This document shows, piece by piece, positions 1-49,662 of a stretch of 49,662 nt of DNA. Each line of letters begins with the position of its first letter. Positions within the stretch are counted from its first letter, which is position 1. Made by a program: the position numbers and the translations under genes. A model generated the notes under the pieces. It saw only the letters and a list, made by a program, of their open reading frames with translations. It made no database searches and was not told the DNA's origin. Origin of the DNA: a virus; IMG/VR virus record IMGVR_UViG_3300013126_000049, positions 1-49,662 of that record, one strand, 5' to 3'.

Positions 1-1
1 A

Positions 2-292
2 AATCCTAATTTTTTATTTGATGAATTTAATCATTCTATTTTTTCTTTAAACGGATTCCGTACTGGTATAATAAAATTTTTACTTGCCAATTACCCGTAT
101 TCTTCTTTACCTGATTCTTTTTCTGTACGGTTGTTTATAAGCTGGGGTAAATGGGTTGAAATATATAGGAAAGCCCCTCCTTGTTTTTGTGGTGATTCGT
201 TATACGCAATGCGTAATTACGCCTTGGGTAATCCTCAAGGTTCTGCAGATTTAGGAATAGCATATTTACATTCAGTTTATCTGTATAAATAG
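2..292 (+). CDS. C-terminal part of an unknown protein (5' truncated)
   Basis: The reading frame is open from the left edge of the window to a TAG at 290-292, giving 96 residues with no start visible. The sequence is rich in aromatic residues and ends with a Tyr-rich stretch; I do not recognise the family. A group I intron core begins about 40 bp after the stop, so this may be the 5' exon of an interrupted gene whose frame runs into the intron. Alternatively it is a complete C-terminus with the intron lying just behind it. Confidence 0.55.
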   Translation, partial: NPNFLFDEFNHSIFSLNGFRTGIIKFLLANYPYSSLPDSFSVRLFISWGKWVEIYRKAPPCFCGDSLYAMRNYALGNPQGSADLGIAYLHSVYLYK

Positions 293-295
293 AAT

Positions 296-505
296 AAATA
301 ATTACAGTTCTTTCCCGGCCCTTATTGCTTTAATTCGGTGAACCTCTCTCTGAGACAATACCGAGCCAAGCTAGAAGCGCTTTTCTAGAAGGTGTAGAGA
401 CTACTGGAGGCATAGGACGCCTTAATGACCAGCACGAACAAGCAACATATTAAAAATGAAGATATAGTCCATTCTTTATGGCGACATAAAGTGTAAAAAG
501 CTTAG
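296..505 (+). ncRNA. Group I intron catalytic core
   Basis: All four conserved core elements occur in order. P is near 332-342 (AATTCGGTGAA) and Q near 357-367 (AATACCGAGCC). R is near 391-403 (GGTGTAGAGACTA) and S at 460-470 (AGATATAGTCC). P7 forms between GACTA (399-403) and TAGTC (465-469). P6 is the perfect CTAGAA/TTCTAG hairpin at 371-388, P8 pairs AGGC (408-411) with GCCT (419-422), and P9 is CTTTATG-GCGA-CATAAAG at 474-491 with a GNRA loop. The P-to-Q stretch resembles the phage T4 td intron. A possible P1 pairs AGAAT (291-295) with GTTCT (307-311), with the U.G pair at the splice site. The 5' boundary is uncertain and the 3' boundary is placed at about 500-510. No endonuclease ORF lies inside. 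Confidence 0.85.
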
Positions 506-506
506 C

Positions 507-554
507 ATGACAGATGCAATTTGGGTCAACTTTTTAAATAAACAGTTTACTTAA
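507..554 (+). other. Possible 3' exon after the group I intron
   Basis: After the P9 hairpin an open frame (M-T-D-A-I-W-V-N-F-L-N and onward) runs to TAA at 552-554 and overlaps the convergent glycosyltransferase stop by 8 bp, as expected for a real gene end in this compact genome. If the intron splices at a G around 500-505, this would be the last 15-18 codons of the interrupted gene. It is too short to confirm alone. Confidence 0.3.
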
Positions 555-1449
555 CGTCTAAAAATAACTGTTCAAATTGAGTAATTATTTCAGTATTATT
601 GAATAAATCTATCATTTTATATTCTGCAGGACACTGATGGCCTTGGGTAAGCAAAGGATAAGGATCCAGATAACTCTCAATGTTTTCAGAATGCGGTACA
701 TTTGCTTTTAAGTTAGAATGTAATTCATACCCATACACCACCGGGCTATTACCAATCCAGAACACCAGACTTTTCTTATCATAAGCGGCCATGGCATGTT
801 GGACAAATGAATCAATACCCACGGCTCCTTTGCACTGAGACAACAACAATAATACTTCTCTCAAGGACAGATCCACTTGTTGTACCCCTTCCAGGGCAAT
901 TTGACCGGGATTTTTAATTTGAACAAAATGAAATTTTTCAGAATATTTGTTTACTAATTCTTGGGCATACATGGGAGGCAGGTCCCGGAACCAATTAAAA
1001 TTAATCTGGTTCTTCTTGTCTCCCATGCCCCCGTTGATTTGAATGGCAATAACGGGTTTGCCATTGTTTACAGAATTAAAAATAACTTGACTGTTTTGTT
1101 TTTCAATGTTGTTGAAATAGAGTTCCGGACTATTGTTATCAAATTCTAAATACAGACTGTTACACCATGCCTGGGCCAGACTACATTTTCTGTTAATAAT
1201 ATCATTACTGTTGTATGGTTCATGTTTGAATACTAAACTATCTTTGTCATGAATAAAATCTTCATAAAAATATGGACACATCCCGGTTTTATACACCCGG
1301 TAAATATGAGGATTATGAAGAAAAACTTCTGGGTAAGGAGATACTACAATTAATTTTCTGTCTGGGTATGTTTTCTTAATATTACGGACCACATTAGTGG
1401 CCACAATATTCTTACCAATACCCCCATCAACATGAAATATACTATACAT
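547..1449 (-). CDS. Glycosyltransferase family 9-like protein
   Basis: The protein has 300 residues. The N-terminus has a Gly-rich turn (GGIGKNIVATNVV), as in GT9/heptosyltransferase folds. The C-terminal half contains VGIDSFVQHAMAAYDKKSLVFWIGN, split here by function: the VGxDS..xHxAAA segment followed by a hydrophobic strand is the sugar-nucleotide site of GT9 enzymes. Family members move heptose or similar sugars from nucleotide donors, so a role in modifying phage or host surface glycans is plausible but inferred. The start overlaps the stop of the upstream 82-residue gene by 8 bp, and a sulfotransferase gene lies further upstream in the same direction. The three form a small carbohydrate-modification operon. 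Confidence 0.7.
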   Translation of the reverse strand: MYSIFHVDGGIGKNIVATNVVRNIKKTYPDRKLIVVSPYPEVFLHNPHIYRVYKTGMCPYFYEDFIHDKDSLVFKHEPYNSNDIINRKCSLAQAWCNSLYLEFDNNSPELYFNNIEKQNSQVIFNSVNNGKPVIAIQINGGMGDKKNQINFNWFRDLPPMYAQELVNKYSEKFHFVQIKNPGQIALEGVQQVDLSLREVLLLLSQCKGAVGIDSFVQHAMAAYDKKSLVFWIGNSPVVYGYELHSNLKANVPHSENIESYLDPYPLLTQGHQCPAEYKMIDLFNNTEIITQFEQLFLDVK

Positions 1450-1690
1450 TATCTTTTTCTGGAACCGGGAGGGTTTTAATCCTGTCTAGAGCACTAGAAA
1501 CTGCAGTATTAAGAGTGGTTGTTTGCTCTTCAGTCAACACACTGGTATACTCTTCTTTCTTTAAGCACTGTTTAATATGATCTACGTTTGCTTGAAGAAC
1601 CCCTCTACCAGGATTATCCTCTTTTTGCAAAGCTTGATTTATTGTATAAACACTGTCAAATAATACTTCTACATTGGTTCTTTTACTCAT
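1442..1690 (-). CDS. Small hypothetical protein, mostly helical
   Basis: This 82-residue soluble, mixed-charge protein has no signal peptide or recognisable domain. Its content suggests amphipathic helices. Its stop overlaps the glycosyltransferase start by 8 bp and it lies 21 bp after the sulfotransferase stop, so it is co-transcribed with both and probably translationally coupled to the glycosyltransferase. The function is unknown. Confidence 0.7.
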   Translation of the reverse strand: MSKRTNVEVLFDSVYTINQALQKEDNPGRGVLQANVDHIKQCLKKEEYTSVLTEEQTTTLNTAVSSALDRIKTLPVPEKDNV

Positions 1691-1711
1691 AATAATATAT
1701 ATTATCTTTAA

Positions 1712-2494
1712 TTAAAAATTAAAGTGGAAATTTTTAAATTGTTCATGTAAGTGGCCTAATATTTCTTTACTATCATCTTTGACCGGCTTTATTTCTGGAC
1801 GGATGGTATGAAGATCAGTAAACCCGTGTTCGGCATCATTTTCTTTTGTGTATTGAGGTATATTATTAAAATCATGGTTATAATATTCTTTAGCTAAAAA
1901 TCTATAAACACCTTGTATAACCCGTTTGGGGGTTTGAGTCAATTCATCAAAATCTACAAAGTGAAATTTATCTTGGTGCCCTCTCATAACTGCATCTCGG
2001 ATAGTATTAAATGTACTACCTACCAATCCCTCTTGACTGGTCCAGGTGTTAATACGACCTTCTAACGTGCCTAAATTTGGCCCCGTTTCCATAGGACTGT
2101 TGATAAGTTTAATTTCTTTACGGTATAGTTTTTCCAAAGAAGAAAGAATACAGGTAATTTTCCGGGTGGTGGTCAAGATCTTGATAGGATGGCCCAAGGC
2201 ATTCTCCACCAATTCAATCAAAGTACTCCACCCCCTACTTTTATTGAACACTGTGGGACGGTCTGTGTCGGAATGATAACTCTGGAACAAGTCTTTGATA
2301 ATCTGCAGCTGTTTTTCCGGGGTTTCAGATGCTTTGATCACTGGGTTCTGTTTCCAAAATTGATGAATACCCCGGACCAATTCACTTAGACCACTGGTAG
2401 GTGTTACATGAAAATCTGGATTTTGTGCTAATATATTGCAAAGAAGAGTGCTGCCAGACCGGGGCATGCCATTGATAAAGAATACCTGTTTCAT
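1712..2494 (-). CDS. Sulfotransferase family protein
   Basis: The protein has 260 residues. The N-terminal motif INGMPRSGSTLLCNIL (residues 7-22) is the 5'-phosphosulfate-binding P-loop of PAPS-dependent sulfotransferases. A later segment, VFNKSRGW (about 82-89), resembles the 3'-phosphate region of the same fold. These enzymes transfer sulfuryl groups from PAPS to sugars, lipids or proteins. The adjacent GT9-like gene suggests a glycan substrate, which is inference. A TTGACT-N15-TAACAT promoter ends six bases before the ATG and no Shine-Dalgarno site is visible, so the mRNA should be leaderless. Confidence 0.8.
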   Translation of the reverse strand: MKQVFFINGMPRSGSTLLCNILAQNPDFHVTPTSGLSELVRGIHQFWKQNPVIKASETPEKQLQIIKDLFQSYHSDTDRPTVFNKSRGWSTLIELVENALGHPIKILTTTRKITCILSSLEKLYRKEIKLINSPMETGPNLGTLEGRINTWTSQEGLVGSTFNTIRDAVMRGHQDKFHFVDFDELTQTPKRVIQGVYRFLAKEYYNHDFNNIPQYTKENDAEHGFTDLHTIRPEIKPVKDDSKEILGHLHEQFKNFHFNF

Positions 2495-2527
2495 ATTGGT
2501 ATGTTAACCCCACAAATTAAAAGTCAA
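2495..2527 (-). promoter_or_regulatory. Promoter of the sulfotransferase operon (leaderless type)
   Basis: On the minus strand TTGACT (2522-2527), a 15 bp spacer and TAACAT (2501-2506) are followed by six bases and the ATG. With usual sigma-70 spacing, transcription would start at the A of the start codon. The -35 overlaps the stop codon of the upstream lipoprotein gene. Confidence 0.6.
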
Positions 2528-2685
2528 TAGTTGATTTTGATCAGTTTGACCCGCAAATTAGGGTCGTCACTACCATCCGGGCTGTCCATCATGTTGTATT
2601 GAGCCGTGTTCTTTCGGCCATCCGGAACCATGTAACTGGTGTTGCTGCACCCGGATAGCAACAAAAGCAACAACAAGCATCGCAT
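2524..2685 (-). CDS. Small lipoprotein
   Basis: This 53-residue protein starts MRCLLLLLLLSGCSN. That is a short lipoprotein signal peptide with a clear LSGC lipobox; cleavage before the Cys would leave about 41 residues anchored by lipid. The mature part is polar and Asp-rich. Small lipoproteins of this size in phages include outer-membrane spanin subunits, but no partner inner-membrane spanin overlaps it here, so no function is assigned. The stop codon overlaps the -35 box of the sulfotransferase promoter. A TTTACT-N16-TATATA signal lies just before the start. Confidence 0.7.
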   Translation of the reverse strand: MRCLLLLLLLSGCSNTSYMVPDGRKNTAQYNMMDSPDGSDDPNLRVKLIKINY

Positions 2686-2735
2686 ATTTTATATAATATT
2701 CTGTTTAGAAAAGTAAACGTTGTTAAATAAAATTG

Positions 2736-3002
2736 ATGATCAAATGGTTTAAAAATCTGCAGCCGTGGGACCAGATGTTTTGGGCCTTGTTCTTACCGGC
2801 AGCCCTTTTTACAATCTGGGGAATAATTGAGTTGTATACCACTTATTTTCAGGAACTTACACCTCAACATCATCTGGGTTTCTTTCTGAGAATATTCTTT
2901 CCTTTGAGCCTTGCGCTTTTGGTGACCAGTTTGGAACGTCGGGCCCGACTGCGGCAAAGCAAGGAACTGCAGGAAAAAATCAAAGATTATTTGAAAAAAT
3001 AA
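2736..3002 (+). CDS. Small two-span membrane protein
   Basis: This 88-residue protein has two hydrophobic segments (about residues 16-36 and 49-66) and a strongly basic, charged C-terminal helix rich in Arg, Lys and Glu. It is divergent from the lipoprotein gene; 50 bp separate their starts. No Shine-Dalgarno site is seen. A holin-like or inner-membrane role could be imagined from the topology, but nothing identifies it. Confidence 0.6.
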   Translation: MIKWFKNLQPWDQMFWALFLPAALFTIWGIIELYTTYFQELTPQHHLGFFLRIFFPLSLALLVTSLERRARLRQSKELQEKIKDYLKK

Positions 3003-3077
3003 TTATTTGATTCGCACAATCAAACTGAACACATAACAAAGCACCGCACTGCAAATCAGAAAACTTATCAGATCCAT
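3003..3077 (-). CDS. Tiny hydrophobic peptide
   Basis: This is a 24-residue minus-strand frame, MDLISFLICSAVLCYVFSLI followed by VRIK. It is a single predicted transmembrane helix with a basic end. It fits exactly between the stop of the membrane-protein gene and the next plus-strand gene. Several similar mini membrane peptides occur in this genome. It is too short to be sure. Confidence 0.4.
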   Translation of the reverse strand: MDLISFLICSAVLCYVFSLIVRIK

Positions 3078-3124
3078 AATTTTATTTAGTTGAAAAACCA
3101 AGATAATATCATAAGTTATTTTTT

Positions 3125-3421
3125 ATGAAATACACGATACTGGACAAAGAGAAGGAAAACATGGTGGAGTTTAAGGATCTTAAACCCGGAGATGTTTTCA
3201 GTTTTTTTGATACCAATAGCCTGAAACGTACCAATCACAGCATCTACATGAAGCTGAAGACCAAAAAAGACAATGCATTTTCTGAAAATGATATTGTGGA
3301 TCTTACCGACGGCCACCCCTATATTTTTACAGAAAAGAAACGGGTCAGCCTGAATGACCCGGACGAGGTGCAAGCCAACCGGGTATACAAGTTGGAAGCT
3401 AAAATGGACGTGGTGGTATGA
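3125..3421 (+). CDS. Hypothetical beta-rich small protein
   Basis: 98 residues from the first ATG. An internal ATG at 3161 is preceded by GAGAAGGAAAAC, which resembles a ribosome-binding site, so the true start may give 86 residues (MVEFKDLKPGDVF...). The LKPGDVF phrase and alternating hydrophobics suggest a small beta-barrel. Its stop overlaps the start of the HNH gene (ATGA), indicating coupling. The family is not recognised. Confidence 0.65.
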   Translation: MKYTILDKEKENMVEFKDLKPGDVFSFFDTNSLKRTNHSIYMKLKTKKDNAFSENDIVDLTDGHPYIFTEKKRVSLNDPDEVQANRVYKLEAKMDVVV

Positions 3422-3933
3422 AACACAAGCTGGAGGAACGGGTCACAGCGGAGTATCTGCGGGAAAATTTTGAATATAATCCGGTCACTGGTTATGTGTT
3501 TCGCCTGAAGAAAATCAAGGGATTTGATGGCAAGGAACTGGTGGGAGACAAACATGTTCTGAGTGGGGTCAACAGCTGTGGATACATGAACGCCAAGATT
3601 CTGGGCAAATGCTATCCCCTGCATCAAATTGCATGGTACATGCACTACGGCAGTATGCCGGAACGTCCCCTGGAAATTGACCATATCAACCGGATCAAGA
3701 CGGACAACCGGATCTGCAACCTGCGGGCCGTGAGCAAGCGCATGAACAACATGAACAAAAAGTTTGATTTAAAATATGGCGTGCCGGGAGTGACCTGGCG
3801 CAAGGACGTGGACCGATACGTGGTCAAACGCCGGGTCAATGGCAAGACAGTGCATGCCGGGTTTTATGACAAGCTGGAAGATGCTGTAAAAGCTGCAAAA
3901 CAATTGGAAAAGAAAATCCGACATATCTCTTAA
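3418..3933 (+). CDS. HNH homing endonuclease with AP2-like C-terminus
   Basis: The protein has 171 residues. The HNH core lies at about 80-103, with EIDHINRIKTDNRICNLR giving the His of the DH pair and the Asn-rich zinc-binding half. The C-terminal GVPGVTWRKD...GFYDKLEDAVKAA region (about 118-160) matches the AP2-like DNA-binding module common in phage HNH enzymes. Such enzymes cut a specific site and copy their own gene into it. The gene overlaps its upstream neighbour by ATGA and has the same base composition as the surroundings, so it appears well adapted. Confidence 0.9.
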   Translation: MKHKLEERVTAEYLRENFEYNPVTGYVFRLKKIKGFDGKELVGDKHVLSGVNSCGYMNAKILGKCYPLHQIAWYMHYGSMPERPLEIDHINRIKTDNRICNLRAVSKRMNNMNKKFDLKYGVPGVTWRKDVDRYVVKRRVNGKTVHAGFYDKLEDAVKAAKQLEKKIRHIS

Positions 3934-3938
3934 AAAAA

Positions 3939-4235
3939 ATGATAAATAACATTATGCAAAGAAGTGATACCGAATTATTGGCAAAATATGCAGATATTCG
4001 CAAAACCCTGAAAGAACAACAGGAACAGCAATTGCCTGCAGATGCCCAGAAATTACTCAGCACTTCCAAGGCATTGGGCCATCTGGAAGGTGCCATAAGC
4101 CTCGTATTGATTCGTCTCAAGGGTGCCCAGATTGAACTGAACAGCCCCGAAGTGAATCAAGCCATAATTCAGCTGCAGGATGCGTTGGTTAAAGCCAAGG
4201 AACTGGCTCCGGGTTTCAGCTCCGAAAAGAAATAA
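3939..4235 (+). CDS. Helical hypothetical protein
   Basis: This 98-residue protein is rich in Glu, Gln, Lys and Leu. Residues about 15-40 (ADIRKTLKEQQEQQLP...) are probably coiled coil. An alternative ATG at 3954 would shorten it by five residues. It has no membrane segment or known motif, and begins 6 bp after the HNH gene. Confidence 0.65.
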   Translation: MINNIMQRSDTELLAKYADIRKTLKEQQEQQLPADAQKLLSTSKALGHLEGAISLVLIRLKGAQIELNSPEVNQAIIQLQDALVKAKELAPGFSSEKK

Positions 4236-4267
4236 TTGATATATAAAACTGCAGAGTAGATATCTGC

Positions 4268-4408
4268 ATGAGCAACGACAACGATCTTCGCGATATATTT
4301 GCAATATTATCCCTGCATGCCCTGCTGTTAGACAAGGGTAACCGAGACGGCATATGCAAAGAGGCATATGCCATTGCCGACCAGATGCTGATTGAAAGAG
4401 ACAAATAA
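4268..4408 (+). CDS. Conserved phage mini-protein
   Basis: 46 residues, MSNDNDLRDIFAILSLHALL, then a charged turn and an EAYAIADQMLIERDK helix. The arrangement D-x-F-A-x-x-A-L-x-G-L followed by A-Y-x-x-A-D-x-M-L is a widespread phage small-protein pattern that I recognise by shape; no biochemical function is known to me. It is a single short gene between two other mini-genes. Confidence 0.65.
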   Translation: MSNDNDLRDIFAILSLHALLLDKGNRDGICKEAYAIADQMLIERDK

Positions 4409-4426
4409 TATATAATAAATAATAGG

Positions 4427-4585
4427 GTGGGCAAAAAGAAGAAAAAGAAGGTAAATCACCTGAACCTTAAGGAGTGTGAAGAGATCATAACCAAACTGGG
4501 GGGCATGAAAGAATGCCTTTTCGTTCAACATGTGCTGGAACATTACAATAAACTGACCGTGCAAAAAGCTTTTAAAAATAAATAA
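4427..4585 (+). CDS. Small basic hypothetical protein (GTG start)
   Basis: 52 residues from GTG at 4427. The N-terminus is a Lys run (GKKKKKKV) followed by a helical segment with a Cys (KECEEII) and a basic tail. There is no ATG alternative upstream. It fits tightly between two other genes and has the Lys-rich bias seen in many of this phage's mini-genes. Confidence 0.55.
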   Translation: MGKKKKKKVNHLNLKECEEIITKLGGMKECLFVQHVLEHYNKLTVQKAFKNK

Positions 4586-4589
4586 ACAT

Positions 4590-4958
4590 ATGAACTGGAA
4601 TGAACTATTGGACATGGTTTTGGAAAACAGCAAACAGCACGACTATGAGGATATCCAGGCCAACTTTAATTTTCATGATTTCAAATATGCTGCCCTGGGA
4701 GATGTGACACTCAGTTACGATGCGGTCAATGATCAGTTTGATGCCCAGGTGAAACTGTTTGGCATTCATGTATTGAATGATGACAGCAGCTTTGGCGGCG
4801 AAGTGGAACGTCCCATGCCGGAAATGATTCGGGATGCTCAATATGCATTGCAAGACAAGGCGAACGAGATTGCGGCAGAACGCGGAGACTTTGAAGGTGT
4901 GCGTGTTTCTCCTCACCCCACGTTCCGCGATCCGGACGAACCCGAGCCCCGGGATTAA
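4590..4958 (+). CDS. Acidic hypothetical protein
   Basis: This 122-residue protein is strongly acidic (many Asp and Glu) and ends in a Pro/Asp/Glu-rich tail (PDEPEPRD). It has no recognised domain. Its stop overlaps that of the convergent membrane protein by four bases. Acidic phage proteins are sometimes DNA mimics, but there is no direct evidence for that here. Confidence 0.7.
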   Translation: MNWNELLDMVLENSKQHDYEDIQANFNFHDFKYAALGDVTLSYDAVNDQFDAQVKLFGIHVLNDDSSFGGEVERPMPEMIRDAQYALQDKANEIAAERGDFEGVRVSPHPTFRDPDEPEPRD

Positions 4959-5497
4959 GGTTCGGGCAATCGCCAGTCTTCCACCACGAAACTTTTCACA
5001 ATCTTGTATTGGTAATACAGTTCCACATGCTTTTTCAGCATCTGTTCATACTGGTTTCGGGAAGTGGCTTTGCCTACCGGCATGGTTCCCCAGACCGAAT
5101 CATAAACCCATAATATGTCTTTGTATTCAAAAATACACACGGCATGCCCGAACGTCTTTGCCTTGTCTTTGTTTTGCTCATAATCATCATTGTAATGATA
5201 GGTGAAACCATACACGCTGCTGTATACTCCGGTTTCGGTTCCCAGCAAAAGATTGGCCCGACTTGCATGAATCATGCTTTCCACAAAACAACTGTTGGGC
5301 AGATCCGTGTAATAACGCACGGCGGTTTTTCTGCCTTCCAGGATGCCGTAAATGAACGAAGCGCACAATCCGGATCCCGTCAAAACTATCGCCAAAAACA
5401 ATTTAAGCCCGAACCACTTGCGCTTTTTGGATCGTTTCATTCTGTTCTTTCTTTTGCTGGGACGCTTTTTTTGCCACGGCAAACACGATGCAACCAA
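4955..5497 (-). CDS. Membrane-anchored protein with papain-like C/H/D pattern
   Basis: 180 residues from the outermost ATG. A start at residue 20 (MKRSKKRKW, position 5440) gives a more usual basic N-terminus followed by one transmembrane helix (about 30-50). The exported part contains NSCFVESM (Cys near 69), then FGHAVCIF (His near 117) and YDSVWGT (Asp near 132). Cys, then GHA, then a Tyr-Asp strand is the order of catalytic residues in papain-like and C39/transglutaminase-like folds. A cell-envelope peptidase or amidase is possible; no family is certain. The gene is isolated, convergent with the acidic gene. Confidence 0.65.
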   Translation of the reverse strand: MVASCLPWQKKRPSKRKNRMKRSKKRKWFGLKLFLAIVLTGSGLCASFIYGILEGRKTAVRYYTDLPNSCFVESMIHASRANLLLGTETGVYSSVYGFTYHYNDDYEQNKDKAKTFGHAVCIFEYKDILWVYDSVWGTMPVGKATSRNQYEQMLKKHVELYYQYKIVKSFVVEDWRLPEP

Positions 5498-5608
5498 ACA
5501 ACAAAAGAAACAACAGGTGTTTCAGGTCCAGATGAAAGCCGGGGCAGCATCTGCAACTCATAAGAATATTTATAAAAAAATAAGTAAAAAACTAAATAAA
5601 CAAAAGAG

Positions 5609-5818
5609 TTGAAAACGATCCGGGTAAAAAATATAAAATATTACGGCAATGACAAACAGCTGCCTTCTCGCCTGACACTTGACATCAGCAAGTATGACCA
5701 TATACCAAGGGGATGGGGAAACCTGAACTGCAAGGTGTATCGCGCCATCAAGGAAATGACAGGGCGGGAAGCACGAAGCTGCTGCATTGACTGTGAGCCT
5801 GCTGGAACCTTATCGTAA
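5609..5818 (+). CDS. Small hypothetical protein with clustered cysteines (TTG start)
   Basis: 69 residues from a TTG codon at 5609. The N-terminus is basic and beta-like, and the C-terminus has CCIDCEP, a possible metal-binding cluster. It opens a run of eight overlapping mini-genes on the plus strand, and its 3' end overlaps the next gene by 26 bp in another frame. Confidence 0.55.
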   Translation: MKTIRVKNIKYYGNDKQLPSRLTLDISKYDHIPRGWGNLNCKVYRAIKEMTGREARSCCIDCEPAGTLS

Positions 5819-5942
5819 GCTGCAGGATAGGGTAAAGGAACTGGAAAAACAGAACCAGATCCTGTTGGAACAGGTTCGCCTGTTTAAAAAGATTTTGTAC
5901 AATATTGACTTGCCCAAGAGGGTTGTTAAGATAAAAAAATGA
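5793..5942 (+). CDS. Coiled-coil mini-protein (GTG start)
   Basis: 49 residues from GTG at 5793 (SLLEPYRKLQDRVKELEKQN...). Heptad-spaced Leu, Val and Ile over residues 3-35 indicate a coiled coil, followed by a basic tail. Its stop overlaps the next start by ATGA, so the pair should be translationally coupled. The function is unknown. Confidence 0.6.
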   Translation: MSLLEPYRKLQDRVKELEKQNQILLEQVRLFKKILYNIDLPKRVVKIKK

Positions 5943-6133
5943 ATGTGACTTTTCATGATCTGTGTTTCACCCCCGAGGAACACAAGGAACTGCTTTGGAC
6001 ACTGGGCGAACACCGCCGCATATTGCGGGACCAAAGCAGCAACATCTATTCCCGTCATCTTTACAACGTCACGGAAAACCTGATACAAAAACTGGGAGGA
6101 ACAAGCGATGCAAACCACACCGGATCAACCTGA
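5939..6133 (+). CDS. Helical hypothetical protein
   Basis: This 64-residue protein has a predicted helix over residues 12-50 (EEHKELLWTLGEHRRILRD...). The start overlaps the previous stop by ATGA and the end overlaps the next gene by 26 bp. No domain is recognised. Confidence 0.6.
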   Translation: MNVTFHDLCFTPEEHKELLWTLGEHRRILRDQSSNIYSRHLYNVTENLIQKLGGTSDANHTGST

Positions 6134-6335
6134 ACCTGCCAACAATGAAGAAGGGCTTTGTGCCACTGGACAGTTCATACTGAACAAATTCAAGCGGTTG
6201 GACCGGGAACGCAAGGATTGGAAGAAGCTGGCCAAAAGCATGTATGTGGTATTGAGCCGGGTGAGGAAACCCCACCCAAAGAAGCTGCTGGAAAAGTATC
6301 TGCAAATCAAACACAAATACAGGAAAAGCTGGTGA
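6108..6335 (+). CDS. Small basic hypothetical protein
   Basis: 75 residues: an acidic, Pro-rich N-terminus (about 1-18), then a strongly basic helical region (KRLDRERKDWKKLAKSM...) that could bind nucleic acid. It overlaps genes on both sides (26 bp upstream, GTGA downstream). Confidence 0.55.
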   Translation: MQTTPDQPEPANNEEGLCATGQFILNKFKRLDRERKDWKKLAKSMYVVLSRVRKPHPKKLLEKYLQIKHKYRKSW

Positions 6336-6508
6336 AACTGTTTCTGAGCCACATTTTATATTATATGGGAGACTTTATCAGCCGCACCATTATGCGGGCA
6401 GGGATAGGATATCCCCTGTACAATCGGGTCATGCTGTGGAGCAGTGATCTGGATACCGAGGGCAAACTGTGGAAACCCGTCAAAAAGAAAAGGAGCAAAA
6501 AACGATGA
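6332..6508 (+). CDS. Conserved phage small protein (GDxISR...SSDLD type)
   Basis: 58 residues from a GTG that overlaps the previous stop (GTGA). YYMGDFISRTIM followed by YPLYNRVMLWSSDLDTEGK is a recurrent pattern in small phage proteins from many hosts: a short hydrophobic helix followed by an S-S-D-L-D turn. No function has been assigned to the family to my knowledge. Confidence 0.65.
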   Translation: MKLFLSHILYYMGDFISRTIMRAGIGYPLYNRVMLWSSDLDTEGKLWKPVKKKRSKKR

Positions 6509-6732
6509 GCGGATTCTTCATCATCAAGCAAGGCAAACGCAACGGCAAACCGTCCTGGGACGTGATGGAACACAACAACCGAAGTCCGGCCGAGGGATTG
6601 CACGTGGCCACTTTTGAAAACAAGGAGATGGCCGAAAATTACGTGCGCACCTATTTCGACAAGGATGATGTCACCCGAAGCAGTTACTACGATCAGCTGG
6701 ACAAACAAAACCGAAAGGAAAAGCAAACATGA
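6505..6732 (+). CDS. Small hypothetical protein
   Basis: 75 residues from the ATG that overlaps the previous stop (ATGA). Aromatic and charged residues alternate (SGFFIIKQGKRNGKPSW...), suggesting a small beta-sheet followed by a helix. It overlaps the next gene by four bases. Confidence 0.6.
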   Translation: MSGFFIIKQGKRNGKPSWDVMEHNNRSPAEGLHVATFENKEMAENYVRTYFDKDDVTRSSYYDQLDKQNRKEKQT

Positions 6733-6905
6733 ATCCGGAAACATACTTCACCCAGTGGGAACTGGACTATGCCTTGAGTCAACTGCAAGAACAACTGGAA
6801 TGGCACATGGACGAAATGAGCATTGAAAATGATGCGGGGAACAAGTTGGAGAAGCTGAAAGGCAAGCTGGACCATTACTTTAATGAACTGAGGAACGAGG
6901 CGTGA
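6729..6905 (+). CDS. Helical acidic mini-protein
   Basis: 58 residues, mostly helical (SQLQEQLEWHMDEM...NKLEKLKGKLDHYFNEL) and probably coiled coil. ATGA overlap with the upstream stop and GTGA overlap with the downstream start show polycistronic coupling. Confidence 0.6.
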   Translation: MNPETYFTQWELDYALSQLQEQLEWHMDEMSIENDAGNKLEKLKGKLDHYFNELRNEA

Positions 6906-7102
6906 AATTTCTGCGCCAGTTGTTTTTTCGGGACAAGAAGCTGGAAAATGAATATATGCTTCTTTACCGGCAATATCTGGACCTGCTGCATGAACTGCGG
7001 GAAATCAAAAGAATAGTGTACAAAGATTCTTTCCTGAAATTTGTGGGCAAACAAAAAAAGCAATTTGTGAGCAAAAAGAATCGAAAGAAGTCAGTAAGAT
7101 AG
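6902..7102 (+). CDS. Basic helical mini-protein (GTG start)
   Basis: 66 residues starting at GTG (6902). The centre is a coiled-coil-like helix and the C-terminus is a Lys/Arg tail (QKKQFVSKKNRKKSVR) suited to nucleic-acid contact. It is the last gene of the mini-gene run and overlaps a convergent minus-strand gene by 12 bp. Confidence 0.55.
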   Translation: MKFLRQLFFRDKKLENEYMLLYRQYLDLLHELREIKRIVYKDSFLKFVGKQKKQFVSKKNRKKSVR

Positions 7103-7279
7103 TTCCAAGGAACCTTTGCTTTTCTTGTCCTGTATCTCAATGGTGACAATTTTCTTCTTGCTGGTGATGTAAAGAATGCTTTCCTGGTTGTGCTTCCTTA
7201 TGAATCCCACCGTGTCTATTTTGCAAAACACACTGAGAATCAACAACAAAATCAGGGAAAACAGAAAAAACCTTTTCAA
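7091..7279 (-). CDS. Short exported or membrane-anchored protein (TTG start)
   Basis: 62 residues. The N-terminus MKRFFLFSLILLLILSVFC is a signal peptide or membrane anchor; the Cys at 19 could be a weak lipobox (LSVFC). The remainder is a small beta-rich, Lys-rich domain. The start codon is TTG, with TATAAA eight bases upstream. Confidence 0.55.
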   Translation of the reverse strand: MKRFFLFSLILLLILSVFCKIDTVGFIRKHNQESILYITSKKKIVTIEIQDKKSKGSLELSY

Positions 7280-7299
7280 TATTAATATTTATAAAAAGA

Positions 7300-7327
7300 T
7301 TGACAAACCCCGGTTAAACTTTATAAA
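7300..7327 (+). promoter_or_regulatory. Promoter of the MazG-like gene (leaderless type)
   Basis: TTGACA (7300-7305), a 16 bp spacer and TATAAA (7322-7327) form a near-consensus sigma-70 promoter. Only six bases separate the -10 from the ATG at 7334, which puts the predicted start point on the A of the ATG. Confidence 0.75.
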
Positions 7328-7333
7328 CAGATC

Positions 7334-7660
7334 ATGACACTCAGCGAATACCAGAAAGCTGCCAACAGCACCGCCATCTTTCCCAAGGATCTGGCCGTGC
7401 CTTACACCCTTTTGGGATTGAGCGGCGAGGTAGGGGAAGTGTGCAACAAATACAAAAAGATTATCCGCGATAAAGGAAACGTGGTGCGGGAGGAGGACCG
7501 GCAACAGTTGCAGGATGAACTGGGTGATGCGCTTTGGTATCTAACCACAGCCCTTTCCAGCCTGGGATTGGATCTGGAACAAACTGCGGCCACCAACCTG
7601 AACAAACTGTTGCTGCGCCAAAAACGGGGCACACTGGGAGGAAGCGGAGACAAACGATGA
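7334..7660 (+). CDS. MazG-like nucleotide pyrophosphohydrolase
   Basis: 108 residues. GLSGEVGEVCNKYKKII (about 28-44) and LQDELGDALWYL (about 60-71) are the paired metal-binding ExxE and ExxD helices of the all-alpha MazG superfamily, which hydrolyses NTPs or dNTPs to monophosphates. Phage MazG proteins are thought to clean the nucleotide pool or lower the host alarmone. The gene has its own leaderless-type promoter and overlaps the next gene by ATGA. Confidence 0.85.
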   Translation: MTLSEYQKAANSTAIFPKDLAVPYTLLGLSGEVGEVCNKYKKIIRDKGNVVREEDRQQLQDELGDALWYLTTALSSLGLDLEQTAATNLNKLLLRQKRGTLGGSGDKR

Positions 7661-8094
7661 ACATTGAATATTTCACCAAGATACTCAAACATGATCATGA
7701 AGCCACGCTCAAACTGTTTCCGGACACCCAGAAGCAAATGGTCATACACGCTGCTTTTGTGAAACTGGCCGCACTATATGATGACAAAACCAATGCTCCT
7801 GCGTTCAAACTGGCATTGGAAACTGCCCTGAAACAGTTTATAAAAAATAAAACGGAAGAGGGCAAAGACACGGATTATTTTGAAAGTTTTGAGAATGTAT
7901 TGAATGAAAGTGCTGATAATTTTATAATAAAATATAAGAAACAAATGGCCAGCCGCATCCTTTACCGGTTGGAAAAGGACAACCTGCAGGTGGAAGATCA
8001 GTATATATTAAGCAGCCTTAAGATAAACGAGGAGGATTTGAAAGGGGCACGGGTGCTCCTGGAGGAATATAAGAAGAAATATACGGATAAATAA
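7657..8094 (+). CDS. Hypothetical helical protein
   Basis: 145 residues from the ATG that overlaps the mazG-like stop. It is entirely helical in character and rich in Lys, Leu, Glu and Asp, with no signal peptide or known motif. Position suggests co-expression with the pyrophosphohydrolase. Confidence 0.7.
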   Translation: MNIEYFTKILKHDHEATLKLFPDTQKQMVIHAAFVKLAALYDDKTNAPAFKLALETALKQFIKNKTEEGKDTDYFESFENVLNESADNFIIKYKKQMASRILYRLEKDNLQVEDQYILSSLKINEEDLKGARVLLEEYKKKYTDK

Positions 8095-8098
8095 ATGG

Positions 8099-8755
8099 GT
8101 GAGCTGTTTCCAGGATTTGGTGAATTTATACGAACAAGCCACTGCGCCCAACCCGATTAGCTATGGGCGGGTGATATATCCCAAGCATGGTTTGGAAAAT
8201 GAGGAGGAGGGCGAGGAAGGAATGGGGGGAATCAAAAAGGAATTGCTCGACAAGATCATTGAAAATCCTTATCGGGCACAAGAACTGGCCGTAAGATATG
8301 TGTTAAATAATCGACCAGTCCCCCTTGCGTTGCTTAAAAGCGTCATAACCAAAGCAGTTCTTGCCGTGGAACTTGCCGATCATTATATCAGCATTGGCAA
8401 AAAAATGCCCCTGCCCAAAATACTGCAGAATCGGGTAAGGTTTCTGCCTACCCGAGACACAAAGAAATTGGAGGATTTGGAAGTGGAACGACCAGATGGT
8501 GAAATTGATCATTGGGAAATATATCGCAAGCCTTATATCTTTCTGGTGGGCAGCAGCAGCAACGTGGGTCTTCTTCCCACATTTTACTATGAACCGCCCG
8601 AAGGTGAGACAGAAGAACAAAGTCTGAAAGAGATAGGGGATGATCTGGAGGTGCTGGCAAAGGACGGCTTATCCGGCATGACGCATCTGAAACGGGTGAG
8701 CAAGCATCCGGATGCTGGATATTTAAGCGGCAAGAAATATGAATATCAATCGTAA
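8099..8755 (+). CDS. Hypothetical protein with two helical A-x-x-LA..Y repeats
   Basis: 218 residues from GTG at 8099. Residues about 60-115 hold two copies of a roughly 33-residue helical repeat (AQELAVRYVLNNRPVPLALL and AVELADHYISIGKKMPLPKIL). The same repeat occurs about eight times in the 379-residue protein at 41621-42760. The C-terminal half is beta-rich (IYRKPYIFLVGSSS). It may be a scaffold or binding protein; the function is unknown. Confidence 0.7.
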   Translation: MSCFQDLVNLYEQATAPNPISYGRVIYPKHGLENEEEGEEGMGGIKKELLDKIIENPYRAQELAVRYVLNNRPVPLALLKSVITKAVLAVELADHYISIGKKMPLPKILQNRVRFLPTRDTKKLEDLEVERPDGEIDHWEIYRKPYIFLVGSSSNVGLLPTFYYEPPEGETEEQSLKEIGDDLEVLAKDGLSGMTHLKRVSKHPDAGYLSGKKYEYQS

Positions 8756-8849
8756 GCAACGTACTGAATTGTTATCAAAAACCACCCTGCTTTATTATCC
8801 TATTCTTTTCGTTTGTGTTTATCTGATTTATTTAATTTTTGGTCAATAA
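8739..8849 (+). CDS. Single-span membrane mini-protein
   Basis: 36 residues (MNINRKQRTELLSKTTLLYY then a hydrophobic run to FGQ). It has a basic N-terminus and one transmembrane helix. It overlaps the end of the preceding gene by 17 bp in another frame and the convergent gene by 7 bp. Confidence 0.45.
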   Translation: MNINRKQRTELLSKTTLLYYPILFVCVYLIYLIFGQ

Positions 8850-9178
8850 GGCGTACTAAGGGGCGGATTGGGATTCAACAACGGATTGACGGGCATTACC
8901 GGATTGTTATCCGGCTTTTGTCCCCCTCCGCTATCGGTCCTTAAACTCAGAAGCAATGTTTCAATGCCCATGGCGGAAAGATTGATTGTTCCTTCCTCAG
9001 GATAAACTGTGACGGTTTGATCATTTATTTTGAAAATGATAGGAACTTTGTGACCACTGATCCTTGCCACCACTTCACCCCCCCTATTTTTTTCAAAAAC
9101 CAAAACGGTACCTTCATCGGCCTTGGAAAAGGAAGCGATATTAAAGCATAGTATTAATGCATATAAAAGGTTTCTCAT
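8843..9178 (-). CDS. Secreted beta-rich protein
   Basis: 111 residues from the ATG at 9178, chosen because it begins the signal peptide MRNLLYALILCFNIASFSKA. An upstream ATG at 9238 would add 20 residues and overlap the divergent gene. The mature part has a strand-rich region (VLVFEKNRGGEVVARISG) and a Pro/Asn-rich C-terminus (VNPLLNPNPPLSTPY). It is probably periplasmic; no family is recognised. Confidence 0.65.
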   Translation of the reverse strand: MRNLLYALILCFNIASFSKADEGTVLVFEKNRGGEVVARISGHKVPIIFKINDQTVTVYPEEGTINLSAMGIETLLLSLRTDSGGGQKPDNNPVMPVNPLLNPNPPLSTPY

Positions 9179-9230
9179 GAGGATATGACAATTATAAGGG
9201 CAGGATGTTAGAAAACAAATAAATAAAAAC

Positions 9231-10076
9231 ATGGACAAGGACGGTCAAAACATCTATGGATTGTACATGGAAAGCACGAACCCTATGCCATGGAACCAGA
9301 TATCCGAGGAAATCAAACAGAAAGCAAACCAGCTTTTAAAAGATCATAATGATGCTGTAAACAATCCCAACCTAAAACCGGGCGACTTTTATGCAGTGGA
9401 TGTGACCGGCAAACATCAGGTTTATTACACGTTTTGGCGCTTTCGAGACATTCCCATCCAAGTGCAAAAATACATTAAAAACCCCATATATTTTGGAAAT
9501 CTGAGCACGAATCTTTTGGAGGCGATAAAGAAGGCATTGAGCAAACCGGTGGTACGAAACGTGCCAGTTCAATTATGGAACAGCGATACAAGGGAGGGAC
9601 TGATTGGCAAAACCAAAACAACTCCATCCTTCACTTTTGGCAAATACCGGGGCCGATCATTTCCCGATGTGTACCTTGAGGATCCGGGTTATTTTCTTTA
9701 TCTGAGCAGAAACGCCGATCCAAAATATGCCGGAAGCGCAACCAACCAAGCAATCATGGCCTTTGCAGACATGGCGCGGGATGACATGACCGAGAGAAAC
9801 AGACAGAACATAGATAGCAATTATGTGGGCAACATTGGGGAACGGAATGAATTTGAACTGGAGCTTGTGCACATGCAAACCTATCCGCCCCGAGAAGGTG
9901 AAGGGAAGGGGTATACAACCTATAAAATGCGAGATGCGGACGGCAACAGATTCTACTCTTATCAATTTCCCAGCGATAACGTGGGCGATAAAGTAAAGGT
10001 ACGGGCAACCATAAAAGATCACAAAGAACGCATGGGCGTGAAGTTTACCCGATTGAGCCGGATTAAAACAATATAA
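9231..10076 (+). CDS. Probable DNA-metabolism protein with FGKYRG and OB-like regions
   Basis: 281 residues. The middle has FTFGKYRGRSFPDVYLEDPGYFLYL (about 130-154 in full), the pattern FGKYKGK...dPgYl.wl found in small domains at the C-terminus of exonuclease X-like and other phage DNA enzymes. Near residues 205-275, a stretch with RNEFELELV, a Gly/Asp-rich turn and VGDKVKVRATIKDHKERMGV looks like an OB-type fold with the GtvKdH motif of phage single-strand-binding-like proteins. I infer a role in replication or recombination. It is transcribed alone. Confidence 0.65.
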   Translation: MDKDGQNIYGLYMESTNPMPWNQISEEIKQKANQLLKDHNDAVNNPNLKPGDFYAVDVTGKHQVYYTFWRFRDIPIQVQKYIKNPIYFGNLSTNLLEAIKKALSKPVVRNVPVQLWNSDTREGLIGKTKTTPSFTFGKYRGRSFPDVYLEDPGYFLYLSRNADPKYAGSATNQAIMAFADMARDDMTERNRQNIDSNYVGNIGERNEFELELVHMQTYPPREGEGKGYTTYKMRDADGNRFYSYQFPSDNVGDKVKVRATIKDHKERMGVKFTRLSRIKTI

Positions 10077-10080
10077 AATA

Positions 10081-10108
10081 TTGACAACATCCCTTCCCGC
10101 CTTAACAT
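10081..10108 (+). promoter_or_regulatory. Promoter of the 10116 operon (leaderless type)
   Basis: TTGACA (10081-10086), 16 bp and TAACAT (10103-10108) are followed by seven bases and the ATG at 10116. The -10 is identical to that of the sulfotransferase promoter on the other strand. Confidence 0.6.
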
Positions 10109-10115
10109 AAGGGCC

Positions 10116-10319
10116 ATGAGCAAATACACCTTCACATCAGATTTTGTGCCGGATCAACTGGACCGGGTCAACACCGCCACCCGCATCACCTATGAATTTG
10201 AAGCGGAAAGCTTGGATCTTGTGTTGAGTCAGTTCACAGACTTTCTCAAGGGCTGCGGATACTGTTTCAAAGGAAACGTGCTGGTGGTGGACGATTATCC
10301 GGTTGAGGAGGAAAAATAA
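10116..10319 (+). CDS. Small acidic hypothetical protein
   Basis: 67 residues with a central helix (ESLDLVLSQFTDFLKGCGYC) and an acidic end. It is the first gene of a three-gene unit and overlaps the next by TAATG. Confidence 0.65.
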   Translation: MSKYTFTSDFVPDQLDRVNTATRITYEFEAESLDLVLSQFTDFLKGCGYCFKGNVLVVDDYPVEEEK

Positions 10320-10504
10320 TGCACAGGAAAATCAAGTTCGTTGATCCGCCCAGCGGATGGAAGTATGGGTTTCCCGCCGCCTACGATGAAATAAAGGATG
10401 GAAGCTTGCAGCAGTTTTTGTTAAAAAAGGGTTATCCGGAAAAGGACGTTCCGTTTGCACTGCTGCACATGCGCAGCTGGATCGAGGAACAGCATGAAAA
10501 ATAG
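10319..10504 (+). CDS. Small hypothetical protein
   Basis: 61 residues; the start shares its A with the upstream TAA (TAATG). It is Gly/Pro-containing and mixed-charge, with a helical end. It overlaps the next gene by 11 bp. No family is recognised. Confidence 0.65.
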   Translation: MHRKIKFVDPPSGWKYGFPAAYDEIKDGSLQQFLLKKGYPEKDVPFALLHMRSWIEEQHEK

Positions 10505-10937
10505 CCCCAAAGCCATGGAAGAAGACCGTGCCTTAAAAGATGTCTTTAGTTATATAGACGATAACAAACAACTAAGCAAAGCTTGGAAGAAGAGGTTTCC
10601 CACCTGGTTTTGGGGTAAAATACCTTTCACTGAATTGGGCTGGGAAGTAATTTTGTTTTGGAAGATCAGACAATTTAAAGATGGAATATCTTTCTTTGAA
10701 TTTAATGTCACTGTAGATCTATATGATCCTTTAGAATATGCAAAATTTTATTACCGTCCTCATTTTAGAATTCATCTGGTTGTTTTGAACTATACCCTTA
10801 TTGAACTGGATTTGTACAAAAGAATGGAAAAACTGCAAAAACACAAAGAAACCATGATGCAGATTCGATCCAACCAAGGGTGGAGCAGCAAAGAAGAAGC
10901 AATGGAACAATGCAAAAAGGTACAAAAACAAGGCTAA
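10494..10937 (+). CDS. Hypothetical protein with hydrophobic centre
   Basis: 147 residues from ATG 10494, chosen over an in-frame upstream codon that would overlap the neighbour by 50 bp. Aromatic-rich segments (FPTWFWGKIPF and FRIHLVVLNYTLIEL) could be buried strands or a membrane-associated hairpin. The C-terminus is a charged helix. It is more AT-rich than its neighbours. The function is unknown. Confidence 0.6.
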   Translation: MKNSPKAMEEDRALKDVFSYIDDNKQLSKAWKKRFPTWFWGKIPFTELGWEVILFWKIRQFKDGISFFEFNVTVDLYDPLEYAKFYYRPHFRIHLVVLNYTLIELDLYKRMEKLQKHKETMMQIRSNQGWSSKEEAMEQCKKVQKQG

Positions 10938-11316
10938 AAAAAGGGATTTTATTGAAAAAAAAGGGGTTTTAAAGTTAAAAAAGGGGTCTTAAAAGGGGAA
11001 AACTTAAAGTAAACCCCTGATATCCTATAGAGAAGGAGGGGTATATGGAAAGGTATAAGATAGGGATAAGATAGGGTATAAGATAGGGTATAGGGGGTTT
11101 GTTTAATTGTTTAGAGGGGGGAAAGGGCCCGGGCGGGCAAGTTTCCGTGCAAAGAACATGCATATGACGCAAGATATTTCATAAAAAAGGGCAGGAAATT
11201 ATTGTCAAAATAAATTATAAATACTGGCCCCTCGGCACCCCAGGGTCTATTTTTTTCTTTATTTTTTGTTTATTTTATTTTTTTTATCTTTTTTTCAATA
11301 TGTTGCTTAAATAATA
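10938..11316 (+). repeat. G-rich low-complexity intergenic tract
   Basis: There is no gene in these 379 bases. The left part repeats AAGGGG-type blocks (near 10940, 10962, 10980 and 10995). The middle (about 11055-11095) holds three imperfect copies of ATAAGATAGGG(TA), followed by GGGGG runs and a GC-rich palindrome-like GGGCCCGGGCGGGC (about 11127). The right part is nearly pure T (11245-11300). Purine/pyrimidine asymmetry and short iterated repeats beside a T-rich stretch are features of phage replication origins or packaging/recombination sites; this is inference only. Confidence 0.5.
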
Positions 11317-11625
11317 ATGATGAAATTAAACATCAATAAAAACGATATCAAATATGGTCATCGGCATAACCCCGCTAATTGCGCCATTGCGTTGAGCATT
11401 CAGCGCAATATGCGGCGGCAAAAACGGGAAGTTGCCGACATTTGCGTGTTGCCGGAAAACGTCAGCCTGCAGGTGTTTGAAGGAAACAAGTTGGTTACTT
11501 ATGGAACCAACCTGCCCGTTAAAGCCAGTGAATTTGTGCATCGTTTTGATAATGAACTTAGGGTAAAACCTTTTTCATTAAACCTGAACTTCCGGAAGGT
11601 TCGGGAAGTGGCCCTGAGCAAATAA
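11317..11625 (+). CDS. Conserved phage small protein (NCAIALSIQR...FD type)
   Basis: 102 residues (101 if the second ATG is used). HNPANCAIALSIQRNM followed by a beta-rich centre and FVHRFDNELRVKPFSLNLNF matches a pattern I know from small uncharacterised proteins of many phages: Cys-Pro/Ala-hyd-Ala-hyd followed by hyd-x-x-F-D-x-x-x-x-V-x-P-F. It is transcribed alone, before a copy of the TCTAWTAGA element. Confidence 0.65.
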   Translation: MMKLNINKNDIKYGHRHNPANCAIALSIQRNMRRQKREVADICVLPENVSLQVFEGNKLVTYGTNLPVKASEFVHRFDNELRVKPFSLNLNFRKVREVALSK

Positions 11626-11632
11626 GGATAAC

Positions 11633-11698
11633 GTTTTTCCAAATTTTGCCCAGACCAAAAATCCTGCTATCCGATCTAATAGAACGATAGCTCCACAG
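11633..11698 (+). repeat. Intergenic element copy A (TCTAATAGA)
   Basis: Shares TTTTTCCAAATTTTGCCC, then GACCAAAAAT, a TATCC and the palindrome TCTAATAGA (11675-11683), with copy B on the far side of the adjacent HNH-type gene. A CTCC-CAGGA segment follows seven bases after the palindrome. Confidence 0.65.
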
Positions 11699-11706
11699 GA
11701 CGAGTG

Positions 11707-12243
11707 TTATCTGATAATGTTCTGTTCTTTTAATAAATTATAAATCTTTTCATACTTTGTTTTAAGAACATCAATTACTATATTTTTATTCACATTCTGT
11801 ATAAATGAATCTGCCCAACGACAATTCGAAGCGCTGTAATCACCGTTAGGATCTATTCTATCCAGAGAACATCCTTCAGGTCTGGGACCCATATCCTCAT
11901 AAAATTTCTCAAAATTATCTTTCCATTCACCACAAACCTTTATACCCCTACCACCATAATGTTTAAAAACGTTATGTTTTTGATTATGACATTTTTGTAA
12001 AATATTAGCCCAAGTTCTATATTCTACTGTTTTGCTGCGACGATGCCGGTTATTCCCTGTACACCCACAACTTTTTACCAATCCGGATTTGATGTTATTA
12101 AACAACAGTTCTTTCCTTTTTCCACAATCACAAATCACCTGAACTATAAGTTGACCATGCCCATTTCTTTTAATCAGCTTATTAATGCTTAAATTACCAT
12201 ACCTCTTATTCAACAAGTCCTTTTCTATTAATCGTTTTCCCAT
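11707..12243 (-). CDS. HNH-type homing endonuclease (YGGRGI/DRIDPNG family)
   Basis: 178 residues. Four cysteines (C38, C40, C59, C61) form a probable zinc ribbon. They are followed by VEYRTWANILQKCHN, YGGRGIKVCGEW (about 96-107) and SLDRIDPNGDYSASNCRW (about 126-143), the signature of a common phage free-standing endonuclease family. It lies antisense to its neighbours, is AT-rich, and is bracketed by two near-identical intergenic elements, so it looks like a recent arrival. A TTGGAA-N17-TAAATA promoter lies five bases before its ATG. Confidence 0.85.
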   Translation of the reverse strand: MGKRLIEKDLLNKRYGNLSINKLIKRNGHGQLIVQVICDCGKRKELLFNNIKSGLVKSCGCTGNNRHRRSKTVEYRTWANILQKCHNQKHNVFKHYGGRGIKVCGEWKDNFEKFYEDMGPRPEGCSLDRIDPNGDYSASNCRWADSFIQNVNKNIVIDVLKTKYEKIYNLLKEQNIIR

Positions 12244-12267
12244 TAAAATATTTATCCTATTAGAATA

Positions 12268-12340
12268 ATTTTTCCAAATTTTGCCCGGACCAAAAATTCA
12301 ACTATCCTCTCTATTAGAAACGTTGTTCCATGGGGGGCAT
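12268..12340 (+). repeat. Intergenic element copy B (TCTATTAGA)
   Basis: A direct repeat of copy A: TTTTTCCAAATTTTGCCC, GGACCAAAAATTCAACTATCC and TCTATTAGA (12310-12318), then TTCCATGG. The GGACCAAAAATTCAACTATCC part is also present in copy C at 22.65 kb. Confidence 0.65.
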
Positions 12341-12392
12341 GTTTTTCCAGGATGTGTGGACAACAAAGAATGGTATGATAAGATAAATTATT

Positions 12393-12557
12393 ATGATGAA
12401 CATGGCGGAAGAGTTCCAGCGGCTCAATGATCTAATCAAAAGTCTGGAACAGGAAAATGAAAGGTTAAAGCTGCAATTGGAAACATTGCATCGTACCTAT
12501 GGATGCAGTTGCAAACCGGGCACCACGCTTGTGGTGGATACGGAAGGTTGCCAATGA
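12393..12557 (+). CDS. Coiled-coil mini-protein
   Basis: 54 residues. A leucine-heptad helix (FQRLNDLIKSLEQENERLK...) spans about 6-35 and is followed by a Cys-containing tail (YGCSCKPGTT). It overlaps the next gene by ATGA and starts a three-gene unit leading to the sigma factor. Confidence 0.6.
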   Translation: MMNMAEEFQRLNDLIKSLEQENERLKLQLETLHRTYGCSCKPGTTLVVDTEGCQ

Positions 12558-12757
12558 AATATTACAAATACATGGACGTGCCCGAGCTCAGTAAAAAAGA
12601 ACGAAAGCGGTTAAGGAAACTGGCCAAACTTCGCGATCCGTTCGAAATCTGGATTGATCATCACAACCACAAACTGGAGGTGATACGTACATTGGGCAAC
12701 CTGGTCAGTGCCACATTGGGCATATGCGTGTTCCTGAAGGTGTTTGGGGTATTATGA
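12554..12757 (+). CDS. Small C-terminally anchored protein
   Basis: 67 residues from the ATG overlapping the upstream stop. The first part is basic and helical (SKKERKRLRKLAKLRD) and the end is hydrophobic (LVSATLGICVFLKVF), suggesting a tail anchor. It overlaps the next gene by ATGA. Confidence 0.6.
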   Translation: MKYYKYMDVPELSKKERKRLRKLAKLRDPFEIWIDHHNHKLEVIRTLGNLVSATLGICVFLKVFGVL

Positions 12758-12888
12758 AAACATTGAGGATCCTGGGCCACCTGTTGTTCCGGGGATCCAT
12801 AGTGCTTCTGATATGGACAGTGGGACTGTTGTTTCTGGGGTTATTTTGGACATATTTGAAACTGAAAGATTTTATAAGAAAAGAATAG
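12754..12888 (+). CDS. Single-span membrane mini-protein
   Basis: 44 residues with a central transmembrane helix (SIVLLIWTVGLLFLGLF) flanked by basic residues. It is coupled by ATGA to the preceding gene, which also ends in a hydrophobic helix, so the two may form a membrane pair. Confidence 0.6.
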   Translation: MKTLRILGHLLFRGSIVLLIWTVGLLFLGLFWTYLKLKDFIRKE

Positions 12889-12924
12889 GTTGAACATGAA
12901 TTCCCAGTCTTTGTCTTAAAACAT

Positions 12925-13731
12925 ATGACAATGATTGGCATCAAAGTGGCGGATCTGGAGGTGCTCCCGGACATCCTGGTGGAACGGTACCAGAGGAGAT
13001 ACAAAAAAGGGGACCGCCGGTGCCTGGACAAACTGGTGCTTCACAACATGAAGTTGGTGATACACCTGGCCCACCAATATTATCCTCCGGCAGGATACCA
13101 GCACGATGACCTGGTCATGGCCGGAACTCCCGGGCTATACACTGCGGCCCGTCGATGGAAGAGGAAACGGGGAGCCAGCTTCGGCACTTACGCCGCCTAT
13201 CACATCAAGCATCACATTCGCCGGTTCATTCAAAAAAACACACACGTGGTGAATGTACCGTACCGTTTCAACGATGAATTGGCCCGGGCACACCGGGAAA
13301 AACATGGAATTGAGGCGGAGCTGGGCCACGGGATAATGGAGGATGATCAGCATCTCAGCTCCATGGCACAACGCACGTTCAGCCGTGCTGCGCAGCGCGT
13401 GAACATTGACGGTGCAACCGATCCTGAAACCGGCGAGCCCAGTCCCATGGATCTGGCAGATCCATCCGCTGAAGCGCCAGCATTTGGCCCGGAGGAAATA
13501 ATGGTGATTCATAATTTGATAAAGGAACTGCCGCCGCGTCTTCAGACCATACTGCGGGCCCGTTTTGGTTTTGATGATCCGGATATCATCCCCACACTGG
13601 AAACACTGGCAGGAAAGTTGGGGGTTACCCGGGAACGTGTTCGTCAACTTGAAATGACGGCCGTATCCAAATTAAAGAAACGTCTGCTGCATCTTAGCAA
13701 ACGGGACAACCTGCAGCTGCTGCCCCGGTAA
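12925..13731 (+). CDS. RNA polymerase sigma factor, sigma-70 family
   Basis: 268 residues. Region 2 is clear at about 36-105: HNMKLVIHLAHQYYPPAGY, then QHDDLVMAGTPGLYTAARRW and RGASFGTYAAYHIKHHIRR, matching the core-binding and -10-binding helices. Region 4 (about 200-255) has ELPPRLQTILRARFGF, TLETLAGKLGVTRERVRQLE and VSKLKKRL, the -35-binding helix-turn-helix. Region 1 is absent and the linker is short. It should redirect host RNA polymerase to phage promoters. A TCTAWTAGA element lies just downstream, and 11.6-14.7 kb holds several copies of that sequence, a candidate target. Confidence 0.93.
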   Translation: MTMIGIKVADLEVLPDILVERYQRRYKKGDRRCLDKLVLHNMKLVIHLAHQYYPPAGYQHDDLVMAGTPGLYTAARRWKRKRGASFGTYAAYHIKHHIRRFIQKNTHVVNVPYRFNDELARAHREKHGIEAELGHGIMEDDQHLSSMAQRTFSRAAQRVNIDGATDPETGEPSPMDLADPSAEAPAFGPEEIMVIHNLIKELPPRLQTILRARFGFDDPDIIPTLETLAGKLGVTRERVRQLEMTAVSKLKKRLLHLSKRDNLQLLPR

Positions 13732-13946
13732 TCCCCGGGCAAACCACCGCGCTGCAGCTCCAGCAGGCAAACATGTCTAATAGAGCTGTTTTCCCAGGAG
13801 ATGCATCTGTTCCCAGCACGTGTGTTGGAGATATATATAAAATATATAAAGTTTTTTAAAAATTAATAGTGTTGAATATCAACGTTTTAAGCTTTTTATT
13901 TAAAAAAGAACTTGTGTTGTTATCAAAATCATTTATATAAGAATAC
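13732..13946 (+). promoter_or_regulatory. Intergenic region with element copy E and AT-rich promoter-like tract
   Basis: No gene seen. TCTAATAGA (13776-13784) is followed after six bases by TTCCCAGG, as in copies A and C. Downstream is the AT run ATATATATAAAATATATAAAG, a sequence recurring near 15.23 and 26.57 kb, and then TTGTGT-N16-TATATA seven bases before the ATG at 13947. Confidence 0.5.
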
Positions 13947-14336
13947 ATGACTATCACATATCTGGATGAGAATCCATCAGGCAAAGCAGCGAGTGCTGCA
14001 ACTGTTGGCTTTTCTGAAAAGAATACAACTGGAGAAAATAACAATATGAATGCAACATCAACCGAAACCCGTCGGGGTCGCAAGAGTGAAGGAAAAACCG
14101 CCAAGCTGATCTGCCTGATCACGGGCGCTACCCGGACCGCAGGCAGCGGATACCTGAGCACCAAGCCCGCTGAGTTCCGCAGCCAATACATCAGCCGCCC
14201 CGCGCTGAAGCTATTGCGCCAGGGACTGAACGTGCAGCAGGTGCGTGAGCAGCTGAGTGCCGGAATCGGTCTTCCGGACATCAGCCCCGAGGTGTTGACC
14301 AGCGCGATCAACATCAACGGCAAGCACAAGAAGTAA
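13947..14336 (+). CDS. Basic, possibly DNA-binding protein
   Basis: 129 residues from the first ATG, or 96 from ATG 14046, which has GGAGAA upstream. The core (TRRGRKSEGKTAKLICLITGATRTAGSGYLSTK) is Arg/Lys-rich with Cys and Gly turns, followed by a helical half (LKLLRQGLNVQQVREQLSAG) that resembles a helix-turn-helix. Nucleic-acid binding is inferred from composition. Confidence 0.6.
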   Translation: MTITYLDENPSGKAASAATVGFSEKNTTGENNNMNATSTETRRGRKSEGKTAKLICLITGATRTAGSGYLSTKPAEFRSQYISRPALKLLRQGLNVQQVREQLSAGIGLPDISPEVLTSAININGKHKK

Positions 14337-14464
14337 TAATATTTTATTATCTTCCGTGAGTGCACGGGTTGTCATAGTTCCCATGCATTCCGACCGCAAG
14401 GATAGTGGTTCCTCCTATTTCCCCAGCGGAAGGTAATATTTAAAAAAAAGATTTTATATAATTT

Positions 14465-14734
14465 ATGAATGACCGTGAAAAGATTCAGGCGGCCCTGAGC
14501 ATGCTTCAGGGAATGAAATGGGGACGGGAAAGCTGGTTGAGCAATGCCATGCGGATCGATGAGGTCGTGCAGATGCTGCAGGCGCCGGGGAACGACCGGA
14601 CTGGTGCAGGTGAACCCTCCGCTGCAGTTTCATCTCGCCCACGGGCAGGTTTGTCTGACCGGCTGATTGCTCTATTAGGAAAACATTCCGGCAGTGCACG
14701 CCCCAGCAAAATACATTTAACGGGGAAAAAATAA
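14465..14734 (+). CDS. Small hypothetical protein
   Basis: 89 residues: a helical N-terminal half (EKIQAALSMLQGMKWG...) and a Gly/Ala/Arg-rich, possibly disordered C-terminal half. AT-rich upstream DNA (TTATATAATTTATG) replaces a ribosome-binding site. The 128 bp before it show no other gene. Confidence 0.6.
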   Translation: MNDREKIQAALSMLQGMKWGRESWLSNAMRIDEVVQMLQAPGNDRTGAGEPSAAVSSRPRAGLSDRLIALLGKHSGSARPSKIHLTGKK

Positions 14735-14737
14735 CAC

Positions 14738-14971
14738 GTGAGCAACCAGGACCCTGAGCAGGAAAAACAAATCATGGAAGGTATGGAGGCTAACGTCGGC
14801 CGCCAGGTGACTTTCCTGGACGACGATGGTGAGCGGCATTGGGGCAGGATAACAGGTGTCAGCAACAGCGAACATTACGCCGTGCTGTTGGATTATAACG
14901 GGTGGCCCTGGCCATGGCTTGTGCGCCGGGAAGCGATCAATTTCGTGGAAGAGATCCGTACCCGAATATAA
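14738..14971 (+). CDS. Small beta-rich hypothetical protein (GTG start)
   Basis: 77 residues from GTG 14738, four bases after the previous stop. GRQVTFLDDDGERHWGRITGV resembles a small SH3-like or Tudor-like barrel (V-x-F-x-D-D-G-x-x-x-W-G-x-I). It has an aromatic WPWPW loop. Partner unknown. Confidence 0.6.
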   Translation: MSNQDPEQEKQIMEGMEANVGRQVTFLDDDGERHWGRITGVSNSEHYAVLLDYNGWPWPWLVRREAINFVEEIRTRI

Positions 14972-15280
14972 TTTATAAAAAGTTTCAAGCTCTTCAGCTC
15001 CCGTATCCCAGCTCCGCCAGTCCGGTAGGATCCGCAACACCACTCCACCGCAACCCTCGCCGCAATCCACGCGCACTGTAAGACTCTTTCAGTCCCCGTT
15101 TTCACACAGCTCATAAGTTGCGGACGCCGGAGCCGCTCCGGGAACCAGTTAGGCATCCCTCCTGGATCCAGGACCGGCCCCCTGAAACCAAGGACCGGCC
15201 CCCTGAAACCATATTAAGCTCAGGGCAAAATATAAAATATATAAAGTTTTTTTCTTCATAAATATCATAAATACAACGTT
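14972..15280 (+). other. Non-coding stretch with a 21 bp tandem repeat
   Basis: No convincing gene in 309 bases; minus-strand frames here lack coding character. Two perfect adjacent copies of a 21-mer beginning AGGACCGGCCCCC occupy 15170-15190 and 15191-15211. They are followed by the AT-rich run AAAATATAAAATATATAAAG (about 15223-15245), which is also seen near 13.84 kb. Confidence 0.5.
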
Positions 15281-15598
15281 ATGCGAAAGAGGTCTAAAAA
15301 TTTGCAAAAAAAAGCTTGCAAGAAAAAGCAGGATCTGATTGAATCTCCCCAGACAAAACAAAAGGAGGATACCAGTGTGAGAATGACAGCCAAGTTACGA
15401 AGCAAGCTGAAGAATGTTGTCAGCGTGGGACAGGGACTATGGCGAGTATTCAATCGCAATGGAGATGCCTACTATTGTGAAGATCCAATTCTGCTGGCCG
15501 ATACCGTGTATCGGCGGAAGTATGCAGAGGTGGAGATCGTGAACCTTAATGGCCAGTACTTGAATATGTACAAGATTACTGGCAGAAAGAAGAAATGA
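15281..15598 (+). CDS. Basic hypothetical protein
   Basis: 105 residues. The first 30 are very basic (RKRSKNLQKKACKKKQ). The rest is a beta-rich domain (GQGLWRVFNRNGDAYYC... VEIVNLNGQYLNMYKI). TAAATA lies seven bases before the ATG. Its stop overlaps the next start by ATGA. Confidence 0.6.
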   Translation: MRKRSKNLQKKACKKKQDLIESPQTKQKEDTSVRMTAKLRSKLKNVVSVGQGLWRVFNRNGDAYYCEDPILLADTVYRRKYAEVEIVNLNGQYLNMYKITGRKKK

Positions 15599-15888
15599 AA
15601 AAGATAAAGCAAAAAAATCCCACCCGCAAAATGATCGAGAATTTTATCGAGGAGTATTATCCTGATGAAGCAAACAATATCCTGCTGGCCGATGGTTTTG
15701 ACGGGGCGTTCCTTGGAATCGGTTGCAGTTGCGGTGGCAAGAATGTGGCCATCTATGACCGAGCCAAGTGCATTCGCATTTTGGAAAAGGATATGAACAA
15801 CACCGAGGCAGAGGAGTATTTTGGATTCAATGTGGAAGGTGCATATGTGGGTGATTACACTCCCATCTTCATGCATAAAGTCGGCTAA
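15595..15888 (+). CDS. Conserved phage protein (DGFDGAFLGIG...NVEGAYVG type)
   Basis: 97 residues. ILLADGFDGAFLGIG, then VAIYDRAKCIRILEKDM, EAEEYFGFNVEGAYVGDYTPIF is a pattern found in many unrelated phage genomes. It is a compact alpha/beta protein conserved with high identity but without a known activity. It is coupled by ATGA to the preceding basic protein. Confidence 0.75.
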   Translation: MKKIKQKNPTRKMIENFIEEYYPDEANNILLADGFDGAFLGIGCSCGGKNVAIYDRAKCIRILEKDMNNTEAEEYFGFNVEGAYVGDYTPIFMHKVG

Positions 15889-15985
15889 TGCTGGCTATTA
15901 GCTCTTCCAATATCCAATCCCACCCCAAAAATATATAATTTATTTTCTTGCTATTTTGCAAAGAATCTGATCTAATGGGCAAACT

Positions 15986-17044
15986 ATGAGCAACACCAAT
16001 AACCAGACAGATACGAAACCAGCAAGCGGGGGAGTGATGAACCTCGCTCACAGCGAAACCAATCTGACCAAGGTCAGCGAGATTGCCATCCCCGATCTTT
16101 TCAATCGGCGGTTGAAAACTGGCAACGAGATGTTGGACAAAATCTTTGGGGGCGAAGGTTTGCTTCCCTCGATGGTGTTCACACTTGCAGCGGGGGCGGG
16201 ACTTGGCAAGACCACCTTCCTCCTTCAAATGCTGAACAATATGACCAAGGTGGGAATCAAGACCGCCTATATCTCGGGTGAGGAAAGCCGTGAGATGTTG
16301 GCATTCACTTGTCGCCGTCTCGGGTTGAAGGATGTGAATCTGGCAATCCAAACCGATGTGGACAAGGTTATCGAACTGATGGAGCAAGTGGACGTGATGG
16401 TTGTGGACAGCTTTCAATGTCTCACCACCACCAAGAAGATGAATGCTCGGGAGAAGGAAAGCTATTGTCTCCACGAACTCATCAAGTGTGCCAAGAAAAC
16501 CGAATGCGTGTTGGGCTTGGTTCTTCACGTCACCAAGAGCAACAACTATCGGGGTTCGACGCTCATTCCTCACGCCGTGGACGCAAACTTTATGATGCGT
16601 TCGGGTGTGACCGACGAGGATGTGCGGGTGATTTACAGCACCAAGAACCGCTACGGCAAGCTCTACAATGTGGAACTTCGCCTCGGACACAACGGATTCG
16701 ATCTGGACAATGCGGTGCGGGTGAATGACGGAACCGCCCCTGCTCAAATCGACCCTCGCAAGGTTCGCTGGCAAGAGGATTTGAAAAAGGTTCTCGCCCT
16801 TGCCGAACCCATCAAGCAAACCGATGTGACCAATGCGGTTGATGGGAATGTTCAGCGGGGTTATCTCATCATCCGACAACTCATCCGAGAGGGCAAAGTG
16901 ATGAAGGAAGGTCGGGGTGAGGAAGCAGTCTACAAGCTCACCGATGCTGGCAAAGCCAGCCTCGCCCAACTCAACGAGAAGGGCGATGAGGCGGGAGATG
17001 ACCCTGCGGTGGAGGGTGAGGTGGCCGAGGGGGAGCAGGTTTGA
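15986..17044 (+). CDS. RadA/Sms-like RecA-family ATPase
   Basis: 352 residues. Walker A is AAGAGLGKTTF (about 67-77), followed by AYISGEES (the RadA YVSGEES motif). Walker B is VMVVDSFQ (about 137-144). LVLHVTKSN and the diagnostic KNRYG (about 220) complete the RadA pattern. The N-terminal zinc finger and C-terminal Lon-like domain of bacterial RadA are missing. Instead the C-terminus carries a winged-helix-like region (TDVTNAVDGNVQRGYLIIRQLIREG) and an acidic tail. RadA drives branch migration in recombination; a phage recombinase or helicase role is inferred. Upstream, TTGCTA and a TCTAAT -10 lie nine bases before the ATG. Confidence 0.85.
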   Translation: MSNTNNQTDTKPASGGVMNLAHSETNLTKVSEIAIPDLFNRRLKTGNEMLDKIFGGEGLLPSMVFTLAAGAGLGKTTFLLQMLNNMTKVGIKTAYISGEESREMLAFTCRRLGLKDVNLAIQTDVDKVIELMEQVDVMVVDSFQCLTTTKKMNAREKESYCLHELIKCAKKTECVLGLVLHVTKSNNYRGSTLIPHAVDANFMMRSGVTDEDVRVIYSTKNRYGKLYNVELRLGHNGFDLDNAVRVNDGTAPAQIDPRKVRWQEDLKKVLALAEPIKQTDVTNAVDGNVQRGYLIIRQLIREGKVMKEGRGEEAVYKLTDAGKASLAQLNEKGDEAGDDPAVEGEVAEGEQV

Positions 17045-17105
17045 AAACCTGCCGACCCGCTTGGCAACGCTATCGGCAACTTGAACTGGTGTTAGCTCAT
17101 AGAAT

Positions 17106-17150
17106 CCCCGCGAGGGGTGAGGGGGGTGCGGTTCGAATCCGCATCCCTCA
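17106..17150 (+). ncRNA. tRNA-like minihelix (acceptor plus T-arm only)
   Basis: TGCGG-TTCGAAT-CCGCA (17127-17143) is a perfect T-arm with the invariant TTCGA loop. It continues straight into TCCCTCA (17144-17150). This pairs with TGAGGGG (17118-17124), forming an acceptor-like stem with only two extra G residues between. A CCCC-GCGA-GGGG hairpin (17106-17117) abuts it. No 5' half with D-arm and anticodon could be folded, so this is not a normal tRNA. It may be a decayed tRNA or a tRNA mimic. Confidence 0.5.
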
Positions 17151-17193
17151 AAAGTTTGTGGCCGAGCAATACCTTTTTGATTTTGAAAACAAA

Positions 17194-17220
17194 TTGACAA
17201 TCAAACAATCCCAATATAAT
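17194..17220 (+). promoter_or_regulatory. Promoter of the bS21-like gene
   Basis: TTGACA (17194-17199), 15 bp and TATAAT (17215-17220) are both perfect sigma-70 hexamers with a short spacer. The ATG is 11 bases further, leaving a leader of about five bases with no Shine-Dalgarno site. Confidence 0.7.
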
Positions 17221-17231
17221 AATAACAAAAC

Positions 17232-17483
17232 ATGGTAGATCGTGCCGTATACAATGTGACGGAAAGGGACAGGCAAAACAATGAAAGCTTTGCCCGAGCC
17301 ATCAAGCGTTTCACCGCAAAAGTGAACGAGGAATGCGTGGTGGAGGAAGCAAGAATGCGTTCAAAGAAAATGAAGAAGAAAGCATTACAACAAGCCAAAC
17401 AGCAGTTGAAGTTGAAGATGTGGAAAGATTACAAGTGGAAGCCCCCTTTCAAGCACGATAATCGAATAGGCAAAACGGAGTAG
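17232..17483 (+). CDS. rpsU: Ribosomal protein bS21-like
   Basis: 83 residues. After a short N-terminal extension the motif NNESFARAIKRFTAKVNEECVVEEARMRSKK follows bS21: N-E-S-x-x-x-A-(I/L)-(K/R)-R-F, a Lys/Cys helix, E-x-R and a long Lys-rich helix (MKKKALQQAKQQLKLKMWK). bS21 is the last protein on the 30S subunit. It lies beside the 3' end of 16S rRNA that pairs with Shine-Dalgarno sites. Phage bS21 genes are known from other large and aquatic phages and are proposed to replace the host subunit. It is followed directly by the tRNA cluster. Family assignment rests on my reading of the motif. Confidence 0.75.
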   Translation: MVDRAVYNVTERDRQNNESFARAIKRFTAKVNEECVVEEARMRSKKMKKKALQQAKQQLKLKMWKDYKWKPPFKHDNRIGKTE

Positions 17484-17492
17484 CGAGGTTTC

Positions 17493-17583
17493 GCCTCCGT
17501 AGTTTAACTGGTCAAAACCCCACTCTTATAAGGTGGCCGCTCTAGATTTGGGCAAGATGTTGGTTCGAATCCAACCGGAGGTA
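17493..17583 (+). tRNA. tRNA with UAU anticodon and long variable arm
   Basis: The acceptor stem is GCCTCCG/CGGAGGT with discriminator A. The D-arm is GTTT..AAAC with GG in the loop. The anticodon arm is CCACT-CTTATAA-GGTGG, giving anticodon TAT (Ile, AUA codons). A 22-base variable region can form a GCTC/GGGC arm, and the T-arm is GTTGG-TTCGAAT-CCAAC. A long variable arm is normal for Leu, Ser and Tyr tRNAs rather than Ile, so the amino-acid identity is open. CCA is not encoded. Confidence 0.75.
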
Positions 17584-17586
17584 AAA

Positions 17587-17658
17587 GGGAACATAGTTAA
17601 ATGGTATAACAGCAAACTCATAATTTGCCAATTCCCGGTTCAACCCCGGGTGTTCCCA
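17587..17658 (+). tRNA. tRNA-Met(CAU)
   Basis: The acceptor is GGGAACA/TGTTCCC with discriminator A. The anticodon arm is GCAAA-CTCATAA-TTTGC with anticodon CAT. The T-arm is CCCGG-TTCAACC-CCGGG. It could also be an Ile tRNA if C34 is lysidinylated. The 3' half is read antisense by the end of the adjacent HNH gene. CCA is not encoded. Confidence 0.85.
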
Positions 17659-18175
17659 GTTCAATTATTCCACCATGATATTCGGCATGACAGTTACTGC
17701 AAAGTATTACACATTTATCCAATTCTTGTTTTAATGTTTCAAAATTATAATTTTTAAGATCGGAGATAGCATATTCTTTTTTGGTCTTATCAAGATGATG
17801 AAACTCCAATGCACCAAAATATTTGCTATACCCACAGGAAACACATTTACCTCCCTTGTATTCCAAACATTGTTGCTTTAACATTTTTTGTCTTTTAAAA
17901 GTGCGTTTACAATTGCAAATTTTACACCACGGATGAAACTTTCCATTCTTTTCTACATAAAAATTATGTTTGTTAACTTCTTTTTTCTCCTTACATTGTG
18001 CACAAATTTTATATGTTTTATTGTTTTCTTTAAATGCGCTATTTCTTCCTTTTGTTTTTAGCGAATATTTTCTTAGCCAATATCTGGTTGCTGTCTGACT
18101 TTTACCAATCAGTTTGGCTATTTTGTATGAAGACAATCTTTGTTCAACCAATGATTCGAGGACTTTCTTATCCAT
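17618..18175 (-). CDS. HNH endonuclease with zinc ribbons, ending inside a tRNA gene
   Basis: 185 residues. There is an N-terminal helix-turn-helix (about 9-36) and paired cysteines C58/C61 and C84/C87. The HNH-type core starts with CVSCGYSKYF and has FHHLDK (about 125-130) and CVILCSNCHAEYH (about 155-167). The reading frame ends at 17618 inside the complement of tRNA-Met, so its last 13-14 residues are encoded by tRNA sequence. This suggests insertion at a tRNA target site. It is AT-rich relative to the tRNAs. Such free-standing enzymes spread to copies of the site lacking them. Confidence 0.85.
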   Translation of the reverse strand: MDKKVLESLVEQRLSSYKIAKLIGKSQTATRYWLRKYSLKTKGRNSAFKENNKTYKICAQCKEKKEVNKHNFYVEKNGKFHPWCKICNCKRTFKRQKMLKQQCLEYKGGKCVSCGYSKYFGALEFHHLDKTKKEYAISDLKNYNFETLKQELDKCVILCSNCHAEYHGGIIELGTPGVEPGIGKL

Positions 18176-18234
18176 AAGTATATTTAGCTTGAAAGTTGTA
18201 TAAAATTTAATAACTTTAAGCTATATATGATTAT

Positions 18235-18317
18235 GGGCAGATACCGAAGTGGCCAAACGGGGGAGACTGTAAATCTCTTGGCTTACGCCTTCAGTGGTTC
18301 GAATCCACTTCTGCCCA
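18235..18317 (+). tRNA. tRNA-Tyr(GUA)
   Basis: The acceptor is GGGCAGA/TCTGCCC with discriminator A. The anticodon arm is GGAGA-CTGTAAA-TCTCT with anticodon GTA. It has the long variable arm expected for Tyr and a T-arm GTGG-TTCGAAT-CCAC. It is the first of four closely spaced tRNAs. Confidence 0.88.
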
Positions 18318-18320
18318 ATT

Positions 18321-18392
18321 TGCTCGGTCGACAAGCGGTAAGTCAGCATACTGTTAATGTGCCCATCGTAGGTTCGAATCCTACCCGAGCAG
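18321..18392 (+). tRNA. tRNA-Asn(GUU)
   Basis: The acceptor is TGCTCGG/CCGAGCA with discriminator G. The anticodon arm is GCATA-CTGTTAA-TGTGC with anticodon GTT. The T-arm is GTAGG-TTCGAAT-CCTAC. It begins three bases after tRNA-Tyr, so both are probably processed from one transcript. Confidence 0.88.
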
Positions 18393-18402
18393 TAAAATTT
18401 AT

Positions 18403-18485
18403 GCCAGAGTCGCATAGTGGTCGATTGCGCCGGTTTTGTAAACCGGATCCGAAAGGACACGCAGGTTCGAATCCTGTCTCTGGCT
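18403..18485 (+). tRNA. tRNA with UGU anticodon (Thr) and extended variable arm
   Basis: The acceptor is GCCAGAG/CTCTGGC with discriminator T. The anticodon arm is CCGGT-TTTGTAA-ACCGG with anticodon TGT (Thr, ACA). The variable region is about 14 bases and includes a TCC-GAAA-GGA hairpin. The T-arm is GCAGG-TTCGAAT-CCTGT. The variable arm is unusual for Thr. Confidence 0.8.
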
Positions 18486-18491
18486 CATTTT

Positions 18492-18565
18492 GCTCCCATG
18501 GTGTAATTGGTTAACACATCGTGCTTTCACCGCGAAGACTGTCGGTTCAATCCCGACTGGGAGTA
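18492..18565 (+). tRNA. tRNA-Glu(UUC)
   Basis: The acceptor is GCTCCCA/TGGGAGT with discriminator A. The D-arm is GTGT..ACAC. The anticodon arm is TCGTG-CTTTCAC-CGCGA with anticodon TTC. The T-arm is GTCGG-TTCAATC-CCGAC. It is the last tRNA of the cluster. Confidence 0.88.
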
Positions 18566-18585
18566 AATTATTATAAAATATATTC

Positions 18586-18614
18586 TTGACTTTTTGCAAA
18601 TAATTCGGCAAGCT
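18586..18614 (+). promoter_or_regulatory. Promoter after the tRNA cluster (leaderless type)
   Basis: TTGACT, a 17 bp spacer TTTTGCAAATAATTCGG, and CAAGCT end six bases before ATG 18621. The 5' flank and spacer repeat those at 20930-20958 almost exactly. The -10 is a poor match, so the site may need a phage factor. Confidence 0.5.
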
Positions 18615-18620
18615 CGTTCC

Positions 18621-18818
18621 ATGAAAAATAGATTGAGCAAAATCCTTGAGAAAAAAGTGCTGGCGGAATTTGATAAAGAAACCATTGATGGCATCAACCA
18701 TTTCCTTAATGATATGGAAAAGATGTATCAAGCATACAAGCTGATGAGCTATATGGAGGAGCCAAAGAAGCTGGACGATGATTGGAACAGCGATTGGGGA
18801 GCCAAGCCCGATGCTTGA
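18621..18818 (+). CDS. Helical hypothetical protein
   Basis: 65 residues from ATG 18621, placed six bases after the promoter. It is all-helical and charged with an acidic, Trp-containing end (DDDWNSDWGAKPD). It overlaps the SprT-like gene by 8 bp. Confidence 0.6.
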   Translation: MKNRLSKILEKKVLAEFDKETIDGINHFLNDMEKMYQAYKLMSYMEEPKKLDDDWNSDWGAKPDA

Positions 18819-19197
18819 TGTGACGGCCATGAAGGAACGAGCCACGCACAAAGTGTGGCAGGTTCTGGAGGAATTGAACGAGGAATACAACGCCGAGTTT
18901 GATTTTCCAAAAATCGAATGGGTGGTGTGTGGCAGCACGGCCGGACGTGCATGGTTGGGTCAGTGGCGCATCCAACTAAACGAGCAACTGTGCAAAGAGA
19001 ATCTGGAAGACTTCATGAATGATACCATCCCGCATGAAGTGGCACATCTGATTGCTTACAAAGTGTTTGGAGACGATGGACATGGAGAAGGATGGAAGAG
19101 TGTGATGCGGGCACTGGGACTGAATCCAACACGTTGCCACGAATACAACACCAAGAATGTGGATGGTAAACGCAGTCGGGGCAGTATGTATCGATAA
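18811..19197 (+). CDS. SprT-like zinc metalloprotease
   Basis: 128 residues from ATG 18811. IPHEVAHLIAYKVFG (about 73-87) holds the HExxH zinc-protease motif, followed by GHGEGWKSVM with the third ligand region typical of SprT/Spartan proteins. Strands upstream (GRAWLGQWRIQLNEQL) match the SprT-like fold. Eukaryotic members cut proteins crosslinked to DNA; phage members are common but not well studied. Confidence 0.85.
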   Translation: MLDVTAMKERATHKVWQVLEELNEEYNAEFDFPKIEWVVCGSTAGRAWLGQWRIQLNEQLCKENLEDFMNDTIPHEVAHLIAYKVFGDDGHGEGWKSVMRALGLNPTRCHEYNTKNVDGKRSRGSMYR

Positions 19198-19257
19198 AAA
19201 TATAAAAAATAACAGATTTTTCTTGAAATATTATGTGTCCGTGAGATACATATAGAT

Positions 19258-19410
19258 GTGAAACAGGGCATCAAGAACAAAATGTATGATGCCAGCAGTG
19301 TTAAACCTATTGATGCGATACCCGCCGATGCCCAGCTTTTGATTGATAACGGGGCAGACGTTGGCATTATGCTTGAGTTGTTGCGGGAACTTAAGCAAGT
19401 TTCGAAATAA
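19258..19410 (+). CDS. Small hypothetical protein (GTG start)
   Basis: 50 residues from GTG 19258, or 42 from ATG 19282. It ends with a helix (MLELLRELKQ). It lies between the SprT-like gene and a lipoprotein gene; no family is recognised. Confidence 0.5.
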   Translation: MKQGIKNKMYDASSVKPIDAIPADAQLLIDNGADVGIMLELLRELKQVSK

Positions 19411-19477
19411 AAAAGATTATATATTTTATTTTGGCAAGAATGGTTGCTTTGCCAAAAGGTGTGGTAAATACCATTAT

Positions 19478-19948
19478 ATGAACAAATCATTCCTTGCCCT
19501 AATTCCGGCAGTCATGCTGGCTGCCTGCGCAACCAATAACACCAATACTGGAGGTGAAAGCACGGGAGGCACCACCTCAACAGCCGCTCAAAAAGTGGAA
19601 CAAGCTCTTCCTTACATCAAACCGGCTGTGACACTTGCCTGCACTGCCGTGCTTGAAGCCGCTGTCAGTCCCGAAGATCGTGCTGAAAAAGCCAAGATGA
19701 TTCATGACGTGGCCAACGTGGTTCGTGCCCTAAGCAAAGGAAATGTTCCCACGACCGAGGAACTGGACAAAGCTGTGGCCAACTTCCTGCCCGAGAAAAC
19801 GCATTGGACAAACTTCGCAAGTAGCTTGACCGATGTGTACGGTAATTTGTTCCGCCAAATCAACGGTGATCCGGCACTGGCCCTGAAGGTGCTCAACGCA
19901 ATCGCGGATGGTTGTGTGCAGGCAACACAGGGTTATCTGGCCCAGTAA
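19478..19948 (+). CDS. Lipoprotein
   Basis: 156 residues from ATG 19478. The signal peptide MNKSFLALIPAVMLAAC carries a good lipobox (LAAC, Cys 17), followed by a Thr/Gly/Asn linker and a helical domain of about 115 residues with two further Cys residues. It is exported and lipid-anchored; a function in superinfection exclusion or lysis is conceivable but not shown. Its stop abuts the next start without a gap. Confidence 0.75.
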   Translation: MNKSFLALIPAVMLAACATNNTNTGGESTGGTTSTAAQKVEQALPYIKPAVTLACTAVLEAAVSPEDRAEKAKMIHDVANVVRALSKGNVPTTEELDKAVANFLPEKTHWTNFASSLTDVYGNLFRQINGDPALALKVLNAIADGCVQATQGYLAQ

Positions 19949-20236
19949 ATGGATGAGTTTGGTGACATTGTAGACAGCATCTACAAAACATACTTCACCA
20001 AATTCTGGGGACTGGATGACTTTGAGGAACTGAAACAAAAGCCAAAAGGTTTTAAAGAAGCACAAGACATTTACGACCTGCTGACCGACCACGGATACAA
20101 ATATGATCTGCTGCACCGCACCTATTCGGATCCACACGGCAATCCCGTTTTGAATCCGGAGTATGTTTATGTGCGGCTGAAATACGGGGATAAAATACCA
20201 TGGCAAAAGGGAAATCCAAATATCACCGACAAGTAA
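19949..20236 (+). CDS. Hypothetical protein
   Basis: 95 residues beginning directly after the lipoprotein stop. A helical first half (DIVDSIYKTYFTKFWGLDDF) is followed by a beta-rich YVRLKYG region. It overlaps the next gene by 37 bp. Confidence 0.65.
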   Translation: MDEFGDIVDSIYKTYFTKFWGLDDFEELKQKPKGFKEAQDIYDLLTDHGYKYDLLHRTYSDPHGNPVLNPEYVYVRLKYGDKIPWQKGNPNITDK

Positions 20237-20421
20237 ACTGGTCCCATCCATTTCGTGTGGTGGGCCGCCGCGTGGGTGAAGATGAACTTTACGACGGTAT
20301 CACTTACGGACTGGATCTGGATCTGCGCACCAACATCAGTTATCACACCTACGAGTATGGTCGCGTCTTTACGTTTATCCTGCTTGGATTTGGTTTCGAG
20401 TACGCGCTCCTTGAATTCTGA
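20200..20421 (+). CDS. Small basic-to-hydrophobic hypothetical protein
   Basis: 73 residues. The basic N-terminus (AKGKSKYHRQVNW) is followed by a beta-rich, aromatic C-terminal half (FTFILLGFGFEYALLEF). The 37 bp overlap with the upstream gene in another frame is unusual, so the start could be later, but no other in-frame ATG exists. Confidence 0.5.
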   Translation: MAKGKSKYHRQVNWSHPFRVVGRRVGEDELYDGITYGLDLDLRTNISYHTYEYGRVFTFILLGFGFEYALLEF

Positions 20422-20428
20422 CCCGGTG

Positions 20429-20448
20429 CCCGGGAAGAGTTTCCCGGG
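20429..20448 (+). terminator. Perfect hairpin, possible terminator
   Basis: CCCGGGAA-GAGT-TTCCCGGG is a perfect 8 bp stem with a four-base loop, 8 bases after the stop of the 20200 gene. There is no T-run directly after it, so it may act in RNA stability or be a weak terminator. Confidence 0.5.
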
Positions 20449-20489
20449 ACATTGTTGACAGGTTGATTCGTTTTTGATAAAAATATATC

Positions 20490-20573
20490 ATGCCAAGACC
20501 ATGTATCCGCTGTCGTATGAACTATAAACCGAAACCCAAAATCAGGTTCAGGATCCGGCGACCAAAAAAATAA
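20490..20573 (+). CDS. Tiny basic Cys-containing peptide
   Basis: 27 residues, MPRPCIRCRMNYKPKPKIRF plus RIRRPKK. The CxxC and heavy Arg/Lys content resemble very short basic phage peptides that may bind nucleic acid. It is short enough that chance cannot be excluded. Confidence 0.4.
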   Translation: MPRPCIRCRMNYKPKPKIRFRIRRPKK

Positions 20574-20596
20574 TATAAAATATACTACATATATAT

Positions 20597-20767
20597 GTGG
20601 AAGATTTCAGCAAAGAAGAGAAGCAGCTTCTCCAGCTTATTGGTTACATTGTTCTGTTGGACGACAGACTATCCCAGAAAGTATTGGCAGAAGCTCGCAA
20701 CGAATACGAAACCGATGACGCTGCCGCCGACTCGCTGCTTGAAAAGCTTGAAGAATTGATCGACTAG
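20597..20767 (+). CDS. Acidic helical mini-protein (GTG start)
   Basis: 56 residues from GTG 20597 (EDFSKEEKQLLQLIGYIVLL...SLLEKLEELID). It is amphipathic helical with an acidic C-terminus. An overlapping ATG at 20595 is out of frame. Upstream is the AT-rich TAATATAAAATATAC run. Confidence 0.5.
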   Translation: MEDFSKEEKQLLQLIGYIVLLDDRLSQKVLAEARNEYETDDAAADSLLEKLEELID

Positions 20768-20929
20768 CTTGACTTTGGTTTCGGTTACTTTACTATCCCT
20801 TCCAGTTCTTTCCCCCGTCAAATCATCATGTGATGGTTTGCCCAGAAATAGTTTCATTGTTCCGTCGTGTTTGTCGGAGCAGGGTCGGTCAATGACCGGC
20901 GGGGGAAGGAATTATTATAAAATATATTC
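20768..20929 (+). other. Intergenic region with long inverted repeat
   Basis: No gene. TTCTTTCCCCCG (about 20808-20819) and CGGGGGAAGGAA (about 20899-20910) are near-perfect inverted arms. They enclose about 80 bases with smaller internal symmetry around CATCATGTGATG and GGTCAATGACC. This could be a structured RNA or a long-range terminator ahead of the next promoter. Confidence 0.4.
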
Positions 20930-20958
20930 TTGACTTTTTGTCAAAATCTTGGCAGGGT
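20930..20958 (+). promoter_or_regulatory. Promoter of the 20965 operon (leaderless type)
   Basis: TTGACT, a 17 bp spacer beginning TTTTG, and CAGGGT end six bases before ATG 20965. The upstream 25 bp (ATTATTATAAAATATATTC) duplicate those before the 18586 promoter. Confidence 0.5.
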
Positions 20959-20964
20959 CGTCCC

Positions 20965-21231
20965 ATGATGATTAACCAAGAAGAACGAATCGTGACCGAC
21001 CCTCCCGCTCGGCTACTCAAAGCGGTGTTGGAGCGGGCGGTGTTGGACATAACGGAACCTAACCAGTATGTGACTGATGAGGATGTTTATACAGCCAAGA
21101 AGCTCATCAGCAGTTGCGTATTGGATGAAATGATCGAGAGCAGTGACCTTGATCTGTGTGCCAGCGTGGTGCGAACCAAGCTCCGCATACCCAGAGACAA
21201 GGTGGCTGACAAAGATTACGGGGATGCATGA
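20965..21231 (+). CDS. Hypothetical protein, first of an eight-gene coupled array
   Basis: 88 residues from ATG 20965. Helical: RLLKAVLERAVLDITEPNQY then DEDVYTAKKLISSCVLDEMI with two later Cys. This AVLERAVLD...AKKWI style occurs in many phage small proteins, possibly interacting with replication or transcription machinery. It overlaps the next gene by ATGA. Confidence 0.65.
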   Translation: MMINQEERIVTDPPARLLKAVLERAVLDITEPNQYVTDEDVYTAKKLISSCVLDEMIESSDLDLCASVVRTKLRIPRDKVADKDYGDA

Positions 21232-21422
21232 AGAAGCGTTTCAAAAACGCCTACGAATACATTCATAGCTTGCCCGAGGAGGAGCAGGAATATGTCTGGC
21301 AGGACTGGCTCAACAGCTCCACAGATGAAATATTGACTTGCCTGTTCCACTATATGCCTGCCAGTGTTATCCGAAAGGATATCATGGAACTTCGCAGGGA
21401 AGAAAAGGAGATGCAAAGATGA
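21228..21422 (+). CDS. Small hypothetical protein
   Basis: 64 residues, acidic and helical, with Trp and Tyr residues (PEEEQEYVWQDWLNS). Coupled by ATGA on both sides. Confidence 0.65.
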   Translation: MKKRFKNAYEYIHSLPEEEQEYVWQDWLNSSTDEILTCLFHYMPASVIRKDIMELRREEKEMQR

Positions 21423-21604
21423 AATACGGAAACGAGGAACCTGCCCTTATCATGAAATTGCATGGCAAATGGATCATGACCCGACTCAACAGTGTCAATG
21501 GGGTTATCACCAGCAAACACAAAACCCTCAAGGAAGCCAAATCCAAGGCAACCGAACTGGGATACAAATATGAAGTGGGCAAGGGAGCGTGGCAGATTAT
21601 ATGA
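21419..21604 (+). CDS. Small basic hypothetical protein
   Basis: 61 residues from ATG 21419, which overlaps the upstream stop. KHGKW-type beta-hairpins and a helix (TLKEAKSKATELGYK) resemble small DRBM-like or AP2-like folds, but the match is weak. Its stop overlaps the next start (ATGA). Confidence 0.6.
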   Translation: MKYGNEEPALIMKLHGKWIMTRLNSVNGVITSKHKTLKEAKSKATELGYKYEVGKGAWQII

Positions 21605-21768
21605 AAATAAATTATAAAAAAGAACTGGAGCGGTGTGTGGAACTGCTGGGCCAAATGATGTGCCAAGCAGACGAGGATACCCCTTATGATTGTCGCACCC
21701 GACACTTTGAGGATACCCTCATGGAAAGCCACGAATACATCACCCACGCAAAGGAGATACTAAAATGA
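21601..21768 (+). CDS. Small helical protein
   Basis: 55 residues (ELERCVELLGQMMCQ...HFEDTLMESHEYITHAKEIL). Two helices with Cys and His residues. ATGA overlaps on both sides. Confidence 0.6.
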   Translation: MKINYKKELERCVELLGQMMCQADEDTPYDCRTRHFEDTLMESHEYITHAKEILK

Positions 21769-21929
21769 AGAAATACCTTGTATCATTCAAGGATACCATT
21801 GAAGCAAACAGCGAAGAGGATGCCTACGACAAACTACTCGCATATCTTGGAGACTGTGTTCGTTTTCAAGATGTGGTGGCATTTGACTTCGAGGAACAGA
21901 AGGAACCAAAAGGTTCCTACCATATGTGA
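21765..21929 (+). CDS. Small alpha/beta hypothetical protein
   Basis: 54 residues (KKYLVSFKDTIEANSEEDAY...). A strand followed by a helix and another strand resembles the small DpnD/PcfM-like pattern in which a YxVxF strand precedes ANSEEEA. The assignment is tentative. Coupled by ATGA upstream; eight bases to the next gene. Confidence 0.6.
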   Translation: MKKYLVSFKDTIEANSEEDAYDKLLAYLGDCVRFQDVVAFDFEEQKEPKGSYHM

Positions 21930-21937
21930 GGAGGAAC

Positions 21938-22135
21938 ATGAGAATAGTTAATTATGTTTCGGTATTAAGGTTCGAGGTGCAAACCCCAATCGGCAGGTTT
22001 GATGCCATACCCCCAGACTATCTGTTGGATCTGGTGCAGAAAAGGATTGACTATCTGCGAAAACATCCCGAGGATGCAGCCGAAGCATTTGGTTATGAAG
22101 ACAGCTACACCGAAGAAATGGAGGAGGTAAAATGA
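21938..22135 (+). CDS. Small hypothetical protein
   Basis: 65 residues from ATG 21938, chosen because GAGGAGGA sits just before it; an upstream ATG at 21926 would place that ribosome-binding site inside the gene. Acidic, helical C-terminus. ATGA to the next gene. Confidence 0.6.
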   Translation: MRIVNYVSVLRFEVQTPIGRFDAIPPDYLLDLVQKRIDYLRKHPEDAAEAFGYEDSYTEEMEEVK

Positions 22136-22371
22136 GAATCAACAACAAAACCACAAACGCAAAGATGTTCGCTTATGATGGATGCCACAAGATCTATCTG
22201 ATTGAAAGTGAACAACAATTAAGCGAAGCTCGTGCCAATGAATACAGCATATATCCCATATCCCAACTGCAACGAACCTACGAGGACAGCTGCGACCTTC
22301 GGTTCATCAACGACTGGGGACTGAGCAAGAACTATGTTCAGCAGTTTCAAAATGCGGAGTTCAGCCAATGA
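22132..22371 (+). CDS. Small hypothetical protein
   Basis: 79 residues. A beta-rich start (MFAYDGCHKIYLIESEQQL) leads to helices. It is coupled by ATGA at both ends within the array. The function is unknown. Confidence 0.6.
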   Translation: MRINNKTTNAKMFAYDGCHKIYLIESEQQLSEARANEYSIYPISQLQRTYEDSCDLRFINDWGLSKNYVQQFQNAEFSQ

Positions 22372-22619
22372 AAATCAAAAGCTACAGCACATTTGAAAAG
22401 AAATACATTCCCATTGAAAACAAAGATGGAGATATCCTTTATGAAACCTATGGAAAGGATGTGACAAAAGTATTGGATACTCCAGTGGATCATGTTTGGA
22501 CAATCGTGGACTGCGATGGCAAGCTGGTCATCACCGCAGGTTATCACATCGTCAACAGGATGAACTACATGATCACAATGAAGCCATGGAAAAACAATGC
22601 GGAGTGTTACCGATACTGA
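22368..22619 (+). CDS. Small beta-rich hypothetical protein
   Basis: 83 residues, last gene of the array. DHVWTIVDCDGKLVITAGYHIVNRMNY is typical of small phage proteins of the 'WTxVDxDGxxxixaGxhxVNR' kind that I have seen repeatedly without function. It is followed by intergenic element C. Confidence 0.65.
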   Translation: MKIKSYSTFEKKYIPIENKDGDILYETYGKDVTKVLDTPVDHVWTIVDCDGKLVITAGYHIVNRMNYMITMKPWKNNAECYRY

Positions 22620-22640
22620 ATAGGGAATGTGTCGAAATAA

Positions 22641-22696
22641 TTTCCGGTCGGACCAAAAATTCAACTATCCGGTCTATTAGACAAACCTTCCCAGGG
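22641..22696 (+). repeat. Intergenic element copy C (TCTATTAGA)
   Basis: GGACCAAAAATTCAACTATCC is identical to copy B. It is followed by GG and TCTATTAGA (22673-22681), then six bases and TTCCCAGGG. It lies in the convergent gap between the small-gene array and a minus-strand gene, so here it cannot be a promoter for an adjacent plus-strand start. Confidence 0.6.
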
Positions 22697-22707
22697 AAAG
22701 CGTATTT

Positions 22708-22923
22708 TTAAAATATAAAATCTTCTGGGCCGTTGGGCGGATAATGTTTATTATCAAAGTCTCTTAAGAATCTGTCAATATTATCCATTTCTTCTTGGGT
22801 AATATCATCATCTTTATCGCCTTTGTTCACATCCATGCCACCATACTTACTCAGATAGTATTCGTTTATCTGTTCTTGCGGAATGTCATCCGGATCGGGC
22901 AGGTCATAAGGATAGTGGGGCAT
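22708..22923 (-). CDS. Acidic hypothetical protein
   Basis: 71 residues, very acidic and Asp/Pro-rich (MPHYPYDLPDPDDIPQEQIN...). No domain recognised. Its promoter ends six bases before the ATG. It is one of only two minus-strand genes in this part of the window. Confidence 0.65.
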   Translation of the reverse strand: MPHYPYDLPDPDDIPQEQINEYYLSKYGGMDVNKGDKDDDITQEEMDNIDRFLRDFDNKHYPPNGPEDFIF

Positions 22924-22929
22924 CTGCCA

Positions 22930-22957
22930 ATATTAACCCTGCCCCCCAACGAATCAA
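22930..22957 (-). promoter_or_regulatory. Promoter of the 22923 minus-strand gene (leaderless type)
   Basis: On the minus strand TTGATT (22952-22957), 16 bp and TAATAT (22930-22935), then six bases to the ATG. Predicted start point is the A of the ATG. Confidence 0.6.
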
Positions 22958-23074
22958 TTATTCTTTGCTAAATTTTTCGTGTTCGGCTCGGTTCATGGCC
23001 ACACCAAATGCCACGCTCACAAAAGCACTGACCAGATAACCCACCAAAACATATCCGATTATGCTTGCTATCAT
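22958..23074 (-). CDS. Single-span membrane mini-protein
   Basis: 38 residues (MIASIIGYVLVGYLVSAFVS then VAFGVAMNRAEHEKFSKE). One transmembrane helix followed by a charged tail. It lies immediately upstream of the acidic gene's promoter. Confidence 0.5.
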   Translation of the reverse strand: MIASIIGYVLVGYLVSAFVSVAFGVAMNRAEHEKFSKE

Positions 23075-23392
23075 TTTAAATTATTTATCCTTTCCCGTTA
23101 ATTATTTTGCAAGGAACGGTATTAATGCCGAGGCACCATACCTTTTCAGCAACCGCAAACAGTATCTGCCCTGCACGTTTGGTTATAAAGGAACTTTAAA
23201 AAAAGATCAAGCAAAAAAATTTCTTATTATATGCTTGACATTTTGAAAAGAATTGATCCACCAAAAAAAGATTTTGATAAAAATGTCTTGCAATTATTTT
23301 CAAAATCCACTACACCAGTTTGCGTGAGAGGGAAGAACCAAGAAGTCGAGTGACAGAAGGTTCAGCCCATCACCCCTAACAAGGAGATAAAC
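23075..23392 (+). promoter_or_regulatory. Gene-free region with tandem promoter-like signals and a leader
   Basis: No convincing gene in 318 bases. TTGACATTTTGAAAAGAATT (23235-23254) matches the promoter family of the following genes but lacks a good -10. About 60 bp downstream TTGCAA-N17-TACACC (about 23294-23322) is a second candidate. Unlike most promoters here it would give a leader of about 65 bases, ending in AAGGAGATAAAC before ATG 23393. Confidence 0.45.
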
Positions 23393-23638
23393 ATGCAAGT
23401 CAAATTGAGTATTGAAAAGGGAAGCATCAAGATGCCATCCCGCAAAAAGAATAACCCTGTTCGCAAGATTCTTGGTCGTATGGGAATCGGTGATCGTGTG
23501 ATGTTCCCCGCCAAGTATTATGCCCGAATCGTTCCGCTGGTATATCACTACGGACGGGTGCTGGGCGTGAAAGTGCGTATCCGCCGACTGAACGACAGCA
23601 CCTATGCGTTCTGGCGTGTGGTGGGAGAACTTCTCTAG
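23393..23638 (+). CDS. Basic small protein with strong ribosome-binding site
   Basis: 81 residues, Arg/Lys-rich (MPSRKKNNPVRKILGRMGIG...VKVRIRRLND). AAGGAG seven bases before the ATG is among the best Shine-Dalgarno sites in the window. A second ATG at residue 14 is possible. Nucleic-acid binding is likely from composition. It is followed by a terminator, so it is a single-gene unit. Confidence 0.7.
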   Translation: MQVKLSIEKGSIKMPSRKKNNPVRKILGRMGIGDRVMFPAKYYARIVPLVYHYGRVLGVKVRIRRLNDSTYAFWRVVGELL

Positions 23639-23649
23639 TTAGGGGAAGC

Positions 23650-23679
23650 AAAAGGGGGGAGGATACTAACCCTTTTTTG
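23650..23679 (+). terminator. Rho-independent terminator
   Basis: AAAAGGG and CCCTTTT arms around GGGAGGATACTAA, then a T-run (23673-23678). The stem-loop centre GGGGGGAGGAWACTAACCC is repeated almost exactly in the terminator at 31524-31554. Confidence 0.7.
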
Positions 23680-23681
23680 TA

Positions 23682-23710
23682 TTGACATTTATATTAAAAT
23701 TATCTAGGAG
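23682..23710 (+). promoter_or_regulatory. Promoter of the 23717 gene (leaderless type)
   Basis: TTGACA, 17 bp and TAGGAG, then six bases to ATG. The -10 overlaps an AGGAGGG stretch that could instead be a ribosome-binding site for read-through RNA; the two readings are alternatives. Confidence 0.5.
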
Positions 23711-23716
23711 GGTTAT

Positions 23717-24091
23717 ATGGCAAGAGGCAGAAAAACAGAAGCAGAGAATGGTGATTTCCGCAACGAACTTTTCAAGACATTGGAGATGTTCAAAATCACC
23801 AAACTGGTCGTTCATTACAGCGGAAGCGGAGATAGCGGTCAGACCGATGATGTGACCACCGAGCCATCTGGTCGAAGCGAGCTTTTGGATGAAACAATGG
23901 AGAGTGGCAAAAGCATACGGGATGCGGTGGACGAGTTTGCGTGGGAAGAGATTGAAAATCACGAAGGAGGATTCTACAACAACGAGGGTGGATATGGTGA
24001 AATCATATTTGATGTGAAGGATAAAACCATCACAATGGCACACAACAATTATATCCAAGAAACCCAATACGAGGAATACGATTTAACTTAA
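23717..24091 (+). CDS. Hypothetical protein of the DUF6878-like type
   Basis: 124 residues. KLVVHYSGSGDSGQTDDV (about 35-52) and GEIIFDVKDKTITMAHN (about 95-111) form the paired motif 'v-v-x-x-x-G-x-G-D-S-G-q' and 'G-x-i-x-F-D-v-x-x-x-x-I-x-x-x-H-N' that I associate with DUF6878. No activity known. The next gene is also a widely distributed plasmid/phage family member. Confidence 0.7.
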   Translation: MARGRKTEAENGDFRNELFKTLEMFKITKLVVHYSGSGDSGQTDDVTTEPSGRSELLDETMESGKSIRDAVDEFAWEEIENHEGGFYNNEGGYGEIIFDVKDKTITMAHNNYIQETQYEEYDLT

Positions 24092-24101
24092 AGGAGAAAC
24101 T

Positions 24102-24452
24102 ATGGCACACCCTTATCATCACAGCGTCAGTAGCGTTCGCAAGTATGGTGGACGAGTGGAGGATTATCAAGCCATCCACGACTGGTTTGATGAAAGCAAA
24201 AAGATGTATGCGGACTTTCGTCATCGTGCTCTGCGTCACCACGCCGAGGGAATCTTTCTTGCCGAGCGTCTTTTCGGCACGACAATCACCAACAGCGATG
24301 GTCGCAAGGTTCCTGTTCGTTTCATCGGGGAACAGCATATATTGGAAGATATGGGACGCATACCCAGCATCCAAGATTGGTTCAGCCATATCAAGCCCGA
24401 ACGCTGGATGGGTCAACCCCCTGTGAAACTGGAAAAAGAGCTGGAAAAATAA
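24102..24452 (+). CDS. Conserved protein of the DUF6915-like type
   Basis: 116 residues with GGAGAAAC before the ATG. MAHPYHHSVSSVRKYGG, HDWFDESKKMYADFRHRALRH and HAEGIFLAERLFGTTITNSDGR are nearly invariant in a family found on plasmids and phages (DUF6915). The His-rich helices suggest metal binding. No function is established. Confidence 0.8.
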   Translation: MAHPYHHSVSSVRKYGGRVEDYQAIHDWFDESKKMYADFRHRALRHHAEGIFLAERLFGTTITNSDGRKVPVRFIGEQHILEDMGRIPSIQDWFSHIKPERWMGQPPVKLEKELEK

Positions 24453-24465
24453 TATAAATATAATC

Positions 24466-24494
24466 TTTACATTTACGAAATAATTCCCTATATC
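24466..24494 (+). promoter_or_regulatory. Promoter of the 24502 gene (leaderless type)
   Basis: TTTACA, 17 bp TTTACGAAATAATTCCC, TATATC, then seven T residues and the ATG. The spacer shares the AAATAATT motif with neighbouring promoters. Confidence 0.6.
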
Positions 24495-24501
24495 TTTTTT
24501 T

Positions 24502-24702
24502 ATGAATGAAACAACTGATGCTCGCAAATTGAAATGGGATGCGGATTGCCAAGCCGTGACAGAGTTTCGGCTTCCGTTCCGGCTGGAGGATGCGTTTGCT
24601 GTTATCGGAGGCAATCTGATTCGCACCTATACCATTGTTAAGTTTTTGGAACGGCAGGGCAAACTTCGCAGGATACGAACCAACACTTACGAAATCATAT
24701 GA
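24502..24702 (+). CDS. Winged-helix-like small protein
   Basis: 66 residues. RLPFRLEDAFAVIGGNLIRTYTIVKFLERQGKLRRI fits a winged helix: helix, turn, recognition helix and wing. It resembles the protein at 30496-30741 in architecture. It is probably a small DNA-binding regulator. ATGA overlap with the next gene. Confidence 0.6.
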   Translation: MNETTDARKLKWDADCQAVTEFRLPFRLEDAFAVIGGNLIRTYTIVKFLERQGKLRRIRTNTYEII

Positions 24703-24851
24703 AAATACTCACCGAACAAACAGGCAACCCAACCCCCATTCGCAGTTGGGATTGGATGGCGTGGCTGGAGGGCAAAGAGGAAGGTTTGGTGGGATTCGGA
24801 AGCACCCAACAAGGGGCGGTGGACGAGTTGTTAACAATGATGGAGGAATAA
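24699..24851 (+). CDS. Small hypothetical protein
   Basis: 50 residues (KILTEQTGNPTPIRSWDWMAW...). The IRSWDW-x-A...G-x-x-x-G-x-G-x-T-x-x-x-A-x-x-x-L pattern is common in small phage genes. Coupled by ATGA to the winged-helix gene. Confidence 0.6.
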   Translation: MKILTEQTGNPTPIRSWDWMAWLEGKEEGLVGFGSTQQGAVDELLTMMEE

Positions 24852-24853
24852 TC

Positions 24854-24882
24854 TTTACATTCTTTACAAAATCATCTAGGAA
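24854..24882 (+). promoter_or_regulatory. Promoter of the 24889 gene (leaderless type)
   Basis: TTTACA, 17 bp TTCTTTACAAAATCATC, TAGGAA, then six bases to the ATG. Nearly the same as the promoter at 31569-31597. Confidence 0.6.
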
Positions 24883-24888
24883 AAACAT

Positions 24889-25536
24889 ATGCCCAACCAT
24901 ACCCCCAACCTTTTAAGCATCGTAGGCGAAAAGAATATTAAGAAGCTATTGCGTCCTTATCTGATGAAAGTGAATCAGTTTGGCGAGAAGGGAAGTGGAC
25001 TGGATTTGAACAAGATTGTGCCAATGCCCAAGCTTATTGAACAAAGCACCAAGTATGGGAATATTAAATACCTAGCCCGCACACGCACACCCCTGCAGGA
25101 AAAGCGGATGCGGGAAAAGCAGGAGATGATGGAAAAGAAATGCTTGGAACTATATGGTGCGAAAAGTTGGTATGATTGGAGTGTGGCGAATTGGGGAACC
25201 AAGTGGAACACCTATGAGAACAGATTCTACCGCATTGATGACGGCGTCGAATGTCTTTATTTTCAAACAGCGTGGGCCCCACCTGAACCGGCCCTGCGGG
25301 AACTGGCTAAGAAACTGGACAAGATTGTTCGGGTCAGTTATATGGATGAAGGATATGCGTTCTTTGGCGTATACCACTTTTATCCTGATGGCGAGGTGGA
25401 GGATGAATGCTATGAAGATCATAAGCTTGTGCCGGATGAACTTTGCGAAGAATTGGGCATCAACACTTATGAGGAGGATAAAGCGGAAAGAGAGGAGGAG
25501 GAAGAAGCTGAAGCTGAACTAGCCCAAAAAGGATAA
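24889..25536 (+). CDS. Api92/YubB-like ferredoxin-fold protein
   Basis: 215 residues. SWYDWSVANWGTKWNTYENRF (about 91-111 in full) followed by ECLYFQTAWAPPEPALRELAKK (about 120-141) is the hallmark of the Api92-like/YubB ferredoxin-like domain found in phages, plasmids and symbionts. The C-terminus is a long Glu-rich tail. The domain's role is unknown. Confidence 0.75.
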   Translation: MPNHTPNLLSIVGEKNIKKLLRPYLMKVNQFGEKGSGLDLNKIVPMPKLIEQSTKYGNIKYLARTRTPLQEKRMREKQEMMEKKCLELYGAKSWYDWSVANWGTKWNTYENRFYRIDDGVECLYFQTAWAPPEPALRELAKKLDKIVRVSYMDEGYAFFGVYHFYPDGEVEDECYEDHKLVPDELCEELGINTYEEDKAEREEEEEAEAELAQKG

Positions 25537-25550
25537 AGCCCATTTTTTTC

Positions 25551-25579
25551 TTTACATTTTGAAAAAAATTTGGTAAAAC
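25551..25579 (+). promoter_or_regulatory. Promoter of the 25588 gene
   Basis: TTTACA, 17 bp TTTTGAAAAAAATTTGG and TAAAAC, followed by AATAAACA and ATG. The same eight-base AATAAACA leader follows the promoter at 26866. Confidence 0.6.
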
Positions 25580-25587
25580 AATAAACA

Positions 25588-25983
25588 ATGAAAAACAAAA
25601 AAATCCGAGCCATACTGATTGATCCTTTTGCCCAAAGTGTGCGGGAGGTGAACACAAGCACAGGCATTGATGCCCTTTACAATATGCTGAATTGCACTTG
25701 CATCACCATCACTTCGCTTGCATTGGATCGCACCCGCTTTGACTTGATACTGGATGATGAAGGACTGCTCAAAGACCCCGAACACCAAAAATACTTCAAG
25801 TGGGGAATCAGTAGCCAACCGTTTGCAGGTATGGCGTTATTGACCAGCACCAACAGCGAAGGCGATACCATCAGCTTGCACAAAAGCATCACGCCCGAAG
25901 CGGTTGAATCTATGGTCAACTGGATCAAACCAAGCCAGCAGGAACTGGAAAAGTGTTTGAACTGGACGATTATGCCCATATGA
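25588..25983 (+). CDS. DUF3846-like protein
   Basis: 131 residues. A start of the type 'I-R-A-I-L-I-D-P-F', then FDLILDDEGLLKDPEHQKYF and a central AGMALLTSTNSEGDTISL strand pair match DUF3846, a small family in phages and mobile elements. Some members neighbour defence or anti-defence genes; no activity is known for this one. Confidence 0.65.
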   Translation: MKNKKIRAILIDPFAQSVREVNTSTGIDALYNMLNCTCITITSLALDRTRFDLILDDEGLLKDPEHQKYFKWGISSQPFAGMALLTSTNSEGDTISLHKSITPEAVESMVNWIKPSQQELEKCLNWTIMPI

Positions 25984-26120
25984 AAAACGACATTCTGGCA
26001 GATTTGGAACAGCGTGTTAAGGATATGGTAGAGGCAGACAAACAATCTGGCGAACACAATAATGCAACCCCCTTGGATTATGTTCGCTGGGCAATCGAGG
26101 AGATTGAAAACAATCCATAA
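25980..26120 (+). CDS. Small helical hypothetical protein
   Basis: 46 residues (KNDILADLEQRVKDMVEADK...DYVRWAIEEIENNP). Acidic, two helices. Coupled by ATGA to the preceding gene. Confidence 0.6.
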   Translation: MKNDILADLEQRVKDMVEADKQSGEHNNATPLDYVRWAIEEIENNP

Positions 26121-26124
26121 CCAT

Positions 26125-26568
26125 ATGAAAAAACTGCTATTCTTAACCATACTATTAACTGGCAACCTACACGCCCAGCTATTCAGCTTTGGGAGCGGTA
26201 GCGGGGTTCCCACCGATACGGCTATGGGAGGATTGTTGGGTATGCTGATTGCTCCTATGGTCAGCAAGGGTAGCGATGCCAAGTTGGTCGGAGCATTGAT
26301 GGGAGCAGCCGCCATGAATGCGGTGGCCACCGCCAACCATAACCATCAGCAAGGAAGTTATGATAAAGTTGTGAATACACAAAATCCATATCAAAGATAT
26401 CAATCGCAGGTGACGCCCGCAGGTGATCGTCCCGCCTTGGGTATTCGACAGGGCAACATGGTAAAGAGTCCGTATAGCCCTTTTCAGTTTGATCCGAGTA
26501 GCATGAAATTGCAACGAGGAGAAGTGTTGTTTGATCCTTTCACTGGGCAACCCATTGTGATTCCGTGA
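26125..26568 (+). CDS. Exported glycine-zipper protein, paralogue 1
   Basis: 147 residues from ATG 26125. The signal peptide MKKLLFLTILLTGNLHAQ leads to a Gly/Ala-rich hydrophobic stretch (MGGLLGMLIAPMVS...LMGAAAMNAVATAN) and then VVNTQNPYQRYQ. The following gene has the same order: signal peptide, QLFS, Gly-rich segment, TQNPY. The two are therefore tandem paralogues. They are probably envelope proteins acting on the host membrane. Coupled by GTGA. Confidence 0.7.
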   Translation: MKKLLFLTILLTGNLHAQLFSFGSGSGVPTDTAMGGLLGMLIAPMVSKGSDAKLVGALMGAAAMNAVATANHNHQQGSYDKVVNTQNPYQRYQSQVTPAGDRPALGIRQGNMVKSPYSPFQFDPSSMKLQRGEVLFDPFTGQPIVIP

Positions 26569-26864
26569 AATATATAAAATATATAATCTTTTGTTTATTA
26601 ACCTTATCCCTGCCCTTGAGGGCGGAAACGCAGTTGTTCAGCCTGGATGGTGAAGCCATCAATGATATAGCCGTGGGCATGATTGTGGGAAGCGTGTGCG
26701 GAGGAGGAGGTGGAATGTGGGCGGTGACTATGGTCGGAGGAGGAGTGTTGGGATATTTGATAGGAGCACCGGACAGGCAAAGCGAGAAAGAGATAAGGAA
26801 CGATCCCAAGAATAACAAGATTGTGGATACCCAGAATCCTTACCGACATTTGAAAAAGAATTGA
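26565..26864 (+). CDS. Exported glycine-zipper protein, paralogue 2 (GTG start)
   Basis: 99 residues from a GTG overlapping the previous stop. The signal peptide KYIKYIIFCLLTLSLPLRA precedes ETQLFSLDG, a Gly-rich membrane segment (GMIVGSVCGGGGGMW..VGGGVLGYLIG) and IVDTQNPYRHL near the end. It is shorter than paralogue 1 but shares the QLFS and TQNPY marks. Confidence 0.7.
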   Translation: MKYIKYIIFCLLTLSLPLRAETQLFSLDGEAINDIAVGMIVGSVCGGGGGMWAVTMVGGGVLGYLIGAPDRQSEKEIRNDPKNNKIVDTQNPYRHLKKN

Positions 26865-26865
26865 A

Positions 26866-26894
26866 TTGACATTTTGAAAAGAATTCCTTATACC
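26866..26894 (+). promoter_or_regulatory. Promoter of the 26903 operon
   Basis: TTGACA, 17 bp TTTTGAAAAGAATTCCT and TATACC, then AATAAACA and ATG. Nearly the same as the promoter at 25551. Confidence 0.65.
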
Positions 26895-26902
26895 AATAAA
26901 CA

Positions 26903-27013
26903 ATGAAAAACAAACTGGATGAACTCATGGACAAGCTGGATAACCCATTATTCGGCACAATCAATCAGATTGATTTGGATGATATGGCAGGAAGATACGA
27001 GGAGGATGAATGA
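26903..27013 (+). CDS. Acidic mini-protein
   Basis: 36 residues (MKNKLDELMDKLDNPLFGTI then acidic end). It is the first gene of a four-gene chain linked by ATGA overlaps. It has a promoter of its own, which supports it despite its size. Confidence 0.6.
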   Translation: MKNKLDELMDKLDNPLFGTINQIDLDDMAGRYEEDE

Positions 27014-27168
27014 AAAGCTACGGCATTTACAGAGAAAACGAAAAGTTAAGCACCTTTGAAATTACGGAAACGCAAGAGCCGATTGATGTGGTGGATGCAA
27101 ATAATTTGCTGAATGCTTATCGAACTGCTTTTAATCAGTTGGGTTACATACTACTGGAGCAGAAATGA
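27010..27168 (+). CDS. Small hypothetical protein
   Basis: 52 residues (KSYGIYRENEKLSTFEITET...), alpha/beta. Coupled by ATGA on both sides. Confidence 0.6.
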   Translation: MKSYGIYRENEKLSTFEITETQEPIDVVDANNLLNAYRTAFNQLGYILLEQK

Positions 27169-27335
27169 GCAAGTTAAGCACCAAGGTGGAAAACATTATG
27201 GAGCAGTTGCGGGATTTGCGAGAGAGCAAACTGAATCCTTGCAGGGGCGAGGATGTGCAAGGGATATGCCCTTGTCATAGTTTTGATTTTATTCTGGACA
27301 AATTGGAACAACTAAAAAAGATTGGAGACAAATGA
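27165..27335 (+). CDS. Small Cys/His-containing protein
   Basis: 56 residues. Two helices flank NPCRGEDVQGICPCHSFDF, whose three Cys and one His could bind zinc. Coupled by ATGA on both sides. Confidence 0.6.
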   Translation: MSKLSTKVENIMEQLRDLRESKLNPCRGEDVQGICPCHSFDFILDKLEQLKKIGDK

Positions 27336-27865
27336 GCACAAGGGGATTTGTTGGATATAAAAAAGATAAAAAGATACGGGGATGGTATAACCATCACGAC
27401 AGCCATCCCACAGGATTGGGTATGGAAGTGTTTGAAAAGTGTTTGCTTCACAATGTGGAAGAACTTAAAAGTTTCTTTGATCGGATTGAATTTGTAAAGA
27501 ATGAAGATGCTTATGGAGCACACAAAGGTGTGTTTGAAATGGATTGGGGCTTTGATCGTCCAGTAATGTTGGATGGGGGCAAGTTTTACAAGGATGGATT
27601 GTTTTGCGAATGGAGCTACATCTTCGACTTTGATCATCGCAGTCTGAAAGTGTATCGGGGTTTTGGCAACACACCCGACAGAGGAAAGAAAGACTGGTGC
27701 TACAAAAGTCACGCCGATGGCAAAGTGTTTTATGTGAACGAGGTGGCCGACTTTGATTTTGAAATGTTTAAGACTTGTTGTCCTTACACGCTGGCATTCA
27801 ACCTGCAAGAATGCATTGAAATCAATGATAAGAAAGGTGAAAGAAATGTTATCAGCCGTTGCTGA
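27332..27865 (+). CDS. Phage protein of the MSTRGFVGYKKDxKxxGWYNHxDS type
   Basis: 177 residues. The N-terminus MSTRGFVGYKKDKKIRGWYN followed by HHDSHPTGLGMEV is like a phage family whose first residues resemble the start of class II amidotransferase (Ntn) folds, but with no nucleophile Cys after Met. Beta-rich, with WSYIFDFDHRSLKVYRGF. The function is unknown. It ends the four-gene chain. Confidence 0.7.
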   Translation: MSTRGFVGYKKDKKIRGWYNHHDSHPTGLGMEVFEKCLLHNVEELKSFFDRIEFVKNEDAYGAHKGVFEMDWGFDRPVMLDGGKFYKDGLFCEWSYIFDFDHRSLKVYRGFGNTPDRGKKDWCYKSHADGKVFYVNEVADFDFEMFKTCCPYTLAFNLQECIEINDKKGERNVISRC

Positions 27866-27871
27866 TTTTGC

Positions 27872-27899
27872 TTTACATTTTGATAATAATTGATAGAAC
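27872..27899 (+). promoter_or_regulatory. Promoter of the 27906 operon (leaderless type)
   Basis: TTTACA, 16 bp TTTTGATAATAATTGA and TAGAAC, then six bases to ATG. It begins seven bases after the previous stop. Confidence 0.6.
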
Positions 27900-27905
27900 A
27901 AAGAT

Positions 27906-28442
27906 ATGAGCCAAACAATAGAATATAAAGATTACACCATCCTTATTGAACAGGATGACCACCCTATCAATCCGAGAGAGGATGAAAACCTTGGCAATAT
28001 GCTTTGTCGTCACACAAGATACAACCTTGGGGACGAGCATATGGCCGACAGGGAGGAAGTGTTGGACATACTGGAAGGCAGAAGGAGAGATGTGGTTGCT
28101 CTTCCGCTTTACCTTTATGACCACGGCAACATCACGATGAACACCACAGGATTCAGTTGCCCCTGGGACAGCGGTATGGTCGGTTGCATCTACACCACTT
28201 ATGAGAAGATTCGCAGTTGGTTTGGCGTGAAAAAGGTGACCAAAAACTTGATTGAAAAGGTGAAGGGTATTCTGCGAAGTGAAGTGGAGATATATGACAA
28301 ATATATCAGCGGAGATGTTTATGCTTATGTTATCAAAAAGGGAGAAGATGTGGTGGAAAGTTGCGGGGGATATTACGGCGATGATGCCGAGAAAGATGCC
28401 CGAAACACCATTGACCATATGACAGCGGGGGTGACCGCGTGA
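27906..28442 (+). CDS. Conserved phage protein (PWDSGxVG type)
   Basis: 178 residues. LYLYDHGNITMNTTGFSCPW then DSGMVGCIYTTYEKIRSWFG, LRSEVEIYDKYISGDVYAYV and ESCGGYYGDD are strongly conserved in a family found in many phages. It is compact, with several conserved Asp, Tyr and Cys residues that could form an active site, but no known activity. Confidence 0.8.
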   Translation: MSQTIEYKDYTILIEQDDHPINPREDENLGNMLCRHTRYNLGDEHMADREEVLDILEGRRRDVVALPLYLYDHGNITMNTTGFSCPWDSGMVGCIYTTYEKIRSWFGVKKVTKNLIEKVKGILRSEVEIYDKYISGDVYAYVIKKGEDVVESCGGYYGDDAEKDARNTIDHMTAGVTA

Positions 28443-28714
28443 AAAAGAAGCGTTATACATACGGACGCGTACTGAGCAGAGATCCCGACGAAGGTGATGA
28501 CTACGCCAAAACGCCCCGTTCAAAATACAGGATTGTTTGTCACGATGATGATTGTGAGGACACTTTGTATTTTGAAACAAAGGGAGACTTGGAAAGAATG
28601 TGCATTCACTGGGACGAAGATGGATATTATGATATAAAAGATTTTAACAAACAACGGCGACACATACACACAGCTCAAATGAAAAGAAAAGGACGATGGG
28701 TGACTTGCAAATGA
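28439..28714 (+). CDS. Basic hypothetical protein (GTG start)
   Basis: 91 residues from a GTG overlapping the previous stop. Lys/Arg-rich ends and an acidic centre with CHDDDCEDTLYF. The family is not recognised. Confidence 0.6.
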   Translation: MKKKRYTYGRVLSRDPDEGDDYAKTPRSKYRIVCHDDDCEDTLYFETKGDLERMCIHWDEDGYYDIKDFNKQRRHIHTAQMKRKGRWVTCK

Positions 28715-28715
28715 T

Positions 28716-28922
28716 ATGAGCAAAAGAACCACCAAAGCACGAGCAGAGTTGGAGATGAGTTTGATGATGCACGAACGCAAACCCTATGTGATTGTAAGGG
28801 GCGAACTGATACCCCAAGAACAAACAGAATTTGTGAACATTGAAGAAGACTTTACCGGCAGGGATGTGGTGACATTCATTTACAATGGAGAGCAACACCA
28901 AAGCTTCGTAATAGTAAAATAA
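28716..28922 (+). CDS. Small hypothetical protein
   Basis: 68 residues. Basic N-terminus, then a small beta domain (KPYVIVRGELIPQEQTEFVN). One base after the previous stop. Followed by the TCTAATAGA element D. Confidence 0.6.
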   Translation: MSKRTTKARAELEMSLMMHERKPYVIVRGELIPQEQTEFVNIEEDFTGRDVVTFIYNGEQHQSFVIVK

Positions 28923-28938
28923 AGATAATAATTTTATT

Positions 28939-28981
28939 GCAATAAAGGTCAAACCAGTCTAATAGAAAAACATACCCAAGG
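28939..28981 (+). promoter_or_regulatory. Element copy D with promoter-like -35
   Basis: TCTAATAGA (28958-28966) is followed by six bases and TACCCAAGG. TTGCAA (28938-28943) lies 16-17 bases before TAATAG, so in this copy the palindrome could act as a -10 for the gene at 28985. Confidence 0.5.
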
Positions 28982-28984
28982 CAT

Positions 28985-29257
28985 ATGCCCGACTATTCTA
29001 AATATATAAAAAAATTCCTCAAAGGATACAAGGTGGAACTGGGAGGAATAGGCAGGAATTCCCTCATGCAAAACTATCTGATCGGAGAAAGTTTTGAACT
29101 GGGTTATGACGGGGAGAAGGATGAATGGTTCCTTGAAGAGTTGTATACCGATGAAATAAATGGCAGTCCGTTCTTTGACAGCATGCCAAGGGGCGACTTT
29201 GAAACATTGGACGAAGCACTCATGACAATCGCCCACATATGTTTGATTGATGCTTAA
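28985..29257 (+). CDS. Small hypothetical protein
   Basis: 90 residues: a basic N-terminal helix (YSKYIKKFLKGYKVEL) then an acidic beta-rich part (GYDGEKDEWFLEELYTD). It stands alone between element D and a terminator. Confidence 0.65.
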   Translation: MPDYSKYIKKFLKGYKVELGGIGRNSLMQNYLIGESFELGYDGEKDEWFLEELYTDEINGSPFFDSMPRGDFETLDEALMTIAHICLIDA

Positions 29258-29290
29258 GGATTTACATAAGCCCCATATACCAGCGTTCAT

Positions 29291-29319
29291 AACTCCCTAA
29301 TTATTAAGGAGTTATTTTT
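29291..29319 (+). terminator. Rho-independent terminator
   Basis: AACTCC and GGAGTT arms around CTAATTATTAA (with an inner TAA/TTA pair) and then ATTTTT. Ends the plus-strand unit before the minus-strand tRNA-Gln. Confidence 0.7.
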
Positions 29320-29357
29320 CGGTAATGTCCCGCCCGTAACTCTTTGATGTTCAACAA

Positions 29358-29428
29358 CTGCCGGACTAGGATTCGAACCTAGAAAGGGTGATCCAAAGTC
29401 ACCAGTGTTACCATTACACCATCCGGCA
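29358..29428 (-). tRNA. tRNA-Gln(UUG)
   Basis: Minus strand: acceptor TGCCGGA/TCCGGCA, discriminator G. Anticodon arm GGTGA-CTTTGGA-TCACC with anticodon TTG. T-arm CTAGG-TTCGAAT-CCTAG. It is the only tRNA outside the 17.5-18.6 kb cluster and the only one on the minus strand. CCA is not encoded. Confidence 0.88.
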
Positions 29429-29618
29429 AAAAGCTATTGCTAGTTTAATTTCCGCCCAAAGTATTTCAATTCGTTTCCAAAATAAGATTATTCGCAGCAG
29501 TTGTATCTGCTCTTGAATTTGATTTTTTTTAATGGTGCTCCCCATCGTCCGCTTTTTTACCAAAATCTTCAAGGGTCGTCAAGCACATAAAACTGAAAGA
29601 GTCTTTCACTTGAAATTC
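29429..29618 (+). other. Intergenic region without a clear gene
   Basis: About 190 bases upstream of a promoter. AT-rich, with a GCAGCAGTTGTATCTGCTC imperfect palindrome near 29494-29512. No gene is supported; a frame from 29532 is open but lacks coding character before 29805. Confidence 0.4.
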
Positions 29619-29647
29619 TTTATTCTTTCAAAAAAATTTCGTAGAGT
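29619..29647 (+). promoter_or_regulatory. Promoter of the 29671 operon
   Basis: TTTATT, 17 bp CTTTCAAAAAAATTTCG and TAGAGT. It resembles the 24854 and 31569 promoters, but here AAGGAGAAAGAGT follows before ATG 29671, so this mRNA has a leader with a ribosome-binding site. Confidence 0.5.
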
Positions 29648-29670
29648 GGATGCAACAAAGGAGAAAGAGT

Positions 29671-29808
29671 ATGAAAAAGAAACAGCAGAAACAGAAGCAG
29701 AAGAAAACGAACATCAAGCTGAAGGTGGGGAACAAGGTGATATCGGCAGATCATCTGACTCCGCTCGATCTTATGTATTTCATTTACAAATCAAAGGGGC
29801 AACTATGA
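29671..29808 (+). CDS. Basic mini-protein
   Basis: 45 residues. A Lys/Gln run (KKKQQKQKQKKTNIKLKVGN) precedes a helical end. AAGGAG stands upstream. An in-frame ATG at 29650 would add seven basic residues. Coupled by ATGA to the next gene. Confidence 0.6.
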   Translation: MKKKQQKQKQKKTNIKLKVGNKVISADHLTPLDLMYFIYKSKGQL

Positions 29809-30206
29809 ACTGCGATCAAGTGTGGGCGTTAATCAAGTTGGCCGAAAAGATGAAGGATTTTACAACATCATCAGCAGAGGTTCAGAACGATGCATATAAT
29901 GCATCCCGACTAATCAAGGAACTGACTGGATACGAGTTTGAAAATGTAAAAGATATCAGCGTTCATTGGGGATGGTTGCAGGAACCCCCCGAAGCCGAGA
30001 AAAACCAAAAGCACTTGTGGATAGAACAAAGGTGGCAGATCGATCATAATCACGAAGATTATAGTACCCACGAATATGTGGGGGCTTTTGTAGTGGCAGA
30101 AAAACTTCTTCATCGTTTTTCCGCAACCGAGCAACTGGGAAAGTTGGTCGAAAAGTGTAAGAGTCTTTCACCAGAAAAACTCGAAGAACAAAACAAACAG
30201 ATATAG
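29805..30206 (+). CDS. Hypothetical protein
   Basis: 133 residues from ATG 29805, which overlaps the mini-gene stop. Helices at both ends surround a Trp/His-rich centre (ISVHWGWLQEPPE...WQIDHNHEDYSTHEYVG). No family recognised. Confidence 0.65.
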   Translation: MNCDQVWALIKLAEKMKDFTTSSAEVQNDAYNASRLIKELTGYEFENVKDISVHWGWLQEPPEAEKNQKHLWIEQRWQIDHNHEDYSTHEYVGAFVVAEKLLHRFSATEQLGKLVEKCKSLSPEKLEEQNKQI

Positions 30207-30233
30207 GGTGGAAACAACAAAGGAGGAACCGTG

Positions 30234-30494
30234 ATGACAAAAGAACAAGCATTGGAGATTGTGAAAAAGGCAGAAGCAGAGTATGACCCGCACAACAAAT
30301 ACGAGAATGTGACTCGTCTTTTGGGGAGCATAACTGGCTGGGATTACTACGAATATGGTGATGAAGGAAACAGGTGGCAACAATTCCACGATGGAATGGG
30401 TTGTATTGTGGATGCCAGTAGTGAAGAAGTGGCAAGCACGCTGGCTTGGCAGATAAACAATGTGGAAAACCTTCTGTTCGTGGTGGGACGATAA
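30234..30494 (+). CDS. Hypothetical protein with strong ribosome-binding site
   Basis: 87 residues (86 from ATG 30234, 87 from the GTG just before it). AAAGGAGGAACC precedes the start. Trp/Tyr-rich (GWDYYEYGDEGNRWQQF), alpha/beta. It shares a 'W-x-x-x-x-G' style with the preceding protein; the relationship is uncertain. Confidence 0.65.
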   Translation: MTKEQALEIVKKAEAEYDPHNKYENVTRLLGSITGWDYYEYGDEGNRWQQFHDGMGCIVDASSEEVASTLAWQINNVENLLFVVGR

Positions 30495-30495
30495 A

Positions 30496-30741
30496 ATGAA
30501 CAAACAACAATTATGGGAAAGGGATTGCCAACGCACTATGGATTTTGCAAACAAAGTTTTGTTTAATCCATACTCGCCCAACACCAGTTTCTCGTGCGAT
30601 CAATTGGCAATTAAGTATGATTTTAATCTGCAACGATCATATCTTTTAATAAAATCTTTGGAAAGGGCAGGTATGTTGGAGCAGTTGGATATCAACCGAT
30701 ATCAAGCAGTTTTCGGCACAATCAAACTTGAAAGGAGGTAA
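30496..30741 (+). CDS. Winged-helix-like small protein
   Basis: 81 residues from ATG 30496, two bases after the previous stop. FSCDQLAIKYDFNLQRSYLLIKSLERAGMLEQL (about 39-71) fits a helix-turn-helix with wing, like the 24502 protein. Probably a DNA-binding regulator. Confidence 0.6.
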   Translation: MNKQQLWERDCQRTMDFANKVLFNPYSPNTSFSCDQLAIKYDFNLQRSYLLIKSLERAGMLEQLDINRYQAVFGTIKLERR

Positions 30742-30745
30742 AGAC

Positions 30746-30880
30746 ATGAAAGAAGCAGAAGCGGAAGTTAAACTAGAAATAGTCATGAAAGAAGAAGAAC
30801 TGAAAAAGCTGTATGATGTTTTGAGGGCTTTGCGAGCACTTAAACAAGATATGCGGAAAGTGCTTGGCAAAGAGAAGTAG
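30746..30880 (+). CDS. Coiled-coil mini-protein
   Basis: 44 residues, entirely charged helix (EAEAEVKLEIVMKEEELKKL...). The Shine-Dalgarno AAAGGAGGT lies over the previous stop codon. Ends directly before a terminator. Confidence 0.6.
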   Translation: MKEAEAEVKLEIVMKEEELKKLYDVLRALRALKQDMRKVLGKEK

Positions 30881-30886
30881 ATGGAA

Positions 30887-30913
30887 AAGGAAGGTTCCAC
30901 CCCTTCTTTTTAT
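30887..30913 (+). terminator. Rho-independent terminator
   Basis: AAGGAAGG and CCTTCTTT arms around TTCCACC, then TTTTTATT. Six bases after the stop of the coiled-coil gene. Confidence 0.7.
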
Positions 30914-30924
30914 TAAAAAAAAGC

Positions 30925-30952
30925 TTGCAGGAAAATCAAATTTCTGTATAAA
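30925..30952 (+). promoter_or_regulatory. Promoter of the 31039 gene
   Basis: TTGCAG, 16 bp and TATAAA. This promoter gives a leader of about 80 bases containing purine-rich GGGGAAGGAAAG and AAAGGATAAC before the ATG, in contrast to the leaderless-type promoters. Confidence 0.6.
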
Positions 30953-31038
30953 GAGAAAAGATCAGACCAGAACCAGAGGGGCGGAAGAGGCGATAGCCAA
31001 ACCAACTCGGAAGGGGAAGGAAAGATCGAAAGGATAAC

Positions 31039-31518
31039 ATGGCTAAGAAAGAACAGATCAAGGCAGGATTGCAGGTGATTGAGACGGCTCCCCTGCAAGG
31101 TGAAATCAAACCCCTACCAGTCACCCGACGGCTGAACGAGGTGGAAACATATGTGATCGGCAAAGCCGTCAGCAAGATGGGCGAAGAGGTGAAGGATAAC
31201 ATTCCTTCGGGCAAGCTGGAGGGCATCGTGGACAAAACCATCCGCATCCAGTTTGGCTGGACAAAGTTTGAGGATGTGGAAAAGATGGTGGTGCAGACTG
31301 CCAAACCTTGGACACTGCTGGCCGCCGCCCTTAACCGACTCAACAATGTGAGCATCGAAGCCATCGTGGAGGATGCAGAACGACTGGCGGAAAGCGATGA
31401 ATTGAAAGCCAAAAAGGGAGTGGAACTTGCCCTTGAAAAGATCAAAGGCAAAACCCTCAAGATGACCAAAGGTCAGGTCAGGGTGGCAGGCTTGGTAATG
31501 GAGGAGGTCGTAAGCTAA
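31039..31518 (+). CDS. Hypothetical protein, probably well expressed
   Basis: 159 residues. Lys/Glu-rich and helical: AVSKMGEEVKDNIPSGKLEG, then WTKFEDVEKMVVQTAKPWTLL, ALNRLNNVSIEAIVEDAERL. The codons are GC-richer than its neighbours'. It has its own promoter, long leader and terminator, suggesting independent, perhaps abundant, expression. No function known. Confidence 0.75.
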   Translation: MAKKEQIKAGLQVIETAPLQGEIKPLPVTRRLNEVETYVIGKAVSKMGEEVKDNIPSGKLEGIVDKTIRIQFGWTKFEDVEKMVVQTAKPWTLLAAALNRLNNVSIEAIVEDAERLAESDELKAKKGVELALEKIKGKTLKMTKGQVRVAGLVMEEVVS

Positions 31519-31523
31519 ACAGG

Positions 31524-31554
31524 ATGGGGGGAGGAAACTAACCCCCATTCTTTT
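31524..31554 (+). terminator. Rho-independent terminator
   Basis: ATGGGGG and CCCCCAT arms around GAGGAAACTAA, followed by TCTTTTAA. Its core is almost the same as that of the terminator at 23650. Confidence 0.75.
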
Positions 31555-31568
31555 AATATAAAAAGTTC

Positions 31569-31597
31569 TTTACATTCTTTGCAAAATAATCTAGAAA
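31569..31597 (+). promoter_or_regulatory. Promoter of the 31597/31626 unit
   Basis: TTTACA, 17 bp TTCTTTGCAAAATAATC and TAGAAA. An ATG overlaps the last base of the -10, and a second start with AAAAGGAGGATACC follows 29 bases later. Confidence 0.6.
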
Positions 31598-31629
31598 TGA
31601 AAGAACAAGAAAAGGAGGATACCGTATGA
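31597..31629 (+). CDS. Possible ten-residue leader peptide
   Basis: ATG 31597 opens MKEQEKEDTV and its TGA overlaps the ATG of the next gene. The peptide contains the next gene's ribosome-binding site within its own codons, as in translational attenuators. It may be accidental, because the predicted transcript would start a few bases inside it. Confidence 0.3.
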   Translation: MKEQEKEDTV

Positions 31630-31838
31630 TGCATGAAGTAGCAGCAGTTGGAGAGGATACGACAGCCTATTCCATTGGCAAAAGCATTGGGCAGTTGTTG
31701 AATCTGAAACGCATGATTCAGTTGGTGGATTTGGATACTTGTCAATCCGCTCCATTGTTTAGTAAAGATGAGATGATAAACATAATTGATGGAACTGTTA
31801 ATTGTTTGAACAAAATTAGTTACCCATACAAAATCTAA
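31626..31838 (+). CDS. Small hypothetical protein
   Basis: 70 residues; ATG 31626 or 31629. AAAAGGAGGATACC is upstream. Helical (AYSIGKSIGQLLNLKRMIQL) with two Cys. Paired with the following gene, which has the same ribosome-binding sequence. Confidence 0.65.
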   Translation: MMHEVAAVGEDTTAYSIGKSIGQLLNLKRMIQLVDLDTCQSAPLFSKDEMINIIDGTVNCLNKISYPYKI

Positions 31839-31851
31839 AGGAGGATACCAT

Positions 31852-32121
31852 ATGATGCTGGAAGGTGATCAAATGACCTGGCTGAGACTCAAGACCGCCC
31901 TCATGGGACTGAAGATGCTGATCGATACGGGTGGGCGAATGATGATAACAAGGGGAGCCAACGCCAAAAAGATGATGATGATCATTGGCGAATATACCGG
32001 CAAAACCTATAAGCGGAACCAGCAAAAGATCGCCCTTGATGATGGCATGAAACACCTTGCAGATAACGCAAGAAGGAATGAAAGGGTAATGCAAGTCGTG
32101 GACTTCCCATTGATGGGCTAA
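31852..32121 (+). CDS. Met-rich basic helical protein
   Basis: 89 residues with 12-13 methionines (LMGLKMLIDTGGRMMITRG...KKMMMIIGEYTG). Basic, helical. AAAGGAGGATACCAT precedes ATGATG, a copy of the previous gene's start region. Last gene before strong terminators. Confidence 0.65.
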   Translation: MMLEGDQMTWLRLKTALMGLKMLIDTGGRMMITRGANAKKMMMIIGEYTGKTYKRNQQKIALDDGMKHLADNARRNERVMQVVDFPLMG

Positions 32122-32143
32122 ACATACAGGGCAAAGTTATATA

Positions 32144-32181
32144 GGAGGGGGGTGCTACAAAAGGCACCCCCTTTCTTTTTG
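32144..32181 (+). terminator. Strong rho-independent terminator
   Basis: GAGGGGGGTGC and GCACCCCCTTTC arms around TACAAAAG, then TTTTT. It closes the 18.6-32.1 kb plus-strand region. Confidence 0.8.
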
Positions 32182-32339
32182 GGGGGCTATATAAAAATGA
32201 TGCCCCTTTTATAACAAGGGGGCTGTTTTAAGAGGGGGGGTATTTAAATTGCTAATAGCGAAAAGTAGTTTTTTTTATAAACCCAGGGCGCATGCCAATA
32301 ATTTTTAAAATAATTTTTTATAATTTTTTTATTATATTT
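32182..32339 (+). other. Convergent intergenic region with second hairpin
   Basis: Contains GCCCCTTT-TATAAC-AAGGGGGC (32202-32223), a second hairpin, then G-runs and a very AT-rich tract up to the stop of the minus-strand gene. No gene. Confidence 0.5.
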
Positions 32340-32669
32340 TTACTGGGGCGGTCCCCAAACAGCATGTCTTATCTGACTTAATGAAAGATAACGTTTCCAA
32401 TCTGCCATATCCTTAATTTGTTCAAAAATCTCCGGATCTTTCACACCATATCCTGTAAATTCATTTGAAAATCCCAAAAGTCGGGCTTTTGTGTCTAATG
32501 CCTGTTCAAATGTTATGTTCTTTTCAAAAGGATAACCACTTTCAATAAAAGCAAATTCCTTTTTGCTGGTTTCTATGGTCCACCAATTATTATAATCACT
32601 CCAATTCAAGACTCCTTTTTTATGTAAAAATTCTATATATTGTGGTTTGGTTGTGCCGTATATGTTCAT
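32340..32669 (-). CDS. Hypothetical protein
   Basis: 109 residues from ATG 32669, chosen because ATAGGAGTAAAC stands before it; the longer frame would overlap the upstream HNH gene. Trp/Tyr-rich (NWSDYNNWWTIETSKKEF) and helical. The family is not recognised. Confidence 0.65.
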   Translation of the reverse strand: MNIYGTTKPQYIEFLHKKGVLNWSDYNNWWTIETSKKEFAFIESGYPFEKNITFEQALDTKARLLGFSNEFTGYGVKDPEIFEQIKDMADWKRYLSLSQIRHAVWGPPQ

Positions 32670-32680
32670 ATTGTTTACTC

Positions 32681-33241
32681 CTATTGGTTTATTTTTTGCA
32701 AATATTCCTCTAACAATTCTGGAAAGTTCATGCCCAATGTGGTTTTCTTTAAACGCCAATAAAGCATATCATACTCTTTGGCAGCTTGTATTTCATCCCC
32801 ATATCTTCCACAATGATAGTTTTCCTCCCCTATTCTCACCTTGGCCAACCATGTTTCTGTGGGTTTATGCCAGCTTACTCCCCGGTATTTGCTGCTGCAT
32901 CCCCTTCTTTTCTTTGTATTATCTCGATTTTCACTTTTATTTTTGGGTTGTAGATTTTGTATTTTATCATTGGTGCTGTCTTGGTCATGATGATCAATCA
33001 CCATGGTTTGGTGACAAGGCATTTGTTTATGTTCAAAATAATATATGATGTGGGCCCGTTTCAATTGGTGACTTTTTCCGTTCTTGTCTATAAATGTGAT
33101 ATATACCCTGTTATTTTGTTTGTTAAAAACACCAATTTCTCGTTTTTGTTGAAGGCTATAAACCTTTCCATTTCTTGTATCAATCTGCCATTTCTTGAGC
33201 ATAAGATCCGGATCCGGAAACACCTGTATTATTTTCCACAT
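32681..33241 (-). CDS. HNH-AP2 homing endonuclease
   Basis: 186 residues. The HNH half is VIDHHDQDSTNDKIQNL (about 81-97). The AP2 DNA-binding domain is at about 116-174: SSKYRGVSWHKPTETWLAKV, GRYGDEIQAAKEYD and MNFP. Lies four bases after a second gene of the same design, suggesting tandem arrival or duplication with divergence. Confidence 0.9.
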   Translation of the reverse strand: MWKIIQVFPDPDLMLKKWQIDTRNGKVYSLQQKREIGVFNKQNNRVYITFIDKNGKSHQLKRAHIIYYFEHKQMPCHQTMVIDHHDQDSTNDKIQNLQPKNKSENRDNTKKRRGCSSKYRGVSWHKPTETWLAKVRIGEENYHCGRYGDEIQAAKEYDMLYWRLKKTTLGMNFPELLEEYLQKINQ

Positions 33242-33245
33242 AATC

Positions 33246-33842
33246 TTATTCCATCAAATGCTGCCAATTGGCTGGAAATTCACTGGGTTGGTACGGTCTT
33301 TTATAATTTTCCTCATTGTCTGGAAAGTTCAGTTGTTGCACAGCATGTTCCCCCCATATGTTGTAGGCCGCCCGGTCATAAGCAAGTGCTGCTTCCTCTT
33401 GTGTTTCATAATAACCAAAGCTCATGTGCTTCTTATTGTGACAAAGGCTGGCCCGCCATCTTTTGCTGGCTTTTTTAGGATAAAGGGACACTCCTTTGTA
33501 AATGCTGCTGGTTCCTTGTTTTTTGGGCATGTTGACCTGTTGCAGGTTATAGTTGCTGGCCCTTAGATTAAGGGGACGGTTATCTGTTTTGATCAGGTTG
33601 ATGTGATCAATTTGTTCCGGCAATTCATTGTTTTTCATGTAATACATCACTTCATGAATGCAATAGGTCCGGTATTTTCCTGTGCTTTCCTCCATTATGG
33701 CCACCCTTAAATAACCATCTGCATTAGGCCGGTTTAATATGGCCCGCCCCGTTTTTTTACAATATAAAATGCCTTCATCAAAATTGGGATTGAAACGGTT
33801 TTGCAGATCCTCCACGCTGTGACGTTTTTGCAGTACTCTCAT
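33246..33842 (-). CDS. HNH-AP2 homing endonuclease
   Basis: 198 residues. The HNH half is QIDHINLIKTDNRPLNLR (77-94). The AP2 domain is at 111-173: TSSIYKGVSLYPKKASKRWR, SFGYYETQEEAALAYDRAA and LNFP. Its HNH core is closer to that of the 3418 enzyme than to its immediate neighbour. It has a near-consensus leaderless-type promoter. Confidence 0.92.
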   Translation of the reverse strand: MRVLQKRHSVEDLQNRFNPNFDEGILYCKKTGRAILNRPNADGYLRVAIMEESTGKYRTYCIHEVMYYMKNNELPEQIDHINLIKTDNRPLNLRASNYNLQQVNMPKKQGTSSIYKGVSLYPKKASKRWRASLCHNKKHMSFGYYETQEEAALAYDRAAYNIWGEHAVQQLNFPDNEENYKRPYQPSEFPANWQHLME

Positions 33843-33848
33843 CCCCTT

Positions 33849-33877
33849 ATTTTAAATAGGGGGGGGGGAAATGTCAA
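33849..33877 (-). promoter_or_regulatory. Promoter of the HNH-AP2 pair (leaderless type)
   Basis: Minus strand: TTGACA (33872-33877), 17 bp with a run of C, and TAAAAT (33849-33854), then AAGGGG and ATG. AAGGGG could also serve weakly as a ribosome-binding site. Confidence 0.65.
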
Positions 33878-34332
33878 TTTTTATTTAAAACAAACAGATC
33901 TTTGCCCCCGCTTGTTTCCCTCGTCACTTTATATCCTTTACCCCCGGCAAATCTGTTCAGTAATCTAAGGTATACATCGCCCCGACTGGCACTCTCTTTT
34001 GGATCTATTCCTTTCAATGCTTCAAAGGTTATCTTTTCGGGTTGATATTGATCCGCTATCCGGTTTATAAAATAAATGGCGGCATTCAATACCTGTGCGG
34101 CATTTCCTTCATCCGTCAGTTCCGTGGTGCCTTCATCCATCCAAAAGTTAATGTGTGCACCTTCTTTGCTTATTTTTGCGTGATATGTATAAGCATGTTC
34201 GCCTGTTTTGCCCATTATGTTTTTTGTGAAAAATACATCCTTTCCTTCATTATCCCCTATTTCACTTGTTTCGCCCTCCACGTTCTGGGGAATTGTTTTA
34301 AAAATCTCGTTTACCAGATGATCAAACCTCAT
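33874..34332 (-). CDS. Hypothetical protein
   Basis: 152 residues, alpha/beta. The C-terminal part (ITFEALKGIDPKESASRGDVYLRLLNRFAGGKGYKV) has the 'f-x-A...S-R-x-x-x-Y-x-R-L...G-y-x-V' look of a GNAT-like end found in several phage proteins, but there is no acetyl-CoA motif upstream. Coupled to the next upstream gene by an ATGA overlap. Confidence 0.65.
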   Translation of the reverse strand: MRFDHLVNEIFKTIPQNVEGETSEIGDNEGKDVFFTKNIMGKTGEHAYTYHAKISKEGAHINFWMDEGTTELTDEGNAAQVLNAAIYFINRIADQYQPEKITFEALKGIDPKESASRGDVYLRLLNRFAGGKGYKVTRETSGGKDLFVLNKN

Positions 34333-34490
34333 AACGGATCCAGTTTTTGTTGAAAATCCGGTTTTGCTTTATACTTCTTTTTCATTCGGTTGTTTGCTAT
34401 TTTTTTGCTTATGTTCTTTATTTTTCCCAGCTGTTTTTTAACAGGCCCGTTTTGTTCCAGCAATTGTTGTATAAATGCGTCAAATTTCAT
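34329..34490 (-). CDS. Basic mini-protein
   Basis: 53 residues, Lys/Gln-rich (MKFDAFIQQLLEQNGPVKKQ...). A leading amphipathic helix of the kind 'F-x-x-F-I-x-x-L-L-E' recurs at the N-terminus of many proteins of large phages. Overlaps the next gene by ATGA. Confidence 0.6.
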   Translation of the reverse strand: MKFDAFIQQLLEQNGPVKKQLGKIKNISKKIANNRMKKKYKAKPDFQQKLDPL

Positions 34491-34502
34491 TTATTATATT
34501 TA

Positions 34503-34826
34503 TTAAACCTCTTTTCCCCAATATTTTTTTAATGTGTCGCGAAACAATTCTTTATCAACAAAATGAAAACTATCCTGAAAATCCCCTGTTCCTTCGCTGT
34601 CGTTCCAATGATCCATTATATGAAATATATCCTCCCATTCCAATCCATTCTTTTCCAATGGCCCAATCATGATATCATTTGCCATGTTCAGATAATCAAT
34701 ATCCTCTTCATCCCTTGTGCCTTCTTTATCCAGATAATCGTTCAGGATGTTAAGTGTCATCATCACGCCTTGTTTCTGCAACGGAGCAAGGCCCTGTTGA
34801 TATTTGTGAAACTGGTAAGGATCCAT
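34503..34826 (-). CDS. Acidic hypothetical protein
   Basis: 107 residues, acidic, with Trp and His (WEDIFHIMDHWNDSEG). TAAATA lies five bases before the ATG. First gene of the unit 34826-33874. Confidence 0.65.
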   Translation of the reverse strand: MDPYQFHKYQQGLAPLQKQGVMMTLNILNDYLDKEGTRDEEDIDYLNMANDIMIGPLEKNGLEWEDIFHIMDHWNDSEGTGDFQDSFHFVDKELFRDTLKKYWGKEV

Positions 34827-34838
34827 GTTGTTATTTAA

Positions 34839-34868
34839 TTGACATTTAAAGGTTTTCCTTAATATAAA
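34839..34868 (+). promoter_or_regulatory. Promoter of the nuclease-like gene
   Basis: TTGACA (34839-34844), 18 bp and TATAAA (34863-34868), three bases before ATG 34872. The spacing is even tighter than in the other promoters. Confidence 0.6.
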
Positions 34869-34871
34869 GGC

Positions 34872-35420
34872 ATGAATTTTCCTCTTAAAAATACCCCTAT
34901 AAGTTTAACATCAGTTGAGGTTAAGCTTTGTGAAGGAATGGGATTGATTCGATATAATCAAAATCGAGAAGCAGGCAAATCCATAAGCGTCATCAGCGAT
35001 GATGAACCAATTGATTTGGATGTGGAAGGCATTTGTGGTGAAATGTCATTTTGTAAACTTTACAATCTTTATTTCGACCCAAACCAATATGTGCGAAACT
35101 GCTGGGACAACACGGATAATGGAGATTGCAAACTCATGGGATGGCGCGTAGATGTTAAAACCACCAAATACAATCAAGGCCGGTTATTGTCCACCAATTG
35201 GAAATCTGCTAATGTGGATGTTTTTGTGCTTATGACAGGCAAAAGACCAGATTATGTGTTTCGAGGTTTCATGCTTTGTCAGGATCTTTTGCAACAAAAT
35301 CGTTTGAAGAAGATGAGGGGCCGGGATGTGCCATCCTATGCAGCCGAGCAACATGAGTTGGTTGAATTTCACCAATTGGAAAGATTGTTGTCCTCAGTTA
35401 AGGTTGAATCCCCGGTATAG
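34872..35420 (+). CDS. Putative PD-(D/E)XK nuclease-like protein
   Basis: 182 residues. GICGEMSFCKLYNL (about 53-66) supplies the first-helix Glu, and GWRVDVKTTKYNQGRLL (about 90-106) contains the strand D-V-K with the D...(D/E)-x-K layout. A following strand (VDVFVLMTGKRPDYVFRGFM) is usual in this fold. Related phage proteins are listed as nucleases of unknown role. Inference is from motif layout only. It stands alone on the plus strand amid minus-strand genes. Confidence 0.65.
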   Translation: MNFPLKNTPISLTSVEVKLCEGMGLIRYNQNREAGKSISVISDDEPIDLDVEGICGEMSFCKLYNLYFDPNQYVRNCWDNTDNGDCKLMGWRVDVKTTKYNQGRLLSTNWKSANVDVFVLMTGKRPDYVFRGFMLCQDLLQQNRLKKMRGRDVPSYAAEQHELVEFHQLERLLSSVKVESPV

Positions 35421-35741
35421 TGTTTCGGGTCGCACAATGCAGGGCACAAAATTTATTTTATAAGCATTTGGTTCGTTTTCGTCCCGTACTTTACTCAGGC
35501 CCACAAAAGTAAGATCCGGTTTCTGCTGCAGATAGGATATTTCCAACAATACCATTTTATCCAAAATCTTGTAATGATCCGGACTGTATTGCTGGGGAAA
35601 TGGCGGTTCTGATAATTGCTGCAATATGTCTTGCAGTGTTACTTTGGGTTGAGGCTTCAGTTTGGGCGGAAAGGTTATGTACCAAAAATTTTGCAAATGC
35701 TTTTTAACGAATTTAAAAGGCTGGTAAAACACATTCCACAT
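35394..35741 (-). CDS. Hypothetical protein
   Basis: 115 residues: a basic aromatic N-terminus, a Pro/Gln-rich centre (LSEPPFPQQYSPDHYKI) and a beta-rich end. It overlaps the nuclease-like gene at their 3' ends by 27 bp. No recognised domain. Confidence 0.6.
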   Translation of the reverse strand: MWNVFYQPFKFVKKHLQNFWYITFPPKLKPQPKVTLQDILQQLSEPPFPQQYSPDHYKILDKMVLLEISYLQQKPDLTFVGLSKVRDENEPNAYKINFVPCIVRPETLYRGFNLN

Positions 35742-35833
35742 ATGAATCCAATAATAATTAGCATCAGACCCAGGCTACAATCGTTCACAAATGCTTTGGT
35801 GGCCAGATATAGCCATTGTTTTATTTTATTCAT
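35675..35833 (-). CDS. Single-span membrane mini-protein
   Basis: 52 residues (MNKIKQWLYLATKAFVNDCS, a hydrophobic LGLMLIIIGFICGMCF stretch, basic end). TTGAAA-N15-TAAAAT lies three bases before its ATG. It overlaps the next gene by 67 bp in another frame, which lowers confidence but is reminiscent of nested membrane-protein pairs. Confidence 0.45.
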   Translation of the reverse strand: MNKIKQWLYLATKAFVNDCSLGLMLIIIGFICGMCFTSLLNSLKSICKIFGT

Positions 35834-35914
35834 GTTATTTTACAAAGATTGTTTATTTTTCAATAAATATTTTTGTGCTTTTTTTGCCGGTATTCCTGTT
35901 TATTTTGGTGGTGG

Positions 35915-36133
35915 TTATTTTTTTGAATCTGCGTCGATAACAATCCCTTCACAATCATAGTCCTCGTTGTTGTTTTCGTGACGACCCAGATACCATTCCT
36001 TATTTACATCGCGTTTGATGCGAATCAGGAAAATTTTTGCCGCATCATCAAAACCATCCTCATATCCCCGCAAAAACACGTGCAAACCCTCGTCATATCC
36101 CTCCAGCATTTTTTTAAGTTCTTTTACGGTCAT
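35915..36133 (-). CDS. Small hypothetical protein
   Basis: 72 residues. MTVKELKKMLEGYDEGLHVF is a common start among small phage and bacterial proteins (T-V-x-E-L-x-x-x-L-x-x-x-d-x-x-x-x-V), followed by an acidic end. It has a well-formed leaderless-type promoter. Confidence 0.7.
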   Translation of the reverse strand: MTVKELKKMLEGYDEGLHVFLRGYEDGFDDAAKIFLIRIKRDVNKEWYLGRHENNNEDYDCEGIVIDADSKK

Positions 36134-36139
36134 AAAAAT

Positions 36140-36167
36140 ATTCTATAACTTGTTGATGGTGTGTCAA
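36140..36167 (-). promoter_or_regulatory. Promoter of the 36133 gene (leaderless type)
   Basis: Minus strand: TTGACA (36162-36167), 16 bp and TAGAAT (36140-36145), then six bases to ATG; predicted start point is the A of the ATG. Confidence 0.7.
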
Positions 36168-36293
36168 CGTTTGTATTTACTTTTTTCCCTCGAAGAAAAA
36201 GTTTTTCACTGCACAAACGTAAATAAAAATGTATCGCAAAATCTTTTCTGTATCAGAAAAAAAGTTGATATCTGAAAAGTTGTGGTAAAAATA

Positions 36294-38567
36294 ATGACAG
36301 CATCCATGAACAAGAATATTTTGGTCAAGAAACGAAACGGAAAAAACGAAAAGTTTGATATCAGTAAAATCGACCGGGTGATTGAATGGGCCATCAACGG
36401 CTACACGGGCGTGAGCATGACCGATGTGGAGATTAATGCCAAAATCAACCTGCATGACGGCATCAGCACCAAAGAAATTCATCAACTGATCATTGAAAGC
36501 GCGGCCAATCTGATCAGCGCGGAAAATCCCAACTACCAGTTTGTGGCAGGTCGGTTGCTCAATTATCAACTTCGCAAAGAAGTATGGGGAGGAAAGCATC
36601 CGCCCCGTCTCAAGGATTTTCTGCATGTGGGCGTGAAAAAGAAAATCTATGACAGTGTTCTTTTGGAAAAATACAGCGAGGATGAAATCAACAAACTGGG
36701 CGAAGCCATTGATCACGACCGGGATTATCTTTTCACCTATGCCGGAATCAAACAGCTTTGCGACAAATATCTGATCAAAGACCGGGTCAACGGAAATATT
36801 CATGAAACGCCCCAGTTTGCATACATGCTGATCAGCATGACCGCATTCATGAACTATCCGGAAGAAACCCGGCAAAATTATGTGATTCGTTTTTACAATG
36901 CCATCAGCAAACACAAAATCAATTTGCCTACTCCAGTCATGGCCGGTGTTCGAACCACCAGCCGCAATTATGCCAGCTGCTGCTTGATCGGGGTGGATGA
37001 CACCCGGGAAAGCATCACCAGCAGCGCCACGGCCGTGAGCATGGCCACGGCCAATCGTTGCGGTATTGGCATTGATGTGAGCCGTATCCGGGCCATGGGC
37101 AGTCCCGTCAAGAACGGCGAAGTGGTGCATACCGGACTGATTCCGTTCCTGAAGATTTACGAAGCCAGCGTCAAAGCATGGCAGCAAAACGGACTGCGGG
37201 GCGGAAGCGCAACCTGCAACCTGCAGTGGTGGCATTATGAGATTGAAGATATTGTGGTGTTGAAAAACAATGCCGGTACCGATGATAACCGGGTGCGCAA
37301 GCTGGATTATACTGTGGGCATGAGCAAGCTGTTTTATGAGCGGGTGCGCAAAAACGAGGATGTGACGCTGTTCAGCCCCCATGAAGTGCCGGAACTTTAT
37401 GATGCATGGGGCACAGAGGATTTTGACAAGGTTTACAAAGAGTGTGAAGGCAAGCGTCTGCGCATCAAAAAGCGGATCAATGCCCGCAAGCTTTTTGGCA
37501 CCATCGTCAAAGAACGGGTGGAAACTGGTCGCATTTATATTCTTAACGTGGACAATGCCAATGAACACAGTGCATGGTCCGACAAGGTGACCATGAGCAA
37601 TCTTTGCACTGAGGTGATTCATCCCACCATTCCCATGCGGGATTACAACGATAGTGAGGCGGAAATTGGCATGTGCATATTGAGTGCCATCAACATGCTG
37701 GAAATAAAAAGCTGGGCCGATCTGGAAAAGACCTGTGATCTGACTGTGCGTTTCCTTGACGAAATTATTGATCTGCAAGATTACTTTAATCCGGCCGCCA
37801 AGAACTTTGCCAGCAAACGGCGCAGTCTGGGTGTGGGCATCACCAATCTGGCAGCGTTTCTGGCCAAGAACGAGTGTCGTTATGATGATGACAAAAGTCT
37901 GACCCTATTGGATGAATGGATGGAATATTTCCAATATTCTCTACTGAAAAGCAGTGTTCAGCTTGCCAAGGAAAAAGGAAGGTGTGAAAAGTTTGGTCAC
38001 ACCAAATATTCAAAAGGCATTCTTCCCATTGACACATTCAAGGACAGCGTCAAGAATCTGACCCGTCGCAAGTTTGCCTGTGATTGGGAAGCTCTTCGAA
38101 CTGATATTAAAGAGCATGGTTTGCGGCACAGCACACTCAGCAGCTGCATGCCTTGTGAGAGCAGCAGCGTGATTCAAAGCTCAACCAACGGCGTGGAACC
38201 AATTCGTTCCATCATCACATATAAAATGAGCAAGATGGGCAAGCTGCCCGTGCTTGTTCCGGGTATTGGCAAATTTGACAAGAATTACCAGCTTGCTTAT
38301 GATCTGCGCGACAACAAAGGACTGATCAACATCAATGCAATCATTCAAAAATACATCGATATGGCCATCAGTACGAATGTTTATTACAATTATAGCCATT
38401 ATGAAAATAATGTATTACCTGACGCGGTCGTGATGAAAGAGATTATGTACGCGTATAGTATGGGTTTAATAAGTCTTTATTATCTGAATAGTGATGACGG
38501 TGATAAAGAACAGTTGATGAATCAGAAAGAAGACCGGGATTGCAGCAGCGGAGCTTGCAAATTATAA
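36294..38567 (+). CDS. nrdA: Ribonucleoside-diphosphate reductase alpha subunit, class Ia
   Basis: 757 residues from ATG 36294 (in-frame codons a little upstream are possible). An N-terminal ATP-cone (KNILVKKRNGKNEKFDISKI, to about 75) precedes the catalytic barrel. NYASCCLIG carries the first redox Cys, MSNLCTEV the thiyl-radical Cys and MCILSAINMLE the partner Cys. MPCESSSVIQSSTNGVEPIR is the phosphate-site motif, and the C-terminal CSSGACKL is the shuttle CxxxC. It reduces ribonucleotides to deoxyribonucleotides with NrdB, 24 bp downstream. Complete and intact. Confidence 0.97.
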   Translation: MTASMNKNILVKKRNGKNEKFDISKIDRVIEWAINGYTGVSMTDVEINAKINLHDGISTKEIHQLIIESAANLISAENPNYQFVAGRLLNYQLRKEVWGGKHPPRLKDFLHVGVKKKIYDSVLLEKYSEDEINKLGEAIDHDRDYLFTYAGIKQLCDKYLIKDRVNGNIHETPQFAYMLISMTAFMNYPEETRQNYVIRFYNAISKHKINLPTPVMAGVRTTSRNYASCCLIGVDDTRESITSSATAVSMATANRCGIGIDVSRIRAMGSPVKNGEVVHTGLIPFLKIYEASVKAWQQNGLRGGSATCNLQWWHYEIEDIVVLKNNAGTDDNRVRKLDYTVGMSKLFYERVRKNEDVTLFSPHEVPELYDAWGTEDFDKVYKECEGKRLRIKKRINARKLFGTIVKERVETGRIYILNVDNANEHSAWSDKVTMSNLCTEVIHPTIPMRDYNDSEAEIGMCILSAINMLEIKSWADLEKTCDLTVRFLDEIIDLQDYFNPAAKNFASKRRSLGVGITNLAAFLAKNECRYDDDKSLTLLDEWMEYFQYSLLKSSVQLAKEKGRCEKFGHTKYSKGILPIDTFKDSVKNLTRRKFACDWEALRTDIKEHGLRHSTLSSCMPCESSSVIQSSTNGVEPIRSIITYKMSKMGKLPVLVPGIGKFDKNYQLAYDLRDNKGLININAIIQKYIDMAISTNVYYNYSHYENNVLPDAVVMKEIMYAYSMGLISLYYLNSDDGDKEQLMNQKEDRDCSSGACKL

Positions 38568-38591
38568 CCCGTCTGTTATAAATAACTTCCC

Positions 38592-39656
38592 ATGAAAACG
38601 GTTTTAAATTTGAAAAATATCGACACCACTAAACAGCCATTGTTTCTGGGGGAAGATCTGAATTTGCAAAGATATGATCGTTTCAAATATCCCATTTTCT
38701 TTGAATTATTCAAAAAACAAAACGAGAATTTCTGGTGGCCCCATGAAACCACACTGGCCAAAGATCGTAGCGATTACAAGGATCTGACGGATACCGAGCG
38801 GTTTGTTTTTGACAGCAATCTGCGTTTTCAAACACTTGGAGACAGCATGCTTTCCCGGAGTATTCATTCCCTCAAGGAATATGTGAGCAATCCAGAACTG
38901 GAAATTTGCATGAATACTTGGGCGCAATTCGAAGGCATTCACAGCTATTCTTATTCTTATCTTTTAAACAATGTGTATCCGGATGCCACCAAGTTCTTTG
39001 ACAGCATCATGGAAGACAAGGAAATACTTGAGAGGGCCGAACTGATCCGAAGCAACTACGATAAAATCCTAGGCGATGATGAAAAGAAAGACATCAAGCA
39101 AAAAATATTCGATTGCATTCTTTCCGTGAATGTGATGGAAGGTCTGGTGTTTTATGTCAGCTTTGCCTGCAGTTTCTATTTTGGTTATCGGGGCAAAATG
39201 GAGGGAAATGCAAAAATCATCAAGTTTATTCAGCGGGATGAAGCCCTTCATTTTGGCGTGACTCAGAATCTTTTGAAAATATTGCGGGATGAAGACAAGG
39301 AAGGATTCGCCTCGATTGCCAAAAAGAGCGAAGATAAGATTTACGAAATATACAAACAAGCCACAGAAAACGAAACAGAATGGGCCCGATATCTTTTCAG
39401 CAAAGGCAATCTGCTTGGTTTGAATGAAGAGGTGATGACTGGATACAGCAAATGGCTTTGTGACAATCGTCTGCGTTCTCTTGGTTACAAAAAGATTTAC
39501 AATCAAAAAGAAAATCCATTGTCCGGATGGCTGGACAGTTATATGGACAGCAGCAAGGTACAGGCAGCACCACAAGAAACGGAGTTGCAATCATATAAAA
39601 TTGCAGCACGAGATACAACTGTTACAGATAGTGATTTTGAAGATATAAAATTATAA
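38592..39656 (+). CDS. nrdB: Ribonucleoside-diphosphate reductase beta subunit, class Ia
   Basis: 354 residues. All metal ligands of the E. coli enzyme are present by alignment: Asp in TLGDS, Glu and His in FEGIHSYSY, Glu in VMEGLVFYVSF, and Glu/His in RDEALH. The radical Tyr is the last Tyr of HSYSY. MEGNAKIIKFIQRDEALH is typical. It houses the di-iron tyrosyl radical used by NrdA. TATAAATA occurs nine bases before the ATG. A GIY-YIG endonuclease gene follows. Confidence 0.96.
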   Translation: MKTVLNLKNIDTTKQPLFLGEDLNLQRYDRFKYPIFFELFKKQNENFWWPHETTLAKDRSDYKDLTDTERFVFDSNLRFQTLGDSMLSRSIHSLKEYVSNPELEICMNTWAQFEGIHSYSYSYLLNNVYPDATKFFDSIMEDKEILERAELIRSNYDKILGDDEKKDIKQKIFDCILSVNVMEGLVFYVSFACSFYFGYRGKMEGNAKIIKFIQRDEALHFGVTQNLLKILRDEDKEGFASIAKKSEDKIYEIYKQATENETEWARYLFSKGNLLGLNEEVMTGYSKWLCDNRLRSLGYKKIYNQKENPLSGWLDSYMDSSKVQAAPQETELQSYKIAARDTTVTDSDFEDIKL

Positions 39657-39698
39657 ATTACAATCTTAGTTATATTTTTGATAAATATAACTGAAGTT

Positions 39699-40496
39699 AT
39701 GTATTATAATTATGTTTATTTGGACCCTAGAAAACCCGGGATTTACAAAATAAATAATTTTGTATTTGAGGCAGAACCATTTTATGTAGGAAAAGGTCAG
39801 GGCGGTAGAGCATACGATCATTTACATCCGAGTTGTTTAAAAAGAAATATTAGTCCATTTTATTCCAAAATAGCTGCAATTAAAAAGCAAAATTTACAAC
39901 CAATAATAAAAATACTATGTTATTATAATACGGAAATGAAAGCATATAAGAATGAGGAAAAATTAATAAAAGATATAGGTTCTAATTTTATTAATGAAAT
40001 TAAAAATGGACCTTTATGCAATATTTGCTTAACAGCAAGACCACCCAATCATTCAGGTAAAACATACAAAGAAATATATGGAGAAGACAAATGGTTAGAA
40101 GAGTACAACAAAAGAGTTGAAAAACAAAAAAAAGTAGGTGGCTATTTTAAAGGACATAAACATACTCAAAAAACAAAAAATATTTTATCTAAAAAAACAG
40201 CCGAAAATAACAAATTAAGAGCTTTAAAAGGAGAATACATGTCTGAAGAAGGTAGAAAAAGAATTTCTGAAAAAGCTAAATTGAGACTAAAACAAAATCC
40301 CGAAAAGATACCTAGAAAAGAATATAAATTAATAGACCCTTACGGAAATATTCATGTAGTAACAAAGAAAATAAGTTTAAATTATTTTTGTAAACAACAC
40401 AATTTATCTAAATCAGCTCTTCAGAAAACGCTGTATAAAAATATTTCAATTTCCAGAGGAAAAACTAAAGGTTGGAAAATGTTTTATTTAATTTAA
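39699..40496 (+). CDS. GIY-YIG homing endonuclease
   Basis: 265 residues from ATG 39699 (a TTG at 39678 would add seven). YVYLDPRKPGIYKI and PFYVGKGQGGRAYDHL correspond to the GIY and YIG strands with the catalytic Arg; NEEKLIKDIG supplies the Glu. GHKHTQKTKNILSKK and a second such segment are NUMOD3-like DNA-binding repeats, and KISLNYFCKQHNLSKSALQ is a NUMOD1-like helix. The gene is far more AT-rich than nrdB, indicating acquisition. RNR genes are frequent homing targets in phages. Confidence 0.9.
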   Translation: MYYNYVYLDPRKPGIYKINNFVFEAEPFYVGKGQGGRAYDHLHPSCLKRNISPFYSKIAAIKKQNLQPIIKILCYYNTEMKAYKNEEKLIKDIGSNFINEIKNGPLCNICLTARPPNHSGKTYKEIYGEDKWLEEYNKRVEKQKKVGGYFKGHKHTQKTKNILSKKTAENNKLRALKGEYMSEEGRKRISEKAKLRLKQNPEKIPRKEYKLIDPYGNIHVVTKKISLNYFCKQHNLSKSALQKTLYKNISISRGKTKGWKMFYLI

Positions 40497-40503
40497 TATA
40501 AAA

Positions 40504-40692
40504 TTATTTTAGCAGTCGGCGGCTATCAATCACAAAATCTATAAAAAGATCATATATTTTATTCAAAGAATAGCTTCCTTTGATTCTGTCTTTGGCGTCC
40601 CGATCAACATCCTCAACCGCCGCATTGAAAGCGTTGCTGTATTTTTGTATAAATTCCTTGTAAACGTCGTCTTTTTTCTTAAACCATTTCAT
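40504..40692 (-). CDS. Small helical hypothetical protein
   Basis: 62 residues, basic and helical (KWFKKKDDVYKEFIQKYSNAF). Convergent with the GIY-YIG gene and coupled (ATGA) to the upstream small gene in the thyX unit. Confidence 0.65.
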   Translation of the reverse strand: MKWFKKKDDVYKEFIQKYSNAFNAAVEDVDRDAKDRIKGSYSLNKIYDLFIDFVIDSRRLLK

Positions 40693-40874
40693 GGGTATTT
40701 TTCATTCAAACTTTCTCGCATTTCCCTTATAATTGTCAGATATTTTAAAATGGTTTCTTGACCGTTACCGTAACTTTCTTTTTCTTGTTCATTTTTTAAT
40801 GAATTCAGATTAGGTTGTGCATCCATCAAGGTTTCCAAATGAGCCTCCAATATCATCAAAACACCATAATCCAT
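40689..40874 (-). CDS. Small helical hypothetical protein
   Basis: 61 residues from ATG 40874, chosen to avoid a 70 bp overlap with thyX; an upstream start at 40955 exists in the same frame. YGVLMILEAHLETLMDAQP is helical. In the thyX operon; function unknown. Confidence 0.55.
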   Translation of the reverse strand: MDYGVLMILEAHLETLMDAQPNLNSLKNEQEKESYGNGQETILKYLTIIREMRESLNEKYP

Positions 40875-40884
40875 CTCGTCATAA

Positions 40885-41580
40885 TCAATAGTCTTCTTCA
40901 AGCTTTTTCTCCTCGGTCCATCCAAGGGCCATGCTGATGTTTGGAAAAATCTCAATCAACCTGTTTTTGATTTGTACAGCCAACAACCGATGTTCTTTTT
41001 GCGTGTCTTTGTTTGCCCTCAAATTCACATAATGAATCCAGCTTCGGAGGCTGCCTTTCATGTATAGTGTGGTCTGTGTGGAAAGAGGCAAAACCATGCG
41101 GGCCACTTCTTTGGCCACACCATTCCGAAGCAGCAATTCATAGCAGTGCTCTGCCGACTTGGTTGTTTCCTGTACAAGATTGGTCAGTATGCTGTGTTGC
41201 TGACTGGTTACTGGAATGACTTCCTCTCCAACCTGACGATTTTTGTCCCCTTGTAAACGCAGTTCAATATGTTCAAAATCGTTTACTTTGCTGTAACGCT
41301 GGCTAAATTCCTGAAAGCTGAAGCTGCGATGGCGTATGATTTGGGATGCTATTGCCCTGCTGGTTTTGATTTCAAATGTTGCGTCCACCATTTCAAATGG
41401 ACTCCAATGATTATGAGTGATCAGATATTTGATCAGTTTGGGAGAAGTTTCCCGGTTCATTTGGTTTTCCGGATTGCTGACCCGGGCAATATAAACAATC
41501 AGATCTTCGGCACTGAATTCTTCCCGAATCAGTGGTGTAAGTTCCGGCTTTGTAATGCTGATGAGTCGGGCAAATCCCAT
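40885..41580 (-). CDS. thyX: Flavin-dependent thymidylate synthase
   Basis: 231 residues. RHRSFSFQEFS (about 83-93) is the ThyX signature RHRx7S; it is preceded by WSPFEMVDATFEI and followed by ARMVLPLSTQTTLYMKGSLR, containing the Arg and Ser that bind dUMP. It makes dTMP from dUMP using methylene-tetrahydrofolate, FAD and NADPH. Lying after the RNR genes, it completes a dNTP module. Its promoter ends seven bases before the ATG. Confidence 0.96.
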   Translation of the reverse strand: MGFARLISITKPELTPLIREEFSAEDLIVYIARVSNPENQMNRETSPKLIKYLITHNHWSPFEMVDATFEIKTSRAIASQIIRHRSFSFQEFSQRYSKVNDFEHIELRLQGDKNRQVGEEVIPVTSQQHSILTNLVQETTKSAEHCYELLLRNGVAKEVARMVLPLSTQTTLYMKGSLRSWIHYVNLRANKDTQKEHRLLAVQIKNRLIEIFPNISMALGWTEEKKLEEDY

Positions 41581-41587
41581 AGACCTT

Positions 41588-41614
41588 ATTTTAAGGTTTA
41601 TGGGGGAAAATCAA
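41588..41614 (-). promoter_or_regulatory. thyX promoter (leaderless type)
   Basis: Minus strand: TTGATT (41609-41614), 15 bp and TAAAAT (41588-41593), then AAGGTCT and ATG. TAAAATAAG also occurs at the 45179 and 33849 promoters. Confidence 0.6.
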
Positions 41615-41620
41615 TTTATT

Positions 41621-42760
41621 TTATATATGTTCTTTGTCGTATTTGTCCGCAACAACATCTATTTTTTTATAAATCTCCGGCAAAGGTTTGTTTTTCAAAC
41701 TGGTATATCTTACTTTGAAAGAATATGAAGCGGCCGGACTTTTGCTTATTTTGTCAACAATATCCGAGGGTACTTCTTTGTTATGCATCCATAGTTTGTT
41801 GCTGATCATGACCAAAGCTTTGGGGTTTTCTGAAACAATTTTCATGACTGCTTCGCTGGGCAATTCGCCGGTGGCTCCGACATAAGGTATGGCATAATAT
41901 CCCGCATAATCAGATTTCTTTAAGTTGTGATGACCATATGCCCTAAGTTCCTCGCCACTTCCTTTAGTTATTCCATTTTCCAATATTTTTAATATTTCTG
42001 GTTTTACTATTTTGCGGGTCAAGAGTGTTCGGCCATAATTGGCAGATTGTTCCACGCTTTTTGCAAGGGATTCTATTATCTTTAACGGAGGAAATATGGG
42101 TTTGGAAGCCATTTCGAAAAGACCCATGGCATATGAAAAACTATGATGAGGATCGGATGCGATGATATCGTTTATTTTTTCTGAGGGTTGAATGCCATGT
42201 TCTAAAAGTGTCATGGCATATTTCACCGCATCATCCGGGTCATTTTTAAATGCTTTTTCTATGTTTTCAGGAATCGGACGTTTGTTTTTCAAAAGAAGTT
42301 CCACATATTTGAGAGTTTGTGTGGAATTTTTCAATATGTTTGCCAACAATTCCTTGTATATTTCAGGCTTTTGATCACCTTCTTCATCTTCTTCATTTTT
42401 AAAAGTTTTACCCATCATTTTTTTCAAAGGTTCTATGAATTTGGTTTCTTTCACGGCGTCATAAATGGCAGGATGTATTGGGTAATTATGATCCAAGCAA
42501 TATTTGGCCAGATAGTATGAATCTTTTCCGTTTTGAGCGATTCGTTGAACCAAAACATCAGGAATAGTCTCGTTTTTTGCGATATATGTTTGGGCAATAA
42601 TTCGGGAAAAAGATCCGCCCATAATATTTTTGGTTAGTGAAACCAGAATAGCTTCAGGTACTTCCCGACCTTGTTGGCGAAAACGATTGGCTAAACGCAT
42701 GGACACTTCCGGGTCCTTGGCCATGCTTTGAAGCAACTCTTGTTTTATATCATCGCTCAT
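41621..42760 (-). CDS. Helical-repeat protein
   Basis: 379 residues from ATG 42760, which lies 8 bp inside the upstream gene's end. About eight imperfect 33-residue repeats of the form 'A-x-x-L-A-x-x-Y-x-x-x-x-x-x-x-P-x-x-I-x-x-x-I' occur (MRLANRFRQQGREVPEAIL, AVKYAMTLLEHGIQPSEKI, ALVMISNKLWMHNKEVPSDI). The repeats are also in the 8099 protein. A superhelical scaffold for protein binding is likely. Partner unknown, though the next gene is co-transcribed. Confidence 0.75.
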   Translation of the reverse strand: MSDDIKQELLQSMAKDPEVSMRLANRFRQQGREVPEAILVSLTKNIMGGSFSRIIAQTYIAKNETIPDVLVQRIAQNGKDSYYLAKYCLDHNYPIHPAIYDAVKETKFIEPLKKMMGKTFKNEEDEEGDQKPEIYKELLANILKNSTQTLKYVELLLKNKRPIPENIEKAFKNDPDDAVKYAMTLLEHGIQPSEKINDIIASDPHHSFSYAMGLFEMASKPIFPPLKIIESLAKSVEQSANYGRTLLTRKIVKPEILKILENGITKGSGEELRAYGHHNLKKSDYAGYYAIPYVGATGELPSEAVMKIVSENPKALVMISNKLWMHNKEVPSDIVDKISKSPAASYSFKVRYTSLKNKPLPEIYKKIDVVADKYDKEHI

Positions 42761-43823
42761 CGGGAACTTCCAACCCATCCAGATAAACGAAATAATCAAA
42801 CCCTGCATCCGGATTCTTGCGCATGCGATCATCAAACATTTTCTTTTCTCCCGGAGTCTTCAGATCATTTAAAATTTCTTTGTTAAATTCCGTCAATACT
42901 TTGAGATATTCGTTGCGTAGATTCTTGTCCAAGGTTTTCCATGCTTCAAAATCTAACTTAACATTTCCTTGCTGCAGGAATTCCTCTTTCTCGGAGTATT
43001 TTAATTTGTTGAATGATTCCAAACTAAATTCACTGGCCAGTTCATTAAATCTTTCAATTTTGCTGCGCTCCTCTTTACTCAAAGGTTTGGGCACAAAAAC
43101 ATTCTTGGCAATTGCCCCCTTAAGTTCCGGAACTTCTTTCACCATTTCTTCTTTGGTCACTGATTCTGTGCCATGCCCCTGACTTCCATTGTCGGCCCAT
43201 GTCCATTGGAACTTATCCTCTGGAAGAGCATCTATCACGATCAAATGGGCTGGATCCTTGTATCGGTTATGTTCATCTTGTTCATCGGTGCGGTTTTTAA
43301 TCCGTACAAAATAAAAATTGGATTGGTCGCGCAAACGATAACTGCTGTAAAGACTGCCACTGGTGCGGCTGATACAGAAGCTGTAATTGCTGCCCAGTTT
43401 CACGCATTTGCCCTGAGTTTCAGCAGGAAACACTTTCACATACTGATCTTCATATGAAGGCTTTTCAGCGTCCTCCACGTTTTCCGGCATGTCCAGTTTG
43501 ACCTTTGTTTCCAGCGCATCAATTGCATGTTCCATGTCAGTGAATTTTTCAAACCGGGAAATGTCCTGAATACGGTTGCGCTTTTTAAGTTCCAAAAACT
43601 TTGTGTAATAACTGTCTAATACGTCCAAATTCTGGATATCATTGAAAAATTTGGCAAGTTTAACCACATGACCCTTACTGGGTGTTTTGTCCATTTCAAT
43701 CAGTTTGGCCGCAACTTTTTCGTTTTTGTTGTCCAAAACCTTTAGAATGTTCTCGACTGTAACCTTCTCAGTCAGAGTGACATATTTTTCAAAAATAAGA
43801 TGGGTATCCCGACTCAACGACAT
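42750..43823 (-). CDS. Large phage protein with FCISR...DP.HLIVID motif
   Basis: 357 residues from ATG 43823; TATAAATA lies upstream. The centre has KCVKLGSNYSFCISRTSGS, YRLRDQSNFYFVRIKN and KDPAHLIVIDALPEDKFQWT followed by ADNGSQGHG. This resembles the TRWCTAA...YVVF...KYQFHF region of the 571-residue protein at 45851, so the two share a domain: an aromatic-Cys strand, a turn and two strands. The C-terminal third is helical repeats. The family is common in large phages, often uncharacterised. Confidence 0.75.
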   Translation of the reverse strand: MSLSRDTHLIFEKYVTLTEKVTVENILKVLDNKNEKVAAKLIEMDKTPSKGHVVKLAKFFNDIQNLDVLDSYYTKFLELKKRNRIQDISRFEKFTDMEHAIDALETKVKLDMPENVEDAEKPSYEDQYVKVFPAETQGKCVKLGSNYSFCISRTSGSLYSSYRLRDQSNFYFVRIKNRTDEQDEHNRYKDPAHLIVIDALPEDKFQWTWADNGSQGHGTESVTKEEMVKEVPELKGAIAKNVFVPKPLSKEERSKIERFNELASEFSLESFNKLKYSEKEEFLQQGNVKLDFEAWKTLDKNLRNEYLKVLTEFNKEILNDLKTPGEKKMFDDRMRKNPDAGFDYFVYLDGLEVPDER

Positions 43824-43880
43824 ATGAGTATTTATAAAATAATAAAGGCAAATATCAACTGTTAATATATAAATAATACT

Positions 43881-44273
43881 ATGCTGCATGATGAAATAAA
43901 CCTGATATTGGAAAAATATAAAACTGTTAAAAGTTCAGATGAAGACGCTATCGACGTGAAGAAAAGCGATCTGAACAAAGACGGCAAACTGAGCGGATAT
44001 GAAATTGCCCGGGGCAGTGCAATTGATAAAGCACGGGGCGGCGACGGCAAACTTCCCAAAGGTGCCAAGAAAGAAGAAGATGAAGAAATCAAAGCAGAAA
44101 GAGCACCCGATTTATTGACAAAACCCAAAAGGAAATTGGATAGTTTTGAAAAATATAAACTGGGTCAAGCCAAGCGTTTTTTGAAAAATGCCAAATCTTT
44201 CAATAAAATGTTGAGCCATATGAGCGGAATGAATGAAAAAGAAGCCCGCAAATATGTCAAAAAATATAGCTGA
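43881..44273 (+). CDS. Basic/acidic protein with EF-hand-like loop
   Basis: 130 residues. KSDLNKDGKLSGYEIARG (about 28-45) is a canonical D-x-N-x-D-G-x-L-x-x-x-E calcium loop followed by basic linkers and an RFLKNAKSFNKMLSHM helix. Phage structural proteins often carry a single such loop. TATAAATA sits seven bases before the ATG. Confidence 0.7.
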   Translation: MLHDEINLILEKYKTVKSSDEDAIDVKKSDLNKDGKLSGYEIARGSAIDKARGGDGKLPKGAKKEEDEEIKAERAPDLLTKPKRKLDSFEKYKLGQAKRFLKNAKSFNKMLSHMSGMNEKEARKYVKKYS

Positions 44274-44305
44274 TTGAAAAATCGGCTTTTCTGATAAATC
44301 ATATT

Positions 44306-44614
44306 ATGAACAAACTAATCACCCTCGTGTCCGTATTGATGCTCACAGCCGCCGTTTCTTTTGCAGATTCGGCCGCCTGCAATCCATGCGACGAATCGGA
44401 TGATTTGACAGCAGAAAAGGGTTTCCTTGCGACTGCCGATCTTTTGGTCGTGCGTCCTCTTGGAGTTGCCGCCACCGTTGGTGGTTTTGGAATTTTTGCT
44501 GTTGCTTCTCCGTTTGCTGCCATGGCCGATGCTGTTGATCCGGTCTACGACACACTGGTTGCCAAGCCCGGGGAATACACATTCCACCGTGATCTGGGCG
44601 ACTTCAGCAAGTAA
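44306..44614 (+). CDS. Secreted small protein
   Basis: 102 residues. The signal peptide MNKLITLVSVLMLTAAVSFA leads to a hydrophobic region (LLVVRPLGVAATVGGFGIFAVASPFAAMAD) and a conserved-looking end (GEYTFHRDLGDF). This layout matches small envelope proteins of Gram-negative bacteria ('LLxxRPLGxxAT...YTFxRPLGxF'), so the gene may derive from a host. A strong terminator follows. Confidence 0.7.
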   Translation: MNKLITLVSVLMLTAAVSFADSAACNPCDESDDLTAEKGFLATADLLVVRPLGVAATVGGFGIFAVASPFAAMADAVDPVYDTLVAKPGEYTFHRDLGDFSK

Positions 44615-44629
44615 TATTGCTTAAAGAAA

Positions 44630-44668
44630 ATACCCGGATGGCATAAAACCATCCGGGTATTTTTTTGA
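44630..44668 (+). terminator. Strong terminator, active in both directions
   Basis: TACCCGGATGG-CATAAAA-CCATCCGGGTA is an 11 bp perfect stem followed by a T-run. The minus strand reads TTTTCTTT after the same stem, so it should also stop transcription of the converging minus-strand unit. Confidence 0.88.
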
Positions 44669-44683
44669 CTATCAATATCCGAG

Positions 44684-44893
44684 CTATTTGCTGATCCGTT
44701 TCTTCTTTTTCTTGGAGACAGACTTTCCTATTTCAATATAATTCTTCAGGGCTTTCACTGCCCCGATTTCAAAATACTGATCTTCTGTGATGACCTGTCG
44801 GCCATAATCTGCAATCAGTTTTTGTTCTTCCGGAGTGACATTTTCAAATTGCATTTGATACATGGTGATTTTCTTTGTTTTTCCTACAATCAT
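44684..44893 (-). CDS. Small basic hypothetical protein
   Basis: 69 residues; a start at Met 11 is possible. Ends in a Lys run (SVSKKKKKRISK). Overlaps the upstream gene by four bases. The family is not recognised. Confidence 0.6.
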   Translation of the reverse strand: MIVGKTKKITMYQMQFENVTPEEQKLIADYGRQVITEDQYFEIGAVKALKNYIEIGKSVSKKKKKRISK

Positions 44894-45171
44894 TTGCTTT
44901 CCTCCAGTTGGTTAAGTTTGTTTTTTGCTGCTTCCAGTGTTTGATAAGTCCATCCTAAAATGCCCCATTGACTGTCTCCCGGATAAACTTCTGAAGGTTC
45001 TATCTTTGTTCCGGCGATTTCATAACCATTATGGCTCTTGATAACGATCACTTCAAACGTGAGTCCTTTGGATTCGGTGTGAGTCTGGGTGTAAATGGCC
45101 AGATTGTTTTTTCTGTATATCTGGTCATATTGAAATTTCTTTCGGGTGAAGCTTTTCTCCAAAATTTTCAT
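44890..45171 (-). CDS. Small beta-rich hypothetical protein
   Basis: 93 residues (FTRKKFQYDQIYRKNNLAIY, FEVIVIKSHNGYEIAG, then a C-terminal helix). The 'a-I-Y-x-Q-x...E-V-i-x-I-x' pattern is common to small phage proteins. It has its own promoter. Confidence 0.65.
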   Translation of the reverse strand: MKILEKSFTRKKFQYDQIYRKNNLAIYTQTHTESKGLTFEVIVIKSHNGYEIAGTKIEPSEVYPGDSQWGILGWTYQTLEAAKNKLNQLEESK

Positions 45172-45178
45172 TTGTCTT

Positions 45179-45205
45179 ATTTTACTTTCCCAAAACCAAA
45201 GTCAA
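45179..45205 (-). promoter_or_regulatory. Promoter of the 45171 unit (leaderless type)
   Basis: Minus strand: TTGACT (45200-45205), 15 bp and TAAAAT (45179-45184), then AAGACAA and ATG. Near twin of the thyX promoter. Confidence 0.6.
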
Positions 45206-45640
45206 TTATTTTATATAACTTTTTATAATGTTTTTTACACTTTGCAAAAAATTGGCATCTTGAGGATGCAATTTGCTGACGGCTTTTTCAAAAGAAAAGA
45301 ATTTGGCTTGGGGATTTCTCCGGTCCAAAGGTTGCAGTTTTTGGTTTTCCACATGGAACAAATACATAAAAACAAGACGCTTTTTACCTTTTCGGGTGGG
45401 CCGGTAATATCGGCCAAGACTTTTCAAAGGAGTAAGATAACGTATTCCGGTTTCCTCTTTGATTTCCCGTATGGCTGCGTTCAAGGGCGATTCGCCTTCA
45501 TCGATTCCACCTTTGGGAAAACTCCAGCTTCCATCCACCTCTTGTGTCAAAGCAATGTTACCGTCTTTATCAAAAAGCACACCTCCGGCGGATCGGCGTT
45601 TAGCAATTTTTGATATTTCCGAAAAACTCGGAAATTTCAT
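45206..45640 (-). CDS. Nudix hydrolase
   Basis: 144 residues. GGIDEGESPLNAAIREIKEE then TGI (about 44-66) is a complete Nudix box (Gx5Ex7REUxEExGU). The family cleaves nucleoside diphosphates linked to other groups; in phages this includes nucleotide sanitation, NAD/ADP-ribose metabolism and mRNA decapping. The substrate cannot be read from the sequence. The stop of the upstream gene abuts its start. Confidence 0.93.
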   Translation of the reverse strand: MKFPSFSEISKIAKRRSAGGVLFDKDGNIALTQEVDGSWSFPKGGIDEGESPLNAAIREIKEETGIRYLTPLKSLGRYYRPTRKGKKRLVFMYLFHVENQKLQPLDRRNPQAKFFSFEKAVSKLHPQDANFLQSVKNIIKSYIK

Positions 45641-45841
45641 TTATTTTTTGCTTTTTTTGCTTTTCTTTTTACTAGACTTTTTGGTTGTCTTTTTTACCGG
45701 AACCACTTCCTCAACAAAGTCATCAAAGTTTTCTTTGGTGGGGAATAGATTCACAATGGCGTTCTTGGCGTCTTCCAGTTTCCACTGGACTGTCCAACGG
45801 ACAGTATCCAATAAATCACCAATATTTTGTAGTAATTTCAT
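45641..45841 (-). CDS. Small protein with Lys-rich tail
   Basis: 66 residues. Amphipathic helix (NIGDLLDTVRWTVQWKLEDA) then an acidic turn and a tail of Lys and Ser (KKSSKKKSKKSKK) that may bind nucleic acid. Between the 571-residue protein and the Nudix gene in one unit. Confidence 0.65.
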   Translation of the reverse strand: MKLLQNIGDLLDTVRWTVQWKLEDAKNAIVNLFPTKENFDDFVEEVVPVKKTTKKSSKKKSKKSKK

Positions 45842-45850
45842 AATATATAT

Positions 45851-47566
45851 TTACTTTTTATCTACCTTTTGCAATATATCTGTTGCAAGCTTATTCTTAT
45901 CAAGGTTTTGTGAAATATAACCAATAAAGTTGCTCTTCTCGTCCTCTGTTTGTTCTGGTGTGACATCTGGCATCAGTTTGCTCAGTTTTGTATAATAGGA
46001 GGGATTTTCCAAAATATTAAAGAATGTAGTGTCATCTCCTTCATCAAAAATGTCCAGAAGAGCATCATAAGGAATGGTCAGTAGCATTTTGTTCTTTTCC
46101 TTGTCAAAGGTTACACCCCGATTTTTGAAAATATCCAATACGGCATTCTTTTGATAAACCTTGGCGATTTTTTTAAATCCATTTTGAAGAGCATCTTTGC
46201 ATATGCTGTAAAATTCATCGCTGCTTTCAAGATCTTCACCAATATCAGAAAACACCCGGCGCAGATTAGCCACCTGACGAGGAGACAATATGTTTTCCAA
46301 AACATAAGGAACCAGTTGTTCCTCCTCACCTTCATCAAAGAAAGCCGATACTGGATTGTATGCAAAACGGCTGATCGTGTTGGTCAGGCTGTTATAATAA
46401 CCGTCCGAGGACAATTCTTCCAAAAACTCATTATATTCTTTTTTGCCAAAAAGAATCTTCAATCCTTCATCATCAAATGTTACCGTGTTATCAAAAGCAT
46501 CTGACAGGGTTTTTAGTCCACCATTCAGTTTGGCCAGATCCACCTGACCCTGAATCACCATGGTGATGATGTTACGCACACTCAGATTCTGGAAAAACTG
46601 ATCCGGCTCTTTTTCCAATATGGCCAATCCACCTGTGAGCATTTCAGCTTTGCTCAGATTCTTTTCTTCGGGATTGGTCTTTTTATAATCATCCAGTATG
46701 ACCTGACCCACGATGGGATGTGTTGCAAAAAATTCAAACACATCAATTGAACGATCATCTGCATTCATGTATTGACCGCTGGGAAAATGAAACTGGTATT
46801 TGATCAATCCGTTTTTGGTTTTCAAAAACACCACATAAAGCGGACCGTCTTTGGTATAGCTTTGATAATATGTGTTGTTTTCACTTCGGGCAGCAGTGCA
46901 CCACCGGGTATTGTTGCCAAGGCTTTGACTGGCCGAAAGCGAAAGAGGAACACCCACAAAATACTGGCTGTTGTCCAGAAGAATGCGCACTTTGCTTTTA
47001 TCCTTGATATCTTCCTCTTCATACTTGGGAACAAAAGGTTTGATGATGTAATAAAGCGTGTTGAAATCTGGAACCTGATTGATGTCTCGCACATTCTTTT
47101 TGTTCAGGGAAACTTTGCTTTTGTTTTTGTCGTAGATTTTCAGGTCACTATTCAATTTGTAAAGATCTTCGTTCAGGAAACGGCGCACATGATTAAGGGT
47201 TTTTCCTGCACCTTCGCCCCGTTCATCAAATATCTTCAGGAATGTTTTTAATATCCATTCGCTGTATTGACCCGCATAACCGGCCCCTTTTTCCATGTCC
47301 ACTTTGCTGTAAGGATCCGCACTGATCAAATTGTCAATGGTTTCGCTTAGAAATTCCAGATAGCTTTTGTATTTGGGATTGGTTTCAGTTCCTTTTTTGA
47401 AATCCTCATAGTTGCTGGGAAGCGAGCTTTCCTCGGGCCAAATGTGCAAAAGCTTTCCGTAAAACAAAGGCAGATATTTGCCCTTGAGAAATTCCAACCG
47501 ATCCACGTTTTCCCGCAGGATTTGTTTGGAATAGCTGTCGCCTATGTTTTGCAGGTCTTGTCGCAT
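45851..47566 (-). CDS. Large phage protein with WCTA domain
   Basis: 571 residues. The middle (about 215-290) has NTRWCTAARSENNTYYQSYT, GPLYVVFLKTKNGLIKYQFH and YMNADDRSIDVFEF. This W-C-T-A...Y-x-x-x-G-P-L-Y...Y-Q-x-H...D domain is recurrent in large phages, sometimes fused to repeats. Flanking regions are helical. A related domain is in the 42750 protein. A nuclease- or transferase-like fold is possible; no proven activity. Confidence 0.75.
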   Translation of the reverse strand: MRQDLQNIGDSYSKQILRENVDRLEFLKGKYLPLFYGKLLHIWPEESSLPSNYEDFKKGTETNPKYKSYLEFLSETIDNLISADPYSKVDMEKGAGYAGQYSEWILKTFLKIFDERGEGAGKTLNHVRRFLNEDLYKLNSDLKIYDKNKSKVSLNKKNVRDINQVPDFNTLYYIIKPFVPKYEEEDIKDKSKVRILLDNSQYFVGVPLSLSASQSLGNNTRWCTAARSENNTYYQSYTKDGPLYVVFLKTKNGLIKYQFHFPSGQYMNADDRSIDVFEFFATHPIVGQVILDDYKKTNPEEKNLSKAEMLTGGLAILEKEPDQFFQNLSVRNIITMVIQGQVDLAKLNGGLKTLSDAFDNTVTFDDEGLKILFGKKEYNEFLEELSSDGYYNSLTNTISRFAYNPVSAFFDEGEEEQLVPYVLENILSPRQVANLRRVFSDIGEDLESSDEFYSICKDALQNGFKKIAKVYQKNAVLDIFKNRGVTFDKEKNKMLLTIPYDALLDIFDEGDDTTFFNILENPSYYTKLSKLMPDVTPEQTEDEKSNFIGYISQNLDKNKLATDILQKVDKK

Positions 47567-47602
47567 GTCCTTATTATTTAATAAATCAGGTTTTTGTCAA
47601 CA

Positions 47603-47737
47603 TTAAAGACTGGGCTGCAAGCCACCTGTGGCGGCCGGAAGAAACGCTGTGCTGGGCATGTTGCTGCTGTCCATGTGTTTATTTTGCACAAATTGACGAA
47701 AGTTGAGGATTTTACGCTTCTTTTTTGACTTTTTCAC
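47603..47737 (-). CDS. Basic mini-protein (GTG start)
   Basis: 44 residues: KKSKKKRKILNFRQFVQNKH then a Pro/Gly-rich end (AFLPAATGGLQPSL). The F-x-x-F-V-x-x-K motif after a Lys run is typical of small phage virion-associated peptides. It lies between two divergent large genes. Confidence 0.5.
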   Translation of the reverse strand: MKKSKKKRKILNFRQFVQNKHMDSSNMPSTAFLPAATGGLQPSL

Positions 47738-47766
47738 CTAACTATTTACAATACCCTATTAAAGTT

Positions 47767-48909
47767 ATGAGTGAAACATATCAGCCATATGCCAAAAGCA
47801 ATTCCAGTTACAATCCTTTCAACGTTTTCTATTATTATACTTTTCGTTTCAAAAAGCAGCCGTATGTGTTTAAACTGACCAATTTGCTTATCAGTGACAA
47901 CATTCTGGAAAAGCTGGAAAGCAAAGGAGCGGAGATAGTGTTTGAAAATCGGACGGATTATCGCAACAAAAAAAGTGAAAAACGAAACGTGTTTACAACG
48001 CAGTATTTTTTGGTTTATAAAGATGCATTGATTTGCTTGGACCGGGCCAAGGATGATGAGAATATTGATTTTCTGCCGCCAATGGGAACTGACACTTTTG
48101 AGGAAAAGATGAACAAAAAAAGTTTCTGGACACAGATTCTTTACACCGACAAAAACACATTGGAGGAAATACGAGAACTTTTTGAATATCGGGAAGAAGC
48201 AAAACAAGGAAATGTGTTTCTGATTTGTCAGGATCCTATTGAGGGCACATATCTTAAAAAGTTTGATGTGCGTCTTCCCAATTCAGACATTGATGTGGAA
48301 CTGAACTATGGCAAGGAATTTGCAAAGAAATATGAAGGTATTTTAACAAAATTAAAAGACAATCAAAAAAGCGGTTTGATTCTTTTCTCAGGTGTTCCCG
48401 GCAGCGGCAAAACCACAATTGTTAAAAATATTGCCATGAGTGTTGATAAAAAAATCATTTTTGTGCCACCCGGTACCGTGGATATTATCACCACCCCGGG
48501 ATTTTTGAATTTTATGCTGGATCATAAAAACAGCATTCTTTTGATTGAGGATGCTGAAAAGGTGATTCGCAGCCGGGAAGGTGAAGGAGGCAATCCGGAA
48601 GGTGTTAGTAACATTTTGAACCTTACAGATGGTGTTCTTGGAGATTGTTTAAATCTCTTTATTATAGCCACTTTTAACACACCTCGGGAAAAAATAGACA
48701 AGGCTCTGGTAAGAAAAGGGCGGCTTGTGGCAGAACATCATTTTGAGGAATTGACGGTTGAGCAATCCAATATTATTTTGAAAAAAATAGGAAGCAAGCG
48801 GGTAGCTGAAAAAAGCATGACTCTTGCGGAAATATATAATGAAGAAGGCGGTATGGAGGAAAAAGAAAAGGAATCTGAAAAGAAAAGGATTGGATTCTCT
48901 ACAAAATAA
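47767..48909 (+). CDS. Bcs1-like AAA ATPase
   Basis: 380 residues from ATG 47767. Walker A is GVPGSGKTT (about 209-217), Walker B ILLIEDAEKV (about 257-266), sensor 1 FIIATFNT, and Arg-containing RKGRL follows. The N-terminal 190 residues are specific to a phage family. AAA proteins of this kind occur near structural genes in large phages and are annotated only as ATPases; a remodelling role is inferred. The C-terminus is charged. TTGACT-N16-TACAAT stands upstream. Confidence 0.85.
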   Translation: MSETYQPYAKSNSSYNPFNVFYYYTFRFKKQPYVFKLTNLLISDNILEKLESKGAEIVFENRTDYRNKKSEKRNVFTTQYFLVYKDALICLDRAKDDENIDFLPPMGTDTFEEKMNKKSFWTQILYTDKNTLEEIRELFEYREEAKQGNVFLICQDPIEGTYLKKFDVRLPNSDIDVELNYGKEFAKKYEGILTKLKDNQKSGLILFSGVPGSGKTTIVKNIAMSVDKKIIFVPPGTVDIITTPGFLNFMLDHKNSILLIEDAEKVIRSREGEGGNPEGVSNILNLTDGVLGDCLNLFIIATFNTPREKIDKALVRKGRLVAEHHFEELTVEQSNIILKKIGSKRVAEKSMTLAEIYNEEGGMEEKEKESEKKRIGFSTK

Positions 48910-48937
48910 TAGGCCGGTTTGAGTAAATAATAAAAGA

Positions 48938-49662
48938 ATGGCACTCAAAAATTTTACCCAATTTACACCACAAACGCTCCTGTCCGCTACTGACTATGTC
49001 GTAGGTTATCGTGATCTGGACGAAATTCGTACAGATCTGGACAGTTTGACAGTTGCCATCAGTGGTCTTCTTATTCAAAAGGGATTTACTCCCGGGGGTA
49101 GTTTGGGTAGTGTGCGTCGAGTAAGTTATCGTTATACAATCGGAAGCAGCAGCCCGGTCAATGCAGTCAGCGGCGTGGATGATTTTGGTCTTACGCTAAC
49201 ATACACACCGGGACAAATTGAAGTTTATCGCAACGGCGCTCACCTTATTGAAAGCTTGGATTTTCTTGCCACCAACAGCACACAGGTTCGCAATCTCAGC
49301 ACACTGAATGTTGGGGATATTGTGGAAGTTGTGGCTCTTAGTGCCACGGGGGTGACAGTGATTGAAACACTGACAGGATCGGGTGTCATTGTTCAATCCA
49401 ATTATCGCTACACTGTTCCCACAAGTCTTGCCAACGGCGCTGTCACAATAACAGGTCCGGATGACTTTGGTTCCACTCTTCGTTATGCTGCACCTAATCT
49501 TGCTGTATATCTTAACGGTTCACATCTTGTAAACAGTTACGATTATACTGCAACAGACGGATTGAACATCACATTGAATGAACCAGTCGCCACAGGCGAC
49601 GTGGTGGATGTGCAAACACTCAGTTCAGTTGGAACTGGTGCTGTTTACGGTTTGAGTGCATT
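48938..49662 (+). CDS. Tail-fibre-like structural protein with tandem domains (3' truncated)
   Basis: 241 codons before the window ends. The start MALKNFTQFTPQTLLSATDYVVGYR is typical of phage fibre or adhesin N-termini. Two domains with a period of 92 residues follow: SYRYTIG...DDFGLTL...IEVYRNGAHLIESLDF and NYRYTVP...DDFGSTL...LAVYLNGSHLVNSYDY. Each contains a strand, DDFG, a VYxNG turn and a D-F/D-Y end, like repeat modules in viral tail proteins that display or bind glycans. More repeats probably continue beyond the window. Confidence 0.75.
   Translation, partial: MALKNFTQFTPQTLLSATDYVVGYRDLDEIRTDLDSLTVAISGLLIQKGFTPGGSLGSVRRVSYRYTIGSSSPVNAVSGVDDFGLTLTYTPGQIEVYRNGAHLIESLDFLATNSTQVRNLSTLNVGDIVEVVALSATGVTVIETLTGSGVIVQSNYRYTVPTSLANGAVTITGPDDFGSTLRYAAPNLAVYLNGSHLVNSYDYTATDGLNITLNEPVATGDVVDVQTLSSVGTGAVYGLSA

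Follow-up and report, generated by a model that had tools for sequence, protein, structure and literature searches.

A deeply diverged bS21-like gene heading a conserved tRNA cluster in a viral family with many leaderless-looking genes

The window analyzed here, a 49,662-base IMG/VR virus record that is probably a fragment, carries a real open reading frame on its plus strand at 17232–17483, which encodes a bS21-like protein of 83 amino acids. The product is small and highly basic (10.1 kDa, pI 10.15). The range 17194–17483 given in an earlier sequence-only reading covers the promoter together with this frame. The promoter consists of a −35 element TTGACA (17194–17199) and a −10 element TATAAT (17215–17220), the latter with an alternative register AATAAT at 17218–17223. 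Upstream lie a short open reading frame (17041–17238, plus strand) and a gene for a RadA/KaiC-like ATPase (15986–17044, plus strand), which is the conserved upstream neighbor of bS21. The bS21 promoter lies within the 3′ end of the short frame, which extends 7 nt into the bS21 gene. Its product ends in an AEQYLFDF-like motif that occurs at the same place in relatives, and it has no match in Pfam. Within the short frame, the coding sequence resembles a portion of a tRNA T-arm (GGTTCGAATCC). The region around 17041–17150 looks tRNA-like but was rejected as a tRNA because it codes for this frame.

Three scans of viral contigs yielded 28 further loci (L002–L026 and L032–L034), which together with the window form the family described below. 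The bS21 gene is present in every ATPase-bearing contig that extends to the bS21 position. L035, which has the ATPase and more than 1 kb downstream of it, was considered as an exception without bS21 and rejected, as the contig stops where bS21 would start.

Six tRNA genes, detected by ARAGORN and Rfam, follow the bS21 gene on the plus strand: tRNA-Ile (TAT) at 17493–17583, tRNA-Met (CAT) at 17587–17658, tRNA-Tyr (GTA) at 18234–18318, tRNA-Asn (GTT) at 18320–18393, tRNA-Thr (TGT) at 18403–18486, and tRNA-Glu (TTC) at 18491–18566. The first of them starts 9 nt past the bS21 stop codon, and the gap measures 5–12 nt in all 29 loci, where the usual set is again Ile(TAT), Met, Tyr, Asn, Thr(TGT), and Glu. 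The bS21 gene and the tRNA cluster are one conserved unit, and we infer that they share a single transcript. An HNH endonuclease gene (17618–18175, minus strand; PHROG phrog_2255, E 4.8e-33) lies within the tRNA cluster of the window. A 91% identical copy of this gene is found in the family contig G003, and the compact tRNA clusters of relatives leave no room for it. It is a probable homing element inserted into the cluster, outside the bS21–tRNA module.

The bS21 promoter can be read either as TTGACA-15 nt-TATAAT (12/12 matches, with a short spacer) or as TTGACA-18 nt-AATAAT (11/12). An exact TTGACA stands upstream of bS21 in 28 of the 29 loci (TTGATA in L025), at 36–38 nt from the bS21 start in 26 of them (32 nt in L010 and 53 nt in L024); the number of independent promoters is smaller than 29, since many loci are near-duplicates and the distinct coding sequences number 21. 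In most loci the −10 element ends 8–11 nt before the bS21 ATG, and transcription is predicted to start about 2–5 nt before the ATG; the bS21 leader would therefore be only a few nucleotides long. This is predicted to be a conserved promoter of the bacterial type that leaves almost no 5′ leader. A longer transcript across bS21 could be fed by the upstream frame at 17041–17238, and bS21 would not be leaderless in that transcript.

The same spacing recurs throughout the family. Across 374 kb of family DNA we counted 63 cases of TTGACA at 33–38 nt before an ATG-initiated frame, where a flat distribution would give 9, and TTGACA ranks first among all 180 permutations of its letters in the same distance test. 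A comparison set, 513 kb of sequence surrounding the bS21 genes of other viruses, gave 11 against 8 expected. When the family promoters were aligned on the start codon, the commonest bases were T at −12, A at −11 (68%), and T at −7. We read this pattern as a TAnnnT box sited so that transcription would begin at the start codon, the same layout that has been published as the signature of leaderless genes in bacteria (PMC3160421). The layout is seen in the window at 7300, 10081, 23698, and 34839 on the plus strand and at 33877, 36167, and 47600 on the minus strand. Many relatives have a common extended promoter box like TTGACATTTTGnAAATAATT. Other window genes are preceded by clear or strong Shine-Dalgarno sequences; judged from these signals, leaderless and Shine-Dalgarno initiation routes coexist in the window. 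The window also encodes a sigma-70-family sigma factor with regions 2 and 4 (12925–13731), conserved at 57–59% in three other family contigs, which could drive the TAAATA boxes found 4–8 nt before start codons. The sequence-only reading was thus borne out in three descriptive points, namely the near-perfect promoter, which is conserved in relatives, the position of bS21 directly before the tRNAs, and the many genes that appear leaderless.

bS21, which sits on the platform of the 30S subunit beside the 3′ tail of the 16S rRNA, is the commonest viral ribosomal protein. The pattern from which the protein was originally named is present in the window sequence, with NESFARAIKRF in the first helix (bS21 pattern NExFxxALRRF), an E-x-R motif after the hinge (EEARMR), and a Lys-rich helix. 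An HMM search, proposed as a check of that assignment, gave a divided answer. The window protein matched Pfam PF01165 (Ribosomal_S21) with 19.5 bits (E 7.9e-4, residues 15–44), below the gathering threshold of 27 bits, and NCBIfam S21p with 17.5 bits, also under the curated cut-off; it had no significant match in the PDB or among named phages. PF01165 is matched by 20/20 aligned family members, and five relatives with 61–65% identity to the window protein (L024, L026, and L032–L034) exceed its cut-off with 27.1–34.3 bits, the sisters L032–L034 reaching 32–34 bits. With an HMM made from the bS21s of other viruses, these sisters scored 24–26 bits and the window protein 10.5, the latter near the best of 2100 shuffled decoys (11.3 bits). 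A profile-profile comparison with bS21 gave E 8e-6 at 32% identity over 44 columns. Taken alone, the window protein is ambiguous, whereas the sisters L032–L034 score unambiguously as bS21, so that its membership would follow by transitive homology through relatives about 61–65% identical to it. The bS21 ancestry of the window protein appears well supported, because all 20 aligned relatives match the family and sisters of about 62% identity score 32–34 bits. A tree that included 30 further viral bS21s placed the family as a single clade at the tip of a long branch, with 3.6 changes per column and a support of 100/100, the deep order being unsure owing to the few columns. We therefore describe the family as what appears to be a deep branch of bS21. 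A median pN/pS of 0.32 indicates that the gene is under purifying selection. Two genome scans found no cellular relatives of the family bS21, which was seen only in viral contigs.

Two landmarks of bS21 are eroded in the window's clade: the hinge Gly is Cys35 and the Lys-Pro motif is Lys48-Lys49. Both are kept in the sisters L032–L034, whose alignment to bS21 stays ungapped from helix 1, across the hinge, to the Lys-Pro motif. An aromatic C-terminal tail (W-x2-Y-x-W, PF, RI) is common to all family members and absent from the other bS21s compared; W64, Y67, W69, P72, F73, R78, I79, and T82 are invariant in 20/20 sequences. With a family-only alignment, AlphaFold predicted two helices at a mean pLDDT of 70.8. 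When other bS21s were added to the alignment, helices were predicted at 17–34, 36–43, and 49–66 with a mean pLDDT of 73.8, and the helix break falls at the bS21 hinge position. Foldseek searches with the models from both alignments against the PDB and BFVD gave no significant match. As bS21 is short and extended and takes its shape from rRNA, we do not count this result as evidence against homology.

Both phage-encoded bS21 and the takeover idea have already been published (PMC6375957, PMC9723584). The bS21 of phage HTVC008M (AGE60443) resembles the present family in being phage-encoded, in having a tRNA adjoining its gene, and in entering E. coli ribosomes (PMC6375957). Its tRNA-Gly (ACC), unannotated in the record, lies 14 nt upstream of bS21 (L027:3913–3986, KC465899.1), and the arrangement recurs in related contigs. 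Unlike the window family, HTVC008M has a near-canonical bS21 with a YEKPS motif and without the aromatic tail, its tRNA is upstream whereas the cluster here is downstream, and its phage set lacks the leaderless promoter pattern. Methylophilales phage Melnitz also has bS21 directly beside a tRNA (tRNA-Arg), and its authors propose a joint translation role for the two (PMC9004378); it differs in its single upstream tRNA, its canonical bS21 core with a long and different N-terminus, and the lack of an aromatic tail. For the bS21 of large Bacteroidetes phages, a substitution in host ribosomes that favors phage transcripts has been proposed, in line with our reading (PMC9723584). That gene is encoded on the reverse strand with structural genes around it, is expressed late, and is near the bS21 of its Bacteroidetes host (Chen et al. 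2022, PMC9723584), whereas in the window family bS21 is the first gene of a tRNA operon with a host-type promoter, and cellular relatives were not found in two scans. In two other viral groups, 18 of 79 distinct bS21s have a tRNA 12–21 nt upstream; the HTVC008M group has tRNA-Gly at this place and the Melnitz group tRNA-Arg. Such bS21-adjoining tRNAs make up 18 of the 29 tRNAs in 235 kb of these groups. The bS21–tRNA link is broader than the one Melnitz case noted (PMC9004378). The novel features here are the deep branching, the aromatic tail, a tRNA operon that opens with bS21, and its setting in a family with leaderless promoters.

On balance, we lean towards reading the window protein as a deeply diverged phage bS21 that would work in the ribosome. 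Host RNA polymerase would transcribe the gene, probably early. The N-terminal half (residues ~15–50) would occupy the bS21 site of the host ribosome, on the 30S platform next to the 3′ tail of the 16S rRNA. The aromatic tail conserved in the family would reshape the mRNA exit or the anti-Shine-Dalgarno region, changing which mRNAs are initiated, while the clustered tRNAs would help to read phage codons. By analogy, occupation of the bS21 site with an altered C-terminal tail is the most likely mechanism, because HTVC008M bS21 enters E. coli ribosomes, where it cuts activity to ~5% in a GFP assay (PMC6375957), and because loss of the C-terminus or mutation of Tyr54 in Flavobacterium johnsoniae bS21 alters mRNA selection (PMC9976891). 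Tyr54 is an aromatic residue in the C-terminal part of that bS21, a part which acts on the 16S 3′ tail (PDB 7jil; PMC9976891). When the two proteins are aligned without gaps from the Lys-Pro motif onwards, Tyr54 corresponds to Lys62 of the window protein, with the invariant Trp64 two residues beyond; an equivalence of Trp64 and Tyr54 is only a guess.

The direction of such a change deserves care. In E. coli, 61S ribosomes are missing bS21 together with other proteins and choose leaderless mRNAs (PMC4929434, PMC12186496), and E. coli ribosomes without bS21, bS1, and uS2 leave canonical mRNAs unread and still read leaderless ones (PMC4929434). bS21 supports Shine-Dalgarno initiation in E. coli, which cuts against the simplest leaderless link. 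Given the preference for leaderless mRNAs in E. coli ribosomes that lack bS21 among other proteins, there is no obvious reason for a phage bS21 to promote leaderless genes; it may instead aid those with a Shine-Dalgarno sequence, block host initiation, or do both. The translation-takeover module envisaged in the sequence-only reading accordingly keeps its bS21–tRNA unit and its conserved promoter, but its simplest link to leaderless genes runs contrary to the published data (PMC4929434, PMC12186496, PMC5876184).

An unlikely but serious alternative is that the protein is a bS21 descendant that has left the ribosome and acts as an RNA-binding protein on tRNA precursors or other phage RNA. The fixed place directly before the tRNAs, the fact that the window's clade lacks the hinge Gly and the Lys-Pro motif and has a new conserved tail, and an extra-ribosomal role proposed for bS21 in the OLE RNA complex (PMC12054373) are in its favor, but the bS21-matching region is well conserved along with the tail. 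Proximity to tRNAs also needs no exit from the ribosome, because the tRNA-adjoining bS21s of HTVC008M and Melnitz are near-canonical. Somewhat less probable still is host shut-off, in which the phage protein would replace host bS21 in the 30S subunit and poison initiation on host mRNAs rather than promote phage mRNAs. The low activity of E. coli ribosomes carrying HTVC008M bS21 (~5%, PMC6375957), the exclusive reading of leaderless over canonical mRNAs by ribosomes without bS21, bS1, and uS2 (PMC4929434), and the many leaderless genes of the phage family would fit this reading; yet the 5% figure may reflect species mismatch, and a general block would also harm the many phage genes with a strong Shine-Dalgarno sequence. 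To a scenario without any swap we give a similarly low probability: a host without its own bS21 and with many leaderless mRNAs, for example an actinobacterium, would gain bS21 from the phage, the near-leaderless bS21 mRNA would be read by the unmodified ribosome, and the changed ribosome would then efficiently read the Shine-Dalgarno-led operons at about 21–32 kb of the window. Chance resemblance of an unrelated Lys-rich helical protein is very improbable: the window sequence is below every curated cut-off and has no fold match, but this idea appears largely refuted by the ~62%-identical sisters, with 32–34 bits for PF01165 and 24–26 bits against 11.3 for decoys with the viral-bS21 HMM, and by their ungapped alignment to bS21 from the first helix to the Lys-Pro motif.

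Under the favored ribosomal reading, a strongly altered bS21 behind a strong promoter suggests that the phage may fit its own part into host ribosomes. A bS21 with a new tail that heads a tRNA operon, with leaderless and Shine-Dalgarno genes side by side, makes an unusually clear test case, in which ribosomes with and without the phage bS21 could reveal its effect on the choice of initiation route. The family-wide leaderless promoter pattern is worth study in itself and is a clue to the host.

Actinobacteria and Deinococcus-Thermus are the groups in which leaderless genes are most frequent (PMC3160421), and Mycobacterium smegmatis lacks bS21 and has ~25% leaderless mRNAs (PMC5876184). Corynebacterium glutamicum, used as a control genome, gave no Ribosomal_S21 match. 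The absence of WhiB, a common actinophage gene, is weak evidence against an actinobacterial host, which we regard as a lead and not a result. The two genome scans for cellular bS21 relatives, having found none, gave no host clue; a terminase search in the family contigs found none, and comparisons of the tRNA-cluster DNA and ThyX gave distant, mixed matches only. L002, the closest relative of the window, comes from freshwater Lake Tanganyika (IMG 3300020179), and L018 from freshwater Lake Soyang (IMG 3300011116). The window carries a class I ribonucleotide reductase pair and ThyX (36282–39656 and 40885–41580), whose closest sequences, at ~50–56% identity, are those of cyanophages and Pelagibacter phages. 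A group I intron is found at 268–491 (Rfam RF00028, 63.5 bits).
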